64,000 nucleotides of DNA from Planctomycetota bacterium (GTDB lineage: Bacteria; Planctomycetota; Planctomycetia; Planctomycetales; Planctomycetaceae), in contig JAURQH010000031.1 in NCBI GenBank assembly GCA_030836185.1, positions 186,001-250,000 of the forward strand, read 5' to 3'. The notes beneath the pieces are model-generated. The model was not told the DNA's origin. It did not search any database and saw nothing but the letters and a program-made list of their open reading frames with translations. Positions within the stretch are counted from its first letter, which is position 1, and the number at the start of each line of letters is the position of its first letter. This document shows positions 1 through 64,000 of this stretch, in pieces. A program made the position numbers and the translations under genes.

Positions 1-2
1 TG

Positions 3-665
3 ATTGATGCCTGGGGGTTTGGTCCTGTGGGGCGTGAAGTAGACCCACCCGACGAACAGCAACTTGAACGGTTAAAAGCCATCATTGGGTCGGAGAAGCT
101 GGCCAGTCGTACGGAACCTGCGGCCATCAAGAAAACAGATGCAGAGGTGACTGTCAATCTTTCCGCAATTGCCAAAGGGGCTGGTGTTGATGCTGTCGCC
201 GAGTATCTGGAGTCTCAAGGGGTGACTGCTTACTTGGTCGAAATTGGTGGGGAAATTCGTGTGGCCGGTCTGAAGCCAAATGGAGAGAAATGGCGTGTGG
301 GTATCGAACGGCCGAATGAGACGGGACGGTCATTACAAAACGCGGTGTCATTGACCGACCAAGCAATGGCCACTTCGGGAGATTATCGAAACTTCATCGA
401 ATATGAAGGGAAGAAATACTCACACACAATCGATCCACGAGAACTCAAGCCGATTACTCATGAACTGGCGTCGGTCACTGTCCTTGCCGCAAATTGCCTT
501 CAAGCCGATGCTTGGGCTACCGCATTGATGGTGATGGGGCCAGCGAACGGCTATGATTGGGCAGAAGACCGAGGGATGGCTGTCTTAATGTTGATTCATG
601 CTGGCGATGGATTTGAAGAACGGGCAACCACGACTTGGAAACAGCAAATAGGAGAGAAGCCATGA
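3..665 (+). CDS. apbE: FAD:protein FMN transferase ApbE, 5'-truncated by window edge
   Basis: ApbE attaches FMN covalently to a threonine of flavoproteins such as NqrB and NqrC of the sodium-pumping NADH:quinone oxidoreductase. The frame is open to the left edge, and the residues before the first possible GTG (position 27) read IDAWGFGPVGREVD, a family segment, so the gene starts outside the window. Family-like blocks follow: the substrate-site block VNLSAIAKGAGVDAV, the GGEIRVAGL/WRVGIERP sheet region, ATSGDYRNFI, and HTIDPR. The usual DPRTG is DPREL here. A late ADAWATALMV segment matches the metal-site region of the family. It overlaps nqrM by an ATGA junction, and this context makes the Nqr complex its likely substrate. 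Confidence 0.9.
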   Translation: MDAWGFGPVGREVDPPDEQQLERLKAIIGSEKLASRTEPAAIKKTDAEVTVNLSAIAKGAGVDAVAEYLESQGVTAYLVEIGGEIRVAGLKPNGEKWRVGIERPNETGRSLQNAVSLTDQAMATSGDYRNFIEYEGKKYSHTIDPRELKPITHELASVTVLAANCLQADAWATALMVMGPANGYDWAEDRGMAVLMLIHAGDGFEERATTTWKQQIGEKP

Positions 666-910
666 TGATCTTTCTGGTGACAACCGGAATATTTCTGATC
701 GCCGTGGGGGGAATGTCGGTCGGCGTGATTATCTCGAACCGTCGCATTCAAGGTTCCTGTGGTGGTTTGGCCAATATGAAAGATTCAGACGGAAAAACGA
801 TGTGCGAAGTGTGTGTTGATCCGGCTCCTGATTGCAGCGGAGATCCAGCCGCTGAAGATTGCCCGCCCGAGTTGTTAGCAGAAGGGCGTAATTCTTCCGC
901 TGTCTCATGA
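662..910 (+). CDS. nqrM: Na+-NQR maturation factor NqrM
   Basis: This small (82 aa) membrane protein is needed for maturation of Na+-NQR, probably in delivering iron to the Cys4 Fe site between NqrD and NqrE. One transmembrane helix spans about residues 3-24. It is followed by the signature GSCGGL and a cysteine cluster at C33, C48, C51 and C58, the family pattern. The ATG at 662 is preferred over an upstream ATG at 635 because it gives an ATGA overlap with apbE and starts directly before the helix. Gene order apbE-nqrM at the end of an nqr operon is the known arrangement, so nqrA-F probably lie left of the window. The acidic tail after C58 is longer than in enterobacterial or Vibrio relatives. 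Confidence 0.88.
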   Translation: MMIFLVTTGIFLIAVGGMSVGVIISNRRIQGSCGGLANMKDSDGKTMCEVCVDPAPDCSGDPAAEDCPPELLAEGRNSSAVS

Positions 911-962
911 TTTGTTTTTCGACGACTTATTCCTCCACAATCAGCATTCTGATTTTTCCAGT

Positions 963-2171
963 ATGAATAACTCGACTCCCATTTATGATGTCGCCATTGT
1001 GGGAGGGGGCATTGTTGGGTTAGCGACAGCGTGGCAGTTTCAGCAGAAGTATCCCGATCGCTCGATCGTGTTGCTCGAAAAAGAGTCTGAGGTGGGGTTT
1101 CATCAGACGGGGCGAAACTCGGGTGTTTTACATTCCGGTATCTATTACAAGCCGGGATCGATGCGAGCTATCAATTGTCGCGCAGGTAAACTTGCGATGG
1201 AGCGATTCTGTGAAGAGCAGGGGGTTCCTTATGATCTCTGCGGGAAAGTGATTGTCGCCGTCGATGAAAGCGAGCTCGAACGGCTTGAAGGTATCTATCA
1301 GCGAGGACAACAAAACGGTGTTCAGTGTGAAATGATTTCGGCAGAACGGTTGCGCGAAATTGAACCACATGTGGCCGGTGTCCGCGCGATTCATGTTCCC
1401 GAAGCGGGGATTGTTGATTACAAAGCCGTGTGTGTGAAACTTGCAGATGTCTTGATGAATGGTGGGGCGGTCATTCAATTCAATGCTCGCGTCTCGGCGA
1501 TTCGAAATACTTCCGACGAAATAATTGTCGAGAGTTCTGCCGGTGCAGTTCGGGCAAAGCAGATAATCACGTGTCCCGGTTTATATTCGGACCGTGTGGC
1601 GAGTCTCAGTGGGCATCATCCGCGAACGAAAATCGTACCCTTTCGCGGAGAATATTACGAACTTCTCCCACACGCCGAATCTCTCGTCAACGGGTTGATT
1701 TATCCGACACCCGATCCCAGATTTCCGTTTCTGGGTGTGCATTTCACTCGCATGATTCAAGGAGGCGTTGAGTGTGGCCCCAATGCCGTGCTGGCCTTCG
1801 CGCGGGAAGGGTACCGGATGCGCGATGTGAATCTTCGTGATATGTTCGAGGTGCTGACCTATCCCGGATTCCTCATGCTCGCCGCAAAATATTGGAAAAC
1901 GGGATTGGGAGAGATGTGGCGGTCGGTGAGCAAGCGGGCGTTTGTCAAAGCGCTCCAGCGACTCGTCCCGGAAATCACGACAAACGATTTGCACGCAGCA
2001 CCAGCCGGAGTTCGTGCGCAGGCTCTTCAACGTGATGGGCAATTGGCAGACGACTTTATCATCGAGCAGTCAGACCGTGTGATCAACGTGCTCAATGCTC
2101 CCTCACCCGCCGCGACGGCATCGCTTAACATCGGTAAAGAGATTGTGGATCGACTGGATGGCCGCTTTTAA
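963..2171 (+). CDS. lhgO: L-2-hydroxyglutarate oxidase/dehydrogenase
   Basis: FAD-dependent oxidoreductase of the DAO superfamily, predicted to oxidise L-2-hydroxyglutarate to 2-oxoglutarate and pass electrons to the membrane quinone pool. The N-terminal Rossmann motif GGGIVG is at residues 14-19, followed by the LhgO-typical GRNSGVLHSGIYY block at about 50-65. Later blocks VPFRGEYYEL and GVRAQAL also match the subfamily. The length of 402 aa fits. A TTG-initiated frame begins at 912, but its first residues look non-coding, so the ATG at 963 is chosen. It ends 6 bp before the convergent gene at 2178. An electron-donor link with the adjacent Na+-NQR genes is only inferred. Confidence 0.87.
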   Translation: MNNSTPIYDVAIVGGGIVGLATAWQFQQKYPDRSIVLLEKESEVGFHQTGRNSGVLHSGIYYKPGSMRAINCRAGKLAMERFCEEQGVPYDLCGKVIVAVDESELERLEGIYQRGQQNGVQCEMISAERLREIEPHVAGVRAIHVPEAGIVDYKAVCVKLADVLMNGGAVIQFNARVSAIRNTSDEIIVESSAGAVRAKQIITCPGLYSDRVASLSGHHPRTKIVPFRGEYYELLPHAESLVNGLIYPTPDPRFPFLGVHFTRMIQGGVECGPNAVLAFAREGYRMRDVNLRDMFEVLTYPGFLMLAAKYWKTGLGEMWRSVSKRAFVKALQRLVPEITTNDLHAAPAGVRAQALQRDGQLADDFIIEQSDRVINVLNAPSPAATASLNIGKEIVDRLDGRF

Positions 2172-2177
2172 TATCGT

Positions 2178-2753
2178 TCAATCGTCGAAGTCATATTTGA
2201 AGCGTGTGGTTCCGTTCCACCAACTGGTTCGATACGTGTATTTGTGAGTTCCATATGGAGTATCCACACGATATCGGAGCTTGTCACGGTGCCCGAATGG
2301 CCATAATGGTGCTCGATATCGAACGGTCGTATAACCAGGGGCAGAGTAGGTCGGATAGTAGCTGCTCGTATGCAATTGTGGCACCGCAATGGGTTGGGGT
2401 GTGCAACACGGATTTGTGGCCACTGGTCGTACGGCGATTGTAGGAGCGGGAAGAGTTGGTCCCGTCATCACGGGAGTCTCCACAAAAACAGGCTCTGGAT
2501 AGGCAACCGGCTGGGCCACATAAACAGGGCGTTGTTCAACAACCGTGGTTGGTGCCGCAAAGACTGGTCGATAGGCAGCAGTATGATAATACGCAGCAGG
2601 TCGGTAGTGAGAGGTGTAAGGATGGTAATACACCACAGCCGGAGAATAAGGCCTATAAAAACTCGACTGCTGTACAAACCGATGACCGGCTTCTGCCGTC
2701 GAAAGTCCCAACCCCACGGTGAATAAAGCAGCAACTGTGATTTGACGTATCAT
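2178..2753 (-). CDS. secreted Tyr/Pro/Val-rich protein of unknown function
   Basis: A 191-aa protein with a clear Sec signal peptide (hydrophobic core about residues 5-16, cleavage near AEA-GH at 22-23). The body is low in complexity and rich in Tyr, Pro, Val and His, with repeated YYHPYTSHYRPA-like and APTTVVEQRPVYVAQP-like stretches. The C-terminal 50 residues (WPFGHRDKLRYRVDTPYG onward) are less repetitive, aromatic and basic, and could be a small folded domain. I recognise no enzyme family. Such short secreted aromatic/Pro-rich proteins are common in planctomycetes and may be envelope components. It is monocistronic and convergent with lhgO. Confidence 0.7.
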   Translation of the reverse strand: MIRQITVAALFTVGLGLSTAEAGHRFVQQSSFYRPYSPAVVYYHPYTSHYRPAAYYHTAAYRPVFAAPTTVVEQRPVYVAQPVAYPEPVFVETPVMTGPTLPAPTIAVRPVATNPCCTPQPIAVPQLHTSSYYPTYSAPGYTTVRYRAPLWPFGHRDKLRYRVDTPYGTHKYTYRTSWWNGTTRFKYDFDD

Positions 2754-2903
2754 TGATAGGTGTCCTGGTGATCGACTCTCGTTTCAGCCGTGTCGTAATC
2801 GGAAAATCCCCTCCATGTCTCCTATATTGACATGATACGGCGAGAGTCGACAGTTTCCAGTATTCATCCGAAATTCGCTGGGATTTTTGGTGAAGAGGCG
2901 TGT

Positions 2904-4346
2904 TTACAAGTTCTTCAACAGCGTATCAGCCTCTTCTTTGAGCTCCACATCCCGATCTGGATTGAGAAAACGGTTGATGACCGATTGCATCTGCTCGCAG
3001 GCTTTTTCGATGCGTGAGGCGGCGATTCGATTACCGGATTTCAGGGAGGCACGAATCCCTTTTTCTTGGATGATCTCTAATCGGGACTGATAGGACTGCC
3101 GGCCGGGAAGTGCGTCGTGTCGAATTTTCAAACGGCTTGTGAGGTCGGCATCTCCTTGTTTGGCTGCTTGAAGAATCCGAATTCGGCTGATCGCACGACG
3201 AGAGACGTCGGCGACCAAATCAGTCCGTAATCGTTCCAATTCCCCTTCCACTTTCAGTCGGTCGGAATCATCGGGAAGATTCAAAATCTCCTGCTCTGCC
3301 CAACCTGGAACAAACGGCACTCGTGCCAAGATCGCTTCTCCACTCCAGACATAAAGCCAGACCAACTCTTCTCCATTGAGGGCCGAAACGGAGAGTTGCC
3401 CCTGTCGGTCACTCAGCAGTTCTTTTGGTTCGCCTGTGGCTTCTTCTTTAAGAAGTCGTTTTGGTTGGATCACAACGCGGTGTCCCATCAAAACCTGGTC
3501 GGGTGCTCCTTGCATGACGAGCTTGACACTTGTTGGTTGAGAGAGCGGGCGTTCTCCTAACGCCCAGAGGCTAACACGATTTGATCGGCCCCTTCCTAAT
3601 GGAGCAGGAAATGCGGAGAGTAGTCGCGATGTGATTCTTGCTCGTGAGCGAGAATCCAAAGAAAGGTATGTGAGGGGAAGTGTTTGGACCTGTTGCAATT
3701 GTTGGTCTCTGTCACGATAGAGAATGACGGGTCGGGCGAGTCCGCGGGGGCGGAAGCAGGAAAAGAGTGGATCGTCGAGCGTCCATTCTCCTGCGATGGC
3801 AATCATGCCAATCTGATCTCTTTGTATTTGCGAAATTTGATAAACCGGTCGAAAACTTTCTCCGATCAGGCGGTGTAATGTTGCTGCGAGAAAACGATTG
3901 TCATCGATTTTCTGGTGACGAACGAGGCTCCATTGTTGAGTGGTTTGGTCGCCTTCACGGACTGCGATTGTGATTTCTTCGGCTTGATGAGTCAGCGTGA
4001 CGACGAATATTTTTGCAGCGCGCTTGTGCTTTAGTAGAGTTTTTGAGTTGTCAGTCAGAGATGCAACACTCTGTCCGTTTAAGAACGAGTTGGATATGGT
4101 CAGAGTCCAAGAGTCTTTAACAGATCTCTGCATACGATTATTTAAGTCACTTTGTATGGCTTTGCGAAAGTCTTCGGACCATTCAGGATTTTGTTCCCAG
4201 TTGAGTTCAATCTGTACGTCATATTTGAGTGTGGCAATTTCTCGATAGATTAAATCTTCCTCTGACGCGCATAGCTCGATAGGACCGAGCATCATGATGA
4301 GGCTCAGGGAGAGGAATGACAGACTAAAAAATCGGCAGAATTTCAT
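2904..4346 (-). CDS. secreted protein of unknown function, last gene of envelope operon
   Basis: A 480-aa protein with a long N-terminal signal (about residues 1-27). The mature part has an alpha/beta N-terminal half containing a basic RGLARPVILYRDRD segment. A middle beta region (about 260-345) resembles an extracellular beta-sandwich. The C-terminal third is a charged helical region, probably coiled coil (about 365-480). I recognise no catalytic motif. The start ATG overlaps the stop of the solute-binding-like gene upstream (ATGA, 4343-4346), so the two are translationally coupled and probably work together in the periplasm. Function unknown. Confidence 0.75.
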   Translation of the reverse strand: MKFCRFFSLSFLSLSLIMMLGPIELCASEEDLIYREIATLKYDVQIELNWEQNPEWSEDFRKAIQSDLNNRMQRSVKDSWTLTISNSFLNGQSVASLTDNSKTLLKHKRAAKIFVVTLTHQAEEITIAVREGDQTTQQWSLVRHQKIDDNRFLAATLHRLIGESFRPVYQISQIQRDQIGMIAIAGEWTLDDPLFSCFRPRGLARPVILYRDRDQQLQQVQTLPLTYLSLDSRSRARITSRLLSAFPAPLGRGRSNRVSLWALGERPLSQPTSVKLVMQGAPDQVLMGHRVVIQPKRLLKEEATGEPKELLSDRQGQLSVSALNGEELVWLYVWSGEAILARVPFVPGWAEQEILNLPDDSDRLKVEGELERLRTDLVADVSRRAISRIRILQAAKQGDADLTSRLKIRHDALPGRQSYQSRLEIIQEKGIRASLKSGNRIAASRIEKACEQMQSVINRFLNPDRDVELKEEADTLLKNL

Positions 4347-6769
4347 GGACGTGATTGATCGAACCAGGGGGAGATTACCCAGCGGTTGATATTTTGATAA
4401 GGGTGCAGCGGAGAACTGGGAAGCCCTGTCAGATTATGACGGGACAATGAAAAACGGTCGACTTCCCACAAGGGAAGGTAAAAAACTTCACTCCATAGAG
4501 ATTGATGCAGTTCGTGCAATTGAGCCCGGGCATCATTCCAGTTGGTGGAAAGTTCCAGTTGGATGAGTTCTTGGCGTAGCCAGCCGGGTAAAACCTGAAG
4601 ATCGGCCACACGAGTCATCGATTGAGTGGTCAGCAGCGGCCATAATTGAGTAAGGGGTTCGGTCATGGTGATCACACGATAGGCAAGATCCCAGTTTTCA
4701 GGTTGTGAATCGTCGGAAGCGATGGTGACAACTTTGACGCCAATGCGTTCCCAGTTTTCGATGATGCGATTGATGGCGGGGCGTAGTCCTGGGTCGGGAG
4801 GAATTATCATTCGCAAAGTCGGGACTTTTCCTTTCAACGCTTTTTCTGCGGCGAGAGTCAGGGATCGTGCGACATACGGATCAGGAGAAATCTCTTTCAC
4901 AAGCGGATTGAAGGCACGACTTTGTGAGGGAAAAACGGATGTTGTGAGACGCCCGAACTGGGCGGGAGCACCTTTGAGGATAGTCGTGCGAAGAAGCTCT
5001 TCCCGGTCGAGGGCGTAGAGCATCGCGCGTCGTAATTCACTGTTTTCTGCTAATAATGTGCCTGGGCGTATCTGGATGAAATGTGCTTCCGGGATCTGGT
5101 ACTTGCGAATGATCCAGTCTGATTTGCTTTCGAGTTGAGCCGCATGTTCTACGGGAAGTTCGGGGATATAATCAATTTCGCCCCGGAAGAGTGCTCTGAG
5201 AATTTCTTCATGATTCACAAATGACGATTCGTGGATTTCCGTCACATGACGTTGTGGGACATTTTCTGCTTCCGAAAACGCCCGGCGAAACATGGCTTGT
5301 TCGGAATTGACGGGTTTGATCTCCAGCCAGTTGTTGTTCTGAGATGTTGTTCGAATAGGTTGTGAGAGAATCGCCTCTGGGCGTAGCGGAGTTCGCTGAA
5401 ATTTCAATTCCAGTCGATAAGGAGATCGTACTTGGATTTCTTCAATGAACCCGCTGAGTTGCTCATTGAAGAACGGATGGTTTGGGTCGAGTTGGAGTCT
5501 CAATGAATCGGCCAGTTGGACGGCCGTCAAAGGAGTCTGCGGATTCCAATAGTCGAAGGTTGTTTGCAGGGTTAGGTCGAGATTTCGTCCCAGTTCGGTG
5601 GGCTCCCATTGTTCGATGAGGGACGTGTGATAATGAGGAGAATCATCGAAACTATTTATCTCGAACAACGATTGTTGTGTGATGGATTTCTCGCGGAGGT
5701 CGGCTTTCGTTGGAAATGGATAGTGGCTCTTTGAGCCAGCGGGCTTGATGACGCCTGCTTTTAGAATCTGATATGTGGCTGCATAATTGCGATGGCTGTC
5801 TCGTAGTGCTGTCTCGTATGGCCAGATTGTTGCTGCTTGAGTGCTGAGAATGACTGCATTGCGATGATCGTCTGAACGTGAGGCTGAGCGAGCGGCGTTG
5901 AGAACTTCTTGCATCTGTGACTTCAGCCTGTTGGATTGCTGAGTAATCGTCGGGTGTTGAGGCAGCTTTTGTTCGAGTCGATGTAGGAAGTGACGCGCTC
6001 GCCTGTAGGCTCCTTCAGAAATCGCGATGTCAATGAGATCGACAGTTGTGGCTGCCAACATCTGAGAGAGTTCGGGATAGTCTGAGTTCTGCTTACGCAA
6101 CTGTTCAAATCGGCCGAGGGCGGCATTGAAATCTTTTTGCCTACGGAGAGAGATCCCATTTTGGAAAATAAGTCGATGATGTGTCTCGTTGAGCTCTGGC
6201 CAGTTGTCGTCAATGTGCCGCAAGGCAAAGAGTAAGTCGTACGCTGAATCAAACTTTTCCTCGTTCGTCAATATTTCGGCACGCTTGAGCATCAGATCTT
6301 CGTGATGCCAAATCGATTCGATCAAATTCGTGAGAATTAAAAACTCGGGGGCTTCGGTGGCGTCAATGAATCCGCCTCTGATCCGACGAAGTTGGTAAAC
6401 GCGATCTTGGAAGACTTTCAGCTTTTGTGGGTTCGTCGGTGCTCCCTCCAGCTTCATCTTTAACAGTTGCTCGGCTTGTCTTTCGAGAGTGTTCGGGCGC
6501 GGAGCGATAGGGCGAGAAATGACGACACGCTTGTTTGTCAGGATGATCCAAGTCACTTTGGGACCGGTCAGCAATTCTTGGGCAGTGGGGATCGTAAGAT
6601 CGTCAAATAATGGGAGATCTGTGACACGGGAATCGTCTTCTTTCGGAGTTTTTGGCTCGTTCTCGGTCGAGGTGTCTGGAGGTTTGGGAGCTTCTTCGCT
6701 TGGTTGGGCGTGCAGCGTGAGGGACAATGCACAGATCAAGATGAACGAGTAGAGAGATCGGGTGATCAT
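4343..6769 (-). CDS. family-5 solute-binding-protein-like periplasmic protein with helical repeats
   Basis: An 808-aa exported protein (signal peptide about 1-21, ending LHAQ). After a Pro/Glu-rich linker, residues about 100-330 form helical, TPR-like repeats. Residues about 370-795 look like an SBP_bac_5 (oligopeptide/nickel binding) domain: an early WEPTELGRNLDLTLQTTFDYW segment, a mid EIDYIPELP segment, RRAMLYALDREELL and a late WSEVFYLPLWEVDRFSL. No permease or ATPase genes of an ABC importer are nearby, so it may act as a sensor or carrier rather than as an importer subunit. It is coupled by ATGA overlaps to the FHA-propeller gene upstream and the 480-aa protein downstream. Substrate unknown. 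Confidence 0.72.
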   Translation of the reverse strand: MITRSLYSFILICALSLTLHAQPSEEAPKPPDTSTENEPKTPKEDDSRVTDLPLFDDLTIPTAQELLTGPKVTWIILTNKRVVISRPIAPRPNTLERQAEQLLKMKLEGAPTNPQKLKVFQDRVYQLRRIRGGFIDATEAPEFLILTNLIESIWHHEDLMLKRAEILTNEEKFDSAYDLLFALRHIDDNWPELNETHHRLIFQNGISLRRQKDFNAALGRFEQLRKQNSDYPELSQMLAATTVDLIDIAISEGAYRRARHFLHRLEQKLPQHPTITQQSNRLKSQMQEVLNAARSASRSDDHRNAVILSTQAATIWPYETALRDSHRNYAATYQILKAGVIKPAGSKSHYPFPTKADLREKSITQQSLFEINSFDDSPHYHTSLIEQWEPTELGRNLDLTLQTTFDYWNPQTPLTAVQLADSLRLQLDPNHPFFNEQLSGFIEEIQVRSPYRLELKFQRTPLRPEAILSQPIRTTSQNNNWLEIKPVNSEQAMFRRAFSEAENVPQRHVTEIHESSFVNHEEILRALFRGEIDYIPELPVEHAAQLESKSDWIIRKYQIPEAHFIQIRPGTLLAENSELRRAMLYALDREELLRTTILKGAPAQFGRLTTSVFPSQSRAFNPLVKEISPDPYVARSLTLAAEKALKGKVPTLRMIIPPDPGLRPAINRIIENWERIGVKVVTIASDDSQPENWDLAYRVITMTEPLTQLWPLLTTQSMTRVADLQVLPGWLRQELIQLELSTNWNDARAQLHELHQSLWSEVFYLPLWEVDRFSLSRHNLTGLPSSPLHPYQNINRWVISPWFDQSRP

Positions 6770-9700
6770 GGCCGATTCTCCGTCTCAGGCTCGATGGGCA
6801 ACATGAAGAGGGAGCCATCGGCAAGCGGAGCAACGGGGGTTTCATTCAATAGAAACGGATTTCCCAAACAGCTACCGGGAGTCGAGAGTTGATGAATTAT
6901 TTTTCCATCCGTGAGACTGACCCTCCAGATTCCAGAATGACTGGTGGGAATCAACCAGTGATTGTCGTGTTGTAGAGGAATACCCGCAATTGTGTTCCCA
7001 TCCAATGGCAAGTTCCATTGCTCTGTGAGTTGCTCGTCAACTGAGAAACAGCCTAAACAGCCGTTATCAAGTTGCAGAAAGAAAACATCGTTTACGACGT
7101 GGATTTTCTTGTTCGGAGTGTTTGTTAGCTTCCGAGATGCCACAGCCTGAAGAGTGGTACTGTCCAGAGTGATAAGCATATTCGTCTGATCAATGACCAC
7201 GAGATGATGGCTGGAAGTCAGCGTTGGCGCGATGGTGACGGGAGTATCAAAAGTGAGTTCACCTGCGATTGCAAGATGTTTGACGGGTTCAGAACGGTAT
7301 TCAATTCGACGTAATGTGTGTGATGAATCGAGACATATGAGATGTTTTTCATCGACTCGCACTATGGCAGTCCACTGCTCCTGCTTGCCATCGATGACGG
7401 GTAACACATAGTCTTCACACGTTGATCCCGCGCGAGGAAAAAGATGTAGTCTTCCTGGCAAGCCGATTGTTGTACCTGCTTGTAGGTCGATGGGGATCGT
7501 TGTGGGTGAAGCGGAGAGTTTGTGAGTCGATTCAACTTGACCCGTTGGGCGGATGGTGACAACTTGTGGGTCGTCACCTCCCCACGCCACTGCAAAACGT
7601 CCGTCGCTGAATTGAGTGATGCGAGGCGGTGTGTCCAGTTCTTCGGGAAAGTCGAGGGACGCATTAGGGCTTGTTTGAAAACCATAATGTGAAAAATCGG
7701 TTTTTCGAAGCCGGAAAATTTCTCCAGAATCATGAAGAGTAATGAGTTCTCCTGCGCTATTCACACGCTGTTGTCGCAGTGGATTGCCAAGTGTCGTTCT
7801 CCAGGTCCCTGTGAATGTATTGCGGTTGTAGCGTGAGAGTCGGACCGACGAGGTCGAGGGAGAACGGCGAGCGACGAAAAGGTTCTCTCCAGAAAGCTGC
7901 ATCGGCTGAGTGGCGTACCCGAGAGCCGTAATGTCGGTTGAAGCCTCGAGTGTTTCCGTCAATAATTTCAAACGTCTCAGTGCGGTGGACGCCATCCAGA
8001 CTTGTCCATCGGGGCCTGCGGATAGCCAGGTCGATGTGGTCTTGGGATTGACGACTTGATGAGAGTCAACTTTTACTAAAGGAGGAACCCCTTGTTCTTC
8101 CGAAACGGTAAAGGCAGTGATACGCTCAGGGGAGGCCGGCACGAACAGTTCGTTTCCTCTCAAGACAGGAATGTCGAAAATGTTACCCGGAAGTCTTTCT
8201 TTAGCGACTTCTGCGAGCAGTTTGTTTTCGATACGTGTGTCAAACAGATGTAACAAACAGGAATCGCTTTGATCGTTCTCGGTGATTAAAACGAATGGCC
8301 CCAACCGTAACGGCGGCACTGAGATTGCTCCTGGACCATGACCGGTGTAGAGCACTTCCTTCAGCTCGAGAGGGTTTCGAGAAAGAAGATAAATGACATC
8401 CTTCTGGCCGACGGCCAGAAGGTGTTTCTTGTCTGTAAGCAGTTCGGCAGACGCCGAAAATGGCTGGGAAACGGTGAGTTGTGAGATGATGAGTCCGCTG
8501 TTGACATCCAGTTTGATCAATTGGCCTTGATCTGTTGTGACGAAGGCTTCTGTGCCGAGAATCAGTGGTGGCCCCGTGACCTTATCTTCGAGAGGTTGTC
8601 TCCAAATAACTTTTCCGCTGTCCCGCAGTAGAAATTGTAGTTCACGATGGAGAGGAGAATGGCACAGAATTGAGGGCTGACCAACGGTGATTTCAATCGG
8701 GAAAAAATCCATGTTCCAGCCGATGTGATGTCGCCAAAGCGGGGCTCCGGTCGCAGAGTCTACGCCATAAAGACAATCAGCAGCGTGTGCGATAACAGCG
8801 CGGTTGGAGGGAAGTTGTTCTTTGGAAATACGTGTAGAAGCGGCGAGTGTAATGAGTGAGTCATCTATCGTTTCGAGAGGTGCTTCGGCCTGTCGCGCTT
8901 CTTGGGACACGGTCTCAGATTTCTTTTCGAGTCGCAGGGCGTCGTTAAGTAATTTTGAGATTCGTGAATCCGTTGCCGCACTTGCATAGCGGGAGATCAG
9001 GTCTCGACGGGTTGACATTAACTCTGCTGGGAAACCTTGCTTTAGAGCGGTTTCCATCTTTTTGATCGACTCATCAAAGACATCGTGCCTCAAAATGGAA
9101 GCCTCTGCGGAACGGCGGGCCACTTTGACTTCTTCGTGAATTTGTTCCGCCCGTTCCTTTTCTGCTGTGTAGAGATCGACCAGTCGCAGTGCGCTTTCCG
9201 ATAATTGAAAAATTGAAGTGTCGCGTTTATCAGCCGCTTCTTGGCAAGCCTCGTTGGCAATTTGTGACGCATATTGACTGATACTTCCGTGCATCTCGTT
9301 GAAGCCATCTTCATCACGATGACGGGCGATCAGTTCCTCTAATTCCTCCAATCCTGCAGGCAAATCGGGGACTCCAATATCAAGATAGGAGCGGACGTGT
9401 GTGAGGCTCAACTCTCGATAAGCCGTTTCGTTTTCGGCATCATAAGGGAACTTAAGCAAGTATTGTTCATAGTCGGTGATTGCTTGTTGAAACTTCCGTT
9501 GATCAGCTTGTCCCCTTGCTCGGGCGAGATATCTGTCAGCTTCCTCCAAATTGATCAAGGACCAAAGAACAACAGCACCAATCAATAAAAAGACTGCTCC
9601 CAAAGTCAGTCCCATCACCAAAGGGGATCGGAAAAGTTCTCGTTCCCCCGGACGTTGTCGAGAGGCTGACATGGCTTCTCGCAACTTACCTGCTGTGGAG

Positions 9701-10341
9701 TCTTCTTTCTTCGGTGAGTTTGTTATGCCAGAATGTGTTCCCGCTCTGGGGAGCATCGCATCAACTTTGTCGGATTTATCTTCCTTTTCCGCCAGTTCCT
9801 CAAAAACGGAGGGTTTCAATTCTGGAGGAGGAGTGATTTTTTCGGGAGTTTTGGGCTTCGGGTTTGCGGGAACAGAGGGTTTCTTCTCCGATGGTTTTGG
9901 GGGAGTCGGGACAGGTGCGAGTGGATTGAGTGATTGTTTTTCCCAGGCAGGGATTTCATCGGTAATTGGGGCAAGTGCTATATCATCCGATGACCGACTT
10001 TTTTCATCGTCGGATTTATTCTCGAAAGGATCTTCGCCGAGCTGATTAGCGTCTGATTCCGTGGTGAACAAAAATTGTGAGGAGCCGATCACAAATCGGT
10101 CTCCCGAATTGAGTCCCGCTGAGTTCACTGACTTGCCATTGACGAGAATACCTTGGTCGCCGGCGGAAGTGATTTCAAACTGCTTTTTAGACCAACTAAT
10201 GCGAGCTTCAATTAACGCGACCCCTTCATCATCGAGTTGAATATCGCTGATAGAGTGCGAACCGATGGACAGCGGTTGGTTTTTACGCAACTCGAAACGC
10301 TGAAGAACGTAGTTTGGAGATTTGACCAGTAAAAGCGACAT
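6766..10341 (-). CDS. FHA-transmembrane-TPR-beta-propeller signalling protein
   Basis: A 1191-aa bitopic membrane protein. Residues 1-95 are an FHA phosphothreonine-binding domain (SIGSHSISDIQL at about 25-36, the NGK turn at about 68-70). Residues about 100-235 are a Pro/Lys/Glu-rich linker. One transmembrane helix spans about 241-263. Residues about 265-480 are TPR-like helices (ADQRKFQQAITDYEQYLLKF is a typical repeat). Residues about 510-1185 are a PQQ-type beta-propeller with repeated GAPLWRHHIGW, GKVIWRQPL and GKIIHQL blades. The predicted topology is FHA in the cytoplasm and propeller in the periplasm. It lies 59 bp after the zinc-ribbon exbD gene and overlaps the next gene by ATGA, so it is probably in the same operon. 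It could couple Ser/Thr phosphorylation inside to an assembly outside; that role is inferred. Confidence 0.8.
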   Translation of the reverse strand: MSLLLVKSPNYVLQRFELRKNQPLSIGSHSISDIQLDDEGVALIEARISWSKKQFEITSAGDQGILVNGKSVNSAGLNSGDRFVIGSSQFLFTTESDANQLGEDPFENKSDDEKSRSSDDIALAPITDEIPAWEKQSLNPLAPVPTPPKPSEKKPSVPANPKPKTPEKITPPPELKPSVFEELAEKEDKSDKVDAMLPRAGTHSGITNSPKKEDSTAGKLREAMSASRQRPGERELFRSPLVMGLTLGAVFLLIGAVVLWSLINLEEADRYLARARGQADQRKFQQAITDYEQYLLKFPYDAENETAYRELSLTHVRSYLDIGVPDLPAGLEELEELIARHRDEDGFNEMHGSISQYASQIANEACQEAADKRDTSIFQLSESALRLVDLYTAEKERAEQIHEEVKVARRSAEASILRHDVFDESIKKMETALKQGFPAELMSTRRDLISRYASAATDSRISKLLNDALRLEKKSETVSQEARQAEAPLETIDDSLITLAASTRISKEQLPSNRAVIAHAADCLYGVDSATGAPLWRHHIGWNMDFFPIEITVGQPSILCHSPLHRELQFLLRDSGKVIWRQPLEDKVTGPPLILGTEAFVTTDQGQLIKLDVNSGLIISQLTVSQPFSASAELLTDKKHLLAVGQKDVIYLLSRNPLELKEVLYTGHGPGAISVPPLRLGPFVLITENDQSDSCLLHLFDTRIENKLLAEVAKERLPGNIFDIPVLRGNELFVPASPERITAFTVSEEQGVPPLVKVDSHQVVNPKTTSTWLSAGPDGQVWMASTALRRLKLLTETLEASTDITALGYATQPMQLSGENLFVARRSPSTSSVRLSRYNRNTFTGTWRTTLGNPLRQQRVNSAGELITLHDSGEIFRLRKTDFSHYGFQTSPNASLDFPEELDTPPRITQFSDGRFAVAWGGDDPQVVTIRPTGQVESTHKLSASPTTIPIDLQAGTTIGLPGRLHLFPRAGSTCEDYVLPVIDGKQEQWTAIVRVDEKHLICLDSSHTLRRIEYRSEPVKHLAIAGELTFDTPVTIAPTLTSSHHLVVIDQTNMLITLDSTTLQAVASRKLTNTPNKKIHVVNDVFFLQLDNGCLGCFSVDEQLTEQWNLPLDGNTIAGIPLQHDNHWLIPTSHSGIWRVSLTDGKIIHQLSTPGSCLGNPFLLNETPVAPLADGSLFMLPIEPETENRP

Positions 10342-10400
10342 TTAGGCTAACAATCTGATGGGACGTGACATATTGAGTTTTTAATCAAAGAGAATGTGAC

Positions 10401-11168
10401 TTAATCATCGGGGCCAGCAGCCAAACGTATTTTTTGCATACCAACCTCATTGGCAGTGTCCAACACGAACACCACCGTTTCCTGATGGGCGGCATCGGCA
10501 ACTTTGACGAGTGCTTCGGCTTTTTGGTCTCGTTGCATTGAGGTGGTCAACTCGTCTCGTAACAACTGTGGGTCGGCGAGTTCTCTGTCATCCAGTCGGA
10601 TGGAGTTTTCGGCAGTGATCTCGATTTGGATGGATTTTTCCAGGAGGTCGTCCTCGGGTTGAATCGGTTGGGCCGCACTTTGTTCATTAGGGTCAGGGAC
10701 CGGTGTGGGGATCGTTTTTTCTAACGTAAACGAAGCGGTAATCATAAAGAAGATCAACAAGAGGAACGTGACATCAACCATCGGCGTGAGGTCCATGTCC
10801 TCAGACTCTTCTCGCTCGCGCCGAAATTGTAGAGGTCCTTCTTCGGGTGGTTGCGAGTCGGGCGTGATTGCAAAGAAAGGATCGATCTCTTCATTGCTGT
10901 CTGCTGTTGTCGGCGTCACTGATAATGTTTTAGGAGAAGCAGCGAATTCTTGAGTCTCTGGTGAGGAAGTCGCAGGTCCGTCTTCCGCCGGGGCAAACAC
11001 GATTCCAGAGGCTGAAGATGGCTCGATAGAGGGAGTTAGTTGGAGTTGATCTTCGGTGGGGATTTCCGTCAATTCAGCGCAGACCGGACAGGCAATTCGC
11101 TCACCAATCTTTTGGCGCGAGATGCTGAGCTTTTTCAAGCAATGTTGACAGTAATATTGAACCGGCAT
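10401..11168 (-). CDS. ExbD/TolR-family protein with N-terminal zinc ribbon
   Basis: A 255-aa protein. The last 135 residues are an ExbD/TolR unit: DLTPMVDVTFLLLIFFMI at about 124-143 carries the membrane-embedded Asp that conducts protons in this family, followed by a periplasmic domain. The N-terminus is unusual: CxxC pairs at C7/C10 and C27/C30 make a zinc ribbon, followed by an acidic, Pro/Ser-rich linker of about 85 residues. This cytoplasmic extension roughly doubles the usual ExbD length of about 140 aa. It follows the first exbD by 15 bp. With the ExbB-like gene it would form a proton-driven motor. Substrate and partner are unknown; the extension suggests a cytoplasmic contact. Confidence 0.85.
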   Translation of the reverse strand: MPVQYYCQHCLKKLSISRQKIGERIACPVCAELTEIPTEDQLQLTPSIEPSSASGIVFAPAEDGPATSSPETQEFAASPKTLSVTPTTADSNEEIDPFFAITPDSQPPEEGPLQFRREREESEDMDLTPMVDVTFLLLIFFMITASFTLEKTIPTPVPDPNEQSAAQPIQPEDDLLEKSIQIEITAENSIRLDDRELADPQLLRDELTTSMQRDQKAEALVKVADAAHQETVVFVLDTANEVGMQKIRLAAGPDD

Positions 11169-11183
11169 GGAGGATTCCGTGAC

Positions 11184-11648
11184 TTACGAACCGCGTTGAT
11201 CTTCAACTCCAAACGAAAATTCGAGTTCATCAATGAGATTGGCTTCCTGTATGACACGTCGAACAAAGCCGTGTGGCACTTCTCGCCCTGCTCTCACTAC
11301 CACATTCGTTTTACCGGTTGCATTTTGTTCGCGAATAAATCCGGCAATGTCGGCGAGACGACGTTCCTCGCCCTCAAGGATAATGATTGGTTTTCCGCCA
11401 GAAACGCGTGGCGACTGAATGACGATTAAAATCGCAGAGGCTTGATCGACGTTGACTCCGTTGCGTGCGGGAGGTACATCGACCTGTTGTTGAGAACTCA
11501 TTGTCGAAGTGACCATGAAAAAGATCAGCAACAAAAAAGTGACATCGATCATGGGTGTGATATCGAGTTCGCCAGCGGCCTCCTTGCGGCGTTTTTTTCC
11601 CCAAGTGGCTGTCAGGTCGTCTCCGAATGAGAGAGGGCGACGGTTCAT
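11184..11648 (-). CDS. exbD: ExbD/TolR-family biopolymer transport protein
   Basis: A 154-aa ExbD/TolR protein of normal size. The segment LDITPMIDVTFLLLIFFMV (about residues 28-46) is the single transmembrane helix with the conserved Asp, followed by a periplasmic domain with the late GREVPHGFVRRVIQEA block. The start at 11648 is chosen because its ATG overlaps the stop of the exbB-like gene (ATGA) and gives the typical MNRRPLSF cytoplasmic tail; a longer frame running to 11954 only reads through the exbB-like gene out of frame. Forms the proton channel with the ExbB-like protein and probably a heteromer with the zinc-ribbon ExbD. Confidence 0.9.
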   Translation of the reverse strand: MNRRPLSFGDDLTATWGKKRRKEAAGELDITPMIDVTFLLLIFFMVTSTMSSQQQVDVPPARNGVNVDQASAILIVIQSPRVSGGKPIIILEGEERRLADIAGFIREQNATGKTNVVVRAGREVPHGFVRRVIQEANLIDELEFSFGVEDQRGS

Positions 11649-12310
11649 GAACGGGGCTCCTGTTGTTTCAGGAGTGATTCCCAAGTCGCCAGGAAATCTC
11701 CGATCGTCTGTTGGACAGAGTCTTGCAGTTTCCCGACTCGAATATTGATCGCAGCTCCCGCCATCACGAGAGGAATCGCAACAGAAAGCCCCATCGCGGT
11801 GGTAAACAGGGCAAACGAAATGTCGCTTGCGAGAACTGTCGGATCCATGCCTGTCTGTTTCATGGTCGCAATTTTTGCGAACGCATTGATCATGCCGATG
11901 ACGGTCCCCAACAGTCCCAGCATGGGAGCACTTTTGACAATTGTCGAAACCCATTGGCTACGATAATCAATGTCTGCCAATATCTCTCGCTCAAATTTTT
12001 CACTGAGAACTTGTCGCATGCGTTGAGGGGGTTGAGGGTCGGCAATGGCAGTTAACACGAGTTGTGGAGCCGCCTTGTCCCAGAGTGAAGGATGGTCGCA
12101 GTAGGTGGCGAGACCTTCGAGGTCTCGGCTCGTCAGATGTTCTCGAACGGCACCAATAAATTCCTGCTCGGCTTCCAAATTGGCAAACCGTTTCTGCTTC
12201 ACGCGAATCAACAACAGGATGACCAGAAATATTCCGGCCAAAGCCGAGAGTCCCAGCACGAGGTAAATCAGGTTTCCAGCAATATCGAGAATTTGGGTAT
12301 AATTCAGCAT
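11645..12310 (-). CDS. exbB: ExbB/TolQ/MotA-family proton channel protein
   Basis: A 221-aa inner-membrane protein with three helices: about 14-36 (NLIYLVLGLSALAGIFLVIL), about 125-148 (APMLGLLGTVIGMINAFAKI, the ExbB signature) and about 165-190. A long cytoplasmic loop between the first two helices and a C-terminal cytoplasmic helix fit the MotA_ExbB domain. It provides the pentameric stator around an ExbD dimer and converts proton motive force into movement of a partner. It lies 120 bp downstream of the membrane protein at 12431-13333, whose topology resembles TonB, and overlaps exbD. Confidence 0.9.
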   Translation of the reverse strand: MLNYTQILDIAGNLIYLVLGLSALAGIFLVILLLIRVKQKRFANLEAEQEFIGAVREHLTSRDLEGLATYCDHPSLWDKAAPQLVLTAIADPQPPQRMRQVLSEKFEREILADIDYRSQWVSTIVKSAPMLGLLGTVIGMINAFAKIATMKQTGMDPTVLASDISFALFTTAMGLSVAIPLVMAGAAINIRVGKLQDSVQQTIGDFLATWESLLKQQEPRS

Positions 12311-12430
12311 GTCAAAGGGCTTGTCTTGAAAATGAATGCCGCGATGCGGTGATTGGCATCAAAATAAAGGACTTCTAAGATACTGCGAGGCGCTCATCTC
12401 TGGGTTGATAAAAGGGTAATTCCTGAAGTG

Positions 12431-13333
12431 TTAATCAAAATAGATGATTCGAGTGACCGTGAATTGATAATCGGAACCATCGCGACGGACCACAAAATAG
12501 GTGCGTCGAATTTCATCGACATCGCGTGTCGATTTTTCATGTTCCAACACGGCTAAGCGATTTTCTGTTTCGGGGGCGTAAAAGTGAAACAGGATTCCAC
12601 CCGTCACATCAATACCAGCTTTTTCAAACAAGCCTCGGTCGGCACCTCGTAAGTTGCCTCCTTGCCAAGTCATATACAGTCGTTTTTCGAGAGACCCGTC
12701 CGTCACTTCGCGTGTTGTGGGGCGACCACCAGAAAGATCGGAAAGGTAAATCAGTTTTCCTGAGGGGAGTAACGCCCCAAGTTGAATCTTGAAGTGCTCG
12801 AGTTGTTGGGCGTATTCCGTGAGAGTGGCACCTTCTTTGAAGGTAATGAACCAGCGTTGTTCTCGTGGAAGGCCTCCTTCTCCTTCCCCGACGCCCAGTG
12901 GACTTCGACCGGTTCCAGTCGCAGAACCCATCTTGCCAGCATTTCTCAAATCGGTTTCGTATTGTTCCTGAGCCTGATTGTTGGCGGTGTCGGCAAGTTC
13001 AAGAACATTATCGAGCATTTCAGACACTTCGGTTTCTTCGGACTCGATCTCGGCTAGTGAGGGATCATCCGAGATGTCTTCGGGGTATTCGACCATTAAG
13101 GTCTCATCGGGAATGCCGTCGTCGCGACCGCCTGCAAGATCAACCAGTTCTACGGGAACAAAAGAATCATTTTCAGGAGGGCGGTTCGTTAACCAAACGG
13201 CGGTCAGCCAGATTAAAAACGCAGCAAGTGCGATTGTGCCCGCGATGATCCCTGCAGTCGCCAGATCGAATCGGGTGACTTTCAGTTCGGGCGGTGCAAT
13301 CCGCGTTTCAGGTGGATGTTGTTGAGTGGGCAT
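12431..13333 (-). CDS. TonB-topology membrane protein of unknown function
   Basis: About 300 aa with one N-terminal transmembrane helix (about residues 20-47, TAGIIAGTIALAAFLIWL) and a periplasmic remainder. An acidic linker with DDPSLAEIESEETEVSEML and a Gly-rich turn (GTGRSPLGVGEGEGG) precedes a C-terminal alpha/beta domain of about 150 residues ending in YQFTVTRIIYFD. The arrangement (short cytoplasmic tail, one helix, linker, small C-terminal domain) and its position next to exbB and exbD are those of TonB or TolA, but I see no Pro-rich region or TonB box-binding signature. A GTG at 13348 is an alternative start. It is the first gene of the envelope cluster in transcription order. Confidence 0.7.
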   Translation of the reverse strand: MPTQQHPPETRIAPPELKVTRFDLATAGIIAGTIALAAFLIWLTAVWLTNRPPENDSFVPVELVDLAGGRDDGIPDETLMVEYPEDISDDPSLAEIESEETEVSEMLDNVLELADTANNQAQEQYETDLRNAGKMGSATGTGRSPLGVGEGEGGLPREQRWFITFKEGATLTEYAQQLEHFKIQLGALLPSGKLIYLSDLSGGRPTTREVTDGSLEKRLYMTWQGGNLRGADRGLFEKAGIDVTGGILFHFYAPETENRLAVLEHEKSTRDVDEIRRTYFVVRRDGSDYQFTVTRIIYFD

Positions 13334-13484
13334 TCGCGAATGATTCACGCTGTGTGGAGAGATTCTCCGATTCGAATAGTCAATTGGCCCGATGAGTTAT
13401 CATGCTATGGCAACAGGGGGCAGTCGGTCAAATTGATTCTGAGTTTCGTCTTTGATTTTAGGTGAAAATCGTTCATAACGATGT

Positions 13485-14411
13485 CTATGAGCAACAATGA
13501 GTCAGCAGGATGAGCATTTCAGACAGTTGGAGCTCTTCCGCAAAGGCGTGCCAATCACTTTCCTGCTGTGAGGGATGATGAGCTTTCTGAAAAAAGTCGA
13601 CTGCAGCGATGCTGTCCCAACCAGAAGATGTCAGTATTTGCACAGCTTCCTGAAGCTCTTTGTCGTTGTAACGCTGCACAAGTTGATGAGCGGTTTCGGC
13701 TAACTTCACAAAACAGGGATGGTCTCCCACACGTCGGAACCAATATTTGGCGTTCCCGAAGTCAGGTTCTCGTCGATGCATGATTCCGTGCCAATAATCG
13801 CCGTTTCCATCAGCCCCCATTCCTTCGATGGATTGCGAACATTCGTGACTCGGATCCAGAAAGTCGTGGATGAGTAACAACCCGGAGAAAATTTCGGTCG
13901 TTGAATCTGGGCGATCAGTTTCGAGCAAGTTTTCGGGAAGGCGTTTGAGCACGGAAAGAAGCTTGGTACCCTCTGATGAATTGGAAGCGGGTATCGATGA
14001 TTTCAGTCTGAAGCTACTCTGAGGGTGTTTGAGAATGTTCCAGGTACAGTTAAGTTGAGCCATTGCCAAAAGGATCTCGATTCCAGATTTTGGTTGAGCG
14101 TTTGAAAGCACCTGCCTGACCGATTCTGTTTTAATGGCGGTGACTCCCATAAAACCCATCGCAGCTTGTACGGTGCGAGGTGCTATTGAAAGGAAGTTGT
14201 GGATCCACTCGATGGAACAAAACTGCACAACTTCGCCAGAATCTGAAAGTTGACCCTCTGCGGAATTGATTACAGAGAGTGTCTCTTTCGTGCTGAACCA
14301 GAGATATTCTGAGCCAAAACTTAGTAAATCTTCTGGAGAACTGAAAAAGAGATTGAGAGAAACAGGGGAAGTCTCCGAGGTCACTGAAACGAGAATTTCT
14401 TCGCAATACAT
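13485..14411 (-). CDS. conserved-looking protein of unknown function with YWHGIMHRREPDF motif
   Basis: About 308 aa, no signal peptide or transmembrane helix. The ATG at 14411 is preferred because GAAGGA lies 6 bases upstream; a TTG at 14465 would extend it by 18 residues. The most striking segment, in the C-terminal third, is GDYWHGIMHRREPDFGNAKYWFRRVGDHP, rich in His, Trp, Arg and Asp and likely to be a functional core. Nearby are LLIHDFLDPSHECSQSIEGM and a C-terminal helical region. I recognise the motif as a recurrent pattern in planctomycete hypothetical proteins but know no assigned function. It is monocistronic on the minus strand. Confidence 0.65.
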   Translation of the reverse strand: MYCEEILVSVTSETSPVSLNLFFSSPEDLLSFGSEYLWFSTKETLSVINSAEGQLSDSGEVVQFCSIEWIHNFLSIAPRTVQAAMGFMGVTAIKTESVRQVLSNAQPKSGIEILLAMAQLNCTWNILKHPQSSFRLKSSIPASNSSEGTKLLSVLKRLPENLLETDRPDSTTEIFSGLLLIHDFLDPSHECSQSIEGMGADGNGDYWHGIMHRREPDFGNAKYWFRRVGDHPCFVKLAETAHQLVQRYNDKELQEAVQILTSSGWDSIAAVDFFQKAHHPSQQESDWHAFAEELQLSEMLILLTHCCS

Positions 14412-14465
14412 CAGAATTCCTTCACACTTAGATGGTTTCCAGATTGTCATCTGGTTACCGGTCAA

Positions 14466-14836
14466 TATTACCTAAGTCCCTATATAGAAGATAGTAAGGA
14501 GTGTATTTCCTACGTGCTGTCGTGATGTGCGGAGTATGTGGTGCTCGAATAGTTCAATTCATTGACGATTATAGCGATTTTGGAAGATTGTTTTGATCTG
14601 ATGATCACTATCGGTGATAAAACTCACAAGCCCCGAGAAACAGTCGTAAGGAGCAAATGATTCATTGAAAAAACATAGGTCAATGATAACCTGATATCAG
14701 AGAAGGTGAGAGAATCGGACGTAGTTTCCTCTCTCCCTAAATTCGAAAGACGATGATCGGCTGGGGAGCTGTGAGTGTTTCGAAGAATTTGATTCATACC
14801 TGCTCATTCACATGGAGCGATTTCACGATCAGCTCT
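14466..14836. other. intergenic region between divergent genes, nothing recognised
   Basis: About 370 bases between two divergently transcribed genes. A frame from 14753 runs into the next gene but looks non-coding before 14837. The stretch is AT-rich and must hold promoters for both genes, but I find no convincing -35/-10 pair, repeat or RNA structure. Confidence 0.5.
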
Positions 14837-16234
14837 ATGGGACTTTTTTGCATGGAAGAATTATTAACGGGGTATCAGAGTAATCTCAGCACTTGGCTGT
14901 ATTACTCAGGGTTGCTGACCATTGCGGTGTTCTTCAAGTTCAACCGTTTATGGTCATTGCGCAACATTGACCTACTTCTACTCTTGGCAATCTCTCCCGG
15001 CTTATTGCTCGTTAAACATGGGGAGGTCTCTGGCTATGTTCCTGAAGGTCAGCAGTTCCACACAGCCTACCTGGGCTATTGGTGGCTGTTTTTTGTTTCG
15101 ATTGTCGTCTTGATGCGTTTGCTTTCCGATAGTCGATTCAAGCGCCGGCCACGACTCGAACAGAATTTGAATGTCTCAGGGATGTTGTTTTTGGCGGTTT
15201 CCGCTGCCGCATTCCTCATGGCAAAAGCGGCGACTGAGCCTCCTCCCCATGTGACAATGACGACCATCGAACGTGGTCAGCAGTTACTGGATCGAGTTGA
15301 CAAGACGGCTGGCGAATATTCACAAACAAAGTTAGAGTTACCAGGGCCGACAACGGCTGCCGTGGCGAGTGTCTCAAGTGTCTTATCGGATGCAGTCGTT
15401 TCCGGCGATGACAAGTTTCATTTACAGACGATTGCCGTTCGCATTATGTCGATCCTCGCTCATCTAGCAGTAATTTCTGGGCTGCTTTTTGTCGGTTACC
15501 GTCAGTTTGGTGACATACAACTTGGTGTTGCGATGTCTCTGCTGTATCTCATTCTTCCTTGTACTGCCTTTGATATTCATCTGGCACACATGGTGATTCC
15601 CGCTGCCTTGATTGTCTGGGCGATTGCCGCCTATCGAAGACCGGCCATGGCTGGCGCTCTTCTTGGTTTGGCATGTGGGTCTGTTTTCTTTCCGATTTTT
15701 TTATTGCCGATCTGGATCATGTTCTATTGGAAACGTGGAGCCATTCGCTTCACGGGATCTCTGGCGGTTACGGGCGTTCTTCTGATCTCGACTTTGTTCA
15801 TTACGAGTTCCGATGTTGTTTCATTTAGAACTCAATTGATGGGAACCATCGACTGGGAACTTCTCAAATTTGGCCCCGAGAGTTTAAGCGGATTCTGGTT
15901 TTATAATTCGCAGCAATACGCGATTCGAATTCCCGTATTCGTTTGCTTTGTAATTATGATCATTGCGATGTGTCTTCGGTCGAAACAGACGTTGGAATCC
16001 TTAGTCGCTGACTCTGCTGCCATCGTGGTTGGGATACAATTCTGGTACACGTCGCGTGGTGGTGTTTACATCCTTTGGTACTTACCGTTGTTACTGTTGG
16101 TCGTCTTTCGACCACGCCTGACACATCTCGTTCCGCCGGAGGCATCGAACTCTCAAGATGGAACCGTTCAGTTGCCGGCGACCGGAACTCCTCCCGGTCG
16201 ACAAAGCCAAACCGGTGCACAGGTTTTGCGCTGA
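14837..16234 (+). CDS. polytopic membrane protein, possibly GT-C-type glycosyltransferase
   Basis: About 465 aa with roughly ten hydrophobic helices. Helices 1-4 lie in the first 145 residues. A 70-residue hydrophilic loop follows (about 145-215, beginning TEPPPHVTMTTIERGQQ), then a second cluster of helices to about residue 440 and a Pro/Thr-rich cytoplasmic-looking tail. The segment LGLACGSVFFPIFLLPIWIMFYWKRGA resembles the multi-helix region of GT-C or GT87 mannosyltransferases, but I see no clear catalytic DxD loop, so this is tentative. ATG 14837 is used; ATG 14852 is also possible. Monocistronic. Confidence 0.65.
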   Translation: MGLFCMEELLTGYQSNLSTWLYYSGLLTIAVFFKFNRLWSLRNIDLLLLLAISPGLLLVKHGEVSGYVPEGQQFHTAYLGYWWLFFVSIVVLMRLLSDSRFKRRPRLEQNLNVSGMLFLAVSAAAFLMAKAATEPPPHVTMTTIERGQQLLDRVDKTAGEYSQTKLELPGPTTAAVASVSSVLSDAVVSGDDKFHLQTIAVRIMSILAHLAVISGLLFVGYRQFGDIQLGVAMSLLYLILPCTAFDIHLAHMVIPAALIVWAIAAYRRPAMAGALLGLACGSVFFPIFLLPIWIMFYWKRGAIRFTGSLAVTGVLLISTLFITSSDVVSFRTQLMGTIDWELLKFGPESLSGFWFYNSQQYAIRIPVFVCFVIMIIAMCLRSKQTLESLVADSAAIVVGIQFWYTSRGGVYILWYLPLLLLVVFRPRLTHLVPPEASNSQDGTVQLPATGTPPGRQSQTGAQVLR

Positions 16235-16318
16235 CTAGCTCTGCAAACAAGTTTCTTCTACGTCACAAAAAACTCGAGTGGCCTCAATGATCGCATTTGC
16301 AGACCTATGAACATCTCT

Positions 16319-17140
16319 CTAGTCGTCTGAAACACTGGGTTTTCGATTCAGAACGGGAGCATCGAACGCATCGATTTTTGGGACTTCGACAGGCTTGTTC
16401 AGGAGCAGATACTTCAACGCCAGCCCCAAGATCAATCCACAGATAATGACCCCTAGGAAGCCAAACGGTTGCAACTGGTTCTCGAATCCATGACCTAAAT
16501 TCATGCCAAAAATTGAACTCAGAGTGGCAAGAGGTAGAAATATCGCGATCAAAGTGTTCATACGATTCGCGGATGCGGCGAGTTCGAAACTATAGAGTGC
16601 CTGTTCTTCGGTTCGTTTGGCAATTGCGTAATCCATCGCCGCTTTGCAATCATTCAGTAACAGATCCGATGATCGTGATATTTCGTAGGCTTGGTCCCGG
16701 CAATCGATCAAACGGAAGTCCTCCGGCTGACTTTCTCGTGCCGATTGGATTGCCAAATACATGTTTTCCGCAGAGCGGTGCAAAGGGATTAACTCATCGA
16801 TGATACTGAAATATTCATCTGCAGTTCGAGCAATGATTTCTTTCTCTTCCAGACGATCCAGCAGATCATCGAACTCATCAAGATGCTGATCAAGCGAGTC
16901 GATGGTGTCTCCGAGAGTGCTTGAACTCCAACTGCCGTCGGGTTTGCGCCAGAAAAATCGACCTGTAAACGAAATTTCAGAACCAGTTGGGGGTTCGTGT
17001 AGCACGAGTAAGAGATGGTTCTCTGCCGACATGCACCGTTGGCGTCCCGCTTGTTGACCGAGTCGACGTCTAATGGCTTGTGGAAGTTCCCATTCGCTGG
17101 GAAGCAGTGAAATCAGGTTTGCGGCCTTTTCTGATTGCAT
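16319..17140 (-). CDS. CorA-like divalent metal ion transporter
   Basis: A 273-aa protein with a soluble helical N-terminal part and two C-terminal membrane helices, the architecture of CorA/ZntB (2-TM-GxN) channels. The first helix MNTLIAIFLPLATLSSIF (about 192-209) runs directly into the GMN selectivity motif (FGMNLGHG, about 209-216), and the second helix is about 225-247. It is shorter than typical CorA (about 316 aa), and the periplasmic loop after GMN (HGFENQLQPF) lacks the usual acidic MPE pattern, so the transported ion is uncertain (Mg2+, Co2+ or Zn2+). The C-terminus after helix 2 is unusually long, about 28 residues. It lies 96 bp downstream of the AAA ATPase gene on the same strand. 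Confidence 0.8.
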   Translation of the reverse strand: MQSEKAANLISLLPSEWELPQAIRRRLGQQAGRQRCMSAENHLLLVLHEPPTGSEISFTGRFFWRKPDGSWSSSTLGDTIDSLDQHLDEFDDLLDRLEEKEIIARTADEYFSIIDELIPLHRSAENMYLAIQSARESQPEDFRLIDCRDQAYEISRSSDLLLNDCKAAMDYAIAKRTEEQALYSFELAASANRMNTLIAIFLPLATLSSIFGMNLGHGFENQLQPFGFLGVIICGLILGLALKYLLLNKPVEVPKIDAFDAPVLNRKPSVSDD

Positions 17141-17236
17141 ATTCGAATCCGTAGTGGAAGTTTACGTTTCAATTTAATGAAAAAGTATGAAGGCAATATG
17201 TGAAAGAGCGTTGTTTCAATTAATGGAAGCTTAAAC

Positions 17237-18580
17237 TCATGTTGAATTGGACGTTGGTTGAAATCCAATAATCGAATGTCCAGCTTTTCCGCCCTGCTGG
17301 GTCATCTCGTTTTGAGATGTTCGGAAATCTTGATTTTCTAAAATGAATTTCCCATCCATCTTCTCTCGCAGGCTGCCAATCTGTACCGAACGATAAACAA
17401 ATTCTTTGATGAATGCATGACTGGCTCCGTCAGTCAGTTTGACCAGCTCTTCGTAATCAAGTTCTTTATCCTCAAAGTCCTTTAAGAGTGATTTGAGATA
17501 GAGTTCCCTGAGCTTGGAACCCGGGTTGGGGACTTCGATACATTGGCTCACTCGCCCTGGCCGGTCTTTAATCGCTGATTCGACTCGCTCGATAGAGTTC
17601 GTCGTCAGCATGACGATCAAGTTGTCGGCATCTGCGGCTCCGTCCAGTTCGTCCATCAACGATCCCAGTTGAGGTGAGTATGGATTGATTTGTCGATCAC
17701 TGTAAACGAGGTCGATGTCTTCCAAGACGATTAACGCGGGTTGAAATAAGCGGGCAACATTGAATATTGTCCGAATCTGGACGAGAGCGGTTCCCGCTGC
17801 AAAAATCGTTGTCGCGTCTTTAAGACAGCCAGCCAGGTACTTACAAGTATATGTTTTTCCATTTCCGGGAGGACCATATAGCAAGAGTCCACGTTTTCGT
17901 GGGACACCTAACGCGACGAGTTGTTCGCGTCGCTGATGGAAATCGATTACATTTCGGTCAATCAGTGACCGAACTTCATCTTCGAGAATGATCTCTGCAG
18001 GATCGATTTCGTGACGGGGAAGAAAGTGGACTTGAAACGCCTGTTCGTGATCGGTGCCGTATTCTTGTCCCGAGGGTTCAAAACGAATTTCGAAGACCTT
18101 GTTTTTGTAAACACTGTGCTCGTTGGAGAGATTAATAACTTCTTCGAGAAAGGTTTGAGCGAGTTCATTGGATTGAGAGGCAACCTCAATGAATGTCATT
18201 TGGTAAACATTGCGGACACGAAGAATATGTCGGTTTCCCGATTGACGTTCTTCGAAGATCCAGAAACTTTCTTCGGCAAAATATTCTGTCTCTTCGTGGC
18301 CTACCTGACGGGGGTTAGAGGATGCCACATTGATCCCACGACGATAATGGGCGTTTCCTGCCGTCGAAAGAATCGAGTCGAGTGGTTCTTCATGACGAGA
18401 ACTGATCTGATGCAGAAGTCCATACTTTTCATTCAATGCATTCGCAGCGCGAAACACATCTGGGAATCGATACATGGGCATCATGCGAGTGGCAACAGAA
18501 ACCTTGGAGGACGCACCGTAAAATTTGCGAAGTTCGTGGTCAATGTTCGGGCCAAAAAGTAAATTTCGCAGAAAACCCAT
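17237..18580 (-). CDS. AAA-family ATPase (BCS1/FtsH-like ATPase module)
   Basis: A 447-aa protein whose second half is a classical AAA module: Walker A GPPGNGKT (about residue 235), Walker B ALIVLEDIDLV, sensor-1 region LIVMLTTNSIERVESAI and the second region of homology with DRPGRVSQCIEVPNP. The spacing and the DRPGR arginine region resemble BCS1-like and spastin-type AAA proteins. The first 200 residues form an unassigned alpha/beta domain without a transmembrane helix or protease motif. The start at 18580 is supported by AAGGA 9 bases upstream; an in-frame ATG at 18697 would add 39 Ser/Arg-rich residues. Likely a chaperone or remodelling enzyme; target unknown. Confidence 0.82.
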   Translation of the reverse strand: MGFLRNLLFGPNIDHELRKFYGASSKVSVATRMMPMYRFPDVFRAANALNEKYGLLHQISSRHEEPLDSILSTAGNAHYRRGINVASSNPRQVGHEETEYFAEESFWIFEERQSGNRHILRVRNVYQMTFIEVASQSNELAQTFLEEVINLSNEHSVYKNKVFEIRFEPSGQEYGTDHEQAFQVHFLPRHEIDPAEIILEDEVRSLIDRNVIDFHQRREQLVALGVPRKRGLLLYGPPGNGKTYTCKYLAGCLKDATTIFAAGTALVQIRTIFNVARLFQPALIVLEDIDLVYSDRQINPYSPQLGSLMDELDGAADADNLIVMLTTNSIERVESAIKDRPGRVSQCIEVPNPGSKLRELYLKSLLKDFEDKELDYEELVKLTDGASHAFIKEFVYRSVQIGSLREKMDGKFILENQDFRTSQNEMTQQGGKAGHSIIGFQPTSNST

Positions 18581-18756
18581 AAGAGAGAATCCTTGTTGAA
18601 TGGACGAATTTCGTGGTGATCGACGATTCATATTTGTTTGAATCACTTGCAGATAGCGACTGGAAACATTACTGGATCGTGGTGAGTCTCGATTCATGAG
18701 TTAGATTCGTACTTCAAAGAATGTTATCCCAGAAACTCACATACGATATCATATTG

Positions 18757-20004
18757 TTACAGAAGTTCCTGAAATGAATCTACCAGTCGGTCGACTTCTT
18801 CCAGTGTGTTGTAGTGTAGAAAACCGACACGTAAAGTGCCTTCAGGTTCGAGCCCAGCGGCTTCTGTGAATGGTATCGCATAATGATTTCCCGGCCAGGT
18901 CAACAGGCCATGTTCTCCAAGTTGCCTGGCGAGCTCCTGTGGGGAGAGAGAGTCGTGTGTGAAAGAGAATGTCGGCACTCGTTCTTCCCAACGATTCGGA
19001 TCGTTGATTCCCCAGAGTTTGAGGGCATCCAATTCAGCCAAACGGTTGAGGAAATGTTTGCTCAATTTGATTTCATGTTGGGAAATCGCCTGCATGGCAA
19101 CATTAATTTGGGAAGTGCGATCAGCCGTTCCACTGGAAATCGTTTTTCCCAGATTGGCAAGATAGTCGACTGCTGCGGCGGCTCCACAAATTGATTCGTG
19201 TGATTGCGTACCCGACATCCAACGACCCGGCAGAGAGTTTGGGCTGGGGCGTAGCTTATAGACCGGTAATGATTCCAACAGCTTTCGTTTGCCATACATG
19301 ATGCCGATATGTGGCCCGAAGAATTTGTAAGCGGAACAACAAAGAAAGTCACAATCGAGATCGGTGACATCGATTCGGCGGTGTGGGGCCATGTGGACGG
19401 CATCGATGAATGTGATCGCTCCAACTTCATGTGCGGCGGCGATCATCTCTTTGACAGGGTTTACAGTTCCCGTTGCGTTTGAGGCATATCCAACTGCGAC
19501 AAGTTTCGTCCGTTTTGAGAGAAGCTTACGATAGGCGATTTGATCGAGCGTATAATCTTCGAGGTTGACGGGAATATGATGAACGACGATTCCAGCGTCC
19601 TTGGCAGCCTGAACCCAAGGGGAGACATTGGCGTCGTGGTCGAGTTGGGAAACGATGATCTCGTCGCCAGATTGCCAGGTTTTGCCGATCGCCCGACTGA
19701 GAGCAAACGTCAGCGAGGTCATATTCTGCCCAAATACAATTTCGCCAGTGTCGGTAGTTCCGAGAAAGTCTGCTAAGGCAGAGTGGCCGGCATCAACGCG
19801 TTCGTCACTTTCCTGGCTGACGATGAATGGAGCGGAGCGGTTGGAATTCGTGTTGAGCAAGTAATCGCTCATCGCTGAGGCGACCTGTTTCGGAATCTGA
19901 CTGCCTGCAGGTCCATCGAAATGGCAGACGGGACGGTCGTTAATTTGCCTTTGTAATGCCGGGAACTGTTCTCGGATTGATTCGACGGGAAAACTCATGA
20001 GCAT
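18757..20004 (-). CDS. cysteine desulfurase-like PLP-dependent aminotransferase (class V)
   Basis: A 415-aa fold-type I PLP enzyme. The N-terminal FPALQRQINDRPVCHFDGPAG block and the segments EIVFGQNMTSLTFALSRAIG and DEIIVSQLDHDANVSPW match the cysteine desulfurase-like subfamily (VC1184 type), related to SufS/NifS. The Schiff-base lysine is in CCSAYKFFGPHIG, and the Asp/His pair is in AITFIDAVHMAPH. Members lack proven desulfurase activity, and the usual mobile-loop cysteine near the C-terminus is not evident here, so the reaction is uncertain. It starts 18 bp after the antiporter gene stop, so the two are probably co-transcribed. Confidence 0.85.
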   Translation of the reverse strand: MLMSFPVESIREQFPALQRQINDRPVCHFDGPAGSQIPKQVASAMSDYLLNTNSNRSAPFIVSQESDERVDAGHSALADFLGTTDTGEIVFGQNMTSLTFALSRAIGKTWQSGDEIIVSQLDHDANVSPWVQAAKDAGIVVHHIPVNLEDYTLDQIAYRKLLSKRTKLVAVGYASNATGTVNPVKEMIAAAHEVGAITFIDAVHMAPHRRIDVTDLDCDFLCCSAYKFFGPHIGIMYGKRKLLESLPVYKLRPSPNSLPGRWMSGTQSHESICGAAAAVDYLANLGKTISSGTADRTSQINVAMQAISQHEIKLSKHFLNRLAELDALKLWGINDPNRWEERVPTFSFTHDSLSPQELARQLGEHGLLTWPGNHYAIPFTEAAGLEPEGTLRVGFLHYNTLEEVDRLVDSFQELL

Positions 20005-20022
20005 ATATCCGGGCAGAGGGGA

Positions 20023-21852
20023 TCAAACCGTCTCATTTTGCTCTGGGACGTGATCAACTAGGCTGATCAGCGTTTGTTCATTTTTGGGAATAGATGCATC
20101 TTCCGCAGTGCAAATTCTGAGAGATTTGTTTTCCTCAATAATGATCAACGGTGTGGCTGACTCACCATAAAGATTCTTAAAATCCTCATAGCTAAACTCT
20201 TCGGTTAGCGGGGTCTTTTTGATGACCGCTCCGTTGGAGAATCGCTGTGTTAAATTTGGGTAGGTAGATGAGGAATTAAAAAGTTTGCGACCGATGAGTC
20301 GATCAGAGACCTCTCCTCGAGGTTTGTTTTTGTCGGCTGTGCGAGGAGTGACCTGAAAGAGATTAGCTTTTCCAAACTGATCGGCGAATTGACGGACAGC
20401 GAGTGCGTTCACTTCGTCGTTCGGGGTCATTGCGAACAAACGACCAATACCACTGAAATCGAGTTCGTTGCCAACGTATTCCGAGATGATACTGGCGTTT
20501 TGCGTGGGTAGCCCGAGCATACGAGTGGCGGAGATGTTTTCGTAGTTCGTATCCACCAGAAGGACGGTGTAGCCTTCTTTTGATATGGTTTCTGCAAGAG
20601 AACGGACAAATGCGTCGGCCCCTGCAAACAGAATCCCTTGTGGGTCGGGATCTGAAATTTTCAGCCGGCGAGCGATGGGAGCCGCGGCAAGACCGTAGAT
20701 TGTCACCGTTCCAAAGATGACTAAAAACGTGATTGGTGCCAGCTTGTGAGCATCAGCAAGTAGTAATGGATCGACGTCACGCAGATGGCTTAACTCTTCG
20801 ATTTCCAGAGCAAAAACTGAGGCAACAGCAGCGGCGACGATTCCCCGCGGTGCAAGTACCGAGAGAAAGGTTTTCTCTTGCCAAGAAATTTTCGTACCGA
20901 TCGTTGATGCAAAAATCGAGAACGGACGAATGAGCAGAATCAATATTGCGAGAAACACCCCGGCTTTCCATCCCAGTCCTTCCAGATCTTCGAATGATAG
21001 TCGCGACGCCAATACAATAAAGAGTACAGAAATTAGAAGAACAACAAGATTCTCTTTGAACTCGACCACATGATGAATGCGCACTGTCTTCTGGTTGATC
21101 AGAAAGATTCCCAGCAAAGTCACTGTGGCGAGTCCCGACTCGGCTTGAATCAGGTTTGAGGAAGTGAATGTCAAAAAGATGAACCCCAGCATCACCGGAT
21201 TTTCGAGATAATCGGGGATGAGGTGCCGCTTGAGAGTTTGCACGATGACCCAGGCAGTGACACCCGCAATGCTGACCGCAATCAGCGTCATCAAGGCAAA
21301 GCCAATGGCAACACTTTGCATGGCAGATTCACTTTGTGCCACAATGATTGTTTCAAAGACCAGGACGGCGAGCACCGCCCCTATGGGGTCGTTAACGATC
21401 CCTTCCCATTTGGCAATCGCACCGATACGAGATTTAGGACGGATGTGCCTGAGGAGGGGGATGATGACAGTTGGGCCTGTGACAACAAACAGGGCCCCCG
21501 CAAGAATTGACATCTCCCATGTCTCAAAAATGAGTTTGGCGGCAATCGCGGTTGGCACCCAGGTAAGAAAGACACCAAAGGAGCAGAGCCGTATAATGGC
21601 GGACCGTGATTGAACAAGATCGCGGATTTTGAGAGTGAGACCACCCTCAAAGAGGATGACAGCAACTGCGAGGGAGACTGCAGGAAACAACAATGTTTGT
21701 GGGATAATCGAATTGGTATCGACCAATCGACCCAAACTGAAGCCGAACACCAACAGGACAATCAGCGCTGGAAATTTGAGACGCCAAGACAACCACTGGG
21801 AAGCAACTCCAACCACCAGTACTGTGGTTAGATACACGAGAGGCGAGTCCAA
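20023..21852 (-). CDS. CPA1-type Na+(K+)/H+ antiporter with C-terminal TrkA-like domains
   Basis: A 609-aa protein. Residues 1-395 hold about 12 transmembrane helices of the monovalent cation:proton antiporter family, including VLFEGGLTLKIRDL, the substrate-site region GPTVIIPLLRHIRP and EGIVNDPIGAVLAVL (the ND pair typical of NhaP). Residues about 400-520 form a Rossmann-like TrkA-N domain (ILFAGADAFVRSLAE, VLLVDTNYEN) and about 520-600 a TrkA-C-like regulatory domain, which suggests NAD(H) or nucleotide control. The start is a TTG with no ATG near it in frame. Such antiporters fit a marine or saline lifestyle, also suggested by the Na+-NQR genes at the left edge. Confidence 0.85.
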   Translation of the reverse strand: MDSPLVYLTTVLVVGVASQWLSWRLKFPALIVLLVFGFSLGRLVDTNSIIPQTLLFPAVSLAVAVILFEGGLTLKIRDLVQSRSAIIRLCSFGVFLTWVPTAIAAKLIFETWEMSILAGALFVVTGPTVIIPLLRHIRPKSRIGAIAKWEGIVNDPIGAVLAVLVFETIIVAQSESAMQSVAIGFALMTLIAVSIAGVTAWVIVQTLKRHLIPDYLENPVMLGFIFLTFTSSNLIQAESGLATVTLLGIFLINQKTVRIHHVVEFKENLVVLLISVLFIVLASRLSFEDLEGLGWKAGVFLAILILLIRPFSIFASTIGTKISWQEKTFLSVLAPRGIVAAAVASVFALEIEELSHLRDVDPLLLADAHKLAPITFLVIFGTVTIYGLAAAPIARRLKISDPDPQGILFAGADAFVRSLAETISKEGYTVLLVDTNYENISATRMLGLPTQNASIISEYVGNELDFSGIGRLFAMTPNDEVNALAVRQFADQFGKANLFQVTPRTADKNKPRGEVSDRLIGRKLFNSSSTYPNLTQRFSNGAVIKKTPLTEEFSYEDFKNLYGESATPLIIIEENKSLRICTAEDASIPKNEQTLISLVDHVPEQNETV

Positions 21853-21886
21853 AGCAGTTTTCCTGTCACAAAAAGAGTGATAGATG

Positions 21887-22465
21887 TCAGAAATCGGCGG
21901 AATCGTGCGAGCGTCGCCATTCCTCGACCAATTGTCTGTCAGTTAGACTATCCTCCCCCAACTGCTTCTTCAAGAGGGCCTTGAAATCGTCGTCAACCTG
22001 TGACAAAAATGCCTGAAAAGTAAGTGGTGCAAAGTTTGCCGACCACTTAGCATCGACAATTTCTGCCAAGTACCAATTGCGGTCACCGCTGTTCATCATA
22101 TTCTCAATACGACATTCCAGCCAAGCGTGTGCATCTTTCAGGATGGGGGCGTTTGTCACAGATGTCGTGAATTCAAGGTCCGAAAACTTATCAATGTCTC
22201 GGCCAGATTGCGTGCCGAAGTGTTGGACCCATTCTGTTTGATCAGGGGCCATTAAATGTGCGACGAATGATTCTGATTGTCTGACGAGCGATTCTGTCTG
22301 ATGATGCTTGGCAAGCCCGACGATCAACCGAGGGAGCTGATCATTGATAGAGGCTTGTGAGACGGATGTGGAGATGAGCCCGCCGTATTGATCATTCGCA
22401 CAAGCGGTGATGACCCATAATTCACGATCCAATGCCCGAAACAGGGGAGTTGCCTGATCGATCAT
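21887..22465 (-). CDS. flavin reductase-like FMN-binding protein
   Basis: A 192-aa protein matching the flavin reductase-like split-barrel family. It opens with ALDRELWVITACANDQYGGLISTSVSQASI (the family pattern of aromatic/Val strand, Gly-rich turn, and S-x-S-V-S-xx-P-like flavin contact). A central FVAHLMAPDQTEWVQHFG and HAWLECRIENMM follow. It probably binds FMN and is reduced by NAD(P)H or works with a diiron or flavodiiron partner; no partner gene is adjacent. It ends 34 bp before the antiporter gene and starts 17 bp after the next gene upstream, so it may be co-transcribed with both. Confidence 0.82.
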   Translation of the reverse strand: MIDQATPLFRALDRELWVITACANDQYGGLISTSVSQASINDQLPRLIVGLAKHHQTESLVRQSESFVAHLMAPDQTEWVQHFGTQSGRDIDKFSDLEFTTSVTNAPILKDAHAWLECRIENMMNSGDRNWYLAEIVDAKWSANFAPLTFQAFLSQVDDDFKALLKKQLGEDSLTDRQLVEEWRRSHDSADF

Positions 22466-22482
22466 ACTGGGGGGAATCCTGA

Positions 22483-23310
22483 CTAGCGAGTTGTGATAAG
22501 AATCGCTTGTTGATATTCGCGAAAGGTCACTTCCTTGAGTTTCCCTGAACTAAGCTTGCTTTCCCAGTCAGTGAGCATCATGCGGTCGGTGCTGTCCAGA
22601 GAACGACTGATGCGATGTTCGGCCCGCAGATGCGACTTGTCGTTTGCGTTTTGAAAAAGACGAACTTCGGTTGGATACATTTTACGTTTACGAAGAGACT
22701 CGTTCAGTCTCAAGCGAGCATCGGGGTACATGGATTGTGGATGCAGTACAAAATTCAAGCGAGCCATCCAGTCTGCATAAAGCATATAAGCTTCGTGGAT
22801 GGATGGGTCGTCTGAAGGTACGCAAGCAGCCGAGTAACGAATCGAATTGTTTTGTAGATTAAGAGTTTGGCTCTCGGGTTGCCAGTTCTCCTGAAATTGG
22901 GGTTCGAGTTGAGCATGAACTGCGTGGGCAGAGGAGGGGAGTTCGCCGCCATTTTTTTCTGCAATCTGCTCGAGGTATTGCTCGGTTTCATGACGGGCGA
23001 CTTTGAGTATCTGGCGAAGTTCATCGAAGTCAACGGTTGTCATGAGTGACCGAGAAGAATTGATGATGGTGAACCGATTCTGTTTTGGTTCGAAGATGAT
23101 GATTTCTTTCACACTGTCGATGTAATCGTAAGCGCGTCCCGCATGAAAGATGGTCAGGCTGACAGCGCGTTCCAGAGATTTGAGTTCTCCATTTTTGGAG
23201 GGAGAAACGTGGTAAATGTGTGTGCGTATTTTCATGTCCTGTGCGCTGAGAGTAGGAGTCCCTACAAAGGGCATCAGGCAAAAAATAATCATCAGGTGAC
23301 ACAAACGCAT
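22483..23310 (-). CDS. secreted protein of unknown function
   Basis: A 275-aa protein with a Sec signal peptide (about 1-23, MRLCHLMIIFCLMPFVG, cleavage near LSA-QD). The ATG at 23310 is chosen because it begins that signal; the open frame continues 100 codons upstream without looking like protein. The mature part reads as a mixed alpha/beta domain: MKIRTHIYHVSPSKNGE, a RAYDYIDSVKEIIIFEPKQNRFTII beta region, then a helical C-terminal half. I recognise no family. It precedes the flavin reductase gene by 17 bp. Confidence 0.68.
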   Translation of the reverse strand: MRLCHLMIIFCLMPFVGTPTLSAQDMKIRTHIYHVSPSKNGELKSLERAVSLTIFHAGRAYDYIDSVKEIIIFEPKQNRFTIINSSRSLMTTVDFDELRQILKVARHETEQYLEQIAEKNGGELPSSAHAVHAQLEPQFQENWQPESQTLNLQNNSIRYSAACVPSDDPSIHEAYMLYADWMARLNFVLHPQSMYPDARLRLNESLRKRKMYPTEVRLFQNANDKSHLRAEHRISRSLDSTDRMMLTDWESKLSSGKLKEVTFREYQQAILITTR

Positions 23311-23663
23311 CTGTGACACTCCATTTTCTAAGGTGATATTTCGCAGAACAGTGATGTCCTGTGGAAATGGATTGAAAGGGTTGTTTGACAGGAAAACGAT
23401 GCGAAAGAACTTCCCAAAATGTGTACATACATCGCTGGAAAATGGATTTACAAGGTAAATATGTGACAGGGAATGTGTTTGGACGAGGACTCGTCCGGGA
23501 TGGGAGCGAAACAATAGTCCTTTCCCAAAAGTGCTGCAAGATGAGAAAAATGTTTTTTCAGAGATGAAATCACATTTTCCGGCCTGAAAAGGCTTGTCGG
23601 ATTGATGCACAATCGGGATAGTTTGCAGATTCGATCACAACAGTTTTCAGGAAACGACTCCCC
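23311..23663. other. intergenic region between divergent genes
   Basis: About 350 bases separating the divergent 275-aa secreted-protein gene and the MDR reductase gene. It must contain both promoters. I see no repeat, RNA gene or clear promoter hexamer pair. Confidence 0.5.
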
Positions 23664-24686
23664 ATGCCAATGAAAGCAGTCAGTTACGAGCAGTTCGGCG
23701 ATCCTGTGCAGGTTCTCAAACTGGGAGAAAAAGATGTTCCCGAACCGGGACCAGGGCAAGTTCGCGTCAAGATGCTGGTGAGTCCCATCAATCCTTCCGA
23801 TTTGATGAGTATTCGCGGTGGTTATACCTACACGCCCGATTTGCCCGCCACTCCAGGGTTTGAAGGGGTTGGCATTGTCGAGTCATCGGGAGGAGGGATG
23901 CTCGGCAAGATGATGATCGGGAAGCGAGTTGCCGTTCTGAATCGCGATCACGGAAACTGGTGTGAGCAAACGGTGACATCCGCCAAGCAAGTCATTCCAG
24001 TACCTAAACAATTACATGATGATCAAGCAGCTTCGTTTTTTGTGAATCCCGCAACCGCATTCATTATCACTCAAAGAGTATTGCAAGTCCCCAAAGGAGA
24101 ATGGTTAGTGCAGTCAGCCGCCAACTCTTCTCTCGGAAAGATGGTCGTAAAACTCGGATTACACCATGAGTTCAAGACGTTAAACATTGTGCGGCGTGAA
24201 GAAGACGTTGAGAAACTCAAATTCCTGGGGGCGCATGAGGTCATCAAATTTGATGTCAATGAGGATTCCCCTGAGCAATTGGTTGAACGAGTCAAGGAAA
24301 TTACTGGGGGTGGGGCTCGCTATATGATGGATCCAATCGGTGGGCAATTGGGCTCATTGCTGGTGAAATGTCTGTGCAAGAACGGCGTGATTGTGCTTTT
24401 CGGAACCATGTCGGGAGAGGATGTCTCTTTCTTCCCTCGGACTCTTATGTCGATGAATGCCAATGTGCGAGGGTTTCATTTGGGGGGCTTTATGGAGCCC
24501 CTGAGTATCTGGGCGAAGATGTCTTTGATACGTCAGATTTCCAAACTTGTCGTGGATGGGACTTTGTCAACTGATTCTGCGGAAGAGTATCCTCTGGAAG
24601 AGTTTGCTCAAGCGATCAAAGTTTCTCAGCAACCGGGTAATAATAAGAAAATTCTGTTACGCATTGGGCATGAAGACGAAAAATAA
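23664..24686 (+). CDS. zinc-independent MDR oxidoreductase (quinone/2-enoyl reductase-like)
   Basis: A 340-aa medium-chain dehydrogenase/reductase. The N-terminal GroES-like half has [21 protein letters not shown], the Pro-x-Asn-Pro-x-Asp block of quinone oxidoreductases and mitochondrial-type 2-enoyl thioester reductases (MECR/Etr1). The cofactor half has the [13 protein letters not shown] turn in place of the usual GxGxxG, then [20 protein letters not shown], which suggests NADPH. No zinc-ligand cysteines are present. The similarity to MECR-type reductases is best in the NSSLG and [16 protein letters not shown] segments. It is separated from the sulfatase gene downstream by about 77 bp. Confidence 0.85.
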
Positions 24687-24763
24687 CGGGCGATTTCTTG
24701 CTTTTGAGTCGTTATTCTGAATTGTTCAGAGAACTCTCTACTCAAAGCGAAAGAAATCTGCCG

Positions 24764-26341
24764 ATGTCCGTTCAAATTCTGAAGTTGTTGTTGCTGATAA
24801 CGGCCTTGTTGGTGACCAGAAGTGCCACCATCCAGGCCGCTCGGCCAAACATTCTGTTCGCAATTGCCGATGACTGGTCTTACGGTCATGCGGGCGCATA
24901 CGGCTGTGGTTGGGTGGAGACTCCCGCGTTCGATCAGATTGCCAGAGAAGGATTGCTTTTCGAGAATGCCTTTACCCCCAATGCCAAGTGTGCTCCGTCT
25001 CGTGCGATTATTCTCACTGGAAGAAACTCCTGGGAGTTGGAGCAAGCCGCCAATCACATTTGTAACTTCCCGCCGAAGTTTGTTTCTTTCATGGAGGCGC
25101 TCGGTAATCACGGTTACCGGGTAGGCTATACCGGCAAAGGCTGGGGACCGGGAATTGCGAATGACGTGGATGGGAAGCGCCGCGATATTACTGGCAAGAA
25201 TTATTCCAAGCGTAAGGCGACACCTCCCGCGCAAGGCATTAGTGCGAACAACTATTCAGAAAATTTTGCAGACTTTCTGCTAGAGTCCAACGGAAAAGAG
25301 CCGTGGTGTTTTTGGTACGGTACGACCGAGCCTCATCGCGGTTACGAATATGGAGTCGGTGTCCGTAAAGGTGGTAAGACACTCGGCATGATCGACCGTG
25401 TTCCCGCGTACTGGTCAGATAATGAAACCATCCGCAACGATATGCTCGATTACGGCTATGAAGTCGAACATTACGACAGGCATCTTGGTCGAATATTGCA
25501 GCATCTTGAAAAGAGCGGGCAACTCGAGAATACATTGATTGTGGCGACATCCGATCATGGGATGCCATTTCCACGTGTTAAAGGGCAGGCGTATTACGAT
25601 TCCAACCATATCCCGCTGGCCGTTCGTTGGCCGCAGGGGATTAAAAAGCCGGGCCGTAAAGTGACGGACTATGTAGCCTTTAACGATTTGGCACCGACGT
25701 TTTTGGATGTCGCCGGAATGGATTCTGAGTCCGCCGGAATGCAGCCGTCGTCGGGACGAAGTCTGCGATCGATTTTTGAGTCGGGCGTGGATGGTCGAAC
25801 TCATGCGGACTGGAATCATGTTTTAATAGGTAAAGAGCGACATGACATTGGCCGCCCTCACGATTGGGGTTACCCGATTCGCGGAATTATTCATGAGCAA
25901 CTGCTCTATCTTCAGAACTATGAGGTTGATCGTTGGCCGGCAGGAAATCCCGAGACGGGATACCTTAATTGTGATGCCAGTCCGACTAAAACCGACATCC
26001 TGAACCTGCGTCGTTCGGGAGAAGATCCGGCGTTCTGGAATCTTTGTTTTGGAAAACGGTCGCCGGTGGAGTTCTATGATCTCGCTCAAGATCCTGATTG
26101 TGTTAACAATCTGGCAGAAAGCTCGGAGTTCCGGGAGGAGCGAGAAGTTTTGTCTCGTCGGATGGTCGAAAAACTGAAAGAACAAGGGGATCCCCGAATG
26201 TTTGGCAAGGGGAAAATCTTCGATGACTACATCTACACGAGTGAAGGAACACGCAATTTCTATGAGCGTTACATGAAGGGTGAGAAGGTGAAGGCCGGCT
26301 GGGTGAGCCCGAGTGATTTTGAACCGGCTCCCGTGGAATAG
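24764..26341 (+). CDS. exported Cys-type sulfatase (heparan N-sulfatase-like)
   Basis: A 525-aa sulfatase. A signal peptide (about residues 1-26, ending IQA) is followed by [17 protein letters not shown] with the metal-binding Asp pair. The formylglycine motif C-A-P-S-R is at residues 76-80, so an anaerobic or FGE-type maturase is needed. Further conserved blocks are [29 protein letters not shown] and [15 protein letters not shown]. The order resembles N-sulfoglucosamine sulfohydrolase (S1 family), consistent with use of sulfated polysaccharides. The ATG at 24764 is chosen because it begins the signal peptide. Substrate not predictable from this. Confidence 0.9.
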
Positions 26342-26380
26342 TCTTTTCTGGATCCGACTGTTTCGAACTTGGTTAAGGGC

Positions 26381-27820
26381 ATGCTTGTGATGCGTCGGCG
26401 ATTGTTAAAACTGTTGTTGTTGGTTGTGGTGATTTTGTTGCCGTTTCTGAGCCACTGGTTGTACTTGTGGATGACGATGTGGCCGAAGTCGATCACAATG
26501 GCAACCGGTCCGGTGGGAGGGCGCCATCGAATGATTATGGAGGCTTTGGCAGACGAGATTCGCGAGCAATTAAATATCGATGTTGAATTGAAAGAATCCG
26601 AAGGTTCGTTACGCAATTTGCGTATGTTGGAAGCCGGTGAAATCGATTTCGGACTCTATCAGTCGGGCGCTCGGCGTATGGTCGCCGATACGACTCAGCA
26701 CATCCAGACAACTGAGATTCGTTTTGTTAGCAATCTCTACTCCGAAGTTGCACATTGGGCCATCAATCGGGATTCCAATATTGGGGATTCCGATGATCTC
26801 AGAGGGAAGCGAATTGCGGTTGGCCAACATGATTCGGGGGACTCAGCGATGTGCCTCGTTTTGGCCGAGCATTTCGGGCTCTCTGAAAGTGATTATGAAA
26901 TCGCTTATCTCGACTACAATCAGGTTCGAGCACAGTTTCTTGACGATACTCTTGACGCCGCTTTTATTACGGTGGGAGTTCAAGCCGATGTGTTTCGAAG
27001 ATTGTGTGAGGAAGGAAAAGTCGAATTTCGATCTCTGGAGAATATTGACGCCTTAGTTCGCAATCATATTTCTCTGACACCATATACCATTCCTAGAGGA
27101 CTGTATCAGACCACGGGGAGAGTGGCTCCTTTGGCTGATATTCAAACGGTTGCACTCAAGTCTCAACTGCTTTGCCGGGATGATCTTCCTGATGGGTTGG
27201 TCGAACAGATTACAGAGATTGCTCTTAGTGAAGACTTCATGAAAGAGATGCAATTGGGAGAGCTTTTTTCGCAAGGTGTCGAGTTCGCCAGTGCCAAGCC
27301 GGAATTTTCAGTTCACTCTGGGGCGGCGCATTATTTTGACCCGCGATTAAAACCGATTCTCAACAGTGATTTTGTCGAGGCGATGGAAGGGATGCGATCT
27401 TTTCTTGTTTCTCTGTTAATTGCCGGGTATCTCGGGTGGAGGTGGTGGGTGAAAAGAAGCATCCGGCAGGCAGAGCATCGATTGGATCGCTACATACGCC
27501 GCTTGTTGGAAATCGTGCGGAGTCAGGTTGAGTTGGGAGAGTCTCCCGACAGTTTGAAACAAGATGGTCGTGAATTGCAGGTTTTACTCGATCATGTGAC
27601 CGAACTGCGACAGGAATGCCTCAAGGATTTCACCGCGCATGAACTTAACGAAGATCGTTCGGTGGATTGTTTTCTGGAAATGTGTCACGCCCTGTCGGAC
27701 AAGATCAACGCGAAGCTGACCCGCGTGACTTTGGAAGAAAAATTTGCCGAGCTTCATTTGTTGTTGCACGAAAAAACCGGCACGGAGGAAATTCCTCCGG
27801 CCGGCGATCAGAATGATTAA
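26381..27820 (+). CDS. membrane-anchored TAXI-domain solute-binding protein
   Basis: About 479 aa. An N-terminal transmembrane helix (about 5-32) leads to a TAXI-type TRAP solute-binding domain: ITMATGPVGGRHRMIMEALA, IDFGLYQSGARRMVADTT, LRGKRIAVGQHDSGD and DAAFITVGVQADVFRR are the family blocks. After residue 335 a second transmembrane helix (about 338-357, MRSFLVSLLIAGYLGW) leads to about 115 cytoplasmic, mostly helical residues. Normal TAXI proteins are free or lipid-anchored periplasmic binders with a TRAP permease gene nearby; none is here, so a sensor role is suggested. TTG 26369 and ATG 26390 are alternative starts. Confidence 0.82.
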   Translation: MLVMRRRLLKLLLLVVVILLPFLSHWLYLWMTMWPKSITMATGPVGGRHRMIMEALADEIREQLNIDVELKESEGSLRNLRMLEAGEIDFGLYQSGARRMVADTTQHIQTTEIRFVSNLYSEVAHWAINRDSNIGDSDDLRGKRIAVGQHDSGDSAMCLVLAEHFGLSESDYEIAYLDYNQVRAQFLDDTLDAAFITVGVQADVFRRLCEEGKVEFRSLENIDALVRNHISLTPYTIPRGLYQTTGRVAPLADIQTVALKSQLLCRDDLPDGLVEQITEIALSEDFMKEMQLGELFSQGVEFASAKPEFSVHSGAAHYFDPRLKPILNSDFVEAMEGMRSFLVSLLIAGYLGWRWWVKRSIRQAEHRLDRYIRRLLEIVRSQVELGESPDSLKQDGRELQVLLDHVTELRQECLKDFTAHELNEDRSVDCFLEMCHALSDKINAKLTRVTLEEKFAELHLLLHEKTGTEEIPPAGDQND

Positions 27821-27833
27821 GCAGCTATGCTGA

Positions 27834-29222
27834 TCACACTTCGCGGTATTTGTACTCGCGATCAGTGACGATACCCGGTTCGGGAACCGGGTAGGTTCCA
27901 TCTGCATAGGCGGGAACTGGAGACTCTGATTCGAGAGTCAATTCAGTTAAACCTTCAGCAAGAGGGAACTCGTGGTTTAGGGCTTGGTCGTATGTGACGA
28001 CCTTTCCTGTGTGACATGCCATTCGTCCCATGGCTGTGACGAGCGATGACTTGACTCCACGTTCGACTTCATTGTGAGGAGTATCGTTCATGATGGCGGC
28101 AATCAGCCGGTCCCACTCTACCTGATATGGGTTCGGTTCGCGGTCGGGGTATTTCCAGACAATCGAATCACGGTCACCAATTTTCTGGCCTTTGTAAATA
28201 GCCGTTTTAGGATTCAAGTGACCTGAAGCAGAGCAGACTGCAGAGTTTTTACTCCCATGCACATAGGTGGCGAACTCATTGTGACAGCCGCTCATGGTGC
28301 GGCCTTCCATGATCATCTTCGAGCCATCGGCAAAGGTATATTCAGTGGAGTAGGAGTCAAAGTTCTGGTCGATATAATCTCCGCGGTAATGTCGCCCACC
28401 AAACCCTTTGGCCTCGATTGGGAAATCGTTCTTCATCCAGCAGCATTCATCAATGTTGTGGATCAGGAAGTCGCTGAAGCCACCGCCACTGAGCCACAGG
28501 AACGAATGGAACCGACTGATTTGATACATCAGGTCGCTCATTTCTCCAGGGTTTTTGTTAGAGAAGGCTGAAGCGGTCGGCCCGGCACAACGATAAGCAC
28601 GCAACAGGTTAATGTCGCCCAATTCTCCATTTTGGATGCGGTCAAATAGTTCGCCACGCGCCAATGAGTGACGACACATGAGGCCGACACCTACTTTGAG
28701 GTTCTTTGCTTTGGCTTTCTCGTTCAGTTCCAGCATGCGTCGAGCAGCAGGGCCATCTGTGCAGACGGGTTTTTCCATAAAGACGTTGAGACCCTTTTCG
28801 ATGGCATAAGTAAACTGAACCCAACGAAATGCGGGTGGAGTTGTGAGAATGACCACATCGCCAGGATTCAGTGCATCCATTGCATGCTTATAGGCATCGA
28901 AACCGATGAACTTCCGATCCTCGGGAACGTCGACGATTTCTTCGTTACGACCTTTCAGTGTTTTGTAGCTGGTGTCCATCTTGCCTTCAAAAACATCGGC
29001 CATTGCAACCAAGCGAGTTGGTCCACTCGCGTTTTGAAGTGCTTGATCAGCGGCACCCGTACCTCGTCCACCGCATCCCACAAGGGCAACTTGGACAGCA
29101 GACTTTTGAGCGGCGTAGGCACCGGGGACAATTAAACTACTCAGCGTTGCTGCGGCAGCGACCTGACCAGTTGTTTTCATAAGATCACGGCGGGAAATTT
29201 GAGAATTATTCGGCTGAATCAC
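27834..29222 (-). CDS. Tat-exported Gfo/Idh/MocA-family oxidoreductase
   Basis: A 462-aa protein with a twin-arginine signal (ISRRDLMKTTG, about residues 9-19, followed by a hydrophobic Ala-rich stretch to about 38). The NAD(P)-binding core has VALVGCGGRGTGAADQ (46-61) and the diagnostic EKPVCTDGPAARRML block. GVGLMCRH and the late YRGDYIDQNFDSY region belong to the planctomycete secreted Gfo/Idh/MocA group. It probably acts on a sugar or inositol derivative in the periplasm. The start is GTG, supported by GAGGAG 8 bases upstream. It is convergent with the TAXI gene, 13 bp apart. Confidence 0.9.
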   Translation of the reverse strand: MIQPNNSQISRRDLMKTTGQVAAAATLSSLIVPGAYAAQKSAVQVALVGCGGRGTGAADQALQNASGPTRLVAMADVFEGKMDTSYKTLKGRNEEIVDVPEDRKFIGFDAYKHAMDALNPGDVVILTTPPAFRWVQFTYAIEKGLNVFMEKPVCTDGPAARRMLELNEKAKAKNLKVGVGLMCRHSLARGELFDRIQNGELGDINLLRAYRCAGPTASAFSNKNPGEMSDLMYQISRFHSFLWLSGGGFSDFLIHNIDECCWMKNDFPIEAKGFGGRHYRGDYIDQNFDSYSTEYTFADGSKMIMEGRTMSGCHNEFATYVHGSKNSAVCSASGHLNPKTAIYKGQKIGDRDSIVWKYPDREPNPYQVEWDRLIAAIMNDTPHNEVERGVKSSLVTAMGRMACHTGKVVTYDQALNHEFPLAEGLTELTLESESPVPAYADGTYPVPEPGIVTDREYKYREV

Positions 29223-29560
29223 GGAAAATACTCCTCGTTTGTTGTGGTTGAATCGGTCGATTCAAGTTGGGAAGGAATGTGTGTGGTTTGTTCAAAGCTC
29301 TTAAGGATTTCTTTGACATCGACAGTATTCATGGCCGACGTGAGAAATGAGTACATTCAGAATAGCGGCAAACTGGCATATCTGCAAAAGGATTCAGGAC
29401 TTCAAAGCCCGCTGAAAAAGTCAATTTGCTGAGAACGGCTCTTTAAGTCGTGGAACAACGTCGTCAATTCCCGATGATTCACCAGATTCACCTGCGAATT
29501 TCCTCCTTGCCAACTCCTCAAAATCTCGTTCTCGCCGAAAACCCATTTCTCAACAGGCTG
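29223..29560. other. intergenic region, nothing recognised
   Basis: About 340 bases between the Gfo/Idh/MocA gene start and the stop of the next minus-strand frame. It carries the GAGGAG ribosome site of the Gfo/Idh/MocA gene (positions about 29231-29236) and presumably its promoter. No coding frame, repeat or RNA structure is evident. Confidence 0.5.
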
Positions 29561-30067
29561 TTAATGATTCTGATTATTTTTTTGATAATCGGGAGAATTG
29601 GGATCTTCCTCTGGCTTCATCCGTTCGATGCGGATTTTTCCATCAAACATTTCAACTGTAGGGATTTTTGAAGCCAGTTCTCTCAGACATTCCAACTCGC
29701 TTTGGGAAAATTCCATTTCAGTATCTCCCAGTCTTGCTTTGAAATTGTCTGTCTGTGCAAGTTTCACGAAAATATCGATTCCTGTGATACTTGTCATCAC
29801 TTCCGAGATGACGCCACCATTGATTTTGCTTTCTCTTTTGGGCAGGGGTAATTCGTACGATTCCCCACCACCGGCAAATTGTAATCGACGACTGTTGCTC
29901 AAATGAAATTGAAAACCACGTGATGTGGAACCGATTTCCCAGATGGCAATGAGCGACGTTTCATCTTCGTCATATGCCAACGAAACACGAACTCCCAAAG
30001 AAGAAAGATTGCGATTCTCGTGCTTGACTTTCAGCCACTCTGTTCGGAGCCAGGTGAGCTGATCGAA
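29561..30067 (-). CDS. reading frame of unknown function with no ATG start, in frame after the trypsin-like gene
   Basis: The frame is open from the codon after the protease stop (TAA at 30068-30070) to its own TAA at 29561. It codes about 168 residues from that stop, with no ATG or GTG before the body. The best start by codon is TTG at 29998 (145 aa), but protein-like sequence continues upstream (LTWLRTEWLKVKHENRN). The body has SLIAIWEIGSTSRGFQFHL and GTEMEF-like beta strands and an acidic C-terminal half; I recognise no family. Either it starts at TTG/CTG, or it is the C-terminal part of the protease gene cut by a nonsense codon, or it is translated by readthrough or re-initiation. Confidence 0.5.
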   Translation of the reverse strand, partial: FDQLTWLRTEWLKVKHENRNLSSLGVRVSLAYDEDETSLIAIWEIGSTSRGFQFHLSNSRRLQFAGGGESYELPLPKRESKINGGVISEVMTSITGIDIFVKLAQTDNFKARLGDTEMEFSQSELECLRELASKIPTVEMFDGKIRIERMKPEEDPNSPDYQKNNQNH

Positions 30068-30883
30068 TTAGTCTTCATCCTCTTCGATTTTGTAGCGATG
30101 CTGAAAACGACGCTTGGATGGGATTTTTATGACGATTGCTTTGGAGGGTGGGGCGCGGGGAACTCCTCCTGCTTTTTCGACGGGTGTGAGTAGCTCCAGT
30201 TTTCGCAAACGAATTTTTTTACCGACGTTGATGAGTTGATTGATCTGCACGCAAGAAATGGCGAAGTTCAGATTTTGAGCACCCTCCAAAGAGGAACTAT
30301 TTACTCCGACCACTTCTCCTTTGAAGTTTAGTAACGGTCCACCACTGCTACCGGGGGAAATGGGGGTGCTGGTTTGTAACCAGGTGCCATCGAGCTTGGG
30401 GCCAAATTGTTTAAGCTCACTGCCTTCTCTGATGCCACTCACAATCCCCTCGCTGGCGGTAAACGATAAGCCTTGAGGCGCACCAATGGCCATTGTTTTG
30501 TCACCCTTCCGGGGAAGCACAATCGCGACTGGTAAAGCGGTCAATTTTTTGATGGTTTCAATTTTAAGCAATGCTAAATCGAAACCGGTGTAATGGGCGT
30601 TCCACCCCAATACTTTCGCGGTGGACTTGTCGGCAAATGTGACAGTGGCTGTTTTGGAGTCGCCCACCACATGGTAGTTCGTAACGATCCATTTTCTCTC
30701 GGTATCCACCACAAAGCCGCTACCAATTCCCTGGCTTCCATCTTTGTAAGTGACATCAATTCGTACGCAGGCTGGTTCAGTCCGCTCGATTAAATCGGCT
30801 ATGCTTAACTCGTCTGCGAGCAGTTCTTTTGTCGAGATGAAAAAACAAAGCAACAGGAGGGAATAACTGGCTGTTGTGTTCAT
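30068..30883 (-). CDS. secreted trypsin-like serine protease (S1C/HtrA-like, no PDZ)
   Basis: A 271-aa exported protein with a signal peptide (about 1-23). The chymotrypsin-fold catalytic triad is visible: His71 in VTNYHVVGD, Asp102 in TGFDLALLKI, and Ser180 in SPGSSGGPLL. GSGFVVD before the His strand is typical of HtrA/Deg. There is no PDZ domain; the C-terminus is a basic/acidic tail (IPSKRRFQHRYKIEEDED). It probably degrades or senses misfolded envelope proteins. The frame continues open after its TAA stop without a proper start codon, so the true C-terminus is in doubt. Confidence 0.87.
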   Translation of the reverse strand: MNTTASYSLLLLCFFISTKELLADELSIADLIERTEPACVRIDVTYKDGSQGIGSGFVVDTERKWIVTNYHVVGDSKTATVTFADKSTAKVLGWNAHYTGFDLALLKIETIKKLTALPVAIVLPRKGDKTMAIGAPQGLSFTASEGIVSGIREGSELKQFGPKLDGTWLQTSTPISPGSSGGPLLNFKGEVVGVNSSSLEGAQNLNFAISCVQINQLINVGKKIRLRKLELLTPVEKAGGVPRAPPSKAIVIKIPSKRRFQHRYKIEEDED

Positions 30884-30932
30884 GAAATGTATCAGTGAAT
30901 TATATCCTTCTGGGGCAATCTGTCTGGGCGGG

Positions 30933-31403
30933 TCAGCTTAACGCAAGTTGATTAGTCAGGAACTCGGTGACTCTTTGTGGGCTGACAATTCCCTGGATTC
31001 TTGCATCGAGGTCGATGATGGGGACATGACGACAACCGCTGACAGCCATGACGCACAATGCTGATGCCGAGGCGGCAGAAGTGTGGACATAAATAGGGTT
31101 GGCAGTCATGAATTCAGAGACGGGGCTGCCGCCTAGAGTATCGATGTTTGTTCCGATTTATAACAGGGCGTCTGTTTCTGAAAAGACTCCCACGAGGGAA
31201 CCTCCCGCTTCGATCATCAAACATGAAATATCGAGAGCAGAAAGTGTTTTGATGGCGTCTCGGACAGGAGTCTCAGGAGAAATTGTTGTGTATGGGCGGT
31301 GTTGGATCGTCAGTACCGATTCCTCCGCGAGTGATCTTTCGACCGGGTCACAATATTCTTTCGGGTCATAGTTGGCGAGTGGATCCTGGAATTCTTCGAT
31401 CAT
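30933..31403 (-). pseudogene. CBS-pair protein gene interrupted by an in-frame TAA
   Basis: From ATG 31403 (AAGGAG 6 bases upstream, one base after the stop of the preceding CBS gene) the frame runs to TGA 30933, 156 residues, but codon 82 is TAA (31158-31160). Before it comes the first CBS repeat, ending in GSLVGVFSETDALL; after it the same frame resumes with IGTNIDTLGGSPVSEFMTAN and a complete second CBS repeat ending RVTEFLTNQLALS. The intact length equals that of the CBS neighbour (156 aa). A single base change (for example AAA to TAA) would explain it. If translated as read, an 81-residue one-repeat protein results. A sequencing error cannot be excluded. Confidence 0.75.
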
Positions 31404-31404
31404 C

Positions 31405-31875
31405 TCAAGCTCCTTCTCGATTATGTAGATGGGGTGTCCCGCCAATGCGTTGAACCATCACTTGTTCCGGGAAATGGTCGGCAATATATTCCAACATGCT
31501 TCGCTGGCCCGTGAGTCCAGCAAGCTGGCCTTCCTCATTGATTACGATGATAAATCGTACGTTGTGTTTTCGCATTAATTTGAGAACATCAACGATAGGG
31601 GCATTTTGTTTGACAGTCGGCCAGTTATGAGACATGACCTGTGAAACCGGGGACCCGAAGTTCGATTGACTTTCGGCCAGCAACCTTACGAGTTGGCTTT
31701 CTGTGAAAATGCCAATCGGTTTGCTGTCTGCATCCACCACAATCGCACATCCGAGCCGCTGTGTTTTCATTGCTTCGACGACTTCGGCGATGGAGGTGTG
31801 CGGAGAAACGATGACCGGATCTCTTAGTGGAAGCGAGCAGACTTGCTCTGCTTGTAGGTTTTCTTGTAGACCCAT
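31405..31875 (-). CDS. CBS-domain pair protein
   Basis: A 156-aa protein made of two CBS repeats: residues about 15-75 (DPVIVSPHTSIAEVVEAM, CAIVVDADSKPIGIFTESQL) and about 80-145 (VSQVMSHNWPTVKQNAPIV, IVINEEGQLAGLTGQRSM). Such stand-alone CBS pairs bind adenosine nucleotides and regulate partners. The C-terminus HNREGA overlaps the translation signal of the next, interrupted CBS gene, whose ATG lies one base after this stop; the two were probably made together as subunits of one assembly. Target unknown. Confidence 0.87.
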   Translation of the reverse strand: MGLQENLQAEQVCSLPLRDPVIVSPHTSIAEVVEAMKTQRLGCAIVVDADSKPIGIFTESQLVRLLAESQSNFGSPVSQVMSHNWPTVKQNAPIVDVLKLMRKHNVRFIIVINEEGQLAGLTGQRSMLEYIADHFPEQVMVQRIGGTPHLHNREGA

Positions 31876-31959
31876 GAGAATTCACCTCTCAATTCAAGAG
31901 ATTGAAACACGAAAATAGGATGAATCTACAATACACTCATTTGTGGACTGCCAATATCA

Positions 31960-33552
31960 TTATTTTGATGACTGCAAGGGATTTGTTGTGTCTGATGGCT
32001 CGAATTCCTTTGCTGTCGGTGATTTGGGAGTTACGACACGTTTTGGAAATCTTTCGGCTGCGGGTGGACCGTCAGCCCTTCCGGCTGCCCATCCGCGGAG
32101 TGAATTCAATGTTTCCCGCCCTTTGAGAAAATAGTAGTCGTCCAAAGAATCGTGATGATGCTTCCAGGCTTGCTGACGTTTATCCGATTCTGAATTGAAA
32201 ACGCAAAGTCCCATGTGGCTCATTTGGTTTTGTAGTTCAGTAGCAATGGCTTGATGTCCGGGTACCGTTGGGTGGACATGGTCGGCCAGCCACTGGCTAT
32301 CCAGGATACCGCTACGTGATTGCTGTTCCAGTATTTGAAAGGCATCGATCAAAGGGATGTTTTCCTTTTTCGAAATTTCGATCATGGCTTGTTCTAATTC
32401 AGACACAATGCGTAAAGGGCAAATGTCTTCATCACGGGCTTTGCGGAATGCCTGCTTTGCATCTTCGTGCCTTTTTCGCGTGAGGTAGCACTGTCCCAGC
32501 TCATACCACGCAAGAGCGAATCGTGGATCCAGTTCGACTGCTTCTTCGAGTGAAGAAATCGATTTTGATAAATTGTCACGATAATTTTCGCGAGCCGTAT
32601 CCATTAGTCGTCGGACATTCTGTGTGTCTTCATCGCTCAGAAACTCTGAGAGTTCCGATTTGAAAGGAGGGGAGTCGCCCAGATTTGCGGGTGGACGAAT
32701 CATGATGATGGGGACTTTCGCCTGTTGGCACAGATCGATCATTCGCCCGAGGTTGAATTCAAAGTGTTCGACGATCTTCGCTCGCCACTCATCATCCCGG
32801 TGATACGCTTTTAGACTGTCGTTGTAGTCGAGAATGGCATCCACCTCGCCATTCAATTCTGGTTTGGTTGATGCCGCATTTTTTGTCTCGGTGGTAGAAA
32901 CCATGCTGCGAAACAGATGGAACAGATGTGATTTGGCGGACAGGTTCATCGTCAGGCGTTCGGCCTGTGAATCGGGTTTGAGATGATCGTAGCTACGATC
33001 TTCAAGGAACTCATTGTGTCCGGTACACACAACAATCAAGTCCGGTTGATAGGTAAGGCATTCTTCGAGGATAGATACCAGGCGATAGCTGGCATAAGAA
33101 AGCCCGCCACAATTGACGACATCCCAACTTCGATCTGTATTGTCGGCTTCGAGTCCTAGTTGCAACCATGTGCCGAAGGTTGTCTCAATCGAATAGGGCC
33201 TCCCCTGAACGGTCGATCCACCGAGAACAAAAGTTCGGAATTGATCGTCCGGCTTTCGAACAGGGAATGATTCTGCTGCAAAAAACTTTAATCGAGCGGG
33301 GGCAACTTCATAGAAGTCGCCGTTCTGAGCAAATAGGGCGGTGACTTCAGAAAAGCCGACGTAAGGGTCGTCTTGTTGCGACGGTATGCCCCAGCCGAAG
33401 GCCCGGCAGGTCAGTTCGAGCCCGGCCACGACCAATAATCCGAATGTAATCGCGCCAAGCCTCAGTCCCCAGCGTTTCCGTTGAGAGACAGTTCCTGATT
33501 TGTCTTGTGTGAGTGATTCATTCATCAGATCGGTAATGTCAAGCTGGATCAC
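31960..33552 (-). CDS. membrane-anchored SGNH/GDSL-like hydrolase with TPR-like segment
   Basis: About 530 aa. A transmembrane helix is at about residues 31-50 (LGAITFGLLVVAGLELTC). The SGNH blocks are visible: the nucleophile block VLGGSTVQG, a Gly block VVNCGGLSYASY, the GHNE block CTGHNEFLED (typical of this planctomycete group) and the catalytic DxxH in LADHVHPTVPGH near residue 435. Between them (about 330-390) lies a TPR-like pair SLEEAVELDPRFALAWYELGQ. Probably a lipase or esterase acting on an acylated substrate at the membrane. The GTG at 33552 lies 7 bp after the preceding gene; ATG 33525 is an alternative start. Confidence 0.82.
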   Translation of the reverse strand: MIQLDITDLMNESLTQDKSGTVSQRKRWGLRLGAITFGLLVVAGLELTCRAFGWGIPSQQDDPYVGFSEVTALFAQNGDFYEVAPARLKFFAAESFPVRKPDDQFRTFVLGGSTVQGRPYSIETTFGTWLQLGLEADNTDRSWDVVNCGGLSYASYRLVSILEECLTYQPDLIVVCTGHNEFLEDRSYDHLKPDSQAERLTMNLSAKSHLFHLFRSMVSTTETKNAASTKPELNGEVDAILDYNDSLKAYHRDDEWRAKIVEHFEFNLGRMIDLCQQAKVPIIMIRPPANLGDSPPFKSELSEFLSDEDTQNVRRLMDTARENYRDNLSKSISSLEEAVELDPRFALAWYELGQCYLTRKRHEDAKQAFRKARDEDICPLRIVSELEQAMIEISKKENIPLIDAFQILEQQSRSGILDSQWLADHVHPTVPGHQAIATELQNQMSHMGLCVFNSESDKRQQAWKHHHDSLDDYYFLKGRETLNSLRGWAAGRADGPPAAERFPKRVVTPKSPTAKEFEPSDTTNPLQSSK

Positions 33553-33559
33553 GTGACGC

Positions 33560-35701
33560 TTATGGCTTGATTAACACCTTGAGTTCATCGGCTGACAAGG
33601 CTCGTGTAAAGACGGCAATTTCATCCAAGCGGCCTTCCCAATTATTTATTTGGTCGCTACGACCTCCGAAAAAGAGATTGGAGTAACGGGCTGGGAAACT
33701 GCTCTCTGTTTCGGTTGAGAATTCTGGTTCGCTGTTTCCGTTCAGGTAGACATGGATGGTGTCTCCCTTGCGGATGAATGCGATTTGATTCCAGGTCCAA
33801 CGCTCAAGGACTGTTTTTCCGACAGCTTTGATGCCTTTGCCGGATTGGAAGATCAATTTGCCGGGATGATTATCGACCCCGCCGAGCCCCAGCGATTCAC
33901 TGTGTTCATCCAGACCCCAATTTCGGCCTCGCCCGAACATCCAGCCTGTAACCTCTCGGGCGACGGTTGGCATGCCGTTCCAACACCAGAAGACGATTGT
34001 GTAATCAGTTTTCAACTCCGGCAGTCGTGCCGATAATCGACCTCCTGCAAAATGAGCTGACCGATTGAGCTCATGGTTCTGACAAAATATATCTGACGCA
34101 GGACCAGAGAGGAAGAATGCAATCGGTGGTTCGAGAATGGCGTCGGTGTGATTGGGAGAACTGTCTTTCGCACGGAGTCCTTGCATTTCATCGAGACGCC
34201 AGTAGGCGGCTGGTTTTGCATTCAGAATATTAGTGACTGCTGTGCCGTGGGATTGAACAAACGGCTGGCGGTTTTCTCCGGTCACGTTTTCGAGTAATTC
34301 CAGAGCCGTTTCGACAATCTTTGGTTCGGCGTTTTCTTCGAGCCCGGCAGAACGTGCGGCCCACGTGTTGTAACCACCCAGCATGTGCTGTTCGGGAGGC
34401 GGGATATAGCCATCGCCGCCATTGGCGAGTTCAATCACCATTGTCTGTTTGAGGGGAGATTGCAGTTTAACTTTGAGTCCTGTGAGTGCGTAAGTCTCGT
34501 TAGGAGTGGTGGCGATGCCGATATCTCCCATGCGCAAACCCTGAACGACAATTTCTGTCGATTGTCGCTCATGCAGCATGATCTGTTCACGAGCGTAAAT
34601 TTCTTGCTGAGATTTCGGTAATCGGTCTCCCATTTCCGTCACAATCTTCTGAGACCATTCCAGGAGTTGTTTGTTAGGGACGCGGTAATTTAACTCCATT
34701 CTCGCTTCCGCCATGTTGACCGGGACATCGGATTGATATTTGATTTCGTCGTAGGCTTTCATCGCAAAGTTGGCGAGTCCGGTGGCGTACTGTTCAATCT
34801 TTAATTGTTCGACTTTGATAGGCTCGGGGTTCTTGTAATCCTTTCGCCAGATGTCGCCGCTGCAGCCATGCGACATGATGGCGACAAACGGGGGACGACC
34901 ATTTTCCGGTTTACCGGCAATGCGAGTTTGCATTTCATTGCAGAATTCGCCGAAGTAGTCGGCGCTCAGTGGTTTTGGGCCACTAAAATAATGCATCGAA
35001 AAGTTGGAGAGTAATGCCAGAGGTCTGCCGCCTCCTTTGGCACGAATAGAAATCATCGCAAGTTGGGGATCCTCCGGTCCTGATTCACCCACCACTTCGT
35101 CCCAGTTTCGGCCCGCGTGCATATTGGCTCGGACAGTGGGGTTTCCAAACGGGTCGTCTCGCAGTTTGTCAGGACGTAATATCCAGCGTCGAAGTGCGGT
35201 ATAATCGGGAGCGTCGATACTGCCCCAGCCAATCTCTGCCGGTTCGAGGTTTGCTTCAGCAGTGGCGATGGCTTCGGCCAGTTTCTCGCGCAAGTACGGA
35301 ACATAATTAGGGTCGGCGTCGGTACCCAAACATCCCATACTGGCGGGAGCCGAATGGGTATGTGTTGCCGAGATGAGCATGTGGTCGGCTGAAATCGAAG
35401 TACGAGTGGCGGCGAGTGCTTTGGCATCATCCAGTAACGGGCGAGGCATCATACAGCTATCGACGACAACGATGGCAACACGCTCATTACCGTCATCAAC
35501 GACAATGGCTCTGGCATTTACGGGAGTCGTTACTTGATCGGCATTTCGGCTTGTCATCCCACCATTCACGAACACCGGAAACTTTGCAGGAGTGACATCA
35601 ACAATCGCAGCACCCGCACGGAATTCGGCATGTGTTTGTGTTGTGTGAAGCAGCAAAAGGGGGGTTGCAAGAGTTATCAGAGAGCAGATCGTATATTTCA
35701 T
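33560..35701 (-). CDS. exported ceramidase-like hydrolase fused to a LamG-type domain
   Basis: About 713 aa. A signal peptide (about 1-25, ending THA) precedes a neutral/alkaline non-lysosomal ceramidase-like domain: FRAGAAIVDVTPAKFPVFVNGG, ATHTHSAPASMG with zinc-ligand histidines, LLSNFSMHYFSGP and AIMSHGCSGDIWRKD. Residues about 520-710 form a concanavalin/LamG-like jelly roll (AYWRLDEMQGLRAKDSS, YTIVFWCWNG, RLDEIAVFTRALSADE), a common planctomycete binding module. It may hydrolyse an amide or ester on a large ligand. The start at 35701 (ATG, codon 8 of a longer frame) begins the signal peptide. It probably forms an operon with the SGNH gene downstream. Confidence 0.85.
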   Translation of the reverse strand: MKYTICSLITLATPLLLLHTTQTHAEFRAGAAIVDVTPAKFPVFVNGGMTSRNADQVTTPVNARAIVVDDGNERVAIVVVDSCMMPRPLLDDAKALAATRTSISADHMLISATHTHSAPASMGCLGTDADPNYVPYLREKLAEAIATAEANLEPAEIGWGSIDAPDYTALRRWILRPDKLRDDPFGNPTVRANMHAGRNWDEVVGESGPEDPQLAMISIRAKGGGRPLALLSNFSMHYFSGPKPLSADYFGEFCNEMQTRIAGKPENGRPPFVAIMSHGCSGDIWRKDYKNPEPIKVEQLKIEQYATGLANFAMKAYDEIKYQSDVPVNMAEARMELNYRVPNKQLLEWSQKIVTEMGDRLPKSQQEIYAREQIMLHERQSTEIVVQGLRMGDIGIATTPNETYALTGLKVKLQSPLKQTMVIELANGGDGYIPPPEQHMLGGYNTWAARSAGLEENAEPKIVETALELLENVTGENRQPFVQSHGTAVTNILNAKPAAYWRLDEMQGLRAKDSSPNHTDAILEPPIAFFLSGPASDIFCQNHELNRSAHFAGGRLSARLPELKTDYTIVFWCWNGMPTVAREVTGWMFGRGRNWGLDEHSESLGLGGVDNHPGKLIFQSGKGIKAVGKTVLERWTWNQIAFIRKGDTIHVYLNGNSEPEFSTETESSFPARYSNLFFGGRSDQINNWEGRLDEIAVFTRALSADELKVLIKP

Positions 35702-35921
35702 CACTACAAAATCCTTTGTCACTCATGTGTTTTACGGCGCTGGCAGTTACATGCACTATAAACAGAGAATTTCTCTCGAACATCCTTTTCCTGGCAAATA
35801 AATGCAGGAAATTCACATCGCATTGTGGTGTTTTCGCGCAAAATGAATCTGTTCTCAGTGGTCCTGATCCGATAAGATAATCGGTCCCACCACGTTTGCC
35901 CAATTTTTTTAAGCCTACCCG

Positions 35922-37337
35922 ATGACGAACCAATCTCCCTTTGAAATCAATCGTCGCAAACTTCTGCAGCTTGGTTCTGCCGGTGTTCTTGGTCTCTCAT
36001 TGCCAGAATTGTTGGCGTTGAATGCGCAAGCCTCTGGTAGCGCAAAACCGGCTGTTGCCAAGAATGTGTTGGTGGTTCTCGAACAGGGGGGCATGTCTCA
36101 TCTCGATACTTGGGATCCCAAGCCAGAAATGCCTGTGGATCACCGTAGTCCGTACAAACCGATATCGACTGTCGTGCCGGGGATGCAATTTACCGAGTTG
36201 CTTTCAAAGACAGCCCAGATTGCGGACAAGCTTTCAGTGATTCGCTCGATGTATCATCCTAAGGCAGGAGCCAATGGTCATCCGCAAGGCACGCAATACA
36301 CTCTCTCTGGATCGCATCCCGCCAGTGTGCCAGAACGCCCGGATATCAGTTCGGTGGTCACGCATTTGATGGGAAGCGAATGTGGATATCTGCCACCAGC
36401 GATTATGGTTCCCGGAAATCATGAGCAGGCCAAGGAGTCGCGAACCGGGTTTCTACCTGGCTCTACGCGAGTTTTCAAAACGGGTGGTCGCGATGTCTCG
36501 GACGAAAACTGGACGGTTGATGGATTACTGGCCCGGCAAGAGAACAGTGCTGATCGGTTTGCTGCTCGACAGAAATTGCTTGGGCAACTCGAACAGAATT
36601 TCGCCAGCAAGCAAAACTCAGGTTCTGAGTTTGGAGGCATGGACTCATTTTATCAACAAGCCTTTGAAACGCTCGGCAATCCACAGGTGTCGGCCGCGTT
36701 CAATTGGCGATCAGAATCGGAAACGACCAAAAAACAATATGGGGCCGGTCATCGCGGGGCGTGCTATCTGGTCGGTCGTAAATTGATTGAAGCGGGCGTT
36801 CGTTTTGTCACGGTGGATGTCCGTTGGCCGAGGAATGATGAATATCCAATGGGAACTAACTTGAATTGGGACCATCATGATTTCATTTATGCTTCGGGGA
36901 CCTGTAATCTTCCGGGAGCAGGTGGAGGAGGCCGAGGGCGATATGGGATCGGTACTTGGCCCATGATGGGAAGTGTGGACCGAGCCTTTTCGGCATTGAT
37001 CACTGATATGGATCAGCGAGGACTGCTTGACGAGACGTTGGTCTGTTTTGTGACCGAGTTTGGTCGGACACCGAAATTGAATAAAGCTCAGGGACGCGAC
37101 CATTGGACTCACGCTTACTCCATTGCAATGGCAGGGGCAGGTGTTCCAGGCGGTCAAATCATTGGCAAGTCAGACAGCGAAGGGGGATACGTCGAAGAGA
37201 ATCCTCACACTCCCGAAGAATATGCTTCAACGATTTACGAAAAACTTGGTATCAACCGAGATCAACCCATCTATACTCCCGCAAATCGACCGGTCTTCTT
37301 TGGTCATGCGGGGGAACCGATTGCCGAAGTCTTATAA
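35922..37337 (+). CDS. Tat-exported DUF1501 protein
   Basis: A 471-aa DUF1501 protein related to the sulfatase/phosphatase (alkaline-phosphatase-like) fold. The Tat motif NRRKLLQLGS (about residues 9-18) precedes a hydrophobic segment. Family blocks: VLVVLEQGGMSHLDTWDPKPE, LSGSHPASVPERPDISSVV, VTVDVRWPRNDEY and the late ETLVCFVTEFGRTPKLNKAQGRDHW with presumed metal ligands. DUF1501 proteins usually pair with PSCyt1/PSD1 proteins, but here the downstream neighbour is a PhoD-like gene 31 bp away. The biochemical role of the family is not known to me. Confidence 0.9.
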   Translation: MTNQSPFEINRRKLLQLGSAGVLGLSLPELLALNAQASGSAKPAVAKNVLVVLEQGGMSHLDTWDPKPEMPVDHRSPYKPISTVVPGMQFTELLSKTAQIADKLSVIRSMYHPKAGANGHPQGTQYTLSGSHPASVPERPDISSVVTHLMGSECGYLPPAIMVPGNHEQAKESRTGFLPGSTRVFKTGGRDVSDENWTVDGLLARQENSADRFAARQKLLGQLEQNFASKQNSGSEFGGMDSFYQQAFETLGNPQVSAAFNWRSESETTKKQYGAGHRGACYLVGRKLIEAGVRFVTVDVRWPRNDEYPMGTNLNWDHHDFIYASGTCNLPGAGGGGRGRYGIGTWPMMGSVDRAFSALITDMDQRGLLDETLVCFVTEFGRTPKLNKAQGRDHWTHAYSIAMAGAGVPGGQIIGKSDSEGGYVEENPHTPEEYASTIYEKLGINRDQPIYTPANRPVFFGHAGEPIAEVL

Positions 37338-37368
37338 CAGGATCATTTATCGATAAAGACGCGCTCTC

Positions 37369-38922
37369 ATGAAAACAAATTATTACGCGGCGTTGTTTGT
37401 TATCTATTGCTTGTCAAATACTTCAATCTTGAATGCGCAGCACGATAATTCCCGTGATGCTGTTCGGCATATTGCTGATGGAAAACTGAATCAGGTTGAA
37501 AAAACGCTGGCTGGTAAAAAACCTTATGGCGGTGAGGCTGAGCAAGCATTCGTCCAGATGCTGGCGCTGTTGAAGCAGGACGATGTGAAAGCCGCTTTTG
37601 ACAAGGCAACAGAAGCTGTGGATCTCGGCTTACCCTTCGAGCGATTGTTAGTTGGACCTCGCGAAGAACTCTCAAAACTGCATGGCCTACCACGCTTTCA
37701 AAACTGGAAAAAAGAACATCGCCCGTCAAAGCTCATTCACGGTCCGATGGTCGGTAATGTGACCGGTACGTCTGCATCGTTCTGGGTGCGAACGGACGGC
37801 GAAGTGAAAGTTCGTTTGATTGTGGGGGGAGGGACGGCGATTGCCGATGAGCAAACGACTCGAAAAACGAACGACTTTACTACGGTACTACGTGTTGACC
37901 GTTTGCAGCCGGATACTTCGTATGGGTATCGTCTACTGATCGAAGGGAAGTCAGTTGCTCAAGGAAAATTTAAGACCTTTGCCGCGATCGGGCAGGGGAG
38001 TCAGTTTTCAGTCGGCTTTGGTGGCGGGGCCGGATATGTCGTCAAATGGGAGCGTATGTGGGACACTGTGATGAAGTTCCAACCGAACGCATTTCTCATG
38101 CTCGGCGATAATGTCTATATCGATCAGCCCGAGAGCCAGATGACTCAAAAATATTGTTATTATCGTCGTCAATCGCGACCGGAATGGAAGCGAATGGTTG
38201 CCGACACGCCCATCTATTCGATCTGGGACGATCACGATTTCGGGACCAACGATTGTGTACCCGGACCAGATATCGACAAGCCCGCCTGGAAATCGGAAGT
38301 CTGGAAGACATTCAAAAATAATTGGGTCAACCCGGCTTACGGCGGGGGATCCGATCAGCCAGGCTGCTGGTATGACTTCCACATTGGAGAAGTTCATTTC
38401 ATGATGCTGGATGGTCGCTATTACCGTGATCTCAAAGGTGGCTCGATGCTCGGTCCTGTCCAAAAGAAATGGCTATTAGAGACTCTCAGGAAATCTGAGG
38501 GAACATTCAAGGTGATCGCTTCGCCCGTTCCATTTACATCGGGGGTCAAGCCGGGAAGTCGCGATCCGTGGGACGGTTTTCCTAAAGAGCGCGAAGAGGT
38601 CTTTTCGTTCATCGAAACAGAAAAAATCGAGGGTGTCTTTCTGATTGCTGCGGACAGGCATCGCACCGACTTAAGAATCACTTCTCGACCCAATGGTTAT
38701 GATTTGTACGAATTGGAAAGCTCGCGGTTGACCAATCATCACACGCATGGAGTCGTCAAGACTGAAGGGATGGTCTGGGGCTACAACAAACAATGTTCGT
38801 TTGCTTTCATGAAATTCGACACTCAGGCTAAAGACCCGCAGGTCGAATTTCAGTGCATTGATATTGATGGGACGGTGCAGGAGTCGTCAGTCCTCAAACG
38901 CAGCGAATTGAATTTTGACTGA
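37369..38922 (+). CDS. exported PhoD-like phosphatase with N-terminal TPR-like region
   Basis: A 517-aa protein with a signal peptide (about 1-24, ending LNAQ). Residues 25-115 form helical repeats (AEQAFVQMLALLKQDDVKAAFDKA). A PhoD N-terminal-like fibronectin domain follows (LIHGPMVGNVTGTSASFWVRTD, about 125-200). The metallophosphatase core shows GFGGGAGY, MLGDNVYIDQPES, SIWDDHDFGTND and LIAADRHRTDL, the binuclear metal ligands of the PhoD family. Probably a periplasmic phosphatase or phosphodiesterase. It follows the DUF1501 gene by 31 bp on the same strand. Confidence 0.87.
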   Translation: MKTNYYAALFVIYCLSNTSILNAQHDNSRDAVRHIADGKLNQVEKTLAGKKPYGGEAEQAFVQMLALLKQDDVKAAFDKATEAVDLGLPFERLLVGPREELSKLHGLPRFQNWKKEHRPSKLIHGPMVGNVTGTSASFWVRTDGEVKVRLIVGGGTAIADEQTTRKTNDFTTVLRVDRLQPDTSYGYRLLIEGKSVAQGKFKTFAAIGQGSQFSVGFGGGAGYVVKWERMWDTVMKFQPNAFLMLGDNVYIDQPESQMTQKYCYYRRQSRPEWKRMVADTPIYSIWDDHDFGTNDCVPGPDIDKPAWKSEVWKTFKNNWVNPAYGGGSDQPGCWYDFHIGEVHFMMLDGRYYRDLKGGSMLGPVQKKWLLETLRKSEGTFKVIASPVPFTSGVKPGSRDPWDGFPKEREEVFSFIETEKIEGVFLIAADRHRTDLRITSRPNGYDLYELESSRLTNHHTHGVVKTEGMVWGYNKQCSFAFMKFDTQAKDPQVEFQCIDIDGTVQESSVLKRSELNFD

Positions 38923-38980
38923 ATATGCCTCGTGTTGACTACGGCCGGGAATTTATCCAGCACAAACTTCTGTTCATCGC

Positions 38981-38986
38981 TATAAT
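38981..38986 (+). promoter_or_regulatory. candidate -10 element TATAAT upstream of the lhr gene
   Basis: A perfect TATAAT lies 54 bases upstream of the helicase start codon. No good -35 hexamer occurs 16-18 bases upstream (CAGCAC at 17), so this is only a candidate. Confidence 0.3.
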
Positions 38987-39039
38987 GTACTCGATGAATT
39001 CACGATAGCATTTCTCAATTCTTCAGTGAGACGGTACGG

Positions 39040-42000
39040 ATGTCGTTTTTTGGATTTCACCCGGTGATCGAAGAGTGGTTTCACAATCGCTTCGCAGGTC
39101 CGACCGAACCTCAAACCGCTGGCTGGCCTCATATTGCCAAGGGGAAAAACACTCTTATTGCGGCCCCGACAGGTTCAGGTAAAACTCTCGCCGCTTTTTT
39201 GGCGTGCATCGACCGGCTCATCAAGTCGGCTCCGCTATCAGAAGAAATCCGAGTTGTCTATCTCTCACCTCTGCGTGCCTTGTCGAACGACATGCACAGT
39301 AATCTTGAAGAGCCTCTAGCAGAGATTTATGAACTCGCTCACGAGCGCGGCCTCAACATACCGCCGATCAACGTCGGCTTGCGAACAGGTGATACTCCAG
39401 CAGCAAAACGAGCGGCGATTGTCAAACATCCTCCTCATATTCTGGTGACAACACCCGAATCGCTTTACCTGATGATGACCGGTCCCAAAAGTCGCTTGAA
39501 GCTGAAGCATGTCGAAACCGTCATTGTCGATGAAATTCATGCTCTCATTCGAGACAAACGTGGTTCACACCTTTCACTGACACTCGAACGACTGGAATCT
39601 TTTTGTGGTCGAAAGCTGCAACGCATCGGATTATCGGCAACTCAAAAGCCCCTTAATCTTGTCGCAAAGTTTCTCACGGGTGAGGGAACCTACCCATTGC
39701 CGCGCTCCATCAGTCAGAAAGAGTCACCTGACGACCCGCAGCAATTGTTGTTTGACACATTCGATTCGGCAGGCGGGAGCCTGCCCTACAACAACTTGGC
39801 GGAAGAAGTAGAAGACCCGCAGGTGGGTGCCTGCCCCGCGTCTGAAGAACAATCACACTGCGAAATCATCGACATCGGTCACGGACGAGAACTCGATCTC
39901 GCCGTTGAAGTTCCCGAATCAGAGTTACAGGCCGTTTGTAGTCACGAGCAGTGGGCAGAGATTTACGGACAGATCATCGAATTGATCAATTCGCATCGCA
40001 GTACTCTCATCTTCGTCAACACACGACGCATGGCAGAGAGGGTCTCTCACCAATTAACCGAAATGCTGGGCGAGGAAGCAGTCAGTAGTCATCACGGATC
40101 ACTCGCATACGAAATCCGACACAAAACAGAGCAGCGACTTAAAAACGGTCAACTCAAAGCAGTTGTCGCAACGGCATCACTGGAACTCGGTCTCGATATC
40201 GGTTACATCGATCTCGTGATCCAGATCGGCTCGCCAAGATCAATTGCGACGTTTCTGCAAAGAATAGGACGTTCGGGACACTCTCTCGGTCTGACACCCA
40301 AAGGACGGCTGTTCGCTCTGACTCGGGACGAACTATTCGAATCGCTGGCACTCATGCGGGCTGTCAAGGATGGTGTTCTCGATGTCATCCGCATGCCGGA
40401 ATCTCCGCTCGATATACTCGCTCAGCAAATTGTTGCCGAACTTGCGGGGGAAGAATGGGAGACCGATGAACTGTATCGCCTGATGTGTCGCGCGACCCCT
40501 TTCAAAAATTTGAAACGAGACGAGTTTGATCGCACGCTCGAATATTTAAGCGAAGGCATTTCCCACAATATGGGACGCAGTCGCGTTTACATTTATCACG
40601 ACCGCATTCAGGGGCGTTTGAGAGCTCGCAAGGGGGCGAGAATTGCGGCGGCATCAAATGGTGGCGCGATCCCTGAAATTGCCAATTACCGAGTTGTCGC
40701 GGAGCCAGAACAAACAGTTGTCGGCACACTGGATGAAGAATTCGCGGTGGAATCAATGCGGGGAGATGTGTTTCTGCTTGGAAACACCTCGTGGATGATT
40801 CAACATGTGCGCGGTGGTAATGTGACTGTGGTTGACGCTCACGGTGCTCCACCTTCGGTTCCCTTCTGGCAAGGAGAAGCTCCCGGTCGATCGCTGGAAC
40901 TCTCTCTTGAAGTGACACGATTACGAGACGATCTGGATTCAAAGCTGAATGATGGTACCTCTGTCGCTGAAGACTGGCTTATTGAAGAGACCGGTGCTTC
41001 GCCCGAGGCGGCCGCACAAATTGTCCATTATTGCAATGCACAGAAAGCCGCACTGGGACTTGTTCCCTCTGGCAGGCGAATTGTCTTTGAGCGATTCTTT
41101 GACGAAACGGGCGGCATGCAACTGGTTGTTCATGCTCCGTTCGGTATGGCCATCACGAAAGCCTGGGGCTTTGCGATGCGGAAGCGTTTTTGTCGCTCAT
41201 TCGATTTTGAACTCCAGGCGACAGCCGACGATGATGGATTCATTCTCTCATTAGGTCCACAACACAGTTTTCCGATCGAGAGTCTGTTTCCGTTTCTGAC
41301 TCCTGAGAATGTTCAGGGACTCCTCGAACAGGCAGTCTTGACGGTTCCCGCGTTTCAGGTCCGTTGGCGTTGGAATGTGACACGGGCATTGCTCGTCCAT
41401 CGGATGAACAGCGGCAAGAAAGTCCCGCCACCGTTACAACGATTTCGGGCCGACGATTTGCTGACCGCCGTGTTTCCGCGACTCACCGGCTGCCAAGAAG
41501 AGCACACGGGCGACATCGAGCTTCCCGATCATCCACTCATCAATCAGACAATGCACGATTGTCTCACTGAATTGATGGACATTGAAAACCTGAAACTGAT
41601 CCTCGGCCAGATACAGCGTGATGAGATCGAGTTGATTGCCCGCGATACACGAGAGCCGTCTCCCTTCAGCTATGAGTTATTGAACTCCAATCCGTATGCC
41701 TTTCTCGATGGGGGCGAAGCACAGGAACGCCGAGCAAGAGCCGTGGCGACTCGGCGGTCGTTTGACATCGAATCCGTTCGCGATCTTGGCAAACTGGATG
41801 AGAATGCAATCAAGCAAGTCTGCGAAGAAGTGGCTCCGCTGGTGCGTGATGCCGATGAATTACACGACTTGCTACAAGGTCACATTATCCTTCCAGCGGA
41901 AGATGGGCGAGATTGGAACAAGTACTACTCGCAACTCGTCTCACAAGGAAGAGCCACATCGATTCTCATTACCGATCATCGGACTGCATGGGTTGCTACC

Positions 42001-43554
42001 GAGCGATTATCGATGGCCTTAACTCCCTATCCCAACGCGAAGCCCGATCCGCCTGTTGAAGTTCTCGAACAACTGGAAACCGAGTGTTCTTCGGTGGAAG
42101 CTCGAATGGCCATTCTTCGAGGATGGATCGAAACGAGTGGGCCGGTGACTTCTGAATTCCTCGCCGAGAAACTTGGATTGACGATCTCACAAGTCGACGC
42201 CACGCTTGAGGCACTGGAAGGAGAAGGGATTGTTCTCAGAGGACAATTCACGCCCTGTGAAGAAAATTCTCCGCCAGTCGAATGGTGTCATCGTCGGCTG
42301 CTGTCTCGCATCCATCGACTCACTTTGGATGGCTTGCGGAAACAGATTTCTCCGGTCGATGTGCCGACTTACATTCGCTTTCTCGCACGGCATCAAGGCA
42401 TCGATCCTTCGGCGAAAAGAACATCTGCAAATGGTCTTTTCGAAATCATCTCCATGTTGCAAGGGCTCGATCTTTCTGCGGCAGCCTGGGAAGAATCGGT
42501 CTTGCCTTTACGAGTCAAAGGATACGATCCTGGCTGGCTCGATGAACTCTGCCTGACGGGCGAAGTCGGTTGGGGAAGACTCTCGCCCCCCAAGCAAGAT
42601 GCCGACAATCCGTCCCCCTCTCGTGGTGTCTCTCGCTTGGCTCCATTGTCTTTGTGGTTGCGTGAAGATTTAATTTGGTTGAGAAGTTTTGTCACATTGC
42701 CCGAATCAGAAATGTTAAGTGGCCAAGCCACCGACATTCTTGAATTTATACAGAAACAGGGCGCGAGCTTCTCGACCGACTTTCTACATGAATTCAGCTT
42801 GGTTCCCGCCATGTTGGAATCCACTATCAGTGAGTTGGTGACGCGCAGTTGGTTGACAGCCGACGGGTTTTCCGGTTTACGACAGTTGATTGCCAATCGA
42901 AATTCCGCCTCACGCAACTCCCGTCGAAACAGACCTCGATTGAATCGTGCTCGGCGGACCATCGCCGGAGCCGGTCGATGGTCATTGATTCCACGGCCAA
43001 AGGTCATTTTGGATCACGACACACATCGAGAGCATGTCGAACAATGGGCCTGGCAACTTCTACGACGCTGGGGCATCGTCTACAAAGACTTATTACAACG
43101 CGAGTCGGCGGCTCCCTCGTGGTTTGATCTATTACAGGTGTTCCGCAAACTCGAAGCACGAGGAGAAATTCGGGGAGGACGATTTGTTGCCGGCGTTGCG
43201 GGTGAACAATTCGCTTTGCAGGATGCTGTCAGCAAGCTGCGTAAGCTCCGCGATGAAGGCCCGAACCGGGAACTACTCGTCGTCTCGGGCGCCGATCCGG
43301 TGAATCTGGTCGGCATTCTCACGGATCATGCTCGTGTTCCCAGCATTGCGTCCAACAAGGTCGCCTATGTGGACGGCGTACCGCTTGCCGCACTTCAAGG
43401 AGGCGAAGTCAATTTCTTCACGGACCTGACCGAACAGATGAAGTTGCATCTGAATGAAGTTTTGAAACACGGCCGCAGCATACAGGTCGAAAAGGTTGAA
43501 GACAAAGTTGTATCACAAGAGACTGGTCAGGCAGTTCCTGACGGAATCAAATGA
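39040..43554 (+). CDS. lhr: Lhr-type DEAD/DEAH-box superfamily 2 helicase
   Basis: A 1504-aa 3'-5' helicase of the Lhr family, implicated in nucleic-acid repair and remodelling. Walker A APTGSGKT is at residues 42-49, DEIH at 164-167, the SAT motif in RIGLSATQKPL and motif VI in QRIGRSGHSL. After the two RecA domains come a winged-helix/beta-barrel Lhr core (about 460-870) and a C-terminal domain with repeated wHTH-like helices to the end, like the long actinobacterial Lhr. The stretch at residues about 243-265 is low in conservation and encoded by two short GC-rich palindromes. It is not in an evident operon; the next gene starts 180 bp later. Confidence 0.9.
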   Translation: MSFFGFHPVIEEWFHNRFAGPTEPQTAGWPHIAKGKNTLIAAPTGSGKTLAAFLACIDRLIKSAPLSEEIRVVYLSPLRALSNDMHSNLEEPLAEIYELAHERGLNIPPINVGLRTGDTPAAKRAAIVKHPPHILVTTPESLYLMMTGPKSRLKLKHVETVIVDEIHALIRDKRGSHLSLTLERLESFCGRKLQRIGLSATQKPLNLVAKFLTGEGTYPLPRSISQKESPDDPQQLLFDTFDSAGGSLPYNNLAEEVEDPQVGACPASEEQSHCEIIDIGHGRELDLAVEVPESELQAVCSHEQWAEIYGQIIELINSHRSTLIFVNTRRMAERVSHQLTEMLGEEAVSSHHGSLAYEIRHKTEQRLKNGQLKAVVATASLELGLDIGYIDLVIQIGSPRSIATFLQRIGRSGHSLGLTPKGRLFALTRDELFESLALMRAVKDGVLDVIRMPESPLDILAQQIVAELAGEEWETDELYRLMCRATPFKNLKRDEFDRTLEYLSEGISHNMGRSRVYIYHDRIQGRLRARKGARIAAASNGGAIPEIANYRVVAEPEQTVVGTLDEEFAVESMRGDVFLLGNTSWMIQHVRGGNVTVVDAHGAPPSVPFWQGEAPGRSLELSLEVTRLRDDLDSKLNDGTSVAEDWLIEETGASPEAAAQIVHYCNAQKAALGLVPSGRRIVFERFFDETGGMQLVVHAPFGMAITKAWGFAMRKRFCRSFDFELQATADDDGFILSLGPQHSFPIESLFPFLTPENVQGLLEQAVLTVPAFQVRWRWNVTRALLVHRMNSGKKVPPPLQRFRADDLLTAVFPRLTGCQEEHTGDIELPDHPLINQTMHDCLTELMDIENLKLILGQIQRDEIELIARDTREPSPFSYELLNSNPYAFLDGGEAQERRARAVATRRSFDIESVRDLGKLDENAIKQVCEEVAPLVRDADELHDLLQGHIILPAEDGRDWNKYYSQLVSQGRATSILITDHRTAWVATERLSMALTPYPNAKPDPPVEVLEQLETECSSVEARMAILRGWIETSGPVTSEFLAEKLGLTISQVDATLEALEGEGIVLRGQFTPCEENSPPVEWCHRRLLSRIHRLTLDGLRKQISPVDVPTYIRFLARHQGIDPSAKRTSANGLFEIISMLQGLDLSAAAWEESVLPLRVKGYDPGWLDELCLTGEVGWGRLSPPKQDADNPSPSRGVSRLAPLSLWLREDLIWLRSFVTLPESEMLSGQATDILEFIQKQGASFSTDFLHEFSLVPAMLESTISELVTRSWLTADGFSGLRQLIANRNSASRNSRRNRPRLNRARRTIAGAGRWSLIPRPKVILDHDTHREHVEQWAWQLLRRWGIVYKDLLQRESAAPSWFDLLQVFRKLEARGEIRGGRFVAGVAGEQFALQDAVSKLRKLRDEGPNRELLVVSGADPVNLVGILTDHARVPSIASNKVAYVDGVPLAALQGGEVNFFTDLTEQMKLHLNEVLKHGRSIQVEKVEDKVVSQETGQAVPDGIK
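39768..39834. repeat. two GC-rich REP-like palindromes inside the lhr reading frame
   Basis: GGCAGGC-GGGA-GCCTGCC (39768-39785) is a perfect 7-bp stem with a 4-base loop; GCAGG-TGGGTG-CCTGC (39819-39834) is a second copy with a wobble pair. They share GCAGG/CCTGC arms and lie 33 bases apart. The encoded residues fall between the two helicase RecA domains, in a loop that could tolerate an insertion. Confidence 0.6.
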
Positions 43555-43736
43555 ACCCTGGGCAGTTGAATGATCAACAACACTCAGGACTCGATTTCAG
43601 ATGTGGCATATTTCACCTTGTCGAAATTTCACCTCCCCCTTAACATGTTATCCGCGTACAAGTTCGCAGTTCTCAATTGTGCGTCGTTCCCTCTGTGGGA
43701 GCGACTTGAAACAAACTAATATAGGGATTACCTGAA

Positions 43737-45872
43737 ATGAGTTCAGGCTTGCCCGATTCGCAAGGATCGCGATTCGATTTCAATGATTCTCCTGCGACGC
43801 ATCGTTTTTCGACCGACGATGCCGACGCACTTTCGACGACCATCAAACGGACACAGCGATATCTGATTGAGCGTCAGCATGGTGAAGGTTATTGGGTGGG
43901 TGAACTTGAAGGGGACACGATCCTCGAATCCGAATACATGTTGCTATTGGTCTGGTTGGAAAAAGAGAACGAGCCGGTTTTTCAGCAGTGTGCTAATTAC
44001 ATTCTCGATCAACAAAATGACGATGGTGGCTGGTCGCTGTATCCCGGCGGGCCATTGGAAATCAGTTCGTCCGTCAAAGCCTACTTCGTTCTCAAAATTG
44101 CCGGGCACGATCCGCACTCCGAATATATGATCCGTGCGAAGGAGGCCATTCTTGCCGCAGGTGGAGCCGAGACGGTCAATAGCTTCACGCGGTATTACCT
44201 CGCGCTGTTGGGAGTCATCGGCTATCACCAAGTCCCTGCGGTGCCACCAGAACTGATGTTGTTACCCAGTTGGATGCCGTTCAATATCTACGAAATGTCG
44301 TCCTGGTCGCGAACGATTATTGTTCCTTTATCATTGTTATGGCATTACAAGCCTCATCGAGAATTGCAGGCAAAGTGGCGTATCGACGAACTGTTTCACA
44401 ACGGTGTTGAAAACCTCCCTGTCTCGATGCCTCCGTCCGCGGTTGTCGATGAGTTGAAGAAACCGACTTGGATTGATTGGCATAGGTTCTTTGCTCGGGT
44501 TGATCGTGGTTTGAAATTCTGTGATCGCATCGGTCTGAGACCGTTTCGAAAAACAGCCGTCAAAAGGGCTGAGGAATGGATGCTCAAGCATTTTGAAAAG
44601 TCGGACGGCATGGGAGCCATCTTCCCGCCGATCATTTGGTCGGTCGTTGGTTTGCGGTGTCTCGGCTATGACATCGATTCTCCCGAAGTCGCTGCTCAAT
44701 TGCAGGAATTGGAGAAACTCTCCATCACTGAAGGAGACCGTACTCGGCTGCAACCTTGTAAATCACCGGTTTGGGACACCGCCATCACGACCATCGCGAT
44801 GAGGGAATCGGGTTTGTCTGCCGAACATCCGGCTCTCCGCAAATCTGTCCGCTGGCTACTCTCCAAGGAAGTGAAAGAGAAAGGGGATTGGTCGCTTCGT
44901 TCCCCGCAGCAACTTCCCGGCGGCTGGTATTTTGAATTCAATAACGAGTTCTATCCTGACGTGGACGACTCGATCATGGTGACCATGGCATTGTGGAGAT
45001 GTTTGCCACACGAGCCGGGGCAACGGTATCAGGTCCAATGGCTCGAACAGGGTTGGTCTCCACACGAAGCCGATCATGACGCGGTTGCTGTAGTTTCAGG
45101 AACCGCCCACCATAATCTTGCTGCCGTAGATGATGTTGATCTGGCATCGGCCTCTTTACCGGCGATGAAGCGGGCCATCGATTGGGTGTTGTGTATGCAG
45201 AACAGTGATGGAGGTTGGGGAGCTTTCGACCGCGATAACACACGCGAGCTCTTCACAAAGGTTCCCTTCGCCGATCACAATGCAATGATCGACCCCAGTT
45301 GGGCCGATATCTCGGCTCGTGTCCTTGAGATGCTGGCCCTTGTTGATTGGGACCGTCGACACCCGGCCATTCAGCAAGCCCTCGATTATATCTGGTCGGA
45401 GCAGGAAGAGGATGGTGCCTGGTTTGGTCGATGGGGAGTCAATTACATCTACGGGACTTGGCAAGTTCTTGTCGGCTTGACCGACTTGGGTATCCCGACA
45501 AACGATCTCCGTATTCAAAAAGGTGCGCAATGGCTCGTCGATCATCAGCAAGATAATGGTGGCTGGGGCGAAACGGCCCGCAGTTATGATGACCCCTCTC
45601 TCAGGGGGCAAGGTCCAACCACCGCGTCTCAAACCGCTTGGGCTCTCCTGGGGCTCATTGCTGCGGGGCGTGCCGATTCCGAATCAGTACGTCGTGGTGT
45701 CGAATATTTGATAATCACTCAGAACGAAGATGGCTCATGGGACGAACCGTGGTACACCGGCACTGGTTTCCCGAAAGTCTTCTATCTGAAATATCACTAT
45801 TATTGCCTGACGTTTCCCTTGTGGGCGTTGGGGAAATACCGTCAAGCGATGACGAAATCTGTGGGTGAGTGA
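43737..45872 (+). CDS. shc: squalene-hopene cyclase
   Basis: A 711-aa class II terpene cyclase converting squalene to hopene/hopanol for hopanoid lipids. The catalytic DxDD motif is DVDD at residues 408-411 (EFYPDVDDSIMV). QW repeats are visible as QNDDGGWSLYPGG, QNSDGGWGAFDRDN, QDNGGWGETA and QNEDGSWDEPW. SHC is a monotopic membrane protein; the hydrophobic YLALLGVIGY helix fits the membrane-binding patch. Hopanoid synthesis is known in planctomycetes. The gene stands alone here; squalene synthase genes are not in the window. Confidence 0.94.
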   Translation: MSSGLPDSQGSRFDFNDSPATHRFSTDDADALSTTIKRTQRYLIERQHGEGYWVGELEGDTILESEYMLLLVWLEKENEPVFQQCANYILDQQNDDGGWSLYPGGPLEISSSVKAYFVLKIAGHDPHSEYMIRAKEAILAAGGAETVNSFTRYYLALLGVIGYHQVPAVPPELMLLPSWMPFNIYEMSSWSRTIIVPLSLLWHYKPHRELQAKWRIDELFHNGVENLPVSMPPSAVVDELKKPTWIDWHRFFARVDRGLKFCDRIGLRPFRKTAVKRAEEWMLKHFEKSDGMGAIFPPIIWSVVGLRCLGYDIDSPEVAAQLQELEKLSITEGDRTRLQPCKSPVWDTAITTIAMRESGLSAEHPALRKSVRWLLSKEVKEKGDWSLRSPQQLPGGWYFEFNNEFYPDVDDSIMVTMALWRCLPHEPGQRYQVQWLEQGWSPHEADHDAVAVVSGTAHHNLAAVDDVDLASASLPAMKRAIDWVLCMQNSDGGWGAFDRDNTRELFTKVPFADHNAMIDPSWADISARVLEMLALVDWDRRHPAIQQALDYIWSEQEEDGAWFGRWGVNYIYGTWQVLVGLTDLGIPTNDLRIQKGAQWLVDHQQDNGGWGETARSYDDPSLRGQGPTTASQTAWALLGLIAAGRADSESVRRGVEYLIITQNEDGSWDEPWYTGTGFPKVFYLKYHYYCLTFPLWALGKYRQAMTKSVGE

Positions 45873-45939
45873 ATTTGCACATGGACAATATTGTTCCCTC
45901 TGCGACTGCCTCGCATTTCCGAACACTCAAAGCCGTTTT

Positions 45940-46034
45940 CAAGATTTGAAGATTCGATGATTTGGGGGGGTGCTATTTCCGAATCTTGAAATCAAATCTT
46001 CCCAAATCTTGATTCCGAATCTTCCCGAATCTTG
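45940..46034. repeat. AATCTT-type short repeat cluster
   Basis: Copies of a CGAATCTTC/CAAATCTTG-type 10-mer occur on both strands. CAAGATTTGAAGATTCG (45940-45956) is the complement of CGAATCTTCAAATCTTG. CGAATCTTGAAATCAAATCTT (from 45980), CCAAATCTTG (from 46002), CCGAATCTTCC and CCGAATCTTG (to 46034) run the other way. Units lie 9-16 bases apart, and the opposite orientations could fold into a hairpin across 45956-45980. Confidence 0.55.
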
Positions 46035-46317
46035 AGCAACTCGTTGGCTTCGTTCAGTTTATGTCATATCGCGGTTGGTGTGAAAAATGACCCCAATGTC
46101 GGTGCGCATTTTCCACGCCACGCGAAATCGCCTCCTTTCTCACGTTGCAGCGGTCGTCATTGATGAACAATGAATGACACTCGAACCTATCCAATGTGCT
46201 TGCGCACAATGGCTATGTGTAAGTCAAATTGCCAAAGATCAAGTCGCCTGTCGGCGAACCACGAACGCTAACTCTGGTAGTGACAAGTTGGCAAGATGAG
46301 TTTGAGCGATGGTTTTT

Positions 46318-46355
46318 GGCGCAAAGCCGCAAAGGGGCAAAAGAATCGCAAAGAG
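46318..46355. repeat. CGCAAAG tandem repeat (CTTTGCG family)
   Basis: GGCGCAAAGCCGCAAAGGGGCAAAAGAATCGCAAAG contains three to four CGCAAAG-like units at 7-15 base spacing. On the minus strand it reads CTTTGCG repeats, a dispersed repeat type seen in many bacterial genomes. It lies in the intergenic region downstream of shc and just beyond the CPBP gene's 3' end. Confidence 0.55.
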
Positions 46356-46368
46356 TGAACGCAGTGAG

Positions 46369-46394
46369 CCATCCAGAGCTTTCGGATGGGCTTT
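46369..46394. repeat. CCATCC/GGATGG hairpin, possible terminator
   Basis: AGCCATCC-AGAGCTTTC-GGATGGGCTTTT folds into a stem of CCATCC (46369-46374) with GGATGG (46384-46389), extended by AGC/GCT with one bulged G and followed by TTTT. It lies directly at the stop of the CPBP gene (46395) and could act as a terminator for plus-strand transcripts from shc, or be a dispersed palindrome. Confidence 0.4.
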
Positions 46395-47573
46395 TCAGCC
46401 GGCGTTTTTTTGGGCGATCATTGCCATCGACGTGACAAAGAAACACATTGAAAATACGAGCACCAACAATGTTTGGAGCGATGGGTATCTCCAGCCGAGC
46501 CGGAAGGCTTCGTCGGTTTTGTCACGATCTGCCGAGACAAACGGTTCGGGCATTATTTTCTGATCGTCATCACTCCAAGTGAATCGAGTTTGCCAGTAGA
46601 CCCAGCCAATCATGAGGGACAACAATGCTGCGGCGAGAGTTGCCCACCAAGGCAAAAAACCTTCGAGTGCTGCTGCCTCCGCTGCCGCGTCGGCGTCCAT
46701 GTTGAGAACAACACCGACAGCGAGTGAATTGTTGAGAAAATGAGCCAGCATGGGGATCCAGATACTTCGCGATGCCAGGTAACTGACATGAATGGCCACC
46801 GACAGCGGTAGTAACGCAATGATGTGGACGGGGTGAAGATGAACGGCCGCAAACAGCAGGGTGGTTAAACCGATACCGATAACGACTCCATGTCGAGCCA
46901 CCAAGCCGCGACCAATCAACACTCGAAATAATAACTCTTCCGAGACGGCAGGGCAGACGGCGATCAACAGGTAAACCAACCAGTGAGGCATTCCGGCAAT
47001 CACATCGCCGATAGATTCCATGATGTTGAGATCGTCCATACCACGTATTGATGGTATTTGTTCTGCCAGCATCTCCCAGCCCACTCCGGCGTACATTCCC
47101 AGTTGTCCGCACAACACAGACAGAGGTAAGACCCATAGAAAAGTGAGCAACACATGCCAAGACGACGGGAGGTGAATTGGGATTGCCCGCCGACGATGAG
47201 AACCCAAACGAATGAGAACGATTCCAAAGATTGTGAACAAAAAAGTGCCCATGATGATGCCGAGGTTCAAGCCTGCATAGTTGGTCATCAGAGACTTCAT
47301 GAACTCAGGTTCCTGAAGCTTACCTTGCAGTTGTTCTGCGGGAACTTCCGAAGCAGTGGCGTAAACAGCCAGAATCACAATCACGGCTATGATTGAACCG
47401 ATGACTTGTGAGATCATGGCGGCGACAGTCCAGCCCACTGACTCCAGAAAGCCGGGCCCCGGTAATCGTTCGAGGAAAACGTACTCGGTTTCTTTTTTAT
47501 CCTCGTAATATTCAGAGAGAGCTTCGTGCAAGGGCTCTTCATCTTCAAAAATCGGTGAAACAGGCTCGGTCAC
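46395..47573 (-). CDS. CPBP-family intramembrane metalloprotease
   Basis: A 392-aa polytopic membrane protein. The abi/CAAX-protease-and-bacteriocin-processing signature is present: motif 1 SEELLFRVLIGRG (EExxxR), motif 2 FAAVHLHPVH and motif 3 PMLAHFLNNSLAV (HxxxN). About eight helices; an N-terminal cytoplasmic acidic segment of about 50 residues precedes the first. It probably cleaves or processes membrane peptides or prenylated substrates. It is divergent from the Ser/Thr kinase gene, with 170 bp between starts. The N-terminus (EDEEPLHEALSEYYEDKKETE) is strongly acidic. Confidence 0.87.
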   Translation of the reverse strand: MTEPVSPIFEDEEPLHEALSEYYEDKKETEYVFLERLPGPGFLESVGWTVAAMISQVIGSIIAVIVILAVYATASEVPAEQLQGKLQEPEFMKSLMTNYAGLNLGIIMGTFLFTIFGIVLIRLGSHRRRAIPIHLPSSWHVLLTFLWVLPLSVLCGQLGMYAGVGWEMLAEQIPSIRGMDDLNIMESIGDVIAGMPHWLVYLLIAVCPAVSEELLFRVLIGRGLVARHGVVIGIGLTTLLFAAVHLHPVHIIALLPLSVAIHVSYLASRSIWIPMLAHFLNNSLAVGVVLNMDADAAAEAAALEGFLPWWATLAAALLSLMIGWVYWQTRFTWSDDDQKIMPEPFVSADRDKTDEAFRLGWRYPSLQTLLVLVFSMCFFVTSMAMIAQKNAG

Positions 47574-47743
47574 AATAGGGCCAATCTGGAGAAACCCGTG
47601 AAGAAATTTGCGTTAAAGACGGGGAATGCTGTAAACTGTTACACGGCACTTTGACGGTGCAGTTCTCTGACAGTGCAACTTTAGACGCGTTGTCGGCAGC
47701 GGTCAATTACCGAGTTCAACATTCCCAGAATCAGACAGTATCT

Positions 47744-49168
47744 ATGGACTCTCGCAGCGTTATCCTGTTCTGTGTCTCTTGCAACGTGCAACGCATTGTT
47801 GAATCCGATGGTGATGCATGCTCAGAATGTGGGGCGCAGCTCTCCGAATTAAAAAACTCCAGTACACTGGAAACAGTCTTGTTTTCAGCAGACGGATCAC
47901 TCGACGAGACGCAAGAGCTCTCACCCGACAAAGTCCTCAAGCAACTCTTTCAGGAGCAGATCTCGGTCTATCAATTTGACTCGTTGCTTGGTGCCGGTGC
48001 GATGGGGAAGGTCTTTCTCGCGACTCACGAGCATCTGGATCGTAAATGTGCTGTCAAAATTCTGCCCCTAAAAGTGGTCAAGCAGGAGGAAGATTATGTG
48101 GCACGATTTCAGAATGAAGGACGGACGGCTGCTGCGTTAGTTCATCCTAATATCGTGACGACTCATGCGATTGGCGAGCATGAGGGGTTTCATTTTCTCG
48201 AAATGGAGTACATTCCCGGAAAAACATTACGACGACTGATCGAGGAAGAAGGCCAATTAACACCGCTTCGTGCCACCGCTTTAACGGCTCAAATTGCCGA
48301 GGGATTGGGGCACGCTCATGCCGTCGGAATTATTCACAGTGATCTGAAAGCGGAAAACGTCTTGCTGACATCTCAGGGGGTTCCCAAAATTGTCGACTTC
48401 GGGCTCGCCAAGCAAGTCAAAACTCATGATGTGACGACGACAACACAATTGGTCGGTACGCCACACTATATGGCCCCGGAACTCTTTTCTGGTGTTGCTC
48501 CCAACAGACAAAGCGATGTGTATGCACTGGGGGTTTGTTACTTTGCGATGCTTACCGGAGAACTTCCTTATCAAGGTGAGACACTCACCGATGTGAGGAA
48601 ATCAATTCTCGATGATCCTCTGCCTTCACTGAGAAAAGCGGCGCCCGACATGAGTCTCGAAATGGGCGAGTGCCTTTCGTTACTGCTCTCCAAAGCCCCT
48701 TCGAATCGTCCGCGAGACGGTATTGAAGCGGCACAGTTGTTGCAAGCTGTGATGGGGGGAAGTCGAGATCTGGAGTCGCTCATTCAGGAAGCCTTTGGAG
48801 GAGCAAAAAACATCACCTGGACTCGTGATGGTCTCAAATACACAATTCGCTTAACACTTCCTGATGGACGTGGTCAAACATTATATCTGGAACCAAGTCA
48901 TCATCGGTCAACCGACCGTTTGTTGTTGATTTATTCAACGTGCTGTCCCGCGGATGCCGAATTTTACGAACAGGTGTTGAGGATCAATGCCGAATTGTCA
49001 CACGGATCGATTGCGGTTCGTGATATTGACGGGAAGCCATACTTTGTGATGGTCGATACTTATCCCCGAGCCACGGTGGATGCGGAAGAAATTCGACGGA
49101 CTGTGCTGGAACTGGGCTATCACGCCGATGATTTGGAAAAAGAATTGGACGGCAACGACCATCATTAG
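47744..49168 (+). CDS. zinc-ribbon Ser/Thr protein kinase with YbjN-like tail
   Basis: About 474 aa. An N-terminal zinc ribbon has C10, C13, C26 and C29. The kinase domain (about 78-345) has glycine loop LGAGAMGKVF near residue 83, lysine in CAVKILPL (K105), DFGLAKQ (about 218) and GTPHYMAPELF. The catalytic loop at about 198 reads HSDLKAEN instead of HRDLKPEN, so it is a non-RD kinase with Ala for Pro. The last 110 residues (FYEQVLRINAELSHGSIAV, then GKPYFVMVDTYPRATVD) resemble a YbjN/type III chaperone-like fold. No transmembrane helix, so it is cytosolic. A TTG-started frame from 47651 exists, but ATG 47744 sits directly before the zinc ribbon. Confidence 0.86.
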   Translation: MDSRSVILFCVSCNVQRIVESDGDACSECGAQLSELKNSSTLETVLFSADGSLDETQELSPDKVLKQLFQEQISVYQFDSLLGAGAMGKVFLATHEHLDRKCAVKILPLKVVKQEEDYVARFQNEGRTAAALVHPNIVTTHAIGEHEGFHFLEMEYIPGKTLRRLIEEEGQLTPLRATALTAQIAEGLGHAHAVGIIHSDLKAENVLLTSQGVPKIVDFGLAKQVKTHDVTTTTQLVGTPHYMAPELFSGVAPNRQSDVYALGVCYFAMLTGELPYQGETLTDVRKSILDDPLPSLRKAAPDMSLEMGECLSLLLSKAPSNRPRDGIEAAQLLQAVMGGSRDLESLIQEAFGGAKNITWTRDGLKYTIRLTLPDGRGQTLYLEPSHHRSTDRLLLIYSTCCPADAEFYEQVLRINAELSHGSIAVRDIDGKPYFVMVDTYPRATVDAEEIRRTVLELGYHADDLEKELDGNDHH

Positions 49169-49471
49169 TTTTCCAGCTTGGAAATTTTTGCGTGATTGTG
49201 GAATGAATGACCCCTCCCGGTCGGGAAAACCTTATGGTGTTGGGGTTGTGAGGATTATTCGGGATGCATTGCTTGACGCCATGAATGAAGCCCGGAAGGT
49301 CGAAAAAAACAGGATCGAACCACGAAGAACCTGCGGGTTACGACAGACTACAGAACCGACACAGAAGAAACTGAGGCTTGACCCCCTTTTGAGCCGACTG
49401 ATAGAGTAAGAGTCCAAATTTGAACTGGTCCATCTTGAGTGGACTGAGAATTTACCTGGGAGAGACCCTCC
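49169..49471. other. intergenic region upstream of secreted protein gene
   Basis: About 300 bases holding a candidate promoter. A small frame from about 49203 to 49409 (MNDPSRSGKPYG...) has no homology I recognise and is treated as non-coding. Confidence 0.5.
49378..49407 (+). promoter_or_regulatory. candidate sigma-70 promoter for the 264-aa secreted protein
   Basis: TTGACC (49378-49383, 5 of 6 of TTGACA), an 18-base spacer and TAGAGT (49402-49407, 4 of 6 of TATAAT), about 65 bases upstream of the start codon at 49472. Confidence 0.4.
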
Positions 49472-50266
49472 ATGTCTAAGCGTGCCTGTTTACTAATGTT
49501 GGCTGTCGTTATCGGAGTGTTCGTATCGAATTCTCAACAAGCCTTCGCACAGAAATATGATTTCAATCAAGGATTCGATGTGATCGCTCCGGCGATTGCT
49601 TCGGGAGCCGAACTGAACAATCAAACGAACTTGTTTGTGATGGAAGTCCAATTCCGCCCTATGGGGTTGGTCACTGTTCCGATCACTGATCCGAAAACCG
49701 GGAAAGTCTCTCGACAACTGGTTTGGTATCAGGTCTATCGAACTCGTAATGTGACTTTGGACTCTCCCGTCGATGACACCGATACGGCTCCCGTGAATCC
49801 CAAAGACCCGATTCCGCGTCCGTATTTGATCCCGGAGTTTTTTCTGATCGCTGATGCGAAAGATGCCGTTGAGGTGTATGCGGACCAAGTCATTCCAGAA
49901 GCCGTCTCTGCCATTGAACAACGGGAAAAAATCACCCTCAATAACTCGGTCGAGATTATTCAACGAATCCCGGAAGCGGTCACTGAAGGGGATGATCCTA
50001 AATGGATTTATGGAGTAGCAACGTGGGTCGGCATTGACCCTAACACCGACTATTTCAAGTTGTTTGCTGAAGGTTTCTCCAACGGCTACCAGATTGCCAA
50101 AGTGGAGGACGAATCTGTCGTTTTGCGAAAGACAATCGAATTGAAGTATTGGCGTCCCGGTGATGATTTTCAGCAGGGAGATGAAGAAATTCGTCGAAAC
50201 CCCGAGGATCCCAAACCAGGTTGGCTTTATCGGCCTTCGGGAATCGCTCCTCAACCGGCCAAATGA
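49472..50266 (+). CDS. secreted protein of unknown function
   Basis: A 264-aa protein with a signal peptide (about residues 1-26, LLMLAVVIGVFVSNSQQAFA). The mature part is mostly beta: VMEVQFRPMGLVTVPI, RQLVWYQVYRTRNVTL, an acidic stretch, then IYGVATWVGIDPNTDYFKLFAEGFSNGYQ, VLRKTIELKYWRPGDDFQ and a Pro-rich C-terminus. The GDDFQQGDEEIRR turn is charged. I recognise no family, though the pattern is familiar as a conserved planctomycete secreted protein. GGGAGAGA lies about 10 bases before the ATG. Confidence 0.72.
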   Translation: MSKRACLLMLAVVIGVFVSNSQQAFAQKYDFNQGFDVIAPAIASGAELNNQTNLFVMEVQFRPMGLVTVPITDPKTGKVSRQLVWYQVYRTRNVTLDSPVDDTDTAPVNPKDPIPRPYLIPEFFLIADAKDAVEVYADQVIPEAVSAIEQREKITLNNSVEIIQRIPEAVTEGDDPKWIYGVATWVGIDPNTDYFKLFAEGFSNGYQIAKVEDESVVLRKTIELKYWRPGDDFQQGDEEIRRNPEDPKPGWLYRPSGIAPQPAK

Positions 50267-50381
50267 GTGATATTCGGCAATAGCCGATAGGTTCGAGTCG
50301 TGAGAACAGACTGTAGTCCTTTCGCCCGCATGCTCTGGAAAAGAAATCTGATTTCAGGGCAAATAGTAAGGCGTGAATGGC

Positions 50382-50410
50382 TTGCCGCTTTCGGGGAAAT
50401 TGCCTAAACT
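50382..50410 (+). promoter_or_regulatory. candidate sigma-70 promoter for rpmA
   Basis: TTGCCG (50382-50387), a 17-base spacer and TAAACT (50405-50410); each hexamer matches the consensus at 4 of 6 positions, 62 bases upstream of the start codon. Confidence 0.4.
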
Positions 50411-50472
50411 GCTCGATCTGGATACGATATCCACACAAGAAACAACTAAAAGACAGCATAAGGTCGAGTACG

Positions 50473-50721
50473 ATGGCACATAAGAAGGGACAAGGTTCCA
50501 GTCGAAACGGTCGCGATTCCAACGCTCAGCGTCGTGGAATCAAGAAATTCGGCGGAGAATCCGTCATCTCTGGAAACATCATTGCCCGTCAATGTGGAAC
50601 CAAATGGCATCCCGGCAAGAATGTGGGCATGGGGAAAGATTACACGATCTTCGCCGTTGCTGATGGAAAAGTCTTTTTCGACCAAAATGGTCGTCGCATC
50701 AATGTGGTTATCGACGAATAA
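50473..50721 (+). CDS. rpmA: 50S ribosomal protein L27
   Basis: An 82-aa bL27 protein. It begins [20 protein letters not shown], the universal L27 N-terminus reaching the peptidyl-transferase centre, followed by [36 protein letters not shown] and GRRINVVI. No cleavable N-terminal extension of the Firmicute type is present. A longer frame opens at 50377, but the family start is at 50473. rplU and obg, the usual neighbours, are absent. A strong terminator follows. Confidence 0.97.
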
Positions 50722-50750
50722 ATCGTCCTCACGTTGCTTTCAAACAAACA

Positions 50751-50783
50751 AAAGACGAGTCGGTTCTCCGGCTCGTCTTTTTT
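50751..50783. terminator. intrinsic terminator after rpmA
   Basis: GACGAGTCGG (50754-50763), loop TTCT, CCGGCTCGTC (50768-50777), then TTTTTT (50778-50783). The 10-bp stem has one T-G wobble, and AAA upstream can pair with the T tract. It lies 30 bases after the rpmA stop and before the convergent metX stop, so it may serve both strands (on the minus strand the T tract is weaker, TTTTG). Confidence 0.88.
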
Positions 50784-50854
50784 CGTGCGCTGTTCCATCA
50801 TGAGTGCCAAGCATTGTTGATCAGCTTACAGTCTATCGCTGACCAAAATATGAT

Positions 50855-52033
50855 TCACCGGCGGGAGGTGGCGAGTGTTTGCTGCAAGAACGGTTCGACC
50901 AGGGCTCCCAGCTTGTCGAGTTCGATCAGGAACGAGTCGTGGCCATACGGGCTGCTGAGTTCCGAAAATGTGACATGCTTTTGTTGCGACAGTAACGCAG
51001 AGACAATCTCTTTGCTTTGAGTCGTCGTGAACAGCCAATCGGTGTCGTAGGAGACGATCAAAAATCGGGCGTCTGTCTTCGAGAGAGCCGCCGACAGGTC
51101 TCCGGGATTAGGGGCAAGTTCGAAGTAGTCCATCGCCTTCGTGAGATACAGATAGCTGTTCGCATCGAATCTTTCGACGAAGCGTTTTCCTTGATAGTGT
51201 AGATAGCTCTCAATTTGGAATTCGGTTTCGGCATGCAGTTCGTGAGATAACGAATCATTATCCTGCAATCTCCGTCCGAATTTCAATTCGATGGAGTCTT
51301 CCGACAGGTACGTGATGTGGGCGACCATTCGTGCCAAAGCAAGACCAAAGCGCGGGCCTTCTCCTTCATCGTAGAATTGACCTTCTTTGAAGTTGGGGTC
51401 GGCGTAAATTGCTCGGCGACCGACGGCATTGAACGCGATCCCTTGTGCTGATAGACGAGCCGCGGATGCCAGCACGATCGCGGCACTCAATTGATCAGGA
51501 TGCTTGGCCGCCCACTGCAAAACCTGCATTCCGCCCAGAGAACCACCAACGACTCCCAGTAATCGCTCGATGCCGAGATGTCTTACCAGTTCTGAATGGA
51601 CGTTAACGATGTCTTCGACGGTCACAAAGGGAAATTCAATTCCGTATGGCGTTCCCGTGTCAGGATTGATGCTTGCTGGCCCGGTTGTTCCCTGGCAGCC
51701 GCCCAGAACATTGGCACAAATCACGAAGTACCGGTTGGTGTCCAGTGTTTTTCCGGGACCGATGCAACCATCCCACCAACCCGATTTGCGACGTTTTTCC
51801 ATTCGTCCGGCCGCGTGCATGTCTCCCGTTAAGGCGTGACAGATGTAGATGGCATTATCTTTTTCGGGGGAAAGTTCTCCATAAGTTTGATACGCAACGG
51901 TAATCGGACCGAGTGTGGTCCCTTCACGCAGTGTCAACGGATTCGGCGGAGCAAACAATTCCGCGAATTGAGTTTCCACCAAACCGACGGAGTCGATATC
52001 GGAAGAAGATGTTGTCTCCGTTTCTGCGCTCAT
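50855..52033 (-). CDS. metX: homoserine O-acetyltransferase (MetX)
   Basis: A 392-aa alpha/beta hydrolase-fold acyltransferase activating homoserine for methionine synthesis with acetyl- or succinyl-CoA. The family blocks LGPITVAYQTYG and ICHALTGDMHAAG are followed by the DNRYFVICANVLGGCQGTTGP region. The catalytic residues are the nucleophile Ser in VGGSLGGMQ, the Asp in LIVSYDTDWLF and the His in SSPYGHDSFLIE. The N-terminus (MSAETETTSSSDIDSV) is disordered; an ATG at 52069 would add 12 residues. It lies 52 bp after pepF on the same strand and may be co-transcribed. No SAM-responsive riboswitch was seen upstream. Confidence 0.92.
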   Translation of the reverse strand: MSAETETTSSSDIDSVGLVETQFAELFAPPNPLTLREGTTLGPITVAYQTYGELSPEKDNAIYICHALTGDMHAAGRMEKRRKSGWWDGCIGPGKTLDTNRYFVICANVLGGCQGTTGPASINPDTGTPYGIEFPFVTVEDIVNVHSELVRHLGIERLLGVVGGSLGGMQVLQWAAKHPDQLSAAIVLASAARLSAQGIAFNAVGRRAIYADPNFKEGQFYDEGEGPRFGLALARMVAHITYLSEDSIELKFGRRLQDNDSLSHELHAETEFQIESYLHYQGKRFVERFDANSYLYLTKAMDYFELAPNPGDLSAALSKTDARFLIVSYDTDWLFTTTQSKEIVSALLSQQKHVTFSELSSPYGHDSFLIELDKLGALVEPFLQQTLATSRR

Positions 52034-52084
52034 GAGGGTTGATTTCTTCGAAAAAATGCCAGTTTTCAATCTCTCGTCAGCGTC

Positions 52085-53890
52085 TCACAAGTTGTCGGAG
52101 AGTTCAAGGAATCGGTTCAATCGCGTTTCTACGATTTGCAACGATTTTCGCCAGAACTCCGGGCCTCGTAAATCACGATCAAAGGTGTTCTGGACAGCAT
52201 CTTCTGCACTGCAACAGCCGGTGTTGATCAACAATTGTTTGTAACGTGCGGGGAATTCGTCGCCATATTCATCTGCCAAAGCATACACTCCTAACGAGAG
52301 TAGATAGCCAAAGGTGTAAGGGAAATTATAGAACGGCACGCCGGTGATGTAGAAATGAAGTTTGGAAATCCAGAATCCGGGATACCATCCATCGTCTTGC
52401 AACGCACCTTGATAGGCTGACTTTTGGGCGTCTAACATTAACTCCGAGAGTCTGTTTGCAGAAAGTTCTCCTTTTGCCCGTTCTTGATGGAAAGCATCCT
52501 CGAACAGGAAGCGACAGTGAATATTCATGAGAAATCCGACGGCATCCCCCAGCATTCCTTCCAGAATCGCGAGTTGCGTTTGATCGTCGGCCGTTTTCAG
52601 TCGGTGTTCTCCCAGCACAGCTTCCGCAAAGGTGGAGGCGGTTTCAGCAAGGTTCATGGGATAATCCTGCTGCAGCAGCGGCTCATCTTTGAGTACCCAG
52701 GAATGATAAGCGTGCCCCAATTCGTGAGCCAGTGTCGACATGCTGTCGGCAGTGTCGTTGTACGTCATAAAGATGCGGGACTCTTTCAGTAAATCGAATC
52801 CGGTGCAAAACCCTCCCTGGCGTTTCCCGGCTCGCGACTCGGCTTCGATCCATTGTTTGTCATAAGACATCCGGGCGAACTCACCGAGATCGGGACTGAA
52901 CTGGTCAAATGCCTCCGAGATCAAGTTGCAGGCGGTATCGTATTTAATGACAGGATCAACTTGCCCCAGATACTTTTGCGGCAGTGGAGCTTGCAGGTCG
53001 TACCAAGCCAGCTTGTCCTGCCCCAGCAGTTTGGCTTTCCGGTCGAGATATTTCTTCAATATTGGTTGGAACGCCGAAATTTCGTTCCACATCGCGTCGA
53101 GTGTCTCTCGCTGCATCCGATTGCGTGCCAACGGCATCTCCAGATGATCCTTGAGACCGGCCCGTTTGTAGATCGTCAGTCGAGTTCCCGAGAGATGGTT
53201 GAGGGCATCGGCACAAGTGTCGGCGATGGTGTCCCAAGATTTGGAGGCTGCGAAGAACTTGTTCTCCCGGACTGAACGCAAGGGATCGTCAAACTGCACC
53301 TGACCGGGTGATTTCTCAACCAGCTCGCCTTTCTCCATCAAAGTCACTCGCAGATCTCCCGAAAGTCGATCATAGAGCCTTCCCCATGCGGAAAAACCAT
53401 CGACGGAAAGTTCCGATGCCAGCAACTCCTGTTCACGCGGCAAACGGAGATCGGCCATCTGTTTTTGTTCGGTGAGAAAGAAAGAGAGTTCTTGCAGTCG
53501 TTCATCATGTGCCAGAAACGCTTCAAATGTCTCCTGACTACATGGCTGGAGTGCAAATTCAATCGCCGAGCTAATTTTTTCTGCTTGAGGACTCAAAGCG
53601 GCCAATTTAGCCTCCAGAGTTCGATACTCGGTGTTTCCGGCGTCAGCAGCCGCATGGCAGCCGGCCAACGAACTGAGTTCCCAGTATTGACCACGGACTT
53701 CCGCCCAACGGGTCAGAAAGTCGGCCCAGATTTTCACACTCTCGGCTTCCTGTGCGATTGCCGGTAGCGAATCTGACTCAGTCGATAATGATTCCAGCTT
53801 TGTCAGAAACTGGTCCCAAACCGCTTGGAATTCGGCAGTTTGGGGGTTTGGGTAGAGCGAGTCGAGGTCCCAGATTTGCGAATATGTCAT
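52085..53890 (-). CDS. M3-family oligoendopeptidase (PepF-like)
   Basis: A 601-aa zinc metallopeptidase of the M3B (oligoendopeptidase F) family, degrading short peptides in the cytoplasm. The zinc motif HELGH is at residues 389-393 in STLAHELGHAYHSW. The downstream glutamate ligand lies in the NLAETASTFAEAVLG segment. The N-terminus MTYSQIWDLDSLYPNP is typical. No signal peptide. It is followed by metX at 52 bp. Confidence 0.92.
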   Translation of the reverse strand: MTYSQIWDLDSLYPNPQTAEFQAVWDQFLTKLESLSTESDSLPAIAQEAESVKIWADFLTRWAEVRGQYWELSSLAGCHAAADAGNTEYRTLEAKLAALSPQAEKISSAIEFALQPCSQETFEAFLAHDERLQELSFFLTEQKQMADLRLPREQELLASELSVDGFSAWGRLYDRLSGDLRVTLMEKGELVEKSPGQVQFDDPLRSVRENKFFAASKSWDTIADTCADALNHLSGTRLTIYKRAGLKDHLEMPLARNRMQRETLDAMWNEISAFQPILKKYLDRKAKLLGQDKLAWYDLQAPLPQKYLGQVDPVIKYDTACNLISEAFDQFSPDLGEFARMSYDKQWIEAESRAGKRQGGFCTGFDLLKESRIFMTYNDTADSMSTLAHELGHAYHSWVLKDEPLLQQDYPMNLAETASTFAEAVLGEHRLKTADDQTQLAILEGMLGDAVGFLMNIHCRFLFEDAFHQERAKGELSANRLSELMLDAQKSAYQGALQDDGWYPGFWISKLHFYITGVPFYNFPYTFGYLLSLGVYALADEYGDEFPARYKQLLINTGCCSAEDAVQNTFDRDLRGPEFWRKSLQIVETRLNRFLELSDNL

Positions 53891-54270
53891 GGCTAATCCT
53901 GATCGAAGTCACGTCGGTGTAGTTGGTCGTGAAAATGTCTCGTCTACAGATACGTGAAATTGGGTAAGAAATCCAGTTGTTGGGAAAAGTGGGATATCAG
54001 ATTTTGCGCAGTTGAAAAACGAGTATTCGCTTGCAAGTCATTGCCAAAACTCCTTATTTCACCTGATGTTGCCCAAAGCGATCAGGTTCGCACGAGATTG
54101 CAGATGCGAGCAAACAATGCTTGACATCAGAGACTTCAGAAATCATGATCAGGTACTGGGGTGATAGGGATATTGTATTCCTGAAATTCGTTTTTGTACG
54201 GGCCACGTGAATCACGCAACGTCACATCAACGAGACAGTTTCGAATCAATTGAATCAAAGTGAGATACAT
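53891..54270. other. intergenic region between pepF and the STAS gene
   Basis: About 380 bases between divergent genes. It holds one candidate promoter (54121-54149). No gene or repeat recognised. Confidence 0.5.
54121..54149 (+). promoter_or_regulatory. candidate promoter for the STAS-anti-sigma pair
   Basis: A perfect TTGACA (54121-54126), a 17-base spacer and CATGAT (54144-54149, 4 of 6 of TATAAT), 121 bases upstream of the STAS gene start. Confidence 0.45.
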
Positions 54271-54630
54271 ATGTCAGCAGGTAGTACACGACGAGTCGAA
54301 GTCGAAGAAGTGGGCGATGTTTCTGTCGCTCGTTTTGTCGATAAAAAAATCCTCGACGAAACCAACATTCAGATCATCGGAAACCAGTTGGTTGCTTTGG
54401 TCGATGAAGACGGTCGCAAGAAAATCGTTCTCGATTTCTCGAACGTTGAGTATCTTTCTTCAGCCGCATTGAGCAAGTTGCTCATTCTGGAGAAGAAGTC
54501 CAAAGCGGCTGGTGCCAAACTTCGTTTTTGTGGAATTCGCCCAGATATCTTACAGATTTTCACACTGACAAAATTGAACAAACTTTTTGATATCTACGAT
54601 TCTGAAGATCAGGCCCTCGAGGGCCTATGA
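54271..54630 (+). CDS. STAS-domain anti-sigma factor antagonist
   Basis: A 119-aa single-domain protein of the SpoIIAA/RsbV type. IVLDFSNVEYLSSAALSKLL carries the regulatory Ser that a partner kinase phosphorylates, followed by AGAKLRFCGIRPDILQIF, the family helix-strand. A TTG at 54250 would add 7 residues; the ATG at 54271 gives the usual N-terminus. The partner RsbW-like gene starts 77 bp downstream. Antagonists of this type free a sigma factor or other target when unphosphorylated; no sigma factor gene is adjacent. Confidence 0.88.
   Translation: MSAGSTRRVEVEEVGDVSVARFVDKKILDETNIQIIGNQLVALVDEDGRKKIVLDFSNVEYLSSAALSKLLILEKKSKAAGAKLRFCGIRPDILQIFTLTKLNKLFDIYDSEDQALEGL
54611..54626. repeat. 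perfect 16-bp palindrome at the end of the STAS gene
   Basis: AGGCCCTCGAGGGCCT overlaps the last codons of the STAS gene (ALEGL, stop TGA at 54628-54630). A T-run (54642-54647) follows 16 bases later, too far for a classic terminator. It may attenuate transcription between the pair or be chance. Confidence 0.45.
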
Positions 54631-54707
54631 TCGTGATTCGGTTTTTTCCTCTCATCCGAATCCGGCCCTTCATACTTTGTTGATCTCCTCATCGGTTGTT
54701 TCATTGC

Positions 54708-55136
54708 ATGTCCGATCAAGATTTTGAAATCTCGTTTCCCAGCGATACTGTCAAAGGACAAGAGGTCCAGGAACGGATTATCAATGCTATGGATGCGAAT
54801 GGCTTTTCGGACAAAGATGTATTCGGAATGCGACTCGCCTTGGAAGAAGCGCTGGTGAACGCGATCAAGCATGGTAACGGCATGGATCCCAACAAAGAGG
54901 TCCACGTCACTTGTCAGGTCGATGACATCCAAACACGAATCACAATCCGGGATGAGGGGACGGGTTTCAATCCGAGTGATGTTCCCGACCCGACGGACGA
55001 AGATAATCTCGAAAAGCCGGGAGGCCGAGGCATCATGCTGATGAAGGCCTTCATGACAGAGGTCAGTTACAGTGAGGATGGCAACGAAGTACTACTGGTC
55101 AAAGAGCGGGAAGTTGAGACCGCGGAAGAAGGATGA
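54708..55136 (+). CDS. RsbW/SpoIIAB-like anti-sigma factor kinase
   Basis: A 142-aa GHKL ATPase of the RsbW type. The N-box is in LALEEALVNAIKHGNGMDP, the G1 box in IRDEGTGFNPSDV and the G2 box in GGRGIMLMKAFMTEV. A serine/threonine kinase activity on the STAS partner is predicted. A TTG frame from 54696 is possible, but ATG 54708 is chosen. It is followed by the tRNA-Asn gene and promoter after about 150 bases. Confidence 0.9.
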   Translation: MSDQDFEISFPSDTVKGQEVQERIINAMDANGFSDKDVFGMRLALEEALVNAIKHGNGMDPNKEVHVTCQVDDIQTRITIRDEGTGFNPSDVPDPTDEDNLEKPGGRGIMLMKAFMTEVSYSEDGNEVLLVKEREVETAEEG

Positions 55137-55223
55137 ATCTGGCTTCAAGTCGCGAACCATTCGCCTTATTCTGGCGTCTGTCGAGTGACGTGTGGAAAAC
55201 CGCATTTATTTGGTGGATGAGAC

Positions 55224-55252
55224 TTGTCAATTCTGCCGAAATTTTCTATTTT
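55224..55252 (+). promoter_or_regulatory. promoter of tRNA-Asn
   Basis: TTGTCA (55224-55229, 5 of 6), a 17-base spacer and TATTTT (55247-55252, 4 of 6). Transcription would start near 55259, about 27 bases before the tRNA 5' end. Confidence 0.5.
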
Positions 55253-55285
55253 TGTAGCCCTGTGCCACAAATGTGTGACAAACAT

Positions 55286-55358
55286 TCCCCGATAGCTCAA
55301 TTGGTAGAGCGAGCGGCTGTTAACCGCTAGGTCGTAGGTTCGAGTCCTACTCGGGGAG
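55286..55358 (+). tRNA. tRNA-Asn (GTT anticodon)
   Basis: A complete cloverleaf. Acceptor stem TCCCCGA/TCGGGGA and discriminator G, D-arm GCTC-AATTGGTA-GAGC, anticodon arm AGCGG-CTGTTAA-CCGCT with anticodon GTT, variable loop AGGTC, T-arm GTAGG-TTCGAGT-CCTAC. All stems pair perfectly. CCA is not encoded. The region just downstream is GC-rich and holds foreign-looking fragments, as expected for a tRNA used as an integration site. Confidence 0.95.
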
Positions 55359-55398
55359 CTCGTTTCTTTTCTGCGGAAAGAAACCACCGACCAGTTAA

Positions 55399-55429
55399 CG
55401 CCCGGCGTCGAGAGATCGGCTGCCGGGCG
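55399..55429. terminator. hairpin downstream of tRNA-Asn, possible terminator
   Basis: CGCCCGGC (55399-55406) pairs with GCCGGGCG (55422-55429) across a 15-base loop, followed by TTTCGCGTTCTT. The stem is strong, but the T tract is poor; the hairpin may be a tRNA terminator or part of the foreign GC-rich segment. Confidence 0.5.
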
Positions 55430-55513
55430 TTTCGCGTTCTTGGCCAGTTCTGGCAAGGGTTTGCGACGATCCCGCTGGCGGCGTCGCGCTCTCTGTTTCG
55501 AGAGAGAACTTTT

Positions 55514-55630
55514 GGGGTCCGAAAGGGACCTTCAAGGTACCTTCCGCACCCCGAAATCTCTCGCCCAAACTCTCTGAGTCTCTGATTAACAGACCCCTCA
55601 AAGTTAACAGGCCGGTCCCTTTCGGACCCC
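55514..55630. repeat. 17-bp perfect inverted repeat
   Basis: GGGGTCCGAAAGGGACC at 55514-55530 recurs as its exact complement GGTCCCTTTCGGACCCC at 55614-55630, with 83 bases between. Each arm is itself partly self-complementary (GGTCC...GGACC). The 83-base centre holds GTTAACAG-like words. Confidence 0.6.
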
Positions 55631-55659
55631 GGTTTCGTCAATTCGAACTCGCGCCGGGT

Positions 55660-55770
55660 AGGTTAACAGATAGAGGCCCCGCGTCGTCGTAAGCGGAAGT
55701 GGTCACGCGGTTTAGTGGGTCTTCGAGAGTCAGCTCGCGTCCCGCCGCGTCGAACGTGAAGGTGGCCTTC
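55660..55770 (-). pseudogene. YD/RHS-repeat protein fragment, minus strand
   Basis: The minus strand translates in one frame to TFTFDAAGRELTLEDPLN, then RVTTSAYDDAGPLSVN, the YD-repeat pattern of RHS proteins (F/Y-D-x-x-G-R about 20 residues apart). About 35 residues, without start or stop. A decayed fragment of an RHS gene. Confidence 0.6.
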
Positions 55771-55774
55771 AACG

Positions 55775-55880
55775 ACCTATGTCGCCACGTCCGATGTCTG
55801 GAACCGTCTCGTCAAACTGACTGACGGCAGCGACACCATTGCCGAGTTCGAATATGACCCGCTGAAACACCGTACGATTC
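55775..55880 (+). pseudogene. RHS-repeat protein fragment, plus strand
   Basis: The plus strand translates to TYVATSDVWNRLVKLTDG, then SDTIAEFEYDPLKHRT, the RHS-core pattern (normally TYTYDAWNRLV...EYEYDGLNRR). It points away from the minus-strand fragment and abuts it. It has no start and runs into non-coding sequence after ATTCCC. Confidence 0.65.
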
Positions 55881-56076
55881 CCATGAAATGCCAAATTTTC
55901 TGCACAGTTCGATCATGCTTGGATTATTGGCTGTTATCTTCGTATCGAGTTGCGTTGTTTGGTTTGATCCCTAGTCGAGGAAGATGAAGTTACTCAAAAT
56001 GAACATTGACAAGTCTGCGTCATCCCGCCAGACTTAATTCCTTAAGGGGAATGCGTTCTTTATATGGAATTTCAGG

Positions 56077-56853
56077 ATGGCGAGTGTATCAGAACCAAAA
56101 GCGGTGTTGGCACCCGCACTTGAACGTGGCATGAGAATCCTCGAATACTTGTCTGCACAGCGTCAGGGCGCAACTCTCGCCGAAATCAGTGCCGAACTCG
56201 AAGCCCCCAAAAACTCGACATTGCGTCTTCTTCAAACACTCGTTGACTGCGAATACGTGATCCGTGAGGAGTCGCCTCCTCATTATATGCTGACCGAAAA
56301 GCTTCTCCGCATCAGTCATCCACATGTTCGAGAAGTGAGCTTGGTCGAATGTTCTTTGCATGCGATGCGCGAGCTCAGAAATCTTGTCGGAAGAACGGTC
56401 CAGTTGGGCATTCCCACGGGTGACGAAGGTGTCATCATCGAGAAACTGGAGAGCAAATCGGCGATCCGCATCGGTGTGGAGATTGGGCTGCGTTTTCGTT
56501 TACACAATAATGCTCCTGGTAAAATATTTCTGGCCTATCGCCCAGACGCGGAACGTCAGGCGACCATCAAGCGACTCAAGCTGGATCGGTTCACCAACCG
56601 TACAATCACGAAGCGGTCTGATTTGAAAAAGGAATGCGAGCAAATTGTACGCCGGGGATACAGTACCGATTGGGGAGAAGCGGACGAAGGGATCAATTGC
56701 CTTGCCGCCCCTATTCGTGATCAATCGGGATTATTAATCGCCGCCATCTGGGTTTCAGATATTGCCGGCCAGATGCCTGAAGAGAGATTTCCAGAACTCG
56801 GAAAAGAAGTCGTCAACGCGGCTCAGGAAATCGAAAGGAGAATTAAACGATGA
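56077..56853 (+). CDS. IclR-family transcriptional regulator
   Basis: A 258-aa regulator. Residues about 12-70 are the IclR winged helix (ALERGMRILEYLSAQRQG, TLAEISAELEAPKNSTLRLL). Residues about 85-255 are the effector domain with GRTVQLGIPTGDEGVIIEKL, LRFRLHNNAPGKIFLA and GINCLAAPIRDQSGLLIAAI. The stop overlaps the start of the PSCyt1/PSD1 gene (ATGA), so it is part of the operon it probably controls. The effector is likely a breakdown product of the substrate of that operon. Confidence 0.92.
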   Translation: MASVSEPKAVLAPALERGMRILEYLSAQRQGATLAEISAELEAPKNSTLRLLQTLVDCEYVIREESPPHYMLTEKLLRISHPHVREVSLVECSLHAMRELRNLVGRTVQLGIPTGDEGVIIEKLESKSAIRIGVEIGLRFRLHNNAPGKIFLAYRPDAERQATIKRLKLDRFTNRTITKRSDLKKECEQIVRRGYSTDWGEADEGINCLAAPIRDQSGLLIAAIWVSDIAGQMPEERFPELGKEVVNAAQEIERRIKR

Positions 56854-59807
56854 TTCGATCATCACTCATTCTGTGTGTTCTCCTGGTTTCCAATACGAGT
56901 AGGTCTGAAGACTATTTCGCCTCAAAAATTGAACCTCTGTTGCGTAAACGATGTTTTGAATGCCACTCTCATGAGCAATCTATCGAGGCAGGTTTGGCTT
57001 TGGATTCACGGTCTGGCTGGGAGATTGGTGGAGACTCCGGCACAGCCGTAGTACCGGGCAAACCGGAGCAAAGCCTGTTAATAAAAAAAGTCCGCTGGAG
57101 TGATGCCGAGCATGAAATGCCACCGGATGAGAAGTTGCCTGCTGAGGAAATCGCTTTGTTGGAAGAGTGGGTGAAACTGGGGGCTCCTGATCCGAGGAAG
57201 TTGACAGCTTCAAAGTCGGATGCACTCGATTGGTGGTCGCTCAAGCCTCTCAAGCCGGTGGCCATTCCCGGCTCTGACGTTCACCCCATTGATGCCTTTA
57301 TTCAAGAGAAGCTGACAGCAAACGATCTCAAGCCATCCAGGCCAGCAGATCGAAGAACGCTGATCCGCAGACTTTATCTGGACCTTCATGGCTTCCTACC
57401 AACACCACAAGAAGTCCATACATTTGAGACCGATAACGACCCACAAGCGTGGGAGAAACTGGTCGACAGAATGCTTGACTCACCCCGATATGGAGAACGG
57501 TGGGCACGACATTGGCTTGATGTGTTTCACTATGCTGATTCTCATGGCTGCGAGCATGACGTGAAACGCCCCAACGCTTGGCGATTTCGAGATTATGTGA
57601 TTGACCGATTGAATTCGGATGTCCCTTGGGACCGTTTTGTTCGCGAGCAGCTTGCGGTGGATGTCTTTTATCCCGATGAACCGCGGCTTACTCCTGCATT
57701 GGGCTTTATTGCGGCAGGGCCGTTAGAGCTGAGTCGAGCTTCTACTGCTCCGGTTACGTTTGATTACCTTGATCGCGACGACATGGTGACTCAAACCATG
57801 GCGGCGTTCGCAAGTACAACGGCCAATTGCGCGCGATGCCATACGCACAAGTTCGATCCGATTACTCAAGAGGATTACTACTCCCTTCAGGCCGTTTTCG
57901 CGGGGGTGGGGAAAGGAGATCTCGAATTCGATGCGAATGATGATGTTCACAAACGTCGAATTGAAATGCAAAGTCTCCTCGCTGCGACCGTCTCGCACGA
58001 CTCAAGCTATTTGCTGCAATCGAAATATGCCGAGATCGTGAATGAATGGGTTCAACATTGGGAGATCGGTCAGAAGAATCCGGTTCAATGGCATCCACTT
58101 GACGGAGACGTGTTTCTTTCATCCGGTGGTGCGACTCTCACCAAGCAAGACGATGGATCAATTTATGTGAGTGGTAAGCTTCCCGATCAAGAGGAATACA
58201 CCATCACATCCGACGTTAAACAAAAGCGAGTCACATCCATCCGCTTGGATGTCCTCAAGGATGACCGTCTTCCCGAAGGTGGACCTGGACGCGCTGGAAA
58301 CGGAAATCTTCATTTGTCAGAAGCCAATTTTCACTGGTTTCCAGACGGGGCAAAGACACCGGTCAAGCTAAAGATATCGCAAACATCGGCAGATTATGAC
58401 CAAGATGGATGGACATCCGCCCAAGCCATCGATGGTGACCTTAAGACGGGGTGGGCGATTTATCCTGAGGTCAACAAATCACACTTCATTGTGTTTGAAC
58501 TCGCAGAACCCATTGACGCCACTACTCGGGGGCGACTTGCAATCACCCTCAAGCAACTCTATCCACCAAAACACGTGATCGGACGATTCCGCTTGTCCGT
58601 TACGGATGCTGATGCCGTTGCGACACGCGTTCTTCCGAAAACAGTTCAAGATGCACTGAAGAAACCGGCAGAGATGCGTACGCAGTCAGATCATACTGCA
58701 ATCGCGGAAGTTGCACTCCATAAATACGCCAGCAAAAAACTTGCCGAGCTTCCTGAACCGGCGGTTGTATACGGAGTTTCGCCTTACTGGTCTCATGCAA
58801 AAAAACAACCTGACCCCATCGCCCCGAAAGTCGTCCATCTGTTACGGCGGGGTGAGTTTAATAAACCCGTTCGAGAAGTGAAGCCCGGCGCACTGTCGGT
58901 GATTTCTGGATTGCCGGGACGGTTTGAGGATTTGCATTCGCAGCCAGAATCGTCACGCCGCGCGGCATTGGCCGATTGGTTGGTTCATCCAGAAAATCCA
59001 CTGGCGTGGCGCAGTGTCGTGAACCGAGTCTGGCACTATCACTTTGGTCGGGGAATTTGTGATACCCCCAATGATTTCGGTCGCATGGGGGGTAAGCCGT
59101 CTCACCCGGAGTTGCTCGACTGGCTTGCGGTTTGGTTTCGGGATCAGAGCCAAGGTTCGCTTAAAGAACTTCATCGATTGATTTTGACGAGTCACACATG
59201 GAAGCAGGCGAGCGTTCTGGAGTCTGTTCCAGCTCGGAATTTGGAAATAGATCGAGAGAACAGATTGCTCTGGAGAATGAACCGCTCTCGTCTTGATGCG
59301 GATTCATTCCGTGATTCGACGCTTCGCATTTCTGGTCGACTGGATCTCAGCGTCGGAGGAGAAGGAATTGAACAGTTTGTGAAAACGGCCGGTCCTCAAG
59401 CCACACCCGCACTGAATTACGAGCAATATGACTGGAATCGCAAACCCGCGCATCGTCGCAGTATTTATCGCGTGGTCTGGCGCGGTATTCCAGATCCTTT
59501 TATGGATGCTTTGGACTTCCCTGATTTGGCATTACTGACGCCGAAGCGAAACTTCTCAGTTTCCGCACTGCAATCACTCACATTGTACAACAATCATTTT
59601 GTCCTGCATGCCTCTGGTTGGATTGCCGACCGAGTGAAACAAGAAGTACCGACCGAACAACAGGTGCAGCGTGCGGTACAATTATGTTGGCAGCGTACAC
59701 CCACCAAGACTGAACTCAAATCGTTTGAAGATTATGCCGAATTACACGGACTGACAGCACTCTGCCGAGTGTTGCTCAACAGTAACGAATACTTGTTTAT
59801 CGATTAG
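56850..59807 (+). CDS. PSCyt1-DUF1549-DUF1553 (PSD1) cytochrome-containing protein
   Basis: A 985-aa exported protein. A signal peptide (about 1-19) precedes a PSCyt1 cytochrome c-like domain with heme motif CFECH (C35, C38, H39). DUF1549 follows (YGERWARHWLDVFHYADSHG, FAGVGKGDLEFD; a second CARCH at TTANCARCHTH). A jelly-roll insertion (about 410-600) with FELAEPIDATTRG is carbohydrate-binding-like. DUF1553 ends the protein (NPLAWRSVVNRVWHYHFG, GGKPSHPELLDWLA). These proteins pair with DUF1501 partners in polysaccharide or organic-matter degradation loci. It overlaps iclR and is followed 2 bp later by a DUF1501 gene. Confidence 0.93.
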   Translation: MIRSSLILCVLLVSNTSRSEDYFASKIEPLLRKRCFECHSHEQSIEAGLALDSRSGWEIGGDSGTAVVPGKPEQSLLIKKVRWSDAEHEMPPDEKLPAEEIALLEEWVKLGAPDPRKLTASKSDALDWWSLKPLKPVAIPGSDVHPIDAFIQEKLTANDLKPSRPADRRTLIRRLYLDLHGFLPTPQEVHTFETDNDPQAWEKLVDRMLDSPRYGERWARHWLDVFHYADSHGCEHDVKRPNAWRFRDYVIDRLNSDVPWDRFVREQLAVDVFYPDEPRLTPALGFIAAGPLELSRASTAPVTFDYLDRDDMVTQTMAAFASTTANCARCHTHKFDPITQEDYYSLQAVFAGVGKGDLEFDANDDVHKRRIEMQSLLAATVSHDSSYLLQSKYAEIVNEWVQHWEIGQKNPVQWHPLDGDVFLSSGGATLTKQDDGSIYVSGKLPDQEEYTITSDVKQKRVTSIRLDVLKDDRLPEGGPGRAGNGNLHLSEANFHWFPDGAKTPVKLKISQTSADYDQDGWTSAQAIDGDLKTGWAIYPEVNKSHFIVFELAEPIDATTRGRLAITLKQLYPPKHVIGRFRLSVTDADAVATRVLPKTVQDALKKPAEMRTQSDHTAIAEVALHKYASKKLAELPEPAVVYGVSPYWSHAKKQPDPIAPKVVHLLRRGEFNKPVREVKPGALSVISGLPGRFEDLHSQPESSRRAALADWLVHPENPLAWRSVVNRVWHYHFGRGICDTPNDFGRMGGKPSHPELLDWLAVWFRDQSQGSLKELHRLILTSHTWKQASVLESVPARNLEIDRENRLLWRMNRSRLDADSFRDSTLRISGRLDLSVGGEGIEQFVKTAGPQATPALNYEQYDWNRKPAHRRSIYRVVWRGIPDPFMDALDFPDLALLTPKRNFSVSALQSLTLYNNHFVLHASGWIADRVKQEVPTEQQVQRAVQLCWQRTPTKTELKSFEDYAELHGLTALCRVLLNSNEYLFID

Positions 59808-59809
59808 CC

Positions 59810-61243
59810 ATGATAGAAACACTCAACAGCTTGAATCGTCGGGACTTCCTCTCGAACACAGGGGGAGGTCTTTGTGGGATTGCGTTGGCCGATATGTTCG
59901 CGCGCGAGCAAGGAGTCTTGGCTGCTACCGGAAGTCTGGCTCGTGATGAGGGTTTACACCATGCTCCAAAAGTACGACGTATCATCCAGTTGTTCATGAC
60001 GGGCGGTGCCAGCCCCATGGACACGTTTGATTACAAACCGGAACTGGAACGACTGCATGGCCAGAAACTTGGCCCTACAGATAAACCAGAAGGCTTCACT
60101 GCGATGCCGGGCGCAATAATGAAGAGTCCGTTCAAATTCAAACAGCATGGTGAGTCTGGACGCTGGGTCAGCAGTGTGTTTCCACATCAAGCGAAGTGGG
60201 TTGACGAAATGGCCTTTCTCATGGCGATGGCTTCGAAAACCAACGTGCATGGTCCCGGTACATATATGATGAATTCCGGTTTTGTGTTGCCTGGTTTTCC
60301 CTGCATGGGCGCGTGGATTTCTTACGCGCTTGGTAATCTGACGGACAACCTGCCGACCTTTATTGTTTTGCCCGATGCCAAAGGTCTTCCGTACAATCAA
60401 CGTGGGCCATTCTCAGCCGGTTTTCTTCCGGCTGTTCATCAAGGGACCGTCATCAATGCCGCCTCTGGAACGCCTGTTCCCGATTTGTTCGCCAACGAAC
60501 ATTTTGAGTTCGCCACCAAAGCGGCCAATCGAGAGGGATTGGCGCTTTTGAATCAGGTTAATCAATCACACGCTGAACAGAGAGCCGATGACTCCCGGCT
60601 TGATGCCCGGATTCGTTCGTACGAACTGGCAGCCAAAATGCAGTTATCGGCGCCGGAAGCTTTCGACATCTCGAAAGAAAGTCAATCGACACATCAAGCG
60701 TATGGTTTGGGACAAAGTGAAACAGATGATTTCGGTCGCCGGTGTTTGCTCGCTCGTCGTCTTGTCGAACGCGACACACGTTTCGTTCAAGTTTGGAGCG
60801 GCCCACAAGGGGCAACCGGCAATTGGGATAATCACGGTAGCATTCCCAAAGAATTACCACCGATTGCCAGAAGTGTTGACCAACCGATTGCTGCGTTAAT
60901 TGGTGATTTGAAAACCCGTGGATTGTTCGAGGACACATTACTCATTTGGACAACTGAATTCGGTCGGACACCATTCGCCCAAGGAGGCGAGGGGAGAGAC
61001 CACAATGGCGGAAGTTTTGTCACCTGGTTAGCGGGAGCAGGAATCAATGCTGGTGTGGCACATGGTCAAAGTGATGACTGGGGTTATAAAGCAGCAGAGG
61101 GAAAAACCTACTGCTACGACTTTCATGCCACAATCTTGCACTTGCTCGGTATCGATCATAAACGCTTGACCTTTTTGCAGAATGGTATCGACCGGCGATT
61201 AACCGATGTGCACGGGCATGTAGTCCATGAGATATTGAAATAA
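59810..61243 (+). CDS. Tat-exported DUF1501 protein
   Basis: A 477-aa DUF1501 protein. The Tat motif NRRDFLSNTGGG is at about residues 7-18. Family blocks are RRIIQLFMTGGASPMDTFDYKPE, MMNSGFVLPGFPCMGAWISYAL, the metal-site region TRFVQVWSGPQGATGNWDNHG and the late LLIWTTEFGRTPFAQGGEGRDH. Follows the PSCyt1/PSD1 gene by 2 bp, the canonical planctomycete pair; both are probably co-transcribed with iclR. Its biochemical role is not established. Confidence 0.93.
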   Translation: MIETLNSLNRRDFLSNTGGGLCGIALADMFAREQGVLAATGSLARDEGLHHAPKVRRIIQLFMTGGASPMDTFDYKPELERLHGQKLGPTDKPEGFTAMPGAIMKSPFKFKQHGESGRWVSSVFPHQAKWVDEMAFLMAMASKTNVHGPGTYMMNSGFVLPGFPCMGAWISYALGNLTDNLPTFIVLPDAKGLPYNQRGPFSAGFLPAVHQGTVINAASGTPVPDLFANEHFEFATKAANREGLALLNQVNQSHAEQRADDSRLDARIRSYELAAKMQLSAPEAFDISKESQSTHQAYGLGQSETDDFGRRCLLARRLVERDTRFVQVWSGPQGATGNWDNHGSIPKELPPIARSVDQPIAALIGDLKTRGLFEDTLLIWTTEFGRTPFAQGGEGRDHNGGSFVTWLAGAGINAGVAHGQSDDWGYKAAEGKTYCYDFHATILHLLGIDHKRLTFLQNGIDRRLTDVHGHVVHEILK

Positions 61244-61359
61244 CCAATTCAGAGATTGCTACCAGAATCAGTTCGGACCACTCTTCGCTCACGCCGACTT
61301 CAGGCTCTCAAAAAACATTCTCGTGTAGGGACGTAACAGATATACGTCAGAGTTAGACA

Positions 61360-61387
61360 TTGTCGGTGGTGGCGAGTACGCTATAGA
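61360..61387 (+). promoter_or_regulatory. candidate promoter for the fae-like gene
   Basis: TTGTCG (61360-61365), a 16-base spacer and TATAGA (61382-61387); each hexamer matches 4 of 6 consensus bases, 45 bases upstream of the start codon. Confidence 0.35.
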
Positions 61388-61431
61388 GCTGAAAATCAAT
61401 TAACTTCACCTGCAACCCAACAGGCACCCTG

Positions 61432-61980
61432 ATGAGTGATCGAATTGTAATGCGTACCGGAGAGTCCCTTGTCGCTGGCGGGCCACCATTTACCGCGGCG
61501 GAACCAGAAGTTGTTATTGGCGAATTGGACGGGCCTGTTGGCACGGCGATTGCCACTTTGACCGGCGGTCAATCGGCTGGCCACTCGAAGGTCTTTGCCA
61601 TTCTCGACACCGATATTCAGGTGCGACCGGTCACTCTGATGGTCAGCAAGGTGACCGTAAAAAGCACCGCCTACACAAATATTTTAATGGGGACCGTGCA
61701 AGCGGCTATTGCGAACGGGGTCCTCGATGCAGTCCGAGCGGGTGACATTCCCAAAGAAAAAGCCAACGATCTCGGCATCGTCTGCTCAGTCTGGCTCAAT
61801 CCCGGCGCTGCCACCGATGAGAACCTTGATCACAAAGCGTTGTTCGAGATTCATCGCAAGGCGACGGCACAAGCTATCCACAAAGCCATGCACAACGAAC
61901 CTTCCATCGACTGGCTGCTGGAGAACCAGGACAAAATCACCCACAAGTACTACCAACGGGGTCTCGACGGGAAACTGTAA
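61432..61980 (+). CDS. fae: formaldehyde-activating enzyme family protein
   Basis: A 182-aa homologue of Fae, which condenses formaldehyde with tetrahydromethanopterin in C1 metabolism. GESLVAGGPPFTAAEPEVVIGEL aligns with the Fae N-terminal block, and VTLMVSKVTVKSTAYTNILMGTVQAAIANGVLDAV with its core. The family's catalytic His (H17 in the Methylobacterium enzyme) has Ala/Glu at the aligned place (TAAEPE), so activity may be altered or the residue displaced. It is longer at the C-terminus (NEPSIDWLLENQDKITHKYY). The chimeric kinase gene follows 48 bp later on the same strand. No H4MPT pathway genes are in the window. Confidence 0.88.
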   Translation: MSDRIVMRTGESLVAGGPPFTAAEPEVVIGELDGPVGTAIATLTGGQSAGHSKVFAILDTDIQVRPVTLMVSKVTVKSTAYTNILMGTVQAAIANGVLDAVRAGDIPKEKANDLGIVCSVWLNPGAATDENLDHKALFEIHRKATAQAIHKAMHNEPSIDWLLENQDKITHKYYQRGLDGKL

Positions 61981-62028
61981 TCAAAGTCTGTTTTCGCTGC
62001 GAGTGTGTGAACGTCAGAGAAAATCATC

Positions 62029-63066
62029 ATGGTAGAACGAGACGAGCTTAAACCGAACACGTTATTTGTTGAGGTGTCTGGGGCAGGACTTCCCGAAGTG
62101 GATGGTCTGTTCGTGCCGTCAACGGCTCCTCCCGCCGAATCGGAATCGGGGACGGTCTCAAGTCTCGGTTACTGGAATGGGAAAATGGCGTGGGATCGGG
62201 CCGATGGCAAAAGCGAGAGAAGCCCGGCCCTCTCGTATTCCAACAGCTACAAGTCATGGAGAATCTGCCGTCTCGATGGACATCTCGCCTACGACATGAC
62301 CTGCGACGAGGAATTGCCGCCAACCGACAGGGAATGGCACGTTTACAAGAAGGGGGTCGCACCGGCCCCCAAGGTTGTGGTTCATCATTATGATCCTCGG
62401 CAACCTTGTCCAGAACCGAATGTGGTCTTTGTGCTGGGAGGCCCTGGTGCCGGGAAAGGAACGATGTGCGAGCTTGCCGAATCTCAACTTGGCTGGATGC
62501 ACCTTTCGACGGGAGATTTACTGCGAGCCGAGCGCGAGAGTGGAGGTCCAACCGCCGCCACCATCGAAGAAATTCTTGCTGCGGGAAAGTTAGTCCCCAA
62601 CGAGATAACAGTGGCGCTGCTCAAAAACGCGATGGAGCACATCACCAGAACGACGGGTAAGAATAATTTCTTGCTCGATGGATTTCCACGCTCTCTGGAT
62701 AACTTGGAAGGTTGGTACGAAATCTTCGGTCGAGACGCGGAACTGCCGAAAATGTTGTACTTCGAGTGTCCCGTGGATGTTCTCGAACAACGAATCCTGG
62801 GCCGTGCGAAATTCACCGGCAGAAGCGACGATAATGTCGAGAGCTTGAAGCTGAGGTTCGAGACGTTCAAGACGGAAACAATGCCGACGGTTGAACATTT
62901 CAAGAGCCTCCATAAGTGTGTGGAAATCGACACCTCTCAAGACCGGCAAACCGTCTACGCTCTCGTCCAGACCTGCCTGGCTGAATACACCGACAGCGAG
63001 ATCGCCGCCAAACCGCTTACCGAAAGAGCCGAGATCCTTCTTGGCCTGCGACCTTATCCCGACTAG
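62029..63066 (+). CDS. nucleoside monophosphate kinase fused to a protist-like N-terminal domain
   Basis: A 345-aa protein. Residues about 133-330 are an adenylate/UMP-CMP kinase: P-loop GGPGAGKGT at 137-145, STGDLLRAE, DGFPRSLDNL, a short LID (RAKFTGRSDD) as in eukaryotic UMP-CMP kinases, and RFETFKTETMPTVEHF. Residues 1-125 are an unrelated domain: FVEVSGAGLPEVDGLFVPS, SYSNSYKSWRICRLDGHLAY, LPPTDREWHVYKKG and APAPKV. This SGAG-evNG...W...P..W pattern is one I associate with algal and protist proteins. The gene follows fae by 48 bp, so it may serve the same pathway. Both domain identity and origin are inferred. Confidence 0.82.
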   Translation: MVERDELKPNTLFVEVSGAGLPEVDGLFVPSTAPPAESESGTVSSLGYWNGKMAWDRADGKSERSPALSYSNSYKSWRICRLDGHLAYDMTCDEELPPTDREWHVYKKGVAPAPKVVVHHYDPRQPCPEPNVVFVLGGPGAGKGTMCELAESQLGWMHLSTGDLLRAERESGGPTAATIEEILAAGKLVPNEITVALLKNAMEHITRTTGKNNFLLDGFPRSLDNLEGWYEIFGRDAELPKMLYFECPVDVLEQRILGRAKFTGRSDDNVESLKLRFETFKTETMPTVEHFKSLHKCVEIDTSQDRQTVYALVQTCLAEYTDSEIAAKPLTERAEILLGLRPYPD

Positions 63067-63169
63067 ATCATGCGGGTTCGGTCCTTTCAGTGTTGCTCAT
63101 CTATGTGACTTTCACCTTATCCGAGTCCTCAGCGCGATTTTCATGACTCACGTTGATGAATCCGATGAC

Positions 63170-64000
63170 TCAAACCAATTCGGGGATCGGTCGGCCACCT
63201 TCTTGGATGATCGGGATCGGTCGGCCGGAATGGTTGATCCATTGCGATTCGAGATCGATCCCGAGGTGTTGAAATGTTGTCGCGGCAAGGTCCTGCGGAC
63301 GTACGGGAGCGGTCAAGATGGCTCCTCCGCGACGATCACTGCTGCCGATGGTTTGACCATGTTGGAAGCCACCACCCGCCATCACCATCGACATGCTATT
63401 TGTCCAATGGTCTCGACCGGCTTCTTTGTTGATGACCGGAGAGCGTCCGAATTCTCCCAGCATCATGACGAGAGTATCGTCGAGCAGTCCGCGTTCTTCC
63501 AGATCAGTGATGAGTGCGTACAAAGCTCGGTCGACGCGAGGGATTAACGGTTTGAGCCCTTTTTCAATTCCCCCCCAGCGAACATTGTCACCATGATGGT
63601 CGAAGTAGCCCCACGCTCCGCTGACAAGAACGTATGAGACGCCGGCTTCCACGAGACGACGGGCTTGGAGAGTTTTAGTACCAAGACTCTCGCGACCATA
63701 TTTGTCACGTGTCTCGTCACTTTCTTGAGAGATGTCGAATGCGGCTTCGACTTTCCCCGAAAGTGTCATGTCGATCGCATTTTGTGAATAGCGGTCCATG
63801 CGTTCCATTTGATCGCTTTGGTCCAGTGATCGACGTAACGAATCGAAGTGATTTCGTAACACGCTGCGATCTTGCATTCGGGATGTCGTCAATCCGTCCG
63901 GCAGATGAAATTTGCCAGCCAGTTCGTTTCCTTTGACGGGAGCAAACGCCTGTCCCATATCGCCCGCTTCCCAGACATCGGCTTTCCAGGAGTCGGCAAG
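63170..64000 (-). CDS. DUF1501 protein, C-terminal part; 5' end beyond window
   Basis: The frame is open to the right edge (residues LADSWKADVWEAGD precede the first internal ATG at 63958), so about 276 C-terminal residues are seen. Blocks include SVLRNHFDSLRRSLDQSD, VEAGVSYVLVSGAWGYFDHHGD and VMMLGEFGRSPVINKEAGRDHW, the presumed metal-site region. The third DUF1501 gene of the window; its PSCyt1/PSD1 partner would lie to the right. It is on the opposite strand to the kinase gene, with about 100 bp between the convergent stops. Confidence 0.9.
   Translation of the reverse strand, partial: LADSWKADVWEAGDMGQAFAPVKGNELAGKFHLPDGLTTSRMQDRSVLRNHFDSLRRSLDQSDQMERMDRYSQNAIDMTLSGKVEAAFDISQESDETRDKYGRESLGTKTLQARRLVEAGVSYVLVSGAWGYFDHHGDNVRWGGIEKGLKPLIPRVDRALYALITDLEERGLLDDTLVMMLGEFGRSPVINKEAGRDHWTNSMSMVMAGGGFQHGQTIGSSDRRGGAILTAPVRPQDLAATTFQHLGIDLESQWINHSGRPIPIIQEGGRPIPELV

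Follow-up and report, generated by a model that had tools for sequence, protein, structure and literature searches.

A conserved seven-gene cluster of Planctomycetia combines an ExbB-ExbD-ExbD motor with a candidate transducer family and secreted proteins

The stretch of Planctomycetota DNA analyzed here (64,000 nucleotides, referred to as the window) includes a cluster of seven genes, named g1 to g7, that is conserved in gene order and in joint presence across Planctomycetia, the class of the window's organism. Together with an eighth gene, g0, that is often associated with them, these genes probably specify a single trans-envelope, proton-driven machine specific to this class, which would carry out a constitutive envelope task of the kind performed by Tol-Pal or Agl-Glt. 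The genes of the window are the following.

12431 to 13333, minus strand: g1, inner-membrane protein of TonB topology; no Pfam family and no PDB fold match
11645 to 12310, minus strand: g2, ExbB/TolQ/MotA-type motor subunit, 221 amino acids; Pfam MotA_ExbB 5.5e-25
11184 to 11648, minus strand: g3, ExbD1, 154 amino acids, with a TPMID motif that includes the transmembrane aspartate; Pfam ExbD 1.2e-18
10401 to 11168, minus strand: g4, ExbD2, 255 amino acids, an N-terminal zinc ribbon followed by ExbD; Pfam ExbD 2.8e-23
6766 to 10341, minus strand: g5, bitopic protein, 1191 amino acids, with a degenerate FHA domain, a transmembrane helix, and a periplasmic TPR-like region plus PQQ/BamB-type propeller
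4343 to 6769, minus strand: g6, secreted protein, 808 amino acids, with an N-terminal TPR region and a C-terminal SBP_bac_5 (NikA/DppA/OppA-type) domain
2904 to 4346, minus strand: g7, secreted protein, 480 amino acids, predicted by AlphaFold2 to have an alpha/beta N-terminal domain, beta-sandwich domains and C-terminal helices

All seven ORFs were found on the minus strand, head to tail between nucleotides 13333 and 2904, with the 4-base overlaps that a sequence-only reading of the window had described at 4343-4346 (g6/g7), 6766-6769 (g5/g6) and 11645-11648 (g2/g3). Two start sites were corrected: the start of ExbD1 is at 11648 (the mechanically called ORF, 11184-11954, is longer because it reads on over ExbB in another frame), and comparison with the homologues favors the ATG at 13333 over the GTG at 13348 as the probable start of g1. 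The domain assignments of that reading agree with Pfam and NCBIfam except for g1 and g7, neither of which matched a family in these libraries. In g5 the Pfam matches are FHA (2e-7), Yop-YscD_cpl (6e-8) and PQQ_2 (2e-11), and in g6 they are SBP_bac_5 (5e-14) and TPR_19. Judging from gene spacing alone, g1 to g7 may be cotranscribed; terminator-like and promoter-like sites in a pattern scan were not above those in shuffled sequence. No PADLOC match was obtained for the cluster and a defense-system reading was dropped, and a search for g6 among plasmids gave no match.

Relatives of g6 were found in 34 of 40 kin genomes, and the loci around them have the order g1-g2-g3-g4-g5-g6-g7 with gaps that are mostly short. 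The same order is present in a second set of 80 loci, obtained from another collection by a g1-alignment search and overlapping the first set in some loci. Conservation of the order in relatives, on which the earlier reading had been staked, thus extends to more than 40 loci, including members of Gimesia, Schlesneria, Thalassoglobus, Planctomicrobium, Fuerstiella, Alienimonas and Pirellulales; the closest g1 record (97% identity) is from a Planctomycetaceae MAG. In a set of 199 Planctomycetia genomes with a completeness of 95% or more, g1 was detected in 184 (threshold 1e-3) and g6 in 183 (threshold 1e-30), with both genes in 180, neither in 12, g1 only in 4 and g6 only in 3. The joint presence and absence of the two genes has a Fisher p of 1e-13, a value that ignores kinship and in which related genomes overstate independence. 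Across the phylum g1 was found in 41 of 244 genomes, 40 of which belong to the same class while the remaining one gave a very weak match, so that g1 is essentially absent outside Planctomycetia. In genomes consisting of one contig g1 and g6 are 6-9 kb apart in 28 of 30 cases, and there is essentially one copy of the cluster per genome. Synteny and the joint presence of the genes rule out a chance neighborhood, and support the view that an ExbB-ExbD-ExbD motor and its unusual partners are conserved as a unit.

The exceptions to this order are informative. In family f2 and in genome G009, g1-g5-g6-g7 are at one site and an orthologous g2-g3-g4 cassette is elsewhere; the ExbB of this unlinked cassette matches with E values of 1e-53 to 1e-65 as compared to 1e-24 or weaker for paralogues. 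In family f4 (G032 and G036) g1-g2-g3-g4 are separated from g5-g6-g7, in G003 g1 adjoins g0 away from a g2-g7 block, and the motor cassette of a few loci is either inverted at its usual site or shifted ahead of g1. The split genomes keep all parts, with g2-g4 and g5-g7 unbroken and g1 next to one or the other. The cluster therefore consists of two stable blocks, a motor block (g2-g4) and an envelope block (g5-g7), and g1 is at home in either; it is chiefly for this reason that g1 appears to connect the motor with the envelope components. That the cluster is split in some genomes could be taken to mean that these are neighboring genes without a common function, a very improbable explanation that synteny already contradicts and that has to face the class-wide gene order, the joint presence and absence, the retention of every part after a split and the co-occurrence of the unlinked motor.

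The eighth gene, g0, codes for a secreted protein of about 590 amino acids with a squalene-cyclase-like (terpene-cyclase-like) toroid and HEAT repeats. In about 30 loci it precedes g1 on the same strand, and it accompanies g1 where the latter stands apart from the rest of the cluster. In the window's genome the g0 orthologue is on a different contig (C104:120688-122391, E 3e-176). Of 27 genomes tested, 20 gave strong matches; the gene is cut by the contig end in G009, and only weak matches were seen in four family-f3 genomes, in G027 and in the incomplete G036.

The assignment of g2, g3 and g4 to the ExbB/ExbD family is based on MotA_ExbB and ExbD matches above the Pfam cut-offs and on the presence of the transmembrane aspartate. 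The ExbB of the cluster belongs to orthologous group A4. The TPM-x-D motif with the transmembrane aspartate is found in all 20 ExbD1 homologues compared, and the equivalent aspartate of ExbD2 in all 21 aligned rows. ExbD2 has a further feature that the sequence-only reading had not mentioned, a cytoplasmic N-terminal zinc ribbon with cysteines C7, C10, C27 and C30, all four of which are present in 19 of the 21 aligned rows, the other two rows being kinase fusions.

Such fusions, in which a Ser/Thr kinase is joined to ExbD2, occur in about 14 distinct loci of relatives. In a Fuerstiella-like group the protein kinase domain stands in place of the zinc ribbon, and the same ORF matches both kinase (Pfam, 1e-46 to 1e-48) and ExbD (1e-18 to 1e-27); the G-loop, Lys, HRD and DFG motifs are present in most of the fused kinases. 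Because the fusion is also found in G209, a one-contig genome, misassembly is unlikely. In two other loci it is g5 that bears an N-terminal kinase, and the placements on ExbD2 and on g5 are probably independent of each other. The kinase-ExbD fusions suggest that Ser/Thr kinases can control a 5:2-type motor.

The FHA domain is a poorer candidate for such control. In g5 it occupies residues 1 to about 100, followed by a transmembrane helix that was read from the sequence near residues 240-262. The residues were scored by alignment to FHA1 of Rad53, in which R70, S85 and N107 are the phosphothreonine contacts. Among 53 FHA-bearing homologues the R is kept in 17, the S in 1 and the N in 1 (the g5 protein of the window has S, A and Q at these positions), although the structural His is present in 43 and the NG turn in about 50. 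The region is also above the cut-off for the YscD cytoplasmic family, which has an FHA fold in a scaffold. In 30 of 65 typeable loci g5 lacks an FHA domain, and some lineages have none. Since the contacts are lost in nearly all homologues, we rejected a phosphothreonine-reading FHA; with the domain also missing in about half of the typed loci, reading of phosphorylated partners by g5 is unlikely. The phosphorylation gating proposed for this cluster is accordingly not supported in its FHA form, while a link to phosphorylation exists through the kinases fused to ExbD2 or g5 in relatives. Cytoplasmic control is a recurring theme of the cluster by way of exchangeable modules rather than through FHA.

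These observations bear on a quite unlikely alternative, corresponding to the phosphorylation-gated machine of the sequence-only reading, in which the cluster is a sensor: g6 would bind a periplasmic ligand, g5 would signal inward and a Ser/Thr kinase pathway would control the motor. The kinases on ExbD2, one of them in a single-contig genome, those on g5, and the FHA domain in about half of the typed g5 proteins are in agreement with it. Against it, besides the missing phosphothreonine residues, kinase and FHA were never found in the same locus among the loci typed, and the window's own cluster includes no kinase.

Within the proposed machine the transducer candidate is g1. The TonB topology attributed to it was borne out: a short cytoplasmic tail is followed by a transmembrane helix (residues 21-49), an acidic and Gly-rich linker and an alpha/beta C-terminal domain (about 157-300). 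In the AlphaFold2 model the helix is followed by a linker with little order and by a C-terminal domain that is predicted with confidence (pLDDT 75-93 in ten-residue blocks from residue 161 to 300). The linker has a mean composition of 23 acidic, 6 basic and 10 Pro per 113 residues. Nevertheless, g1 is not TonB or TolA. TonB_C was not found by Pfam or Foldseek (25 homologues were searched by Pfam, which share no common family), the best Foldseek E value against the PDB was 0.2, and profile comparison with TolA and PDB sequences gave no match. The SHLS motif, through which TonB, TolA and many vWA transducers bind the motor (PMC12204202), was absent from the transmembrane helix in all 25 aligned proteins, including that of the window. 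In family f3, whose g1 homologues are more distant, the helix is TolA-like around a His in 3 of 4 genomes examined (VLLHVI, VFLHVL and VLLHIG as compared to AVLHVI in TolA), which fits, without proving it, a descent of g1 from a TonB/TolA-like transducer. Since the C-terminal domain has no fold match, force transmission by g1 would be supported by its topology and linkage. As a transducer family, g1 may be considered distinct from both TonB/TolA and vWA.

The profile of g6 (A3) matched NikA (1.2e-23) and DppA (7e-20) over residues from about 360 to 780, confirming the SBP_bac_5 fold, and a ligand is likely because the profile spans almost the whole fold of the peptide- and nickel-binding proteins. 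As the earlier reading had pointed out, this binding protein has no ABC importer: no permease and ATPase were found among the seven genes or among recurrent neighbors of the cluster. The g6 matches of several relatives seemed to contain an in-frame TGA, but in the ten examined this was the normal stop codon, which the match had included. The AlphaFold2 model of g7 is confident (mean pLDDT 89). Locally its fold weakly resembles a flagellar LPHT-ring chain (1.8e-8) and TolB (2e-6), but the whole-chain TM-score is only about 0.2. The identification of g7 as TolB was rejected, the local similarity being weak and a profile match lacking.

The cluster resembles several known systems without belonging to any of them by the tests made. 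The Agl-Glt machinery of Myxococcus xanthus (AglR/AglQ/AglS, GltG, GltJ, GltD/GltE) includes a bitopic FHA protein and periplasmic TPR proteins (PMC3169522, PMC9389320). It shares with the cluster an architecture of one ExbB/TolQ-type (AglR-like) subunit, two ExbD/TolR-type (AglQ/S-like) subunits and the FHA protein. However, no sequence relation was detected beyond motor and FHA, Glt outer-membrane proteins were not seen, and g5 ends in a propeller instead of following the FHA-TM-TonB_C layout of GltG (20.2 bits with the GltG model, cut-off 650). In Myxococcus the zinc ribbon is carried by the membrane protein GltJ, whereas here it is on ExbD2. Likeness to Tol-Pal is found in the motor, a transducer of TolA topology and periplasmic proteins (the g5 propeller, the g6 TPR region, the weak local TolB-like fold of g7), but the scores are far below the cut-offs (TolQ 70 against 221, TolR 51 against 127) and the cluster has no TolA domain, TolB_N or Pal gene; TolB_N was absent from 19 of 19 genomes and TonB_C from 16 of 19. 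TonB-ExbB-ExbD has the same motor family and transducer topology, but the cluster lacks TonB_C and SHLS, has two ExbDs, and the linker is acidic rather than proline-rich. The vWA force-transducer clusters of the PVC group comprise a TolQ-like gene, two unlike TolR-like genes, a TPR gene and a transducer with TM-linker-globular layout whose fold is not that of TonB (PMC12204202), a gene set comparable to ours; they differ in that no vWA was found on g1 by Pfam or Foldseek and that the partners here are an FHA-propeller protein and an SBP. Finally, the C-terminal domain of g6 is SBP_bac_5 as in NikA, DppA and OppA, but is fused to a TPR region and encoded beside a motor rather than a permease and ATPase. 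The cluster can thus be considered a variant of proton-driven envelope machines. Its folds (motor family, FHA, propeller, TPR, SBP) are known, and what is new with respect to the literature and libraries searched is their combination, the g1 family, which is absent from those libraries, and the kinase-ExbD fusion; no description of the cluster or of the fusion was found in the open-access literature searched.

We infer that the products form a complex that transmits force. In this proposal ExbB and the ExbD1/ExbD2 pair would form a 5:2-type motor in the inner membrane on which the transmembrane helix of g1 docks, and the acidic, flexible linker would pass force to the C-terminal domain of g1 in a role like that of TonB or TolA. 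The g5 protein may be an inner-membrane scaffold that binds the secreted proteins g6, g7 and g0 by its large periplasmic TPR/propeller region, so that the action of the motor on g1 would be relayed to the g5-g6-g7(-g0) assembly. The zinc ribbon, the FHA domain or, in relatives, the Ser/Thr kinase would be the side of cytoplasmic control and docking. The SBP domain of g6 could bind a peptide or a cell-wall fragment, and the machine might keep the outer envelope in place or remodel it, possibly where the cell buds.

The cluster could instead serve macromolecule uptake, with the motor and g1 powering outer-membrane uptake of large polymers ('selfish', crateriform-linked) and g6 acting as periplasmic receptor. 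The restriction of the cluster to the class and the SBP nature of g6 would agree with this, as would the dextran uptake and crateriform structures described in planctomycetes, the Phycisphaeraceae described so far being without the latter (PMC8882080). We consider it unlikely: the conserved genes of the cluster include no TonB receptor, porin, CAZyme, pilus gene or permease, and about one copy per genome is housekeeping-like. Moreover, the usual ligands of SBP_5 proteins are peptides or metal chelates, not polysaccharides. The cluster is nearly universal in the class and roughly single-copy, it has no linked receptors or hydrolases, and TonB_C and TolB_N are generally absent from these genomes. 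These features point to a standing task in the envelope more than to uptake, and our guess is that envelope maintenance or budding is favored over nutrient uptake; no outer-membrane partner gene is present in the cluster.

Planctomycetia have an unusual envelope, divide by budding, lack FtsZ and have been proposed to take up whole polymers. To our knowledge, few machines are known for the planctomycete envelope, budding or polymer uptake, and a motor cluster that is near-universal in the class, restricted to it and roughly single-copy offers a concrete candidate machine for these traits. Among planctomycetes, Planctopirus limnophila is genetically tractable. The class border coincides, as a correlation only, with that between budding (Planctomycetia) and binary fission (Phycisphaerae, Brocadiae). 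It is a tentative possibility that a kinase-regulated, class-defining proton-driven machine with the new g1 family does the job of Tol-Pal in Planctomycetia and drives a trait of the class, for instance budding or bulk uptake. To the proton-driven 5:2 motors, g1 would add a candidate transducer family of its own.

Several relatives from a Fuerstiella-like lineage carry a single ORF in which a Ser/Thr protein kinase is joined to ExbD2, the second ExbD protein of the motor cassette (L113:12260-13909, L165, L057, L101 and L104, among other loci). The kinase domain takes the place of the zinc ribbon of ExbD2, and g5, the propeller protein, lacks its FHA domain at these loci wherever it was typed. 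A Ser/Thr kinase is also found at the N-terminus of g5 itself, in L129 (12913-17403) and in L130, both on Pirellulales-like contigs. The two kinase fusions, to g5 and to ExbD, probably had separate origins. In L055, L056 and L050 a small domain replaces FHA at the g5 N-terminus; it includes the motif LTKYQAKxLL in two of the three and resembles the segment preceding the kinase domains of neighbouring planctomycete kinases. A Pfam scan of one of the three gave no match for this domain.

The ExbB-ExbD-ExbD cassette is inverted in place in L099, L107, L115, L116 and L126, with g1, the TonB-topology protein, and g5 on either side, and g5 of these loci also includes a zinc ribbon. Family f3 (L147-L150 and L159-L161) has only distant versions: its g1 is longer, with a transmembrane helix that mostly includes a histidine, and its divergent ExbB-ExbD-ExbD cassette is found at another place. 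In L159 this cassette is followed by an FHA protein that keeps the GR and SREH residues.

One g1 homolog (52% identity) is found in L121, a contig labeled Alphaproteobacteria MarineAlpha3_Bin4 that is most likely a mis-binned planctomycete contig. In L031, from the metagenome-assembled genome G021, g5 is divided between two ORFs, and so is g6, the TPR and SBP_bac_5 protein; both breaks are probably assembly frameshifts.

Far from the cluster, the window includes a distant relative of g0, the secreted terpene-cyclase-like toroid protein:

43737-45872, plus strand, 711-amino acids protein, 57 bits against the g0 profile

This protein was rejected as the g0 ortholog, which is located on C104, another contig of the same genome.

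Follow-up and report, generated by a model that had tools for sequence, protein, structure and literature searches.

The window analysed here, a 64,000-nucleotide stretch from a planctomycete genome, carries two adjacent genes for proteins with two CBS domains each, CBS-A and CBS-B, followed downstream by a gene for a trypsin-like protease. All three lie on the minus strand; the strand of CBS-B was absent from the preliminary description. The features are listed in Table 1. CBS-B had been described as cut by one in-frame TAA after which the frame resumes in register, and translation from 31403 to 30933 confirms this: 81 residues are followed by the TAA (31160-31158), 74 further residues in the same frame and a TGA.

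Table 1. Features of the CBS-A, CBS-B and protease genes (positions are those of the window)
Feature	Position	Strand	Description
CBS-A	31405..31875	minus	intact 156-aa two-CBS protein; TGA ends 1 nt before the ATG of CBS-B
Shine-Dalgarno sequence of CBS-B, AAGGAG	31410..31415	minus	6 nt before the ATG
CBS-B	31403-30933	minus	two-CBS frame with in-frame TAA; predicted product of 81 aa, then 74 codons in register
CBS1 of CBS-B	31161..31301	minus	residues 35-81, Pfam CBS match
Codon 77 of CBS-B	31173..31175	minus	Thr; Arg in 14/14 aligned orthologues
Premature TAA of CBS-B	31158..31160	minus	codon 82; Lys/Arg in 14/14 orthologues
First in-frame start after the CBS-B stop	31107..31109	minus	ATG, residue 99; 48 nt downstream, without Shine-Dalgarno sequence
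CBS2 of CBS-B	30957..31121	minus	residues 95-149, Pfam CBS match, beyond the stop
Trypsin-like protease up to its stop	30068..30883	minus	271 aa; Pfam Trypsin_2 at residues 54-194, before the stop
Second premature TAA	30068..30070	minus	codon 272 of the protease; Glu in the single orthologue (L055)
Protease frame past its TAA	29561..30067	minus	open; 3-keto-disaccharide hydrolase domain absent, present in L055

The second CBS repeat noted beyond the stop has a Pfam match of its own. When the TAA is read through, the protein matches PF00571 with 57.3 bits in two stretches, both over the gathering score of 24, the single repeats scoring 31.5 and 28.9 bits. The family profile also hits CBS proteins of known structure, among them 3ddj and 2rc3, and the predicted structure of an intact orthologue (mean pLDDT 87.6, from an alignment of 14 sequences) has two CBS-like repeats, with residue 82 inside the final CBS1 helix, which spans residues 76-83. 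The stop lies at the end of CBS1, directly between the two Pfam matches, and costs the protein CBS2 and 75 of 156 codons, counted from the stop onward. The N-terminal segment is conserved, with an EFQDPLENYDP-like orthologue consensus. Start, Shine-Dalgarno sequence and coding sequence had all been described as looking preserved; AAGGAG and the ATG are indeed intact, and the same Shine-Dalgarno sequence also precedes the orthologue ATG in loci L054 and L055, but within the coding sequence the invariant Arg77 has been lost. CBS-B has no match in the plasmid collection, and a plasmid origin was rejected on this ground.

Orthologues of CBS-B were searched for in 99 genomes, namely 98 relatives and the window's own genome (G000). 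Uninterrupted orthologues were found in 14 relatives at 41-93% identity, and an internal stop occurs only in the window's own genome. The uninterrupted orthologues in two genomes of the same genus, those of the nearest relative, a sister species (G002, locus L054), and of a genus mate (G001, locus L055), share 93% and 77% identity with the read-through frame, and third-position changes predominate both before and after the stop; because of these identities and the changes on both sides, the interrupted frame is judged to be more than a chance reading frame. In the alignment called for by the preliminary description, position 82 is Lys in nine and Arg in five of the 14 orthologues. Since these orthologues are uninterrupted and carry a basic residue at the site throughout, the comparison indicates that the TAA is a derived state. 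Natural splitting of the gene is ruled out within this sample, all 14 orthologues being single frames.

The comparison with L054 gave dN/dS values of 0.070 before the stop and 0.060 after it; values were taken from L054 comparisons only, dS being saturated (value -1) in several of the L055 comparisons. Both halves thus remain under strong purifying selection relative to the nearest relative, and because dN/dS is still low in both, the lesion is young. The 14 intact orthologues, the basic residue at the site and these ratios together uphold the earlier view of a recent nonsense lesion. With L055 used for polarisation, CBS-B has 12 synonymous and four nonsynonymous changes of codon on the window branch, the stop being counted among the latter, and 13 and four on the L054 branch; amino-acid change is therefore not faster on the window branch than on its sister, and no decay is yet seen in the sequence besides the stop and one substitution. 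That substitution, R77 to T, lies five codons before the stop and is the only departure at the 27 columns that are invariant or nearly invariant among the 14 orthologues. With the overall rate not raised, it is the sole hint of relaxed constraint after the lesion. If the part of CBS-B behind the stop has evolved neutrally since the stop arose, the neutral phase occupies at most about 5-31% of the window branch, a range that varies with the dS value taken and with the share of the six post-stop differences counted towards that phase.

Low dN/dS beyond the stop also bears on the proposal that the stop is suppressed, some full-length protein being made by readthrough and the stop merely lowering expression. 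Such a role has been proposed for bacterial in-frame stops in general, with purifying selection around them taken as a sign of readthrough, as outlined in PMC7918605. The CBS-B ratio after the stop, far below 1, carries that signature, but a young stop predicts a low ratio equally well. None of the 47 Rfam tRNA matches in the genome (47/47 inspected) has a stop-codon anticodon, both release factors, RF1 and RF2, are found with scores above the NCBIfam cut-offs, and TAA terminates 23 of the 59 genes of the window's genome that passed the filters described below; reassignment of the stop codon was rejected on these three grounds. RF1 and RF2 both read UAA. RNA folding around the CBS-B stop is no better than that of shuffled sequences (z -0.19), so that a recoding structure was rejected as well. 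Readthrough of the CBS-B stop is accordingly rated very improbable. CBS-B resembles the selected in-frame stops outlined in PMC7918605 in having its stop in frame and a dN/dS well under 1 before and after it, and differs from them in that its stop is specific to one genome, no suppressor tRNA was found among the tRNA matches, and the neighbouring gene is broken.

CBS-A adjoins CBS-B in 14 of 14 orthologue loci (L025-L038), and this constant adjacency marks the two genes as a conserved module. The equal length of the two products, 156 aa, to which the preliminary description had pointed, is correct but says little, because the two are paralogues of only about 21% identity and the CBS-B orthologue in L055 has 152 aa. 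No NCBIfam model scored over its cut-off for the tandem. CBS-B is like the stand-alone two-CBS proteins (Bateman modules, PF00571) in its two repeats and its length of about 150 aa, and differs from them by the conserved N-terminal segment and by the tandem arrangement with CBS-A. The comparison thus points to a conserved, unnamed CBS-pair tandem, which is possibly a heteromeric nucleotide sensor.

The same adjacency would suit an arrangement in which an 81-aa CBS1 piece and a CBS2 piece re-initiated at ATG 99 assemble with CBS-A, the more so as the stop falls exactly between the CBS matches and CBS-A lies 1 nt upstream. Re-initiation at this ATG, put forward earlier as that of SEFMTAN, is nevertheless unlikely, because the codon is 48 nt away from the stop, is without a Shine-Dalgarno sequence and begins four codons inside CBS2. 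In a reporter study of Escherichia coli and Haloferax volcanii, termination-reinitiation was almost abolished at about 20 nt, according to PMC10666635. A split CBS-B is found in none of the relatives, and the stop-free L054 gene has a near-identical stretch with the same ATG, so that nothing there looks to have been acquired for re-initiation. Two cooperating half-proteins are for these reasons given next to no credence.

The protease gene (30883-29561) is the next gene downstream of CBS-B, on the same strand and after a gap of 49 nt. Its premature TAA was missing from the preliminary description, which also did not mention that the nearest relative has deleted the gene or that CBS-B has lost Arg77. 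The orthologue in the genus mate (L055) is a single 652-aa frame with Glu at the TAA site, and it ends in a 3-keto-disaccharide hydrolase domain. In the sister species (L054) nearly all of the gene is deleted: a remnant of 25 residues matches, and a search of that genome with the protease at E 1e-30 gave no match. Identity with L055 is 78% before the stop and 64% after it, a difference in which effects of the domains are inseparable from decay. The truncated protease might still work, because the Pfam protease domain lies wholly before the TAA.

With two in-frame TAAs in neighbouring genes, the stops could be thought of as a joint attenuation device, readthrough by near-cognate tRNAs keeping trace amounts of full-length CBS-B and protease. 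If true, this would explain why both frames have stayed open and why CBS-B has stayed under selection; it is nonetheless regarded as a barely credible reading.

Whether the CBS-B stop is real was weighed against the background of internal stops in the genome. Both TAAs rest on one assembly, a draft of 107 contigs that is 97.94% complete, and the CBS-B TAA could have been introduced in error during assembly or consensus calling, or could be the allele of a minor strain in a metagenome-type assembly, the real gene being intact; in favour of this, both halves of CBS-B look selected and no frameshift accompanies the stop. The bases compared were 1,074,403 of 5,160,223 in the window's genome, 518,712 in the sister species and 58,150 in the genus mate; loci L056, L057 and L208 did not enter the analysis. 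A first pass gave 88 stops in 58 of the 132 sister-species ORFs with matches, nearly all of them in antisense or spurious ORFs. After this noisy pass, filters for non-overlapping best frames, third-position bias and end effects were added stepwise. The final pass covered 59 sister-species genes (24,302 aligned aa) and left six stops in the window's genome, four near alignment ends and two internal. An internal stop at C7:223354 (window 37354) was discounted as an artefact of a query ORF whose start had been placed too far upstream, the position being 17 nt past the end of a DUF1501 gene (37337). A clean internal stop against the sampled part of the window's genome was thus seen in CBS-B alone, and no frameshift-like breaks were found across the 59 genes. 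When eight genes of the genus mate (3,245 aa) were compared with the window's genome, clean internal stops occurred only in CBS-B and the protease. The reverse comparison, with 59 genes of the window's genome, gave six stops in the sister species (five internal, in three genes) and two frameshift-like breaks; the internal stops lay in roughly the first 80 codons or inside a partial match of 71 aa. With three of 59 genes flagged for internal stops in the sister species, a background rate of zero is not certain.

Against an error in the sequence stand the second substitution-type stop in the very next gene, with no clean stop or frameshift-like break in 59 other genes, and R77T as a further lesion within CBS-B. 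Two independent errors in adjacent genes, one of which is deleted in the sister species, are improbable. Since the lesions of CBS-B and the protease are rare in the sample and lie side by side, local loss of selection fits better than random error, and an erroneous or minor-strain TAA is considered unlikely, though less so than any of the bypass readings.

The explanation that we consider probable is that nonsense mutations have recently arisen where an operon is eroding at its 3' end, and that CBS-B is thereby in an early phase of pseudogenisation. Strand and spacing suggest that CBS-A, CBS-B and the protease belong to one operon. CBS-B, as the second gene of a tightly spaced Bateman pair, would have gained its nonsense mutation recently, in the lineage of the window. 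Because its start signals remain, the predicted product is a protein of 81 residues that stops at the end of CBS1 and is without CBS2. The fold of a CBS pair normally arises from the packing of its two repeats against one another, so this product is probably non-functional. The same erosion would have reached the protease, through its own nonsense codon and loss of the C-terminal domain in the window and through deletion of nearly the whole gene in the sister species; because of these two losses, the 3' end of the operon appears to be dispensable in this clade. CBS-B would then be the latest casualty on the branch of the window. The intact state of CBS-A, its conserved partner, counts against reading CBS-B as a pseudogene.

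In its single in-frame stop, kept register, intact orthologues and still visible purifying selection, CBS-B is like other recent unitary nonsense pseudogenes of bacteria, and no essential difference separates it from them; here two neighbours have been struck, one of them deleted in the sister species. A literature search found nothing on CBS-domain pseudogenes in Planctomycetes, the papers on planctomycete CBS-domain proteins being judged by title. Early pseudogenisation of CBS-B would be ordinary early gene decay that matters little by itself and is usable as a dated example. Within one genus, erosion of this operon end can be seen at three stages: the protease gene is complete with its three parts in G001, truncated and cut by a nonsense codon in the window, and almost wholly deleted in G002, and in the window the upstream CBS-B would now also have been struck.

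A separate feature of the draft assembly concerns two tRNA-Leu genes, each of which is present at the ends of two contigs (C2 and C86, C18 and C31; L194, L195, L198 and L199). The assembly breaks at these genes, which possibly reflects integration sites or strain variation.
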